Shown: one piece after another, positions 1 through 33,329 of the stretch
Layout: each line of letters begins with the position of its first letter
Position numbering within the stretch: the stretch's first letter is position 1
Origin: Gammaproteobacteria bacterium
Lineage (GTDB): Bacteria; Gemmatimonadota; Gemmatimonadetes; Longimicrobiales; Gaopeijiaceae
Length of the DNA stretch: 33,329 bases
Direction: 5' to 3'
NCBI GenBank assembly: GCA_009843625.1
Contig: VYDD01000146.1
Coordinates: forward strand, 1-33,329
Position numbers and translations under genes: made by a program
The notes under the pieces: generated by a model
Seen by the model: the letters and a program-made list of their open reading frames with translations, nothing else
What the model was told of the DNA's origin: nothing
The model's database searches: none

Positions 1-861
1 ACGGTCGGAGGAGAGCTCTCCGAACGCCGGGACATCCCACTCTGGCAGGGCAATCGAATCCGTCTGCATAGTCGACAGGTCAACCAGCCAGAGCAACCGC
101 CGTCCGCCGTCTGAAATGGCGACGCAGTCCTTATGCCGCGCCCAATAGGACCGTGCCTCCCTCCTGCCGAGCAGCGCAAGAGGTCCATCGCCGGCGCTCG
201 CACGCCTAGGAACGGATCGTTCCCAGAGGATCTCGCGGTAGTTTGGGTTGGAGCGTTGCACCCGCCACAACTGAAGACGCCGACTGCCTGCATTCAGCGA
301 GTCCAACCCGAACATCATCTCGTCGCCGCCTCCCGGACTGACGAATCTCACACCTTCGCCCAAGCTGACCGTCGGCAGTGTGGCAGACCACCGAAACTCC
401 CCTTCGGGATCGAAAGCAGCTAGGTCGAAGCGGTCGTAGACAACCAAGTTACGGCCGTCGAAAGCCACATGGCCTTCGAAGATGTTGTCCACCCAAGTCA
501 CGGGGAAGGGCATGTTGAATTCGCCGGGACCTTCTCCCACTCGTCCGAACACATGCCTCTCCTTCAACTCTCCCGACAGGTGGAGGACGCCCGGTCGAAG
601 CTGGTCGTAGAGGAACACGCTATCGCCTGCGGCGGCGAGCCCGCCGTAGGACGCGATCCACCCTCCCGAACCGGACCCGTCGCTCAGGCCATATGTGTGG
701 GTCTCCTCGTACGACTCGGCCAGCCAACGCGTCTCATCTGCCGACACTCCGCACGACCGCGTCTCGACCTGACCCGACGCTGGCGTGCTCGAGCACGCCA
801 GCGTCACGATCACCAGCGCTCCTGATACTGACCGACGATGAACCCGGGCGAGGCTGATCAC
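1..861 (-). CDS. 6-bladed beta-propeller-like lipoprotein, partial (runs off left edge)
   Basis: Absent from ORF track because it has no stop in the window. Minus frame open from GTG at 861 to base 1: MISLARVHRRSVSGALVIVTLACSSTPASG...DSVFLYDQLRPGVLHLSGELKERHVFGRVGEGPGEFNMPFPVTWVDNIFEGHVAFDGRNLVVYDRFDLAAFDPEGEFRWSATLP... Lipobox LAC and GEGPGEF motif typical of bacterial 6-bladed propeller lipoproteins. Confidence 0.8.
   Translation of the reverse strand, partial: MISLARVHRRSVSGALVIVTLACSSTPASGQVETRSCGVSADETRWLAESYEETHTYGLSDGSGSGGWIASYGGLAAAGDSVFLYDQLRPGVLHLSGELKERHVFGRVGEGPGEFNMPFPVTWVDNIFEGHVAFDGRNLVVYDRFDLAAFDPEGEFRWSATLPTVSLGEGVRFVSPGGGDEMMFGLDSLNAGSRRLQLWRVQRSNPNYREILWERSVPRRASAGDGPLALLGRREARSYWARHKDCVAISDGGRRLLWLVDLSTMQTDSIALPEWDVPAFGELSSDR
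776..805. repeat. Perfect 30-bp palindrome GACGCTGGCGTGCTC|GAGCACGCCAGCGTC
   Basis: Direct reading; the two 15-bp arms are exact reverse complements with no spacer; lies in the lipobox-coding part of the 1-861 CDS. Confidence 0.95.
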
Positions 862-893
862 TACGGGCCTCGAACGTGACCCGAAACGCCGCA

Positions 894-1136
894 CTAGAAT
901 TCGTCGCACTCAAATCCGCCCGTCGCCCCGTTCGAGCAAACGAAAACGCAGTACCCCGAGTCGAACACTTCGCAGTAGGCGCACTCATGGGTGCCTTCGT
1001 CGTCCCAACTCTCCGTTGTCCCGCACCCACCGCTGTTCGGGATTGCCTGGCCCGGCGTGGCCGCGAGCATAGCGCTACCGGTGGCAACAGCCGTGATGAG
1101 AAAAGCACCTCTGAGTAGCCGACGGATGACGAACAT
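894..1136 (-). CDS. Small secreted Cys-rich peptide (80 aa)
   Basis: MFVIRRLLRGAFLITAVATGSAMLAATPGQA-IPNSGGCGTTESWDDEGTHECAYCEVFDSGYCVFVCSNGATGGFECDEF; signal peptide, six Cys; GGAGGT Shine-Dalgarno 8 nt upstream of ATG at 1136; 32 nt upstream of the propeller gene on the same strand. Confidence 0.7.
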   Translation of the reverse strand: MFVIRRLLRGAFLITAVATGSAMLAATPGQAIPNSGGCGTTESWDDEGTHECAYCEVFDSGYCVFVCSNGATGGFECDEF

Positions 1137-1517
1137 GATGGGATACCTCCGATCCCTGATGATGAAAGATGAAGATGGGAGAGGAAGTATACGAACGGTC
1201 CGCTCCGGCGACAAGCGGCTCGTCGTCGAGCCAATGTCTGCTCCCGTTGTGCGCCATGTGTCCCCCAACCAACTCTTTCGTAGAGCGCCCAGAAACCGGC
1301 CTTGAGCCCGCTGTGGAGCGGCGGCAGCTCCGCGGCGACCTATCGCTGCGTGACCATGAAGCTCCGTGTCCCGTTTGGGTGGGTCCGCCGCTACGGTCCG
1401 GCTGGTTCGGGTCGCCGATGCGCCCGGACAACATGGTTTCCCGAGACGACTTCAGGGAGACCGTCCAAGACCTCCCGCGAAGACAAGCCGCAGGCGCAAG
1501 GATTCCCGCCATTCATG

Positions 1518-1640
1518 TCTGGTAATCCCGCTTTCGCGGCTTGGTCCAGCAAGGTCCAATACAACGCCAGAAAACGCAGATCGTGCGGCCCTGTAAGCAG
1601 TTAGCCGATTTCCTGCCGGTATTCAGGCCTCTGGTAATCC
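1518..1640. repeat. 11-bp direct repeat TCTGGTAATCC at 1518-1528 and 1630-1640
   Basis: Exact copies 112 bp apart; the second copy sits at the truncation point of the amidohydrolase gene. Confidence 0.8.
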
Positions 1641-1779
1641 GCCCGACGGGCGCCACATCTGGTACGCGCGCCGCACCGGCGACTGGCAGTACAACGCGCA
1701 GTTCCCGCAGTACCAGCTCGAGGCCTACGACCGCGAGGACGGCGAGCGCTATCCGAAGTCGTCGCGCTACGGCTCGGCG

Positions 1780-4383
1780 GTGCGCCCCACGCCTTCTCCC
1801 GACGGCCGCTGGGTGGTGTTCGGAACCCGCCACGACGACCACACCGGGCTTCTGATCCGCGATCTGGAGACGAGCGAGGAGCGCTGGCTGGCGTATCCGG
1901 TGCAGCACGACGACCAGGAATCGCGGGCGACGCTGGACGTGCTTCCGGGCATGTCCTTCACGCCTGATTCGCGCTATCTGGTGGTTTCCTACGGCGGCAG
2001 GATGTGGAAGCTGCCGGTCGAGGGAGGGGCCGCCGAGGAGATCCCGTTCCGGGTGCAGATGGAGCTGACGCTCGGGCCGCGGGTCGATTTCGACTACCCG
2101 ATCGAGGACACGCCCACCTTCACGGTGCGGCAGATTCGCGACGCGGCGCCGTCGCCCGACGGCGAGAGGCTCGCGTTCACCGCGCTCGACCGGCTGTGGG
2201 TCTCCGATGCCGACGGCTCCAACGCGAGACGAATCACCGAGGCCGACCGATCCGAGCACTTCCCGGTCTGGTCGCCGGACGGGGAGTGGGTCGCCTACTC
2301 GACCTGGGACGGAGAAGTCGGCCACATGTACAAGTCCCGGGCCGATGGCGGGGGGAGTCCGGAGCGGCTGACCAGCGAGCCCGCGGCCTACTTCTCTCCC
2401 GCGTGGGGGCCGGGCAACCGCCTGGTTGCGCTGAGGGGCTTCATCCGCGCCTACGAGAGCCAGGGCGAGGCGGGAACTCCCGGAAACGAGATCGTTCAGG
2501 TGTCCACCGAACCCGACGACGATGACGGAGGCCCCGTGACCGTGATCGCGCCCAGCGACGGGCGCCGCGACCTGCACTTCGTCGAAGGCGAGGACCGAGT
2601 CTTCATGTTCCGTCCGCCCGATCTGCTGGTGTCGATCCGCTGGGACGGGAGCGACGAGAAGGAGCACGTGCGCGTGCGGGGCGCCACCCTCACCGGCGCG
2701 ACCCAGGGACTCGCGCCCACGACCGTGCAGATGGCGCCGCGCGGGGACCAGGCGCTTGTGGAGCTGCAGCGCCAGATCTACAGCGTGACCGTCCCGCGCA
2801 TCGGCATCACGCCCACCATCAACGTCTCAAACCCGGACAACGCGGCCTTTCCGGCCCGGCAGCTGACCGACATTGGCGGCGAGTTCCCCGCTTGGAGCGG
2901 CGACGGGCGCTCGGTGCACTGGTCGCTGGGCAACGCGCACTTCGTCTACGACCTGGATGCCGCCGAGGCCTTCGAGGACAGCGTGGCGGCTGCGGAGGAA
3001 GAGGAAGAAGCGGAGGAGGAGGCCGAGGAACAGGAAGCCGAGGAGGAAGCGGAGGCGGAGGACGAAGATGACGAGTACCGCGCTGCGGAGGTCCGGGTGC
3101 TCATAGACGCGCCGCGCGACATCCCCGAAGGTCTGGCCGTGCTCCGTGGCGGGCGCGCGATCACCATGAACGGCGGCGAAGTCATCGAAAACGCCGACAT
3201 CGTGGTTCGCAACAACCGGATCGAAGCAGTGGGCCGGAGCGGATCGGTGATGGTCCCGGACGGTGCAACCATGATCGACGTCAGGGGGCGCACCATCGTG
3301 CCCGGCTACGTCGACACCCATTCTCACCTGCGCGCGCGCGACGAGCTGCACCGGACCGACGTGTGGCCCTACCTGGCCAACCTGGCCTACGGAGTGACCA
3401 CCACCCGCGATCCCCAGACCGGCAACACGGAGGTCCTCTCATACGCGGACATGGTGCGCACCGGCTCGATACTCGGCCCGCGCGTCTACTCGACCGGGCC
3501 GGGCGTCTTCTGGCAGGACCAGATCGACACCGCCGAAGAGGCGCACGATGTCCTGAAGCGCTACTCCGACTATTTCGACACCAAGACCATCAAGATGTAC
3601 GTGGCCGCGGCCCGCAAGGGACGCCAGCACATCATCATGGCGGCGCGCGAGCTGGGGCTCATGCCGACCACCGAGGGCTCGCTCAACATCCGTCAGAACC
3701 TCACCGAGACCCTCGACGGATACCCGGGGCTGGAGCATTCAATTCCGATCTTTCCGGTATATGACGACTACGTGCGGCTGTTCGCCGAGACCGGCCGCGT
3801 GTACACGCCGACGCTGCTGGTGACGTACGGCGGCCCCTGGGCGGAGAACTACTTCTACAGCCGCGAGAACCCGCACGACGACCTGAAGCTGCGCCGCTTC
3901 ACCCCCCACGACGAGATCGACAGCCGCACCCTGCGCCGCCCGCAGTGGTTCCACAGCGACCAGCACACCTTCTCGCGCCACGGCGAGTTCGTGAAGGACC
4001 TGGTCGCGGGCGGGGGCAAGGCCGGCGTCGGCAGCCATGGCCAGTTGCAGGGACTCGGGTACCACTGGGAGCTGTGGGCCATGGCGGCCGCGGACATGGA
4101 CGAGCACGACGCGCTGCGCATGGCCACCATCTTCGGGGCCGAGGCGATCGGGCTCGACCAGGACCTGGGCACCATCGAGGCGGGCAAGCTGGCGGATCTG
4201 GTGATCCTCGAGGCCAATCCGCTCGACGATCTGCGCAACACCAACGCCATCGACCGGGTGATGCTGAACGGGCGCCTCTACGACGCCGACACGCTGGACG
4301 AACTCTATCCGCGCGAGCGGCCGCTGGCGCCGCTCTGGTGGTGGGACGACGAGCCGAACGGGGTGCCGGGGGTGGGGCGCTAG
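1780..4383 (+). CDS. Amidohydrolase-family protein with N-terminal TolB/PD40 beta-propeller, apparently 5'-truncated
   Basis: PSPDGRW.., SPDGEWVAYSTWDG PD40 repeats, then VPGYVDTHSHLRARDELHR metal-dependent hydrolase motif. Homologous-looking reading continues upstream of the GTG to about 1637 (PPDGRHIWYARRTGDWQYNAQFPQYQLEAYDRE) but meets an in-frame stop near 1593, with no signal peptide. Confidence 0.85.
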   Translation: MRPTPSPDGRWVVFGTRHDDHTGLLIRDLETSEERWLAYPVQHDDQESRATLDVLPGMSFTPDSRYLVVSYGGRMWKLPVEGGAAEEIPFRVQMELTLGPRVDFDYPIEDTPTFTVRQIRDAAPSPDGERLAFTALDRLWVSDADGSNARRITEADRSEHFPVWSPDGEWVAYSTWDGEVGHMYKSRADGGGSPERLTSEPAAYFSPAWGPGNRLVALRGFIRAYESQGEAGTPGNEIVQVSTEPDDDDGGPVTVIAPSDGRRDLHFVEGEDRVFMFRPPDLLVSIRWDGSDEKEHVRVRGATLTGATQGLAPTTVQMAPRGDQALVELQRQIYSVTVPRIGITPTINVSNPDNAAFPARQLTDIGGEFPAWSGDGRSVHWSLGNAHFVYDLDAAEAFEDSVAAAEEEEEAEEEAEEQEAEEEAEAEDEDDEYRAAEVRVLIDAPRDIPEGLAVLRGGRAITMNGGEVIENADIVVRNNRIEAVGRSGSVMVPDGATMIDVRGRTIVPGYVDTHSHLRARDELHRTDVWPYLANLAYGVTTTRDPQTGNTEVLSYADMVRTGSILGPRVYSTGPGVFWQDQIDTAEEAHDVLKRYSDYFDTKTIKMYVAAARKGRQHIIMAARELGLMPTTEGSLNIRQNLTETLDGYPGLEHSIPIFPVYDDYVRLFAETGRVYTPTLLVTYGGPWAENYFYSRENPHDDLKLRRFTPHDEIDSRTLRRPQWFHSDQHTFSRHGEFVKDLVAGGGKAGVGSHGQLQGLGYHWELWAMAAADMDEHDALRMATIFGAEAIGLDQDLGTIEAGKLADLVILEANPLDDLRNTNAIDRVMLNGRLYDADTLDELYPRERPLAPLWWWDDEPNGVPGVGR

Positions 4384-4967
4384 CTCTTCTCCACCCAGCG
4401 CATGAGCGGGATCACCTTCCCGCTGGCGCTGGACTCGATGAGGATGCCGAGACGCCGCAGCCGCGTCTCCTCCTTCTTCGCGCTCACCACCCAGCGCGCC
4501 ACCTGTTTGCGGTACGACGGGCGCGCGTTGCGGAAGTAGTCCCAGGCTGCGGGATCGGCCCTGATCCGGCTCTCGTACTTCGGAGGCAGCTTCGTGACGC
4601 TCGGTTCGTACGCGGCGCGATCCCTGCTGTTGTCGCGTCTCTCGTATGCGGCCAGCCCCGCTTCGGTCACGACTCCCTGCGCGAGCAACTGCTTCATGCG
4701 GCCCAGGTTGCGGGGGCTCCAGTGGCTGCGGCGTCGCCGCGGGGTGAAGCGGACCTTGTAGGCCTTGTCGTCGACGGTGCGCTTCAGGCCATCGATCCAG
4801 CCGAAGCAGAGGGCGGCATCAACGGATTCACCGACGGTGACGCTGGGGAGCTTCGTGGCCTTCTTGTAGTACCCGACCCACATCACGTCGACATTGTCGT
4901 GGTTTTCCTCGAACCAGGCGCGCAAGGCTTCAGGGGTGGGAAAGAAGTGAGGAGTGGTGTCTTCCAA
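4380..4967 (-). CDS. YdeI/OmpD-associated family protein
   Basis: 195 aa; EALRAWFEENHDNVDVMWVGYYKKATKLPSVTVGESVDAALCFGWIDGLKRTVDDKAYKVRFTPRRRRSHWSPRN is characteristic. Confidence 0.85.
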   Translation of the reverse strand: MEDTTPHFFPTPEALRAWFEENHDNVDVMWVGYYKKATKLPSVTVGESVDAALCFGWIDGLKRTVDDKAYKVRFTPRRRRSHWSPRNLGRMKQLLAQGVVTEAGLAAYERRDNSRDRAAYEPSVTKLPPKYESRIRADPAAWDYFRNARPSYRKQVARWVVSAKKEETRLRRLGILIESSASGKVIPLMRWVEKS

Positions 4968-4995
4968 TGGGGGATCCTCGAAGGGCGATTCGCTT

Positions 4996-6693
4996 CTAGA
5001 TCTCGCCCCGGCGCGACGCCCACACCGCGTAGTGACTCGTGCGGGCCGCGAGCGCCATGTACGTGAGCGACGGGTTCTGGCATCCCGACGAGGTCATGGC
5101 CGCGCCGTCGATGACGAAGAGATTGGGGACATCCCACGCCTGGTTGAAGCCGTTCAGCACTGACGTGGCGGGATCGCGGCCCATGCGCGCGGTTCCCATC
5201 TCGTGGATGGCCAACCCCGGTGGAGAGATGACCGGCTGGGGCCGGACGTCCCGACCGCCGGCCGCCTCCAGCATTTCGGCGGCCTGGTCGACGGCCTCGC
5301 GCATCATTGCGCGCTCGTGCTCGCTCCACTCGCAGAGTATGCGGTGCGTGGGTATGCCCCAGGCGTCGACCTGCTCCGGGTCGAGGGCCACATGGTTCTC
5401 CTCCCGCGGGAGGCACTCGCCGAAGGCGTGCAGCCGGAACTGCCAGGGTCCCGGGCGCATGAGCTCGCGCTTGAAGTCGGCTCCGAAGCCCGGCATGGAG
5501 ACCCCGCGTCCCCATCCCACCCGCTCCGCGGCGCCCTGGAACCCGTAGCCGCGCACGAAATCGGAGGACGGCTCGGTGACGTTGGCGAAGCGGGCGATGT
5601 AGATGCCGTTGGGACGGCGCCCGCGCGTGGTCCGGTCCTCCCAGCCGTCGAAGGTGGCCACCGAATCGTCGCACATGGCGTGGTCCATGAGGTACTTGCC
5701 GAGCACGCCGCTCGAGTTGGCCAGGCCGTCGGGGAAGTCTGATGACGTCGAGTTGAGCAGGATGCGTGTCGACTCCAGGGCCGAAGCCCCGAGGAAGACG
5801 GTGCGGGCGTGGAACTCAAGCTCTTCGTGGCTCTCGCGGTCGATGACGCGCACGCCGGTTACGCGTCCGCGTTGCGGATCCCAGATGACGCTGGGCACCA
5901 CGCTGTTGGGGCGGAGGGTCAGGCGGCCGGTCGCCTCCGCCGCGGGCAGGGTCGCGTTGATGGAGCTGAAGTAGCTGCGGGTGCGGCAGCCGCGGTGGCA
6001 GGGGCCGCAGTAGTGGCAGGCTCGGCGGCCCTTGTGGTCGCGTGTGAGGACCGCGGTACGGCCGATGGTCATGCGCCGGGTTCCGCCGAACGCGCGCTCG
6101 ATCGAGTCGCGCATGTGCTCCTCGACGCACGACATCGGCATGGGCGGCAGGAAGACCCCGTCCGGAACCTGAGCCAGCCCCTCGGCCTGTCCGCTGATGC
6201 CGACGAAGGCCTCGACGTGGTCGTACCAGGGGGCGATGTCGGCGTAGCGGATGGGCCAGTCGATGCCGTGGCCGTCGCGGGCGTTGGCCTCGAAGTCGAG
6301 GTCGCTCAGCCGGTAGCACTGCCGCGCCCACATGATCGAGCGGCCCCCCACCTGGCGCCCGCGGATCCACAGGAAGGGTTCCTCCGAGTCGCTGGTGTAG
6401 GGGTGCTCGTTGTCGTTGACGAAGAACTTGCGCGCCACTTCGTCGCACGCGTAGCACTGGCTCTGGATGGGCTGGTCGGCGGCCAGGGCCTTGCGGTCGT
6501 TCCAGCCCCGGTAGGGCATCTCCGACGGGCGGGTGTGCTCGGCGTAGTCCCGTTCGGGCACGATCGCGGGCCCGGCTTCGAGGACGAGGACGGTCGCGCC
6601 CAGCTCGGTGAGTTCCTTGGCCGCCCAGCCCCCGGACATCCCCGAGCCGACGACGATGGCGTCGTACTCCTGGCGCCTCCGGCGGATGTTCAT
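4996..6693 (-). CDS. GMC-family oxidoreductase (FAD; gluconate/glucoside dehydrogenase large-subunit type)
   Basis: MNIRRRRQEYDAIVVGSGMSGGWAAKELTELGATVLVLEAG Rossmann start at 6693 (ORF-track start at 7077 is too far upstream); C-terminal GCQNPSLTYMALAARTSHYA; ATGA overlap with the upstream gene. Confidence 0.9.
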   Translation of the reverse strand: MNIRRRRQEYDAIVVGSGMSGGWAAKELTELGATVLVLEAGPAIVPERDYAEHTRPSEMPYRGWNDRKALAADQPIQSQCYACDEVARKFFVNDNEHPYTSDSEEPFLWIRGRQVGGRSIMWARQCYRLSDLDFEANARDGHGIDWPIRYADIAPWYDHVEAFVGISGQAEGLAQVPDGVFLPPMPMSCVEEHMRDSIERAFGGTRRMTIGRTAVLTRDHKGRRACHYCGPCHRGCRTRSYFSSINATLPAAEATGRLTLRPNSVVPSVIWDPQRGRVTGVRVIDRESHEELEFHARTVFLGASALESTRILLNSTSSDFPDGLANSSGVLGKYLMDHAMCDDSVATFDGWEDRTTRGRRPNGIYIARFANVTEPSSDFVRGYGFQGAAERVGWGRGVSMPGFGADFKRELMRPGPWQFRLHAFGECLPREENHVALDPEQVDAWGIPTHRILCEWSEHERAMMREAVDQAAEMLEAAGGRDVRPQPVISPPGLAIHEMGTARMGRDPATSVLNGFNQAWDVPNLFVIDGAAMTSSGCQNPSLTYMALAARTSHYAVWASRRGEI

Positions 6694-7364
6694 GGGTGCG
6701 CGCCGTGCGGAGGCGCCGCGGTCGGCGAGGAGCCCCGGGTGTCCGCACCGGAAGACCGGCCGGCTTCCGCGTCGGTCAGCGGGGCGCACCCCTCGAAGGC
6801 CGGGAAGGTGATGCGGTAGCCGATGGCCTCCAGGCCGACCTCCGAGGTGAAGTACGCGGCTAGGGTGAACCGCTTGACGTCGTGGAAGAAATGCCGGGTC
6901 TCGTCGGCCGCGGGGTCGTCGCGGAGGCGGGTCAGGTCGGCGTCGAGGTCGCCCATCAGGGCCGCCTGCTGGGTCGAGGTGCAGTCGGCGAAGTCGCGTC
7001 CGAAGCGGTCGCGGGCCGACGGATCCACAGTGTCGAGGCCGGCGAGGAAACGGTCGCGGTCGTCGTCGTCCAGCCAACCGTCCACCAGGGCGGCCACGAA
7101 TTCCGTCACTCCGGCCTCCGATGCACCCGGGGTGTCGGTCGCGGGGATGATCGCCTCGGCCATGGCGGCCATAACGCGCGCGCGGGGCGGGGTGAGGAGG
7201 CTCGCGGCCACTTGTGGCGCAACCTCGTTCGTCCCCACGGGCGTCCCGGCGGACGCACGAACCCGCTCCGCCCAGGCGACCAGCTCCGCAAAGGCGCCTT
7301 CCGGCGCGAGCAGGGGACCGCCCACGATCCCGCCCAGCACTCCGATGGCCCGCCTTCGCTTCAT
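6690..7364 (-). CDS. Gluconate 2-dehydrogenase subunit 3 family protein
   Basis: MKRRRAIGVLGGIVGG leader; AMAEAIIPATDTPGASEAGVTEFVAALVDGWLDDDDRDRFLAGL; overlaps the GMC start by 4 nt (ATGA). Confidence 0.88.
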   Translation of the reverse strand: MKRRRAIGVLGGIVGGPLLAPEGAFAELVAWAERVRASAGTPVGTNEVAPQVAASLLTPPRARVMAAMAEAIIPATDTPGASEAGVTEFVAALVDGWLDDDDRDRFLAGLDTVDPSARDRFGRDFADCTSTQQAALMGDLDADLTRLRDDPAADETRHFFHDVKRFTLAAYFTSEVGLEAIGYRITFPAFEGCAPLTDAEAGRSSGADTRGSSPTAAPPHGAHP

Positions 7365-7439
7365 GGGTTACCGTTTCCGCCGCCTGACGCGGCCGTGTCG
7401 GGACGAGGTTTCTCCGAACGAAATGGAGGCTGGGGAACG

Positions 7440-8312
7440 ATGCCCAACCTTACACGTCGCGAAGTCCTGAAAGCAACCGGCGCCGCCTCGCTGGGGCTGA
7501 TGGTACCGGGGGCCGGCCGGGCGCTTGCCGGCGCAACGGTCGCCCAGACCGGCATCACCCAGTCCGTGGCCCGCTGGTGCTTCGAGGACATCCCCCTGCA
7601 GCCCTTCTGCGCGGCGGTCGCGGAGATGGGGCTGCCCGCCATCGACCTCCTGCTCGTGGAGGAGTGGGCGGTCGCACACGAGCACGGCCTGGTAGTCTCT
7701 TGCGGCGATGTCGGCGCGGGCACCATCGAGGACGGACTCAACGAGCCCCGCAATCACGCGGGCATCATCCGCGCCTTCGAAGAGCACATCCCCCGGGCCG
7801 CGCGTGAGGGCGTCCCCAACGTCATCTGCTTCTTCGGCAACCGCCGCGGCATGCCCGATGCGCCGGCCATCGAAAACTCGATTCAATGCCTCCGGGAATG
7901 CGCGCCCATCGCCGAAGCCGAAGGGGTCACGATCCTGGTCGAAGCGCTCAACTCCAAACCCGGCGGACACGTGGACTACATCGGCGACCACATGTCCTAC
8001 GCCCTCGAAGTCATCCGCGCCGTCAACTCCCCCCGGGTGCGCATCCTCTACGACATCTACCACATGCAGATCATGGAAGGGGACATCATCCGCACCCTCA
8101 CCGACGCCCGCGACTGGATCGGCCACTACCACACCGGCGGCGTCCCCGGGCGCGCGGAGATCGACGAGTCGCAGGAACTGAATTATCCGGCCATCGTGCG
8201 CGCGATCCGCGACACGGGCTTCACCGGCTACATGGCCCACGAGTTCATTCCGCGCAGCAGCGACCCCTTGCGCTCGCTGAGGGAGGCCGTGGAGATGTGC
8301 GCGCAGGCGTGA
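7440..8312 (+). CDS. Hydroxypyruvate isomerase / sugar phosphate isomerase-epimerase family TIM-barrel protein, Tat-type leader
   Basis: MPNLTRREVLKATGAASLGLMVPGAGRA; ILVEALNSKPGGHVDYIGDHMSYALEVIRAVNSPRVRILYDIYHMQIMEGDIIRTL; IGHYHTGGVPGRAEIDESQELNY. Confidence 0.9.
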   Translation: MPNLTRREVLKATGAASLGLMVPGAGRALAGATVAQTGITQSVARWCFEDIPLQPFCAAVAEMGLPAIDLLLVEEWAVAHEHGLVVSCGDVGAGTIEDGLNEPRNHAGIIRAFEEHIPRAAREGVPNVICFFGNRRGMPDAPAIENSIQCLRECAPIAEAEGVTILVEALNSKPGGHVDYIGDHMSYALEVIRAVNSPRVRILYDIYHMQIMEGDIIRTLTDARDWIGHYHTGGVPGRAEIDESQELNYPAIVRAIRDTGFTGYMAHEFIPRSSDPLRSLREAVEMCAQA

Positions 8313-8374
8313 GGTGGCCGGGACCGCAAGCTGGCGGGTTTAGGACAAATAGGCGGTCACAGAAGATGCCAAAT

Positions 8375-8456
8375 AACATGTCATCTTAGGATATCATCTT
8401 CCCTATCTCGTTGTGATAAGGTATCTTGATCTGTCACACAACGTGTCAGATAAGGT
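8375..8456. promoter_or_regulatory. AT-rich leader with repeated elements upstream of fic (candidate promoter/operator)
   Basis: Imperfect 16-mers AACATGTCATCTTAGG (8375-8390) and AACGTGTCAGATAAGG (8440-8455), plus CCCTATCT (8401-8408, reverse complement AGATAGGG), TGATAAGGT (8414-8422) and AGATAAGGT (8448-8456). Confidence 0.4.
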
Positions 8457-8464
8457 GCAAAACA

Positions 8465-9661
8465 ATGGACTGGTCTCGGTTTAGCTTCGACTACCGTCTC
8501 AATCTATCGGACTTCCAGCCCTTGCTCATCCAGATCGAAGGACGCAAGGAGGCAGCGATGAACTTGCTGCTGCCGCCAGAGTGGAAGGAAGGGCTTGATC
8601 TCCTCAACCGCATCAGAACGATCCATGGGTCCACGGCTCTTGAGGGTAATCCGCTTTCGGAAACCCAGGTTGGCCAGTTTCTGCAAGGCAAGATCGGGCT
8701 CGATCCCATGAGCAGGGACATGCGGCAGATTCAGAACGCCGATGCGGCCCAGGAATGGGTCCGGCGCCGGTTCGGACCCGGCAAGGCCCCGATCAGGCTT
8801 GAGGATGTCCTGCGGATGCACGAACTGATGACAAGGCTGTCCGACGAAACCAACAACGTTCCGGGTCACCTTCGCTCTCATGATGTTCAGGTCGGCACCC
8901 CGGAACTGGGGGGCATCCATGTGGGGGCACCCTACCCGGATCTCCCCTCACTCATGCCCGATTTCGTTTGCTTCGTGAACTCAGCCCGGCTCAAGCGTGA
9001 GCACGCCGTTGTCAGGGCCCTGCTCGCCCACTTCTTCCTCGTTACGATCCACCCGTTTGGGGATGGAAACGGTCGGGTCTCTCGTCTCGTCGAAGCGGCC
9101 ATCCTCTATGAGGGAGGCTACAACATCCACGGGTTCTACGGGCTCTCGAACTACTTCTACCGAAACGGGGACGATTACAAGAAGCGGCTGCAGGAATGCC
9201 GCCGAGTCCAGCCGTTCGACATGGTGCCCTTCGTAGTCTTCGGGCTGCATGGCTTCGAGGCCGAGTTGGAAGGGATCAACAACTTCATCAAGACGAAGAT
9301 GAACCGCCTGGTGTACCGCGACAGGATCACCAACGCGCTAGGTCAGCGAGTGAGCAAGCGCCGTCACTTGCTCAATGCCCGGGAGTACCAGCTTCTCCGC
9401 TTCCTTCTTGAGGAAACCGAGCCGCAAGATCCGTTCTCCGAGGTTCCGTCGGAACGCATTCGTCTGGATGACCTGGTGAACTCACCCTACGTGAGAAGCA
9501 CCTATCGCGACGTAACCAACCGGACGTTCCGGCGGGAACTTACGCGGTTGGCTGAATTGGGGTTTATCGTGTTCGACCATCTGCCCGAGTCGGGCGAGTA
9601 CACCGTCCAGATCGACTTCGGAGCGATCGAGAGGGACTTCGACGAATTCGGAAGCCGCTAA
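8465..9661 (+). CDS. Fic family protein (class II architecture, C-terminal winged-helix-like region)
   Basis: Catalytic HPFGDGNGRVSR; N-terminal inhibitory-helix motif STALEGN matching (S/T)xxxE(G/N); start MDWSRFSFDYRLNLSDFQPLLIQIEGRKEAA. Confidence 0.93.
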   Translation: MDWSRFSFDYRLNLSDFQPLLIQIEGRKEAAMNLLLPPEWKEGLDLLNRIRTIHGSTALEGNPLSETQVGQFLQGKIGLDPMSRDMRQIQNADAAQEWVRRRFGPGKAPIRLEDVLRMHELMTRLSDETNNVPGHLRSHDVQVGTPELGGIHVGAPYPDLPSLMPDFVCFVNSARLKREHAVVRALLAHFFLVTIHPFGDGNGRVSRLVEAAILYEGGYNIHGFYGLSNYFYRNGDDYKKRLQECRRVQPFDMVPFVVFGLHGFEAELEGINNFIKTKMNRLVYRDRITNALGQRVSKRRHLLNAREYQLLRFLLEETEPQDPFSEVPSERIRLDDLVNSPYVRSTYRDVTNRTFRRELTRLAELGFIVFDHLPESGEYTVQIDFGAIERDFDEFGSR

Positions 9662-9787
9662 CGATGGGAGACGTCTCAGCACACCTCTTGCCAACGACCC
9701 GCAGCCCCTGACTCGCCGTTGCGGATGTGAGCCTGCAGGTGAGTAGATTGCCCCATGGCCATCGACCACTTGGGCAAGGAGAACAGC

Positions 9788-10108
9788 ATGGCCAAGTACA
9801 TGTTCCGAACCAGCTATACGCGATCCGGCCTGAAGGGGCTGCTCGCCGAGGGGGGCAGCGGCCGCGAGGCTGCCCTGCGTCAGACCGTCGAGAGCGTTGG
9901 CGGAAGTCTGGAGGGGTTCTACTACGCCTTCGGCGACACGGACCTCATCCTGATCGTCGACCTTCCCGACGAGGCGGCCGCGACGGCGCTCTCGCTCAAC
10001 ATCGCCGCCGCGGGTGCGCTCACGGTGTCCGTGACCGTTCTGCTAACCCCGGAGACCGTGGACAAAGCGGTAGGCCAGTCCGTGTCGTACCGGTTGCCGG
10101 GGGCCTGA
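9788..10108 (+). CDS. GYD domain-containing protein
   Basis: MAKYMFRTSYTRSGLKGLLAEGGSGREAALRQTVESVGGSLEGFYYAFGDTDLILIVDLPDEAAATAL. Confidence 0.88.
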   Translation: MAKYMFRTSYTRSGLKGLLAEGGSGREAALRQTVESVGGSLEGFYYAFGDTDLILIVDLPDEAAATALSLNIAAAGALTVSVTVLLTPETVDKAVGQSVSYRLPGA

Positions 10109-10136
10109 GGTTGCGGAAAGCAGGCGCCGTGGCCTG

Positions 10137-11195
10137 TTAGTACATCCGCTCGCTCCGGAAGACGTTGCGCATGTCGCCCAGGCGTCCGTCCAGGTAGCAG
10201 CGGAGGTTGTGGCGGAAGATGTCGGTGATCTTCCGGTTCTCGCTTGCGGCGTTCGCCGAGGAGTGCGGGCTGACGATCACGTTGGGCATTTCCCAGAAGG
10301 CGCTGTCGGGCGGGAGCGGCTCATCCGCGAACACGTCGAGGCCGGCGAGGGCGATACGTCCGTCGCCCAAGGCCTCGAGGAGGGCTGGCTCGTCCACGAC
10401 TCCGCCCCGCGCCACGTTGACCAGCACCGCACCCGGCTTGAGCGCCCGCAACGCGGCGGCGTCGATGAGCCTGTCGGTCTCCGGCGTGTGGGGGACGCTG
10501 AGGACCAGCGCGTCGGTTTCCGCCAGCATCTCGTGCATGGCGTCGTTCGGATGGAGCGCGTCCACGCCAAGCTCCCCGGCGGAACGGCCCGATCCCGGGC
10601 TGGCCAGCGCCACGATCCTCATCCCGAAGCTTCGGCCGACCCGCGCCACCTGGCGGCCGACTTCCCCCGCTCCGATGATGGCAAGCGTCCTGCCCTCCAG
10701 CTCCTCTCCGCAGAAACGTTCCCACAGGTGCCGGCGCTGAAGGTCGGCGAGATGCGCGAACTTGCGCACGTGCGCGAGCAGGATCAGGAAGACGAACTCC
10801 GCCAGCGGGCCGCCGTGCACGCCGCGCGCGGTCGTGATGAGCAGATCCGAGTCCAGGAGGCCCAACGCTTCGACCGTGCGGCCCACACCTGAACTGGTCC
10901 CCTGGATCCAGCGAACGTTGGGCGCGTATGCGAGCCCCCCGCTGCCGTCCGGATTGCGTGGCGGGAAGTCCCAGAGGATGTCGGCCCGCCCCAGGTGCGC
11001 TCGCCAGCGCGCCTGCTGCTCCGGTGTGCGGCGGAAGTCGGCCGGACCGGTGTGGTCGGCTTCGTAGCGTTTGGGGGGAAGGACATCCGGGTCATGGACG
11101 ACTTCGAGCCGCTCGGGGTCGACGGCGCGGATGCGCTCCACCTGCTCGGGCTCGAGTGGGCTGGCGATGAAGATGTTGAGGCGGTTCCGAGTCAT
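10137..11195 (-). CDS. D-2-hydroxyacid dehydrogenase
   Basis: LAIIGAGEVGRQVARVGRSFGMRI NAD-binding motif; VLVNVARGGVVDEPALLEAL; start MTRNRLNIFIASPLEPEQV at 11195. Confidence 0.92.
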   Translation of the reverse strand: MTRNRLNIFIASPLEPEQVERIRAVDPERLEVVHDPDVLPPKRYEADHTGPADFRRTPEQQARWRAHLGRADILWDFPPRNPDGSGGLAYAPNVRWIQGTSSGVGRTVEALGLLDSDLLITTARGVHGGPLAEFVFLILLAHVRKFAHLADLQRRHLWERFCGEELEGRTLAIIGAGEVGRQVARVGRSFGMRIVALASPGSGRSAGELGVDALHPNDAMHEMLAETDALVLSVPHTPETDRLIDAAALRALKPGAVLVNVARGGVVDEPALLEALGDGRIALAGLDVFADEPLPPDSAFWEMPNVIVSPHSSANAASENRKITDIFRHNLRCYLDGRLGDMRNVFRSERMY

Positions 11196-11271
11196 GGAAG
11201 ATGTCGGGAGATGTGCGAAATGGCGGGAGTCCCATTGAATGCGGGGAGGCCAGAGCCTCTGTGTTATCACA

Positions 11272-11290
11272 GGCCGTTGGGGGAACGGCC
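11272..11290. promoter_or_regulatory. Hairpin GGCCGTT-GGGGG-AACGGCC between divergent genes
   Basis: Perfect 7-bp stem, 5-nt loop; no T tract follows. Confidence 0.4.
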
Positions 11291-11438
11291 CTCGAACAAC
11301 CTACACGCCTGAGGCTCGCCCGCATGTTCCGGTAACCCCGCCTCCTCCTTAGAATCATCCGGTTCCATCCTCGTGTCCTCTGGTTCCGCTCCCGTTGCGC
11401 GGACCACGCACGCCTGACCCCCATCCTCCGCGAGAATC

Positions 11439-14060
11439 ATGCTTGCCACCATCGCCCTCGCCGCCCTGCTGCAGCTCCCCGGTCCCCAGGCGCCCGCCTC
11501 GCCGGGCGAGTTCGCTCCCGGTACGACGTACGACCCGGCCATCCCCACGATACAGTCCGTGGTGGGGCACGAGGTCTGGGAGGTGGTCACGCCGCCCGAC
11601 CAGGTCGTGCGCTACTTCGAGGTGCTGGCCGAGGCGGCCCCGGACCGGACCCACCTGGTCCACTACGCCGACAGTTGGGAGGGACGGCCGCTGGTGATCA
11701 TGGTGATCGGGTCGCCGGAAAGGATCGCATCGCTGGACGCGATCAAGGCCGGGCTGGCGCGGCTGGCCCACCCCGAAGGGCTCTCGGATGCCGATGCCGA
11801 CGAGCTCATCGCCGGGCTGCCGGTGGTCACCGCGCTCATGCACAGCATCCACGGGAACGAGATCAGCCCTTCCGGGGCGGCCATGATGGAGGCCTACCAC
11901 CTGCTGGCCGCTCAGAACGACCCCAACGTCGACCTCATCTTCGCCGAATCGCTGGTGCTCATCGATCCGATCGAGAACCCGGACGGGCGCAACCGCTTCG
12001 TCCAGGAGAACACCATGGCGGCGGCGGTCCGGCCCAACGTCGAGGCGTACTCGGCGGAGCACGACGAGCGCTGGCCGGGCGGGCGCGTCAACCACTACCT
12101 GTTCGACCTGAACCGCGACCTCTTCATTCAGAGCCAGGTGGAGACCCAGGGCAAGGTGCGCATCTTCCTGGAGTACTGGCCGCACATCGTGGCCGATCTG
12201 CATGAGATGGGCGGCAACGCGACCTATTTCTTTCCGCCCACGGCACCCCCGGAGAACCCCTGGTACGGTGAGCGCCAGATCGCGCTGATGGACGTGTTCG
12301 GTCGCGCCAACGCCGCTGCGTTCGACGCGCGGGGCTTCGCCTACTTCAACCGCGAGGTCTACGACCTCTTCTATCCGGGCTACGTGGACATGTGGCCCAT
12401 GAACCACGGCGCTCTCGGGATGACCTACGAGCAGGCGTCGGCGCGCGCGCTGGTGCTCGAGCAGTCCGACGGCGATGTGCTCACCTACGGGGACGGTGTT
12501 CTGCACCAGTTCACCGCGGCGATGGCCACGGCGCACACCTCGGCCGTCAACCGGGAGCGCATCCTGCGCGACTACCTGGCCTTCCGCCGCGAGGGGATCG
12601 AACTGGGAAGCCAGGGTGTTGCCGAGTACGTGCTCCATTCGGCGCACGACCCGGGGATGTCGGAGCGGCTGGCGCGCATGCTGGTTCGCAACGGCATCGA
12701 GGTGCGCGAGGCCAGCGGGCCGGTAAACGTGGCCGGACGCCAGCTCCCGGCCGAGGGGACCTTCATCGTCCCCATGGACCAGCCGACGCACCGGTTCGCG
12801 CGCAACCTGCTCGACCCGCACGTGCCCATGGCGGAGGACTTCCTTCAGGAGCAGATCGACCGGCGCTCCCGGCGAGAGCCCGACCAGATCTACGACCTGA
12901 CCGCGTGGAGCCAGTCGCTGCTCTGGGACGTGGAGGCGATCACCGTCGACCGCCCAACCGGGGCAGCCGGCGCTCCCGTCACGGCTACCCGCGAGACGGA
13001 GCCTCTCGCCCTCCCGGAAGCCACCGTCGGCTACCTCCTGCCGTGGGGCACCAACGCGGCCGGCGCGGTCGTGGAAGCCCTGCGCGAAGGCGTGCGCGTG
13101 CGGGCCGCCGGCGCCCGCTTCACCCTGGACGGGCGCGAATTCCCGATGGGCACCGCGATCGTGCGCACAGCCGAGAATGGACCCGACCTGCGCGCGACGC
13201 TGGGGCGCATCGCGGGGGCCCACGGAGCGGAGGTCGTCCCCATAGACGGCGCCTACGTGACCGAAGGGACGTCGCTGGGCAGCAGCGCCACGCGGGGGCT
13301 GCGCGAGCCGAGGGTGCTGCTGGTCTACGACGAGCCCGGCCAGACCTATTCGGTGGGCTGGACCCGGTATGTCCTGGAGCGCCGCTACGCCCAGGCCACC
13401 ACGGTCGTGCGCGCCTCCAGCCTGGGACGCGCGGACCTCAACCGTTACGACGTCATCGTCTTCCCCAGCGGCAACTACTCGGGCGCGGTAGGCGGCGGCC
13501 TGCAGGACCGGCTGAGCGAGTGGATGCGCGGGGGCGGCACCCTCATCACCATGGCCGAGTCGACCCGCTGGGCCACGCGGGCGGGGCTGCTCGCCAGCAC
13601 CGCCGAGCGCCGCGGCGGCCGTGCCGAGGCCGACGATCCCCCGGATCCCGGCACACCGGATCAGCCGATCGAATACCTGGATGCCATCGTCCCCGCGGAC
13701 GAAGCTCCGGCGGCTGTGCCCGGCGCCATCCTCAGGGTGCTGCTCGACGACGAACACTGGCTCGCCTCCGGGACCGACGGCGAGATCGGGGTTCTGGTGG
13801 AGGGCTCGCGGGTGTTCCGTCCGGTCACACTGGATGACGGGGCCAACGTCGGACGCTACGCGGACGAGGACGATCTCCTGCTGGGCGGGATCGTCTGGGA
13901 GGAATCCCGGCCCCAATTGGCCAACAAGGCGTTCCTGATTCATCAGCCCGTCGGGTCCGGCCAGATCGTGGCATTCGCAGAGGATCCCAACTACCGTGCG
14001 TACGCGGAGGCGACCCAGCTTCTGTTCATGAACGCCGTCCTGCTCGGGCCGGGCCGCTGA
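11439..14060 (+). CDS. M14 family zinc carboxypeptidase-like protein, secreted
   Basis: TALMHSIHGNEISPSGAAMMEAYHLL (HxxE zinc motif HGNE); LIDPIENPDGRNRF; LHEMGGNATYFFPP; N-terminal signal sequence. Confidence 0.9.
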   Translation: MLATIALAALLQLPGPQAPASPGEFAPGTTYDPAIPTIQSVVGHEVWEVVTPPDQVVRYFEVLAEAAPDRTHLVHYADSWEGRPLVIMVIGSPERIASLDAIKAGLARLAHPEGLSDADADELIAGLPVVTALMHSIHGNEISPSGAAMMEAYHLLAAQNDPNVDLIFAESLVLIDPIENPDGRNRFVQENTMAAAVRPNVEAYSAEHDERWPGGRVNHYLFDLNRDLFIQSQVETQGKVRIFLEYWPHIVADLHEMGGNATYFFPPTAPPENPWYGERQIALMDVFGRANAAAFDARGFAYFNREVYDLFYPGYVDMWPMNHGALGMTYEQASARALVLEQSDGDVLTYGDGVLHQFTAAMATAHTSAVNRERILRDYLAFRREGIELGSQGVAEYVLHSAHDPGMSERLARMLVRNGIEVREASGPVNVAGRQLPAEGTFIVPMDQPTHRFARNLLDPHVPMAEDFLQEQIDRRSRREPDQIYDLTAWSQSLLWDVEAITVDRPTGAAGAPVTATRETEPLALPEATVGYLLPWGTNAAGAVVEALREGVRVRAAGARFTLDGREFPMGTAIVRTAENGPDLRATLGRIAGAHGAEVVPIDGAYVTEGTSLGSSATRGLREPRVLLVYDEPGQTYSVGWTRYVLERRYAQATTVVRASSLGRADLNRYDVIVFPSGNYSGAVGGGLQDRLSEWMRGGGTLITMAESTRWATRAGLLASTAERRGGRAEADDPPDPGTPDQPIEYLDAIVPADEAPAAVPGAILRVLLDDEHWLASGTDGEIGVLVEGSRVFRPVTLDDGANVGRYADEDDLLLGGIVWEESRPQLANKAFLIHQPVGSGQIVAFAEDPNYRAYAEATQLLFMNAVLLGPGR

Positions 14061-14127
14061 AGAGCGGCGACAGGGACGCGCGCCGGCGGAATGCGTGCCG
14101 GCACCATCTCAACATGGGAACGACCGA

Positions 14128-15111
14128 ATGAAGATCTGCGTGGTGGGCGCGGGAGCCATCGGAGGACTGCTCGCGGTGAAGCTCGCGAATGCGGGCGAGG
14201 ATGTGACGGTCATTGAGCAGGGCGCGCACCTGGAGGCGATCCAGCGGAACGGGCTCAAGCTGATCATGGCCGACGGCTCCGAGCACCATGCCGTGCTCGA
14301 CGCCCGCGGCGGCATGGACGACGTGGGCGAGCAGGACCTCGTCATCCTGGCGGTGAAGGCGCAGGTGCTGCCGGTGGTGGCGCCGGGGGTCCGCGGCATG
14401 CTTGGTCCCGAGACGATGGTCGTCCCGGTTCAGAACGGCCTTCCCTGGTGGTACTTCGAGAAGCACGGTGGCCCGTTCGCCGGGCACCGGCTGCAGTCGC
14501 TGGATCCCGACGGCGTCCTGGCCGACAACATCCTTGTCGACAACATCGTGGGCACCGTGACCTTCCCTGCGGGCGAGATCGCATCGCCCGGGGTGGTGCG
14601 CCACACCGAGGGCAACCGCTTCCCCATCGGCGAGCTGGACGGCTCGCGCACGGAGCGCGCCCAGCAGCTCGTGGACTTGCTCACGCGCGCCGGCTTCAAG
14701 TCGTTCGTCATCGAGGACATCCGCGCCGAGATGTGGCTCAAGCTCTGGGGCAACCTCTCGTTCAACCCGATCAGCGCCCTCACCCGCGCCACGCTGGTGG
14801 ACATCTGCCAGTATCCGCTCACGCGTCAACTGGCGCGCACGCTGATGGAGGAGGCCCAGGAGGTGGCGGGCAAGCTGGGGATCACATTCCGGGTCGGGAT
14901 CGAGCGGCGCATCGCGGGCGCGGAGCGCGTGGGCGCGCACAAGACCTCGATGCTCCAGGATGTCGAGGCGGGCCGCTCGCTCGAGATCGACGCCATCATC
15001 GGCGTGGTTTCCGAGCTCGGCCAACTGGTGGGCGTGCCGACGCCGAGCGTCGACGCCATCCAGGCGCTGGTGGCGCTGCTCGACAAGGGTGTGCGGGAGG
15101 GGACGGTCTAG
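14128..15111 (+). CDS. Ketopantoate reductase family protein (2-dehydropantoate 2-reductase-like)
   Basis: MKICVVGAGAIGGLLAVKLANAGEDVTVIEQG; AVKAQVLPVVAPGVRGML; WLKLWGNLSFNPISALTRATLVDIC. Confidence 0.9.
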   Translation: MKICVVGAGAIGGLLAVKLANAGEDVTVIEQGAHLEAIQRNGLKLIMADGSEHHAVLDARGGMDDVGEQDLVILAVKAQVLPVVAPGVRGMLGPETMVVPVQNGLPWWYFEKHGGPFAGHRLQSLDPDGVLADNILVDNIVGTVTFPAGEIASPGVVRHTEGNRFPIGELDGSRTERAQQLVDLLTRAGFKSFVIEDIRAEMWLKLWGNLSFNPISALTRATLVDICQYPLTRQLARTLMEEAQEVAGKLGITFRVGIERRIAGAERVGAHKTSMLQDVEAGRSLEIDAIIGVVSELGQLVGVPTPSVDAIQALVALLDKGVREGTV

Positions 15112-15117
15112 AGGATA

Positions 15118-15140
15118 GACTTAGTCCACAGAACTAAGTC
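15118..15140. terminator. Candidate bidirectional hairpin GACTTAGT-CCACAGA-ACTAAGTC between convergent genes
   Basis: Perfect 8-bp stem, 7-nt loop, in the 36-nt gap between the convergent stops at 15111 and 15148. No clear U tract. Confidence 0.45.
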
Positions 15141-15147
15141 CGATGCC

Positions 15148-17418
15148 CTACAGCCCCAGCTCGTTCCAGGCCTCCATCCGCTCCAGCATCCTGTTGGCGG
15201 TTGCCGTGTCGCCGCGCAGGCCGGCTTCACGGTACAGGGCGAAGTAGGCGAGGGCGTAGTAGGTGGGGATCCCCAGGCTGCTTGGGTCGCGCCAGTAGTC
15301 CCACCCCTCGGGAAGGCCGCTCCGGTGCACGTACACCTCGTCCACCAGCGTGCGCGTGCGCTCGGTATCCACCCACACTCCGACTCCCGACAGCCGGTTC
15401 GGATCACCCACCTGGGCGATCCCCCGGGCCTGCAGCGGCGCCGGGTCTCCGGGCCAGAGCCGATAGGCCACACCCTGCCGGACGATGTACCTGCGCAGCC
15501 CCATATCCTCCGGGGCTCCGACGGCGGAGGCGAAGTAGATGGGCCGGTCGTCGATGGAGTTGGCGATGAAGGACAGCGCGAACTGCATCCACGGCTGCAT
15601 CTGGCGCCCTTGCGCGACCGTGGCCGTGACCGGGCCCAGGCGAAAACGGCGCTCCTCGGCGAGCGGCGCGACGCCGGTCATGACGACCCGTTCGATCATG
15701 TCGTCGGTCAGCTCGGTGCTGACGACCGCTCGCGTCGGGGGCGAAATCGGCTCGCGCAGGACCAGCGGCACCAGTCCCGCAGCCTGCGCCGAGGCCGGGT
15801 TGTCGGTGTACAGCGCCGCCGTACCCACCGGGGTGTAGGGACGCTGGCAGAGGATCCGGGTCGGGTCCGCGTCCGGGTCCTCGCCGGGACCGCAGGGACG
15901 GCTCAGACCCCGCAACTGCTTCACGTACCAGTCGGTGTTCAGGTACGACGTGACCGCCACGACGACATCGCGCCGGATGCCCTCCACCTCCTGCAGATAC
16001 CAGAGCGGGAAGGTGTCGTTGTCGCCGTTCGTGAAGATGAGCGCGTAGGGTTCCACGCTCATGAGCAGATTGTAGGCCCAGTCGCGCGCGGAATAGTCGT
16101 CCGAACGGCTCGCGCGCTGGAAGTTGAAAATCAGTGGCAGCAGCGCCAGCAGGAGCACCGGCGAGGCCATCTTCATCGACCCCAGGTTTCTCGACAGCGA
16201 CTTCCACAGGCCCGCGAGGCCGATCCCCGAGATGAGGCCCCAGACCGAGAAGCCGACGACGAAGAAGTAGTCGCGCTCGCGCACCTCCTTCTCGATGCCC
16301 TGGTCGGGGAAGGAATAACCGAGCTTGAAGTTCAGATAGTAGACCAGCCCGACGGAGAGGATGCCGAAGAGCGAGGCCAGATAGAGCCAGCTGGCGCGGT
16401 CCTTCCGGTAGTGCTCGCGCAGGCCGAGCGCGCCCAGCGCCAGGAACAGCAGCGTGAAGAGGAGTCGGCTGGGAGGAAAGCGGTTGTCCGCGAAGGCCAC
16501 GCCGCGGGCCCACTGCCAGTCGAAATACTGCATCCAGTTGCCGTACTGGGCGAGGAGCGGCGCCTGACGGGGAACGAGCGGCGGCTTGGCGTACTGCTCC
16601 CGCTTGAGCGCCGATGACAGCTCCTCGCATCCCGCGTTGCCGTAGGTGGCGACGCTCACCAGCGCGTCGGAGACCCCTTCGCAGGTCGGCTGCGCCTCGT
16701 TGATGACCGGGTCGAGGTCGGAGCGGATGGGCAGGAAGAGGTGGATGCTCAGCCCGAGGAGGACCGCCACCAGCGAACTCGCGTAGAGGCGCGGGCTGAG
16801 GAGCGTGCGTGCGCGCACCGCGAGGATGAAGAGGAAGAGGGAGGGCAGCACCAGCAGCGCCATGAGGTGGTTCCCCACGGAGAGCGCCATGATGAACGCC
16901 ATCAATACCAGCAGGTTGTCTTCCCTTCCCTTTCCGAGGTTCTCCTGCCAGCGGAAGGTGAGCCAGGTCAGGAGGGCGATGGTGAGGAGGGAGACGGTGT
17001 AGACCTTCTCGTTCACGTTGGACTGGTTCCAGACCGTGAACGCCGTCGCGCTGATCAGGACCGCCGCGCACGCCCCCACCAGCCGGAAGCGCCGGTCGGA
17101 GGAAAAGAAGCGCAGGATGTGATGGACGACGAGGAACCAGAAGCCGTGGGCGGCCGCGCTCACCGCCGCCGAGAGGAGGTTGATGCGGACTGCGGTCGAG
17201 ATCCCCAGCGGAGCCAGCAGGATGTCCCAGGCGCGAGCGAGCACGACGAAGAGCGGGTTCCCCGGGGGATGCGGGATGCCGAGCATGTGCCCGGTGGCGA
17301 TGTACTCGCTCGTGTCCCAGAACGCCGTGGTGGGAGCCACGGTCGCCGCGTAGAGGAGGAACACGGCGCCCGCCACCCCGGCCGCCCAGCGGTAGGGAGG
17401 TGTGTTGCCCGAGGCCAC
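15148..17418 (-). CDS. DUF2723 family membrane protein (TMEM260-like protein O-mannosyltransferase family)
   Basis: GAVFLLYAATVAPTTAFWDTSEYIATGHMLGIPHPPGNPLFVVLAR; DYSARDWAYNLLMSVEPYALIFTNGDNDTFPLWYLQEVEGIRRDVVVAVTSYLNTDWYVKQL; GTG start sharing a base with the upstream TAG. Confidence 0.9.
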   Translation of the reverse strand: MASGNTPPYRWAAGVAGAVFLLYAATVAPTTAFWDTSEYIATGHMLGIPHPPGNPLFVVLARAWDILLAPLGISTAVRINLLSAAVSAAAHGFWFLVVHHILRFFSSDRRFRLVGACAAVLISATAFTVWNQSNVNEKVYTVSLLTIALLTWLTFRWQENLGKGREDNLLVLMAFIMALSVGNHLMALLVLPSLFLFILAVRARTLLSPRLYASSLVAVLLGLSIHLFLPIRSDLDPVINEAQPTCEGVSDALVSVATYGNAGCEELSSALKREQYAKPPLVPRQAPLLAQYGNWMQYFDWQWARGVAFADNRFPPSRLLFTLLFLALGALGLREHYRKDRASWLYLASLFGILSVGLVYYLNFKLGYSFPDQGIEKEVRERDYFFVVGFSVWGLISGIGLAGLWKSLSRNLGSMKMASPVLLLALLPLIFNFQRASRSDDYSARDWAYNLLMSVEPYALIFTNGDNDTFPLWYLQEVEGIRRDVVVAVTSYLNTDWYVKQLRGLSRPCGPGEDPDADPTRILCQRPYTPVGTAALYTDNPASAQAAGLVPLVLREPISPPTRAVVSTELTDDMIERVVMTGVAPLAEERRFRLGPVTATVAQGRQMQPWMQFALSFIANSIDDRPIYFASAVGAPEDMGLRRYIVRQGVAYRLWPGDPAPLQARGIAQVGDPNRLSGVGVWVDTERTRTLVDEVYVHRSGLPEGWDYWRDPSSLGIPTYYALAYFALYREAGLRGDTATANRMLERMEAWNELGL

Positions 17419-18602
17419 TAACTGGCTCCGGGAACCAGCGTGATGCCCCCCGCCTGCTTGCCTGTCTCCGCCATTCCCACTCGCTCGTAGGTCGCGAGGT
17501 CGATGACCTCGACGATGCCCGGCTGTCCCCCGATTCCTTCGACGGTGACGAAGGCGAAGCGGTTGTCCGACGTCACGACGACCCCGTGGGTAACTTCCTG
17601 GGTGCTCTCGATCTTCGCCAGCTGCTCGCCGGTGTCGAGATCCCAGACCGCCAGGTGGCCGCTGCCCTTGAGGGTCGCGAGCAGGCGCGAGCCATCGTGG
17701 GTGAGGGCCAGGTTGTAGGGCGCGCCGTCGGCGGGCATGCGCCGGGCCACGCTCCAGGACTCGATGTCCACCTGGACGATCTCGTTGCCGCGGTTGCAGG
17801 CCACGTACACGAAGCGCCCGTCGCCGGAGAGCGTGGTCCAGGTCGGCGAGCAGGCGGCCATGCCGGAGCCGCCCATCGCGCCGGCCATGTCACCGGTGGT
17901 CCCGCCGGCCATGCCGCCAGCGCCCATCCCCCCGCCATGGGCGACCGGTTCGTCGACCGGCTCTCCCGTCACCAGGTTGAGCCGCCGGGTCACCTCGAGC
18001 GAGAAGGTGGACATCTCCACCAGCTGGTCGTCCATCATGCACGCCGAGTAGTTGTGCATGCCGTCCGGCGACATGCGCGACCCGTGCGGCATGGTGCAGG
18101 TGGTCACCTGCTCGATCTCGTACATCTCCTCGGTGTCGACCACCGACACCGTGCTCGGGACGTGGTCGCCGTAGAAGTTCGAGTTGACGGCGAAGGCCAG
18201 CACTCCGTCGGGGGTGAGCGACACGGTCGCGGGGAAGAACCCGAGCTCGGTGGCGGCCACCACCGTGTCGGGGCCGGTCTCGTACTTGAGCAGGTAGCCG
18301 TTCGGGAAGCCGTGCCCGAGCGTCAGGTACCAGTATTCGCCCGACGGGTCGAAGAACATCCCGTGCGGGCCCTCGATCTCCGCGGGCCAGCGGCCCACCC
18401 GGATGACCTTCTCCACCGAGAGCCCGCCTTCCGGCGTGAACTCGAGCACCGCGACCTCGTCCTCCGACTCCGCGGCCACGTATGCGCGGTACGACTGCGC
18501 CTGGGCTGGTTCGGGCGCGACGACAAGCACCGCCAGCAGCGCGGCGGCCGCGAGCCGGAGTGACTCGGCGCGGCGATGGCGCCGCGACAGGCCCTTCGTC
18601 AC
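17418..18602 (-). CDS. YncE/YVTN-type beta-propeller protein, secreted, with Met/Gly-rich insert
   Basis: ESLRLAAAALLAVLVVAPEPAQAQSYRAYVAAESEDEVAVLEFTPEG; repeated LSPDG/LTHDGSRLLATL blades; GTGA overlap with the upstream gene at 18599-18602. The ORF-track start at 19643 extends into an out-of-frame reading of the neighbour. Confidence 0.85.
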   Translation of the reverse strand: MTKGLSRRHRRAESLRLAAAALLAVLVVAPEPAQAQSYRAYVAAESEDEVAVLEFTPEGGLSVEKVIRVGRWPAEIEGPHGMFFDPSGEYWYLTLGHGFPNGYLLKYETGPDTVVAATELGFFPATVSLTPDGVLAFAVNSNFYGDHVPSTVSVVDTEEMYEIEQVTTCTMPHGSRMSPDGMHNYSACMMDDQLVEMSTFSLEVTRRLNLVTGEPVDEPVAHGGGMGAGGMAGGTTGDMAGAMGGSGMAACSPTWTTLSGDGRFVYVACNRGNEIVQVDIESWSVARRMPADGAPYNLALTHDGSRLLATLKGSGHLAVWDLDTGEQLAKIESTQEVTHGVVVTSDNRFAFVTVEGIGGQPGIVEVIDLATYERVGMAETGKQAGGITLVPGAS

Positions 18603-20584
18603 GGAACCAGCGTCCTCCTCGGCTGCAGCCTCACCGACCAGAGCCCGGAGTGGTGCTCGGCGATGAACAGGTGTCCCTTGTGGATCTGCGGGCCCCAGCT
18701 GAATGGCGCATTGGGCACGAAGGCGTCGGGGTCGTTGGCGGCGTAATGCGCGATCTCGCGGCCCTGCAGCCCCAGGTTGCCCTTGAGCTCGCCGGAGATG
18801 TCGATGACGCGGGTGCCACCGTTGTAATACGCTGCGTAGAGGCGGTCTCCGTCGATCCACATGTTGTGCGACCCGGCCTCCGGGATCTCGTAGCGCGCGA
18901 CCTCTTCGGGGTTGTTGGGGTCGGTGAAGTCGACGACGTGGATGTAGCCGGCCATGCGCGGGGGCGTGCGCTCGGCGTCCAGGTCGTTGAAGCCGGGGCG
19001 GCCGATCTCGTCGCCCATGAAGATGTAGAAGCGTCCGGTCGGGCTCCAGTACGGGAAGGCCGCGTGGGTCGCCCCGCCGATGTCGGCGAAGCGGGTCATG
19101 AGCACCGGGTTCGAGGGGCTGCCGCCCCGGTCGCCGCCGCCCACGTCGATGACCGCCACCCCGTCGGCCCAGTTGGACGTGTACGCGATCCCGTCCACAA
19201 TCCAGATGTCGTGAATGCCGTGGCCGGGGGTGTCCAGCTCGAAGCGGCCCACCCGGTGCGGGCTGGTCGGGTCCTCGATGTTGATCACGTCGAAGCGGAC
19301 GCCGTTGTTCACCGCGTACACGTGGTTGTCGTAGACGAAGACGTTGTGGACCCCGCCGGTCAGCTCGTCGTCGAAGGTGGAGAGGATTTCCACATTGCGC
19401 GGGTCCGAGCAGTCCACGATGACGATGCCGTTGCGCCGGTTGGAGGCGCCCTCGCGCGAGATCACGCAGACGCGGCCGTCCTCGGAGACCTTCACGTCGT
19501 TGGTGGTGCGCGCGTCCACCACCAGCGAGTCGGTCATGACCGGAGCCGCCGGGTCGGTCACGTCCCACCAGTAGGTCGCGCCGTAGGCGCCCCAGGTGCC
19601 GGTGATGGCGTAGTCGCGGCCGTCGACCCCCTCCCACACCCACAGGTCGGAGGTGGGAACGTCGCGCACGGCGCCCTGGCCGATGAACTCCACCGTCTCG
19701 CTCACATTGCGCGGCTCGATGCGGATGGTCTGGTTGGCGGAGTGGCCCGGAACGGTGGCCATGACCGTGTACACTCCCGGCCGGTACGCCACGAAGCGGC
19801 CCTGCTGGTCGATCTCGGCGGGCCAGAAGTCCGCGGTGGCCTCGACATCCGCGTAGGGCACGACCGAATAGGTCACGGGGACGTCGCTGGCCTCGTCGCC
19901 TCCCATCGGGGTGGCTTCGAAGCGGATTACGTCGCCGGTACGACCCACCTCCTGGCTCCCGGACAGCGCAATCGAGGTGACCGGGCTCGCGACCACGTCG
20001 TAGACGACCTCTCCGGCGATGCCCTCGGCGGTCGCGGTCAGGGTGACCCGGCCGGGTGCGTGCGCGCTGAACACGCCGAAGCGGTCGACGCTGGCCACCG
20101 ACTCGTCGCTGGTGCTCCAGCCCAGCTCCACGTCGCCGCGGACATCGTCGACCGCGTCGTACACGGTGGCCCGGTGGCGCATCACCGTGCCCACGTAGAA
20201 GTGCCCGCTCTCGCCCGGCGAGATCTCGACCCGGTCGAGGGCGGGGTACGGCACCGAGACGGTCATCTCCGCGCGGATGTTGCGGTCGGTGGCGACCATC
20301 AGCGTCACCAGGTAGTCGCCGCCGTACACCGCCTCGACGGCGCCGGTGGTTCTGTTCACGTCCAGACGCCCGCGCGCGCCCCGGGCCATGTACATGATCG
20401 GGGCATCGACGGCGTTCCCGTCGGCATCGACAACGCTGGCCGTGATCTGCCCGCTCTCACCGGGCTGGAGGGTGAGCACCCCTTCCTCCACGACGATGCG
20501 CGCAGGTTCCTGGGCGGTGAGGGACGGCGCGCCGAGCGCGAGAAGGGCGAGGAAGCAGAGGACGCTGGCAGGACGGATCTTCAT
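18599..20584 (-). CDS. LVIVD-repeat protein with N-terminal Big-like (Ig-like) domains, secreted
   Basis: MKIRPASVLCFLALLALGAPSLTAQEPARIVVEEGVLTLQPGESGQITASVVDADG; WDVTDPAAPVMTDSLVVDARTTNDVKVSEDGRVCVISREGASNRRNGIVIVDCSDPRNVEILSTF; VHNVFVYDNHVYAVNNGV. Confidence 0.87.
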   Translation of the reverse strand: MKIRPASVLCFLALLALGAPSLTAQEPARIVVEEGVLTLQPGESGQITASVVDADGNAVDAPIMYMARGARGRLDVNRTTGAVEAVYGGDYLVTLMVATDRNIRAEMTVSVPYPALDRVEISPGESGHFYVGTVMRHRATVYDAVDDVRGDVELGWSTSDESVASVDRFGVFSAHAPGRVTLTATAEGIAGEVVYDVVASPVTSIALSGSQEVGRTGDVIRFEATPMGGDEASDVPVTYSVVPYADVEATADFWPAEIDQQGRFVAYRPGVYTVMATVPGHSANQTIRIEPRNVSETVEFIGQGAVRDVPTSDLWVWEGVDGRDYAITGTWGAYGATYWWDVTDPAAPVMTDSLVVDARTTNDVKVSEDGRVCVISREGASNRRNGIVIVDCSDPRNVEILSTFDDELTGGVHNVFVYDNHVYAVNNGVRFDVINIEDPTSPHRVGRFELDTPGHGIHDIWIVDGIAYTSNWADGVAVIDVGGGDRGGSPSNPVLMTRFADIGGATHAAFPYWSPTGRFYIFMGDEIGRPGFNDLDAERTPPRMAGYIHVVDFTDPNNPEEVARYEIPEAGSHNMWIDGDRLYAAYYNGGTRVIDISGELKGNLGLQGREIAHYAANDPDAFVPNAPFSWGPQIHKGHLFIAEHHSGLWSVRLQPRRTLVP

Positions 20585-20664
20585 CTCGGTTACTCCATGC
20601 AACGGATCGACTGTCGGGCCTGAAAAAGTCGAAAAATCCGCGGGTTTGCGCAAATGCAACAGTC

Positions 20665-21516
20665 CTAGAAATTCACCACCAGAGCCATGGTCAGCACTCG
20701 ATCCGACTTGTCCAGCGGGATGGGCACCTTGCCCGCGGACTCCCCCTGCATGCTGGTGAGGGGGACGTCGACCAGCGAGGGCCGGTTGTCGAACTGGTAC
20801 TGGAACTTGGCCTGCAGCCCGAAGTGCTCGCTCATCGAAACGCCCAGCGAGGTCACCCAGTCCGCGCGCAGGTCCGCCGGATTGAAGCCGTTCTCGTCCA
20901 CCACCAGGGTGCTCTTCAACTCCGTGTTGTCGGTCAGCTGGATCTCGTATTCGCCGGAGACCTGGAGTCCGATGAAGGTGTTGGCCGCGTCGGGATCGGG
21001 CACCACGTCGTCCTGCCTGGTCACGGTGAGCCCGTAGGAACTGCGCAGCTGGTGCACTTCATCCTCCACCCAGCGCGTCGACATGCCGGCGACCAGCACG
21101 TAGCGGCCATCGATGCCGGTGAAGGTGTTGCGGGTCCATCCCAGCTGGCCGAACACCGACGACCGCTCCGAGAACTCGCGGTCGCCGCGGAAGCGGATGT
21201 GGTAGTTTTCCGCCGATACCCGGGTCTCGCTCTCCTCTTCGACCCGATAGTCGTCGGCGGTGCCGATGGCAGAACGCTTGAAGCGGCTGGTGTTGGTGCG
21301 CAGGGCTCCGAACTCCAGCCTGGTCTCGGTCCTCTCCCATTCCGTGATCAGCTCGTTGGCGAGCCCGAACGTGGTCGATTCGGTGTTGCCCCGGGTCTGG
21401 ATGAAGCTGAACTCGCTGGAGTTGGACCACTCAGGCGGGAGAGGAATCTGGGGGATCTGCGCGCTGGCGTCGGTGCCGGTGCCCAGCAGCACCGCGAACA
21501 CCAGGGAGAAGGGCAC
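20665..21516 (-). CDS. DUF481-like outer-membrane protein
   Basis: GTG start VPFSLVFAVLLGTGTDASAQ; LPPEWSNSSEFSFIQTRGNTESTTFGLANELITEWERTETRLEFGALRTN; C-terminal ..KSDRVLTMALVVNF ends in Phe. Start could also be 21603. Confidence 0.82.
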   Translation of the reverse strand: MPFSLVFAVLLGTGTDASAQIPQIPLPPEWSNSSEFSFIQTRGNTESTTFGLANELITEWERTETRLEFGALRTNTSRFKRSAIGTADDYRVEEESETRVSAENYHIRFRGDREFSERSSVFGQLGWTRNTFTGIDGRYVLVAGMSTRWVEDEVHQLRSSYGLTVTRQDDVVPDPDAANTFIGLQVSGEYEIQLTDNTELKSTLVVDENGFNPADLRADWVTSLGVSMSEHFGLQAKFQYQFDNRPSLVDVPLTSMQGESAGKVPIPLDKSDRVLTMALVVNF

Positions 21517-21563
21517 GCAGCCACCCGTCCCCGGCGGGTGCCCGGCCGGAAAGCGACCTCGTG

Positions 21564-22019
21564 TTACCAAACGCCCTCGTAGCCGTCCGCGGCGAGATTC
21601 CACTTGGGCCCGAACACGTGAAGCTTCGTCGTTGGCGCCGAGCCGTCGGTGAGTTCTCCGCCGACATGGGTCCAGGCGAGCAGGCTTCCCTCCAGGTTCA
21701 GCACCGGCACGCCCTTCCTGCTCATGCGGCGTGCGTACTTCGAGCTCCGCGCGCCCACCGTGCAGTAGGCGACCACGGTACAGTCTCCCAGTTCCTCGAG
21801 CTGGCCCTCGAACTCCTCGGGGGTGATCGCTCCGGGCAGGGTGGACACCGCTCGTTCCGCCGGAGAGCGAACGTCGACGAGCACGGTATCGTTGGCGGGC
21901 AAGCGCTCGCGGAGCGCCGCCGCGCTGATGGTCCTGACCTCGGGAAAGCGACGGCCGACCTGCGAAATCATCCCCTCCAGCGCCCGCCGTCTGTCTTCCT
22001 GCGAAGCCGCGTTCTTCAC
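21564..22019 (-). CDS. Rhodanese-like domain protein
   Basis: NDTVLVDVRSPAERAVSTLPGAITPEEFEGQLEELGDCTVVAYCTVGARSSKYARRMSRKGVPVLNLEGSLLAW; catalytic loop CTVGARS. Confidence 0.9.
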   Translation of the reverse strand: MKNAASQEDRRRALEGMISQVGRRFPEVRTISAAALRERLPANDTVLVDVRSPAERAVSTLPGAITPEEFEGQLEELGDCTVVAYCTVGARSSKYARRMSRKGVPVLNLEGSLLAWTHVGGELTDGSAPTTKLHVFGPKWNLAADGYEGVW

Positions 22020-22074
22020 GCTGTGTCCCCTGGTCCCAGGTGCATGCAGCCGTCTCTCGAATACGCTCCGTTCA

Positions 22075-22989
22075 TCAAATGAAGAACATGCCTCTTGTCA
22101 GCCCGGCCGACTCCGCCCACTCGCCCGCGGCCATCTTCTTCCCCCCTTCGGGCCGCACCTTGCGGACCAGCAACTGGCCATCCGGAGCCGCGACGCGAAT
22201 CCCTTCGGGGCTGATGCCGGTGACCTGCCCGGGGCGAATCGAGAGCGCGTCGTCGATCCGCGAAGCGCCGTAGAGCTTGATCCAGGCGCCGTTGAACGTA
22301 CTCCAAGCGCCCGGCTGGGGATCCGCGCCGCGCACGAGGTTCCACGTCCGGCGCAGCGGCAGATTCCAGGAGACCCGCACGTGCTCGTGTTTGCACCAGC
22401 CTTCGTAGGTGGCCGCGGAATGATCCTGGGGGATCTTCGGCGCCTCGCCCGCGCGCACCAGGTCCACGCCCTCGAGCATGGCGTCGACCCCCATGGGGAA
22501 GAGGTGGTTGAAGTAGAGGCTGCCCAGAGTATGATCCCCGACATCGACTTCCTTCTGAAGGAGAATCGGGCCCTCGTCGAGCCCGTCGTCGGGCCAGAAG
22601 ATCGAGAGCCCCGTCTTCTCCCTGCCCCAGATGATGGGCCAGTTGATGGAGCTGGGGCCGCGATGCAGCGGGAGCAGCGAGGGATGATACTGGATGGTCC
22701 CGTGGGTCGGGATGTCGAGGGCCTGCTCGGGCACGAAGAGGGTCACGTAGGCCATCACGCCCAGATCGGGGCGGAGCGATTTCATCTGCGCCCAGGTGTC
22801 CTCGTTCTTGAAGGAGGAGGGCTGGAAGAGGGGCAGGCCGTGTTCGCGGGCCGCTTCCGCGAGCGGGTCGGGGCGCTGACCGGGCTTTTCGGGACGGGTG
22901 TAGACGCCGACGATGTCCTCGCCGCGCTCGACCAGCGCGTTGAGGACAGCCGCGCCGAAGGCCTGCTGGCCGTTGACGATGATTCTCAT
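22075..22989 (-). CDS. Formyltransferase family protein (methionyl-tRNA formyltransferase / 10-formyl-THF hydrolase-like)
   Basis: MRIIVNGQQAFGAAVLNALVERGEDIVGVYTRPEKPGQRPDPLAEAAREHGLPLFQP; IQYHPSLLPLHRGPSSINWPIIWGREKTGLSIFWPDDGLDEGPILLQKEVDV. Confidence 0.9.
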   Translation of the reverse strand: MRIIVNGQQAFGAAVLNALVERGEDIVGVYTRPEKPGQRPDPLAEAAREHGLPLFQPSSFKNEDTWAQMKSLRPDLGVMAYVTLFVPEQALDIPTHGTIQYHPSLLPLHRGPSSINWPIIWGREKTGLSIFWPDDGLDEGPILLQKEVDVGDHTLGSLYFNHLFPMGVDAMLEGVDLVRAGEAPKIPQDHSAATYEGWCKHEHVRVSWNLPLRRTWNLVRGADPQPGAWSTFNGAWIKLYGASRIDDALSIRPGQVTGISPEGIRVAAPDGQLLVRKVRPEGGKKMAAGEWAESAGLTRGMFFI

Positions 22990-22992
22990 CCT

Positions 22993-25032
22993 TCAGCTCA
23001 CCGGACGGTTGGCGTTCATGACCCAGCGATCATACCAGGCGAGGTAGCGCTCGTAACGGTCCTTCTGGTAGCTGGGGACGCGGATGCCGTGGCTCTGGCC
23101 CGGATAGACCACGAGCTGGGTGGGCACGCCCCGCCGGCGCAGCGCCTGGTAGAGCTGCTCGGAGTTGAGGATGGGCACGTTCCAGTCGTCCTCGCCGCCC
23201 ATGATGAGGGTCGGGGTGGTGACCTCGTGCACCTTGTTGAAGGGGCTGATGCGCTCCCAGTTGTCGCGGTTGTCGCCCTCCCACGGGAGCCCCAGCTCGG
23301 CCTCCCACTGCCGCTGGTAGTGGTCGTGCCCGTAGTTGGCGATGTAGAGCACTTCGCTGGCCCCGGTGATGGCGCCCTCGAAGCGGTCGGTCTGCGTGAT
23401 GACGTAGTTGGTGAGGATGCCCCCGTACGACCAGCCGCCCACCCCCAGCCGGTCGGGGTCGGTCCAGCCCTGCTCGATGGCGTAGTCGATGCCCGCCATC
23501 ACGTCCTTGAAGTCGGGGTTGCCCCAGTCCGCCCACAGCGCCGCCGAGAAATCCTGGCCGTAGCCGGACGAGCCGCGCGGGTTGGTGCGCACGACCACGT
23601 AGCCGTGGGCCGCGAAGAGCTGCGACTCGAACTGGAAGGAGTGGCTGTACTGGGAGACCGGGCCCCCGTGGATGCGCAGGATGGTGGGATAGGCCCGTCC
23701 TTCCTCGTAGTCAGGTGGGAAGGTGACGAAGCCCTCGACTTCGATGCCGCCCTCGGAGGGGAACTGGATGTTGCGGGTTTCGGCGACGTTGACCGTCCCG
23801 AGGAAGTCGTCGTTGTGGCCCGTGATGCGGCGGAGCGAGGCTTCTCCGTCATCGAAGTCCTCGACGGCGTAGATCTCGCCGGGACGGTCCAGGTGGTTGA
23901 CCAGGGCCGCGAAGGTGCCGCCGCGCCGGTCGAAGCCCGAAGCCGACAGCCCGCCGGACACCGGCCGCTCCAGGTCCGAGCCGTCGGGACGAATGCGCGC
24001 GATGTGGTTCTCGGACGAGTCCTCGAGCCCGAACCAGATCCACTCGCCATCGGGAGAGAAGCGGGGCGAGCGCACGTTGCGGTCCAGGTCGGTGGTGAGC
24101 AGCCGGGGCTCGCCCCCGTCCGCGGAGACGACCGCCAGGTGGGTTGTGGCGTACCAGATCAGGTCGGGGCGGATGCCGGTGCTGTAGGCGATCCAGCGGC
24201 CGTCCGGGCTCCACTGCGGTGAGCCGTCGGAACCGGGGTTGGTGGTGACCTGCCGGGGCGAGTCGGTGGGCTCCTCCAGGTCCGCCGAGACCACCCAGAT
24301 GTCGTTGTTGGCGTTCAGGTCGGGATCTTCCGTCCGGTTGGAGACGAACGCGATCTGCGTGCCGTCCGGGCTCCAGACGCCCAGGGACTCATTCCAGCGC
24401 CCCGTGGTGAGCTGCTGCAACTCGTTGGCATCGATCTTGTAGACGTACAGGTGCGTCATGCGTGAGCCGGTCAGGTATCCGGCTCCGTCCCGCTTGAACT
24501 GGATGCGGTCGATGACCCACGGATCCTGCGGAGCGTTGGGCTTCGCATCCTCGTCATCCTCCTCGGCATCGCGGATGGTGAGGAGGAGGCGCGTGCCGTC
24601 GGGCGACCAGCGGTATCCGCCGACACCCTGCTCGACGTCGGTGAGGGGGAAGGCTTCGCCGCCGCGCCGGTCGAGCGCCCACACTTGGGTCGGGTCGCCG
24701 TCGCGCGCCGCCGTGAAGGTGAGGTATCGGCCGTCCGGACTCCAGGCGGGAGAGCCGGCAGACTGCTTGTCGCGCGTGAGCGGGACGGGGTCGCCGCCCG
24801 CGACCGGCGCCATGTAGACGCGGGTATAGGAGCGTTCATCCTCCAGGGAGGTGCGAGAGACAGTGTACGCGACCCAGTCGCCCTCGGGACTGACCACCGG
24901 TGAGCCGACGTTCTCGAGCTCGAACAGATCGTCGACCGTGATGTTGCGCCGCTCCTGCGCGACTGCGGCTGGAGGCGCGAGCGCCGCCGCGAATAGCGCG
25001 AACCCGAGGGCTGCCGTTGCGAGAGCCTTCAT
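22993..25032 (-). CDS. S9 family peptidase (prolyl oligopeptidase-type), secreted
   Basis: N-terminal signal peptide, WSPDG propeller repeats, catalytic GGWSYGGILTNY, LIMGGEDDWNVPILNSEQLYQAL and QSHGI motifs. Confidence 0.95.
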   Translation of the reverse strand: MKALATAALGFALFAAALAPPAAVAQERRNITVDDLFELENVGSPVVSPEGDWVAYTVSRTSLEDERSYTRVYMAPVAGGDPVPLTRDKQSAGSPAWSPDGRYLTFTAARDGDPTQVWALDRRGGEAFPLTDVEQGVGGYRWSPDGTRLLLTIRDAEEDDEDAKPNAPQDPWVIDRIQFKRDGAGYLTGSRMTHLYVYKIDANELQQLTTGRWNESLGVWSPDGTQIAFVSNRTEDPDLNANNDIWVVSADLEEPTDSPRQVTTNPGSDGSPQWSPDGRWIAYSTGIRPDLIWYATTHLAVVSADGGEPRLLTTDLDRNVRSPRFSPDGEWIWFGLEDSSENHIARIRPDGSDLERPVSGGLSASGFDRRGGTFAALVNHLDRPGEIYAVEDFDDGEASLRRITGHNDDFLGTVNVAETRNIQFPSEGGIEVEGFVTFPPDYEEGRAYPTILRIHGGPVSQYSHSFQFESQLFAAHGYVVVRTNPRGSSGYGQDFSAALWADWGNPDFKDVMAGIDYAIEQGWTDPDRLGVGGWSYGGILTNYVITQTDRFEGAITGASEVLYIANYGHDHYQRQWEAELGLPWEGDNRDNWERISPFNKVHEVTTPTLIMGGEDDWNVPILNSEQLYQALRRRGVPTQLVVYPGQSHGIRVPSYQKDRYERYLAWYDRWVMNANRPVS

Positions 25033-25212
25033 GATGAACTCCTGTACAGATTGAGTAATGATCCTGACCGAAGGGGAGGCGAAGATGAGTAACGAAGCCG
25101 GGGGAATCCGGGCGCACGCAAGAATAACAGCGAGTCAACGGAGGGCGCGACCCGAATCGGCCGCGCGCCGGAAGCGCATGGAGGCAGCGATGATGATGGG
25201 GGGATCTGGAGT

Positions 25213-25228
25213 GTCCACCGTGGTGGAC
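25213..25228. promoter_or_regulatory. Inverted repeat GTCCACC-GT-GGTGGAC upstream of lipoprotein gene
   Basis: Two 7-bp arms with a 2-bp spacer, in the divergent intergenic region. Confidence 0.35.
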
Positions 25229-25270
25229 AGTGCCGCACCCGCGAGAGTCGGCGGAGTGGCACCTTTCCTC

Positions 25271-25663
25271 ATGCGGGCGATGCTGGTGACGGCGGTGACC
25301 GCGCTCGCCACCGCCTGCGCCGCGCGCGCCGGGGAGGGCAACCCGGCCATCACGCCCGGCCTCGAGGATCAGATCGAGATCCGGATCATCAACAACAACT
25401 TCAGCGATGCGCGGATGTACGCGGTGCACCCGCGCGGGCGCGAGTACATCGGCATGCTCACCGGGAAGACCGAGGCCAACTACACCCTGGACTGGGACAT
25501 CTCGCAGACGCTCTCGATCGAGATCTCGCTGCTCGCGGGCGGAACCTGCACGACGGAAGAACTGATCGTCGATCCCGGCGAGGCCCTCTTCCTCAGCATC
25601 GATTCGACGCTGGCCACGATGACGAACTGCCGGCCGACCGCGACGGGGATCGGCGGGGGTTAG
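25271..25663 (+). CDS. Small secreted/lipoprotein-like protein of unknown function
   Basis: [66 protein letters not shown]...; signal sequence with Cys. Upstream in-frame ATGs are also possible. Confidence 0.65.
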
Positions 25664-27096
25664 TTGCCGGTTGGCGTCAGGCCGAGTTCCTTGAGGTGAT
25701 CACGGCCCACTTGGGTTAGCCGAAACCGCTGGTTGACGCTGCTTGGCTTCTCGGGAATCGTCATCTCGATCCAGCCCTGCTCAAGGCAGGGCTTGAGATA
25801 CCGCTTACGCAGGTTTCCGAGGTTCCGGAGCCCCAACGCGGTCAAGATGTCCTGGCGGCTCATGTCGCCCGAGATGGACAGCAGCAGTTTCTCTCGAGGT
25901 GTGGCGAGGGAAGCAGTCTCAGCCACCTCCGGTAGGTGCTCGCCGGCAGCGGTTGGTGGACGGTCATCCGGTCCATCGCTGGCCGCGTCCTCCCGTTGTG
26001 CTTTGGTCGGCTGATCCGGCCGATCCTCCCGTACTTCCGAGGGCTCGGCAAGGGAAAGGTCGTATTGCCCGGATGCGGTTGGTGGTACCGTCGTGGGGGA
26101 CTGATCTTCGAAGGGCTCACCTCGGAGCACTTGTGCCAATTCCTCTGGTGTCCTGGGGTTCGGCCATGGCTTCGCACCGCGGTTAAGCAGGCCGTTGAGG
26201 CCCTCGGAGGGCTCGCCGCCGGAGCGAACGTAAACCGACACGAACCTCAGCTTGTCCAGTTGGTCGGTTGCTCCTGCCCAGGTACCGCCATGCCCATGGT
26301 CCGAGTTCACCACAAGGGCGGCGTCCGACAGCGCGTAGATGAGCTTGTTGCGCTGCATGGCATGGCCCACCACGAAGCGGGCTGCGGGATCGTATGGGCA
26401 AACAAGAACCAGTTGTCCCCCCATCAAAGCCCCGCGGTTTCCCCGGTTCAGGGCCGCCCGTTCGAGACCGTTGGCCAGAACACCCACGGACTGGCCACCG
26501 GCTTCCAATGCGCCCCTCATCGCGGCCTGGTCGACTCCGCGCGCGCCGCCGGAGATGATCGTCGTGTTCGCTTCGGCGCTGAGCCTGCCAACGTCTTCCG
26601 TGTACTCGATGAGGTCTTCCTTGACCTTCCTGGAACCCACAACCGCCAGCCCGCCACCGTCCAGAATCGTGCGATCCCCGCACCCGTAGAGGACCGGCGG
26701 GGCGTTGCCTCGCATCCGGGCCTTCAGCTTTCGCGGATAGTCCGGATCAGCCCGGGTAACCACCCACAGGGCGCGCGCGCCCCATCGCTCGACCGCCTGC
26801 GCCAGGAGGAATCCGCGGCCCAGAAGCCGGTGAATTCGTTCGGCGTCCAGGCTGGCGAGGGATTCCCGCACCGTTTCCCGAGCGTCACTACCGAGCAAAT
26901 CGGCTGGTTCGCGGTGGATGGTCCGAAGCCGCGTGGCGAAATCGCGATACTCGGCGGTGCTCAGTGGACGCAGCTTGGCCGCACCCACGCTCCCTCGCTG
27001 GGTCCGCGGTCTCGGAGGGCGTCTCCGCCGGCCCGCGAGCAACGGCGCGGTCAACAGCAGAATCGCCTGCGCGTTCGGGCTGAGATCGGCGTTCAT
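25660..27096 (-). CDS. Divergent DprA/SMF (SLOG superfamily) protein with C-terminal winged-helix domain
   Basis: [96 protein letters not shown]...[19 protein letters not shown]-term [57 protein letters not shown]. Start MNADLSPN overlaps the helicase stop (TGATG). Confidence 0.88.
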
Positions 27097-29175
27097 CAGC
27101 TCCCTCGCAGTGATGAGAGGGCGAGCGGCCACACCTCGCCGCTTCCGTGGCGGCGCAAGAGCCATGCGGCCACGGTGAAGGTCCAGCGCGAACCGACGAC
27201 ATCGTCCACCAGAAGAACGGGCCTAGGCAGTGGCTCCTCGTGCACTTCCAGCACACCATCGAGGTTTAGTGCCTGCTGCAGGCTGTTGGCCATCGACTTT
27301 TGCTCTTCGGGCTCACCGGTCTGTTGGAGGACTGCGCGAAACGGCAAGCGCAGGGCACGTGCAAGCCGTCGGGCAAAGTCTGGAACCAGATCCGGGTGCC
27401 GGCGCGAGGGTATGCAGGTGATCCACTCCGGTGCAGATTGCGGGCTCCATCGCTGCAGCAGCCGGACGCAGGCGTCAACAAGTTCATCGTCGAATCTTCC
27501 TGCGTGTTTTCCCTGCCGGACCAACTCCCCCCATCCCCCATCGCGCCACACGGAGAGCGCCCTCCCTTCGTTCGCACGAAGCTCATCGGGAATCTTCCCC
27601 TTGATCTCGTATTGGGGCAATCCGCCAGCTGGCCACATCTTGCGCGGCTCGATCACCAGAGCCCGGCGGCGGAGGAATGCCACGGCCTCTCGCACGAGAA
27701 CAGGGGCAACGCTCGTGGACAGTGACGGCAGATCCGGCGGTTCAAACGCTTCAGGGTCACCGTCGAGCGCTCGAACCAGGAATTCCATGTGTCCAGACCG
27801 GAGTGCGACGTATTCCTGCATCTCACGCTGCTCCTCTCGTCGCAACTCGGTCAATCGCTCGGCGCGGTCCCAGAAGGCCTGTCCCAGGGTTGCCGCCGTA
27901 AGCTGCCACTTCGAACCCTGCTTGACGACTGGCGGTGGTGACTCAAGAGACAGCAGTTTCATCGTCTGCTTGATACGGCCACCGCTGATGTTCAGGCTAC
28001 GCCGCAGATCTGTTGGCGTTGCCCCCTGCGGTGACTCTTCGAGCGTGTCGATCACTCGTTGTACCTGATTGCGGGTAGGGAATGCGGTGTCGATGAAGTA
28101 GTCCGTGATGTCCTTCTCCTCGTCTCCGCTCAGCAGCACTCCGTAGGCGGCCTCCAGAGCCCGCCCGGCGCGGCCTACCTGCTGGTAGTAGAACACGACG
28201 GACCCCGGCGTCTGGTAGTGGATCACGAAACCGAGGTCGGGTTTGTCGAATCCCATGCCTAATGCGACGGTCGCAACCAGGGCCTTGACCTGGTTCTTGA
28301 GCAACGCGCGTTCCAACTCCTCCTTTTCCTCTGTCTCCTTCTTCGCCGTATAGGCGTGTACGTCCAGACCCTGTGATTGGAGCCACTCCGCCACCAGCTC
28401 CGCATCGCGGACGGTCAGCGTGTAGATGATTCCGTGACCTGCAAGTTGCGGGACCGTCCCGGCGAGCCAGGCCAGCCGCTCCTCCTGACGACGTAGCCGG
28501 ATCGTTTGCAGAAAGAGGGACGGCCGCGACAAGCTGCCTTGGTGGACCCTCAAATCGGGTCCGAGGACCTCCCGGAGGTCCTGCATTACGCGGTGATTCG
28601 CCGTGGCTGTCGTTGCGAGGAGTCTCAGGTTTCGGGGGAGCGTCCGGGCCATGCGTTCGATCAGTCGGTAGTCGGGCCGGAAATCGTGCCCCCAGTCGGA
28701 GATGCAGTGCGCCTCGTCAATGACGAGCAACGCAATGCGCTCGGCCATGTGGGAGAGGACATCGTCACGAAAGTGCTCGTTGGCCAATCGCTCCGGGGCG
28801 ACCAGCAGGAGGTCCACCTCGTCACGGACCAGGAGTTCTTCCACCTCGGGCCATTCGTTCATGTTGGCCGAGGTTATCCACTCGGCACGGACTCCCATCC
28901 GCTTCGCGGCGGAAATCTGGTTACGCATCAAGGCGAGCAAGGGAGAGATCAAGAGGGTCGGTCCAGCCCCCATTTCCCGCAGCAGCTTGGTCGCGATGAA
29001 GTAGACGAAGCTCTTGCCCCAACCCGTCTTCTGCACAACGAGGAGTCGGCCGTCGCCCCCAAACCACATGGCGGACTGCTTCTTCCTGTCCAGGGCGGAA
29101 TCCGGCATCAGGAAGACCAGTACCAATTCTGAGTAGTCCAAGAGCACGGCTGCCATCGTATCTTGATCGCCACAT
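27096..29175 (-). CDS. RecQ-like DNA helicase fused to a C-terminal ComF-like phosphoribosyltransferase domain; apparent frameshift near 29056-29060
   Basis: Walker [43 protein letters not shown]-term [25 protein letters not shown]...[24 protein letters not shown]. The N-terminal Q-motif ([40 protein letters not shown]) is in a different frame from the rest. Confidence 0.88.
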
Positions 29176-29264
29176 GTCAGACTCTCTTGCAGCGGACGTG
29201 GACCCCAAGAACGCGAGTGTGCTCAAACAGGATCGCCGGCGGACTCGCTGTCCGCGTCGAGTCG

Positions 29265-30881
29265 CTAGCCCAGCGGTGGGGCGCTTTCTGGCGGGCGCCG
29301 GTGCCCCGTGGCCTGCTCGAAAGCATAGCCGAAGCGAATCAGCATCCCTTCAGCAAAGGGGCGGCCCAGGAACTCGATGCCGATAGGCAGGCCGTCCGGG
29401 GTGAAGCCGGCGGGAACGGTGAGCGCGGGCCAGCCGGTCAGCGGGCTGAGCAGGCGGTTGTCGCCAAGGCCGTAGTCGTCGGCCGGGGAGGGATTGGTCT
29501 CGACGTCCGGGGCGATGAGGGACGGCGGGTGGTCAAAGGTGGTGTGCACCAGCGCGTCGAGGTCGTGGTCGGCCATCACCTGGTAGATATCCTGGCGGAG
29601 TTGGTCGCGGGCCAGCAGGTAAGCCAGGTAGCCGGGGTCGCGGGTGGTCTTGCCGAGTGAGTTCGCCAGCCCCGTCGCCCGCCAGGGCGTCACGCGCCCG
29701 CTGAGCAGGATGGAGCGCAGGGTGGTGTAGGGCGGGTTGTCGAGTTCCGCCAGGTAGGCGTTGGTGGCGGCTTCGGTCTCGTGGGGGTTCAGGGAGTAGA
29801 TGGCGTTGACCCCGTCGACCCCGGGGATCGCCACGTTGTCCACCACTTCGGCGCCCAGCGTGCGCAGCTGTTCGACGGCCGCATCGACGATCGCGCGAGC
29901 CTGCCGGTATCCTTCCGAATCCGTGTCCAGCGCCTGGTCCATGGGGTCGCGGATGACGCCGATGCGGGCCCCGTCGAGCCCATCCTCGGATAGCCCCTCG
30001 CTGTAGGAGTCGGGGATCTGGCCGGCCGACATCGCGGTCACCGGGTCGTTGGGGTCGTACCCGGCGATGGCGTCCAGCAGGATCGCCGCGTCCATCACAG
30101 TGCGCGTCATCGGCCCCATGGTGTCGGTGGTGGGGTTGGCGGGCATCATGCCGTAGCGGCTGACCAGTTGGAGGGTGGGCCTGAGCCCGACCAGCGCATG
30201 CACCGCCGACGGGCCGCGGATGGAGCCGCCGGTGTCCTCACCGATGCCGATCAGGCCCAGGTTCGCGGCCACGCCCGCGCCCGTGCCGCCGGAAGAGCCG
30301 CTCGGATTGCGCCGCGGGTCGTACGGATTGCGGATGAAGCCGAACCCCGAGCCCACGTAGCGCGATGCGAACTCACCCATGTTGGTCTTGGCGATGATGA
30401 GCGCGCCCGCGTCCTCCATGCGGGTGACGATGGTGGCGTCCCGGGAGGACACGAAGTCCGCGAAGAGCGCCGATCCGTAGGTGGTGGGCATGTCGCGGGT
30501 CTCGACCTGGTCCTTGAGGAGGACCGGGATGCAGTGCAGCGGCCCGCTGAGTCCGCCGCCGGCGAGGGCCTGGTCCAGGCGGGCGGCCTCGTCGAGGGCG
30601 GCCGGGTTCAGGTTGGCAATGGTGTTGAGTTGCGGTCCCTGCTGGTCGTAGGCCTCGATACGGTCCAGGTAGCCCTGCACCAACTGCACGCAGGTCAGCT
30701 CACCGGAGAGGAAGGCGTCGTGCACCTCGGCAATGGTCGCCTCCTCGATTTCGAAGTCCTGGGCGAACGCGGCGCCCGGCGCGGCGAGGAGCAGACCGGC
30801 GGCCAGGAAGAGCCCCATCGCGCGCGAGGCGCGAGAGCGGGAGCGAGTTGTCCATTTCACAGGAAACGATCCGGGATTCAT
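29265..30881 (-). CDS. Amidase signature family enzyme, secreted
   Basis: LHCIPVLLKDQVETRDMPTTYGSALF; NPSGSSGGTGAGVAANLGLIGIGEDTGGSIRGPSAVHALVGLRPT. Start at 30881 (MNPGSFPVKW) or 30818 (MGLFLAAGLLLAAPGAAFA). Confidence 0.92.
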   Translation of the reverse strand: MNPGSFPVKWTTRSRSRASRAMGLFLAAGLLLAAPGAAFAQDFEIEEATIAEVHDAFLSGELTCVQLVQGYLDRIEAYDQQGPQLNTIANLNPAALDEAARLDQALAGGGLSGPLHCIPVLLKDQVETRDMPTTYGSALFADFVSSRDATIVTRMEDAGALIIAKTNMGEFASRYVGSGFGFIRNPYDPRRNPSGSSGGTGAGVAANLGLIGIGEDTGGSIRGPSAVHALVGLRPTLQLVSRYGMMPANPTTDTMGPMTRTVMDAAILLDAIAGYDPNDPVTAMSAGQIPDSYSEGLSEDGLDGARIGVIRDPMDQALDTDSEGYRQARAIVDAAVEQLRTLGAEVVDNVAIPGVDGVNAIYSLNPHETEAATNAYLAELDNPPYTTLRSILLSGRVTPWRATGLANSLGKTTRDPGYLAYLLARDQLRQDIYQVMADHDLDALVHTTFDHPPSLIAPDVETNPSPADDYGLGDNRLLSPLTGWPALTVPAGFTPDGLPIGIEFLGRPFAEGMLIRFGYAFEQATGHRRPPESAPPLG

Positions 30882-30894
30882 CGGCGTTCTCCGG

Positions 30895-30936
30895 CTGGGT
30901 CGCGCGCTGGAAGAACTGGGTCGCGCGTCGGAAGAA
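30895..30936. repeat. 21-bp tandem duplication, 2 copies (CTGGGTCGCGCGCTGGAAGAA / CTGGGTCGCGCGTCGGAAGAA)
   Basis: Direct reading; two mismatches; just upstream of the amidase start. Confidence 0.85.
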
Positions 30937-31051
30937 GGGGATGGAAGCGGAGATTGCCGGGGCTGCGAGGCGCTGATGATTGCCCCGGGCATCCGGCTCC
31001 AACACTATCGTGTCGATCACGCATCCTCCACAACATGGCAGAGACGGAAAC

Positions 31052-31972
31052 ATGGCTGATCTCGAGATCAAACCGGGCAGGACCCGCATCGGCTGGATCG
31101 GGCTGGGCGTCATGGGCCGCAGCATGTGCGCGCACGTCATGGACCACGGGTTCGAGGCGACGGTCTTCACACGCACGCGGGCGACGGCGGCGTCGGTGCT
31201 GGAGAAGGGCGCGGCGTGGGCGGACAGCCCGCGGGCGGTGGCCGAGCGGAGCGACGTGATCTTCAGCATCGTCGGCTTCCCGCGCGACGTGCGCGAGGTG
31301 ATCCTGGGCGAGGACGGCGCGCTTGCGGGATGCGAGCCGGGCAACGTCCTGGTGGACATGACCACCAGCGAACCGTCGCTCGCGGTCGAGATCTACGAGG
31401 CCGCGCGCGCGAAGGGGGTGGCCAGCGTGGACGCCCCCGTGTCGGGAGGCGACATCGGGGCCCGCGAAGCGCGCCTGTCGATCATGATCGGGGGGGACGA
31501 GGACGTGGTGGAGGCGCTGGGGCCGTGCTGGCGGGCGATGGGCAAGGCCATCGTGCGCCAGGGAGGACCGGGGGCGGGCCAGCACGCAAAGATGGTGAAC
31601 CAGGTGCTGATCGGCCCGCTGATGATCGGGATGTGCGAGGGACTGCTCTACGCGTACCGGTCAGGGCTCGACTTGGAGACCGTCATGAAGTCGGTCGCGC
31701 CGGGAGCCGCGGGAAGCTGGTCCCTCTCCAACTACGGCCCGCGCGTGATCGCCAACGACTTCGATCCCGGCTTCTTCGTCGAGCACTTCGTCAAGGACAT
31801 GGAGATCGCCCTCGCCGAGGCGGGCCGCATGAAGCTGGCGCTTCCGGGACTGGCGCTGGCGCACCAGCTGTATAACGCCCTTCGCGCGCAGGGGAAGGGA
31901 CACAGGGGAACCCACGCGCTCCAGCTGGCGCTGGCGCATCTGTCCGACATCGACTGGATGGGGCGGGACTGA
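31052..31972 (+). CDS. NAD(P)-dependent oxidoreductase, 3-hydroxyisobutyrate dehydrogenase family
   Basis: [78 protein letters not shown]. Confidence 0.93.
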
Positions 31973-31987
31973 CCCGCTCTGCCCCGA

Positions 31988-32031
31988 TACTGACATCTAC
32001 TGTCAACTACACTGACATCTGCTGGAAACTA
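31988..32031. repeat. 22-bp imperfect tandem repeat, 2 copies (TACTGACATCTACTGTCAACTA / CACTGACATCTGCTGGAAACTA)
   Basis: 18/22 identity; between two convergent genes. Confidence 0.8.
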
Positions 32032-32037
32032 TCTGGT

Positions 32038-33329
32038 CTAGGACCCTCCCGGCGCCAGCACCAGCCGGTTCTCGGCCTGCGCCTCCACGGCTTCGCGCGA
32101 GAAGAGCATCGGGAAGTACTCCTGGTTGGCCCAGTCATCGGTGAGGTTGCCGTAGTAGGGGCTTCCCGGCCGGCCGGACTGCCCGGGCGCGTTGGTGAAC
32201 AGCGACCCGTCCAGGTCGGCGAAGTCGACGATGTGGCGGTAGGTGGCGCCCGTCGCCGCCACCGTGCCCGCGCCCCCGGAGCGCTCCGCCGACGGCAGGT
32301 CGTAGGCGGTCACCAGCGCGTGTGGAAACTCGTTCGTGTGGTCGCGACCCCAGCGCCACTGGGCGGGATCGTCGCCCTGGTCGAGTGCGATCCGGTCCAG
32401 GGCGGCGGCGAGGGCCGCCTCCAGCGTAGGCGACGCGTCCCCCCCGTCGCCCGCCGCCTGGTCGAGCACATCCCCGTCGAGACGGCGGTAGATCGCGGCC
32501 GCCCGGCTGTCGCGGTCGAAGACGCCGTTCCAGGCGGCCAGCTCAGCCCGGTAGGACTCCACGTCCGCGTCGCTCGCCGTCCATCCTCCGAAGAGAGCCG
32601 CATGGCGCGCGCCTGACGCCGAGTACGCGTCCTGCTGGAGCGCCCGCGAGTCATCGAGCGTGAAGTCGCTGCCCGCGTTCAATACCTCCTGCACGCGCGC
32701 GAAGCGGGCGAAGGGGCCGGCGGTCTTGAAGAAGAGCGGCGGATCGTAGCCGGGCGGGTGGATGTCGTGGTTGGCGGTTCCCACCCAGCCCCGCTCCGGG
32801 TTGTACTCGGTGGGCAGGTCATCGCGGAAGCCGTCCCATTCGAACTCCCCGGTCCCGGGCACCGGAAGCCGCCCGTGCCAGTCGGGGCGGCTCGGCGAGA
32901 GAGCGGCCGCCTGCCAGGCGATGTTCCCGTCCGCGTCGCCGCAGATCATGTTCTCGGTCGGTGCCAGCCAGTAGCGCATCTCCTCCAGAAACGCGCTGCA
33001 GTCGGAGACCACGTTGAGCCGCAGACCGGCCAGGTATCCCGTGGTGCCCGGTTCGTGCATCGTCGACCGCATGGCGTAGGCGAGGTTGTTCCCGGGATCG
33101 CGGTGGAAGATCGGGCCGTGACGGGAGAACTCGAGTTCCAGGGTCACGGGCTCGCCGTCCCTGACCTGGACGGTTTCGGTGATGGTCCGCACCTCCTCCC
33201 AGCCGTCGCCCCAGCGCACCTGTTTCGGGTTGTCCGGGTTCACCTGCTCGACGATCACGTCGGACTGGTCGGTGCCGACGATCGTGAGCCCACAGGCGAT
33301 GCGTCCGTTGTGCCCGATGGCCCCCCCGG
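32038..33329 (-). CDS. Penicillin acylase family protein, partial (runs off right edge)
   Basis: Reading frame continues past ORF-track start 33258 to the window edge (GGAIGHNGRIACGLTIVGTDQSDVIVEQVNPDNP); SRHGPIFHRDPGNNLAYAMRST; GDADGNIAWQAAALSPSRPDWHGRLPVPGTGEFEWDGF. Confidence 0.92.
   Translation of the reverse strand, partial: GGAIGHNGRIACGLTIVGTDQSDVIVEQVNPDNPKQVRWGDGWEEVRTITETVQVRDGEPVTLELEFSRHGPIFHRDPGNNLAYAMRSTMHEPGTTGYLAGLRLNVVSDCSAFLEEMRYWLAPTENMICGDADGNIAWQAAALSPSRPDWHGRLPVPGTGEFEWDGFRDDLPTEYNPERGWVGTANHDIHPPGYDPPLFFKTAGPFARFARVQEVLNAGSDFTLDDSRALQQDAYSASGARHAALFGGWTASDADVESYRAELAAWNGVFDRDSRAAAIYRRLDGDVLDQAAGDGGDASPTLEAALAAALDRIALDQGDDPAQWRWGRDHTNEFPHALVTAYDLPSAERSGGAGTVAATGATYRHIVDFADLDGSLFTNAPGQSGRPGSPYYGNLTDDWANQEYFPMLFSREAVEAQAENRLVLAPGGS

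What the first reader, a model, noticed from the sequence alone, without database searches (positions are those of the whole stretch)
25660..29175. RecQ-ComF(PRTase) fusion helicase coupled to a divergent DprA: a compact competence-like or defence module
Sequence: two translationally coupled minus-strand genes (TGATG overlap at 27094-27098). The first has all main SF2/RecQ motifs plus a C-terminal segment with the PRPP-loop-like [13 protein letters not shown] of type I PRTases (ComF-like). The second is a DprA/SMF Rossmann protein with altered canonical positions ([23 protein letters not shown]) and an added C-terminal winged helix. Knowledge: in natural transformation, ComFA (helicase), ComFC (PRTase) and DprA interact physically, and SLOG/DprA-like proteins also recur in predicted nucleotide-centred conflict systems. 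Inference: the module condenses the helicase/PRTase/DprA trio into two polypeptides and may process incoming ssDNA or act in phage/plasmid defence. It sits as a visibly lower-GC islet between housekeeping genes. I cannot tell from sequence whether this architecture is already catalogued.
Basis: partly seen in the sequence, partly recalled or inferred. Interest (0 to 1): 0.82.

Follow-up and report, generated by a model that had tools for sequence, protein, structure and literature searches.

The report
RecQ-PRTase toxin with DprA-like antitoxin
Two overlapping genes encode a known bacterial self-poisoning defence pair (a helicase fused to a nucleotide-handling toxin domain, plus a DprA-like partner that restrains it), here a copy in an uncultured bacterium whose toxin gene frame is broken near its start; it is an ordinary member of an already catalogued family.

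Summary
The minus strand carries a RecQ-type helicase fused to a ComF-like type I PRTase (27096-29156), overlapping by TGATG a DprA-like gene with a C-terminal winged helix (25660-27096). The architecture is already catalogued: protein 1 matches PADLOC PsyrT almost end to end (852 bits, E 8e-257), protein 2 matches PsyrA (383 bits). It was studied in E. coli as RqlH/RqlI: the PRTase is toxic and RqlI binds and restrains RqlH (PMC4670107). The pair recurs as an operon across more than 20 phyla, on plasmids and putative viral contigs, sometimes nested inside type I R-M or BREX loci. In the window's genus it is a ~3.6-kb presence/absence block. Canonical dprA and comFC lie elsewhere in the genome, so this is not the housekeeping competence set. 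The toxin frame is broken upstream of Walker A in this copy; congeners 99% identical are open. Small new points: the window belongs to a PsyrT clade without the RecQ zinc cysteines; its lineage has Gly where RqlH has the toxicity-critical D663; PsyrA's C-terminal HTH varies (Fic-like_C here). Verdict: new member of a known kind.

The parts
27096..29156 (-). psyrT-like toxin gene as read (686 aa): RecQ-type helicase + C-terminal PRTase
   Evidence: PADLOC PsyrT PDLC03928 852 bits, residues 35-683 on profile 37-684/689
28050..29048 (-). RecQ-type helicase core (residues 37-369)
   Evidence: PF00270 and PF00271; TIGR01389 match 38-369; motifs near invariant in 90 homologues; Foldseek hits to RecQ/BLM structures
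27111..27566 (-). ComF-like type I PRTase domain (about residues 531-682)
   Evidence: profile of the family's C-termini scores the genome's own ComFC best of 8 PRTases, 37.6 bits; strand/helix order in the AlphaFold2 model
27180..27218 (-). PRPP loop [13 protein letters not shown] (residues 647-659)
   Evidence: D651 90/90, D652 88/90, W658 90/90; G655 where 76/90 have D
29055..29175 (-). out-of-frame N-terminal remnant of psyrT (MWRSRYDG...FRPGQEEAV, motif 0) and the frame break at its 3' end
   Evidence: ORF 28921-29226 in another frame; one-base length difference from four congeners; congener frames open
27094..27098 (-). TGATG overlap of toxin stop and antitoxin start
25660..27096 (-). 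psyrA-like antitoxin gene (478 aa): N-terminal helices, DprA domain, disordered linker, winged helix
   Evidence: PADLOC PsyrA PDLC03927 383 bits; AlphaFold2 model pLDDT 84.9
26170..26775 (-). DprA/SLOG Rossmann domain
   Evidence: PF02481; Foldseek best hits DprA 3uqz and ShosA 8zva
25714..25890 (-). C-terminal winged helix, PF21247 Fic-like_C
   Evidence: E 2e-18; other HTH types or none recognised in nine non-congener homologues
25671..29253 (.). presence/absence block carrying psyrTA, missing in congener G099
   Evidence: flanks contiguous in L067

Best explanation
This is a PsyrTA/RqlHI locus, a two-gene toxin-antitoxin-like anti-phage module. PsyrT is a RecQ-type helicase whose C-terminal ComF-like PRTase is the toxic part. 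The DprA-like PsyrA binds PsyrT and, with the helicase domain, keeps the PRTase in check. Most likely, phage infection or DNA damage (a phage product, or abnormal DNA sensed by the helicase and DprA parts) relieves the restraint; the PRTase then consumes PRPP or alters nucleobases/nucleotides, causing DNA damage and growth arrest that aborts infection. Shown here: membership, architecture, operon conservation, mobility, defence neighbourhoods of relatives. Shown in relatives (literature): PRTase-dependent toxicity, physical interaction, antitoxin effect. Inferred: trigger, chemistry, and that this lineage's pair works the same way. As read, this copy's toxin lacks motif 0 and is probably impaired unless the break is an assembly error.
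For: PsyrT 852 bits and PsyrA 383 bits; RqlHI genetics in E. coli (PMC4670107); anti-T7/lambda activity of a DprA+PRTase pair (PMC9122126); ShosT chemistry as reported in a review (PMC12593503); dprA-like gene downstream in 72 of 80 loci, spacing -8 to +12 nt in 71 of 74; presence/absence block in the genus; relatives nested in type I R-M and BREX loci and beside CBASS-like genes; invariant PRPP aspartates.
Against: The window copy has no defence neighbour and a broken toxin frame. Its lineage has Gly at the RqlH D663 position, whose Ala substitution abolishes toxicity in E. coli. No assay exists for this lineage; the exact chemistry and trigger of PsyrTA were not found in the papers held.
Confidence: 0.85

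Rival explanations
1. Competence/ssDNA-processing module: a condensed ComFA/ComFC/DprA trio that handles incoming ssDNA.
For: PRTase is closest to ComFC among the genome's PRTases; PsyrA has a DprA fold; Russell & Mulvey discuss the same parallel.
Against: Canonical dprA and comFC are elsewhere in the genome; helicase is RecQ-type, not ComFA; patchy presence (5 of 11 in the genus; about 10 of 301 in the phylum); studied relatives are toxic.
Confidence: 0.05
2. DNA repair/genome-integrity accessory: the helicase and DprA parts act in recombination, and toxicity in E. coli is a by-product of unbalanced expression.
For: RqlH is an active helicase in M. smegmatis, where the PRTase is dispensable for that activity, and RqlH often occurs without RqlI; solo copies L091 and L146.
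Against: PRPP aspartates are invariant across phyla; relatives nested in R-M and BREX loci and on mobile elements.
Confidence: 0.08
3. The window copy is a decaying, non-functional remnant of psyrTA.
For: Frame break in this copy; a different break between residues 453/454 in congener G078.
Against: PsyrT is otherwise 99% identical to open congener copies; both breaks are one-base differences in fragmented draft assemblies and could be assembly errors. Not exclusive with the best explanation.
Confidence: 0.35

Closest known systems
PsyrTA (Sberro et al. 2013; PADLOC PsyrT PDLC03928 and PsyrA PDLC03927)
   Same: Full-length match of both proteins, same gene order, overlapping genes.
   Different: Toxin N-terminus out of frame in this copy; C-terminal winged helix is Fic-like_C; no RecQ zinc cysteines.
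RqlH/RqlI of E. coli F11 (PMC4670107)
   Same: RecQ-PRTase upstream of DprA-HTH gene, operon; Walker A, DEAH and PRPP loop conserved.
   Different: Gly in place of D663 equivalent; an E. coli relative (L042) and the rest of its clade keep four zinc cysteines that the window's clade lacks.
ShosTA (PRTase toxin + DprA-like antitoxin)
   Same: PRTase effector with DprA-like partner; PsyrA fold matches ShosA 8zva; ShosA model hits at 80 bits.
   Different: ShosT has no RecQ helicase as described in the papers read; sequence scores far below PsyrTA.
DpdF of the Dpd 7-deazaguanine DNA system
   Same: Helicase and, for some models, C-terminal similarity (PDLC02864 287 bits; PDLC02866 on residues 492-681).
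   Different: Below the NCBIfam DpdF cut-off (143 against 550 bits); no other Dpd genes seen in the window (by inspection).
Natural transformation proteins ComFA/ComFC/DprA
   Same: PRTase resembles ComFC; DprA fold.
   Different: RecQ-type rather than ComFA helicase; canonical dprA and comFC elsewhere in the genome.

Membership tests
PsyrTA / RqlHI | RecQ-type helicase fused to C-terminal PRTase, matching the PsyrT profile over its length | tested here: met
   852 bits, profile 37-684 of 689; only the first ~36 positions missing because of the frame break
PsyrTA / RqlHI | DprA-like partner matching PsyrA | tested here: met
   383 bits, profile 1-336 of 398
PsyrTA / RqlHI | Toxin gene upstream of and adjoining/overlapping the antitoxin gene | tested here: met
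   TGATG overlap; same in relatives
PsyrTA / RqlHI | PRPP-binding aspartates intact | tested here: met
   D651 and D652 present
PsyrTA / RqlHI | D663 of RqlH (Ala change abolishes toxicity) | tested here: not met
   Gly at the equivalent position 655, as in 9 of 90 relatives; D in 76 of 90. Equivalence inferred from the DIVD motif, and it is not a conserved position of type I PRTases in general; not treated as a defining feature of the family
PsyrTA / RqlHI | Toxicity of T relieved by A; phage protection | not testable with these tools
   needs expression and phage assays
ShosTA | Antitoxin closest to ShosA; stand-alone PRTase toxin | tested here: not met
   ShosA 80 bits against PsyrA 383 bits; PRTase fused to helicase
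DpdF | Passes DpdF equivalog cut-off (NF041063) | tested here: not met
   143.5 bits against 550
Housekeeping RecQ | Passes RecQ equivalog cut-off (TIGR01389) | tested here: not met
   260 bits against 640; other RecQ-like genes on C157 and C345
Canonical DprA (competence) | Passes DprA equivalog cut-off (TIGR00732) and is the genome's only dprA | tested here: not met
   91.6 bits against 191; canonical dprA sequence on C160

The most novel reading that the evidence does not exclude
The PsyrT clade without RecQ zinc cysteines (36 of 90 sampled sequences from about 16 named phyla, the window included) is a functionally distinct subfamily: its helicase lost the zinc module, the window's lineage has Gly at the RqlH D663 position, and its PRTase chemistry or its restraint by PsyrA differs from RqlHI.
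Probability: 0.2. Interest if true: 0.4.

Novelty: new member of a known kind. Interest (0 to 1): 0.22.

Why it matters
The comparative set gathered here (90 PsyrT sequences, two clades separated by the zinc module, an invariant PRPP loop with an unusual Trp, a variable C-terminal HTH on PsyrA, nesting inside R-M and BREX loci) gives concrete residues and natural variants for testing how PsyrTA senses infection and what its PRTase does, for which I found no settled answer in the papers held.

Tried and rejected
Competence module: rejected because canonical dprA and comFC are present elsewhere and the helicase is RecQ-type. DpdF and ShosTA membership: tested, much lower scores. Conserved or programmed frameshift: rejected, four congener copies are open at that point. 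Domain gift from the Fic gene at 8426-9661 to PsyrA's C-terminus: no similarity and no PF21247 in that Fic protein. Defence-neighbour enrichment: a pooled scan of 96 neighbours gave only scattered R-M and BrxL hits and had no control, so no enrichment statistic is claimed; only named examples are used. PDB sequence search with the PRTase part gave nothing significant, and the whole-model fold search listed only RecQ helicases, so the PRTase fold rests on profile similarity to ComFC and model topology. Sberro 2013 was not held; the primary ShosTA paper of 2025 was not found.

Full report
What is there. On the minus strand, 27096-29156 encodes a 686-aa RecQ-like helicase with a C-terminal PRTase, and 25660-27096 a 478-aa DprA-like protein; stop and start share an A in TGATG at 27094-27098.

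Identity. PADLOC's PsyrT model matches protein 1 from residue 35 to 683 with 852 bits, and PsyrA matches protein 2 with 383 bits. RecQ (260 bits against a cut-off of 640), DpdF and canonical DprA models fall below their equivalog cut-offs. The same architecture was studied as RqlH/RqlI in E. coli F11 (PMC4670107): rqlH lies upstream of rqlI, often overlapping; RqlH toxicity needs the PRTase (DIVD663EVME and D663A abolish it); helicase mutants K49A and D148A raise SOS induction and filamentation and lower viable counts; RqlI interacts with RqlH, and its first 320 residues, without the HTH, suffice. That paper also raised the ComF/DprA competence parallel. A P2-phage-borne DprA+PRTase pair protects against T7 and lambda, and its authors link it to shosTA, psyrTA and rqlHI (PMC9122126). 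A 2025 review reports ShosT as a PRTase/pyrophosphatase that disturbs purine metabolism, with T7 Gp0.7 as trigger (PMC12593503).

Is the C-terminus a ComF-type PRTase? A profile of 90 PsyrT C-termini was scored against the genome's eight other PRTases found by Pfam; its own ComFC (contig C70, with cysteine pairs before the PRTase and VLLVDDVLTTGAT) came first at 37.6 bits, the next at 28.4. The AlphaFold2 model (mean pLDDT 89) has alternating strands and helices there, with the PRPP loop at the end of strand 647-654. Family-wide the loop reads VDD-x-V-D-S-[RG]-W-T: D651 90/90, D652 88/90, W658 90/90. The conserved Trp departs from the TTGAT type of loop seen in the genome's own ComFC. Position 655, by motif the RqlH D663, is D in 76/90 but G in 9, including the window and its congeners.

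Is the pair conserved? A scan of 85,488 species genomes, limited to the best 80 loci, found relatives at 47-89% identity; the sampled loci carry 23 phylum labels. 72 of 80 have the dprA-like gene downstream; L091 and L146 lack it with about 6 kb of room, and the other six are broken, cut short or have little room. 71 of 74 measured spacings lie between -8 and +12 nt (I picked the start codon nearest the toxin stop, which favours short spacings). PsyrA's C-terminal HTH varies: Fic-like_C in the window and congener L068, other or unrecognised types in the nine other homologues tested. The fold of PsyrA matches DprA (3uqz) and ShosA (8zva).

Clade. The four cysteines of the RecQ zinc module are present in 54 of 90 sequences and absent in 36, the window included. 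On the tree the absent state is one clade with 100% SH-aLRT and one change of state. The cysteine columns were left in the tree, a minor circularity.

Mobility and neighbourhood. 5 of 11 genus genomes carry psyrT. In the four congeners examined it sits at the same site between a hypothetical gene/S9 peptidase and an amidase. Congener G099 has the same flanks joined with window 25671-29253 missing. In a draw of 301 genomes of the phylum about 10 carry full-length PsyrT. Elsewhere relatives sit inside hsdM-hsdS-[psyrTA]-hsdR in E. coli, Vibrio furnissii and Providencia, inside a BREX locus on an Acinetobacter plasmid, and, on a putative viral contig, between a WYL regulator and hsdM next to a SMODS/patatin pair; Solimonas has the same WYL-psyrTA-hsdM order. 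The window copy itself has no defence neighbour nearby.

Not the housekeeping set. Contig C160 (cut by the contig end) encodes canonical DprA sequence (FPRRNRLIAGLS), C70 ComFC, C157 and C345 other RecQ-like proteins; C153 holds a third DprA-like protein.

Frame break. The original N-terminus with motif 0 is in another frame, and this copy differs by one base in length from four congener copies at about 29055-29070. Congeners G045 and G226, 99% identical, have an open frame. Intact copies exist; whether this one is mutated or misassembled cannot be told. G078 has a different break between residues 453 and 454.

Mechanism. Best reading: the PRTase is the toxic effector, restrained by PsyrA and the helicase part, and released on phage attack or DNA damage to disturb PRPP/nucleotide pools and damage DNA, aborting infection. 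Trigger and chemistry are inferred from RqlHI and ShosTA, not shown here. Novelty is low: a new member of a known kind, with small lineage-specific differences.

Noticed in passing
window 27000-29500 against L047/L048 and L049: psyrT is 99-100% identical in DNA to G045/G226 while the flanks are 94-97%, yet only 77-82% identical to G086 at 28500-29500 where flanks are 92-98%: looks like allele replacement by recombination at one site.
   Followed up: partly
L055 (congener G078), near 9277: A second congener toxin gene is split by a one-base frame change between residues 453 and 454; two of five genus copies have broken toxin frames.
   Followed up: partly
L042 1583-11662; L118; L141: psyrTA nested inside a type I R-M operon (hsdM-hsdS-psyrT-psyrA-hsdR) in E. 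coli, Vibrio furnissii and Providencia heimbachae; the E. coli form is in 53 of 5426 complete genomes.
   Followed up: partly
L046 1-11974: psyrTA inside a BREX locus (brxC-pglX-[psyrT-psyrA]-DUF262-pglZ) on an Acinetobacter plasmid.
   Followed up: no
L148 1851-11174; L150 219-5855; L075 4986-11971: On putative viral contigs and in Solimonas a WYL regulator stands directly upstream of psyrT; L148 also has SMODS and patatin genes (CBASS-like) and hsdM; L150 has a serine recombinase and RepB/ParB genes.
   Followed up: partly
PsyrT residues 455-473 (window about 27740-27794): Four zinc cysteines of RecQ absent in a single clade of 36/90 PsyrT sequences.
   Followed up: yes
L045 4872-6953: PsyrT relative on a haloarchaeal plasmid without a DprA-like gene beside it; long branch, Gly at position 655.
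   Followed up: no
window 8426-9661 (+): A Fic-family gene of clearly lower GC (58%) than the window mean (67%), possibly another acquired gene.
   Followed up: no
G000:C153:5194-5778 (L002): A third DprA/SLOG-like protein in the same genome, unlike both canonical DprA and PsyrA.
   Followed up: no
L114 and L115: Identical PsyrT in MAGs labelled Kiritimatiellae and Verrucomicrobia, probably one lineage under two names.
   Followed up: no
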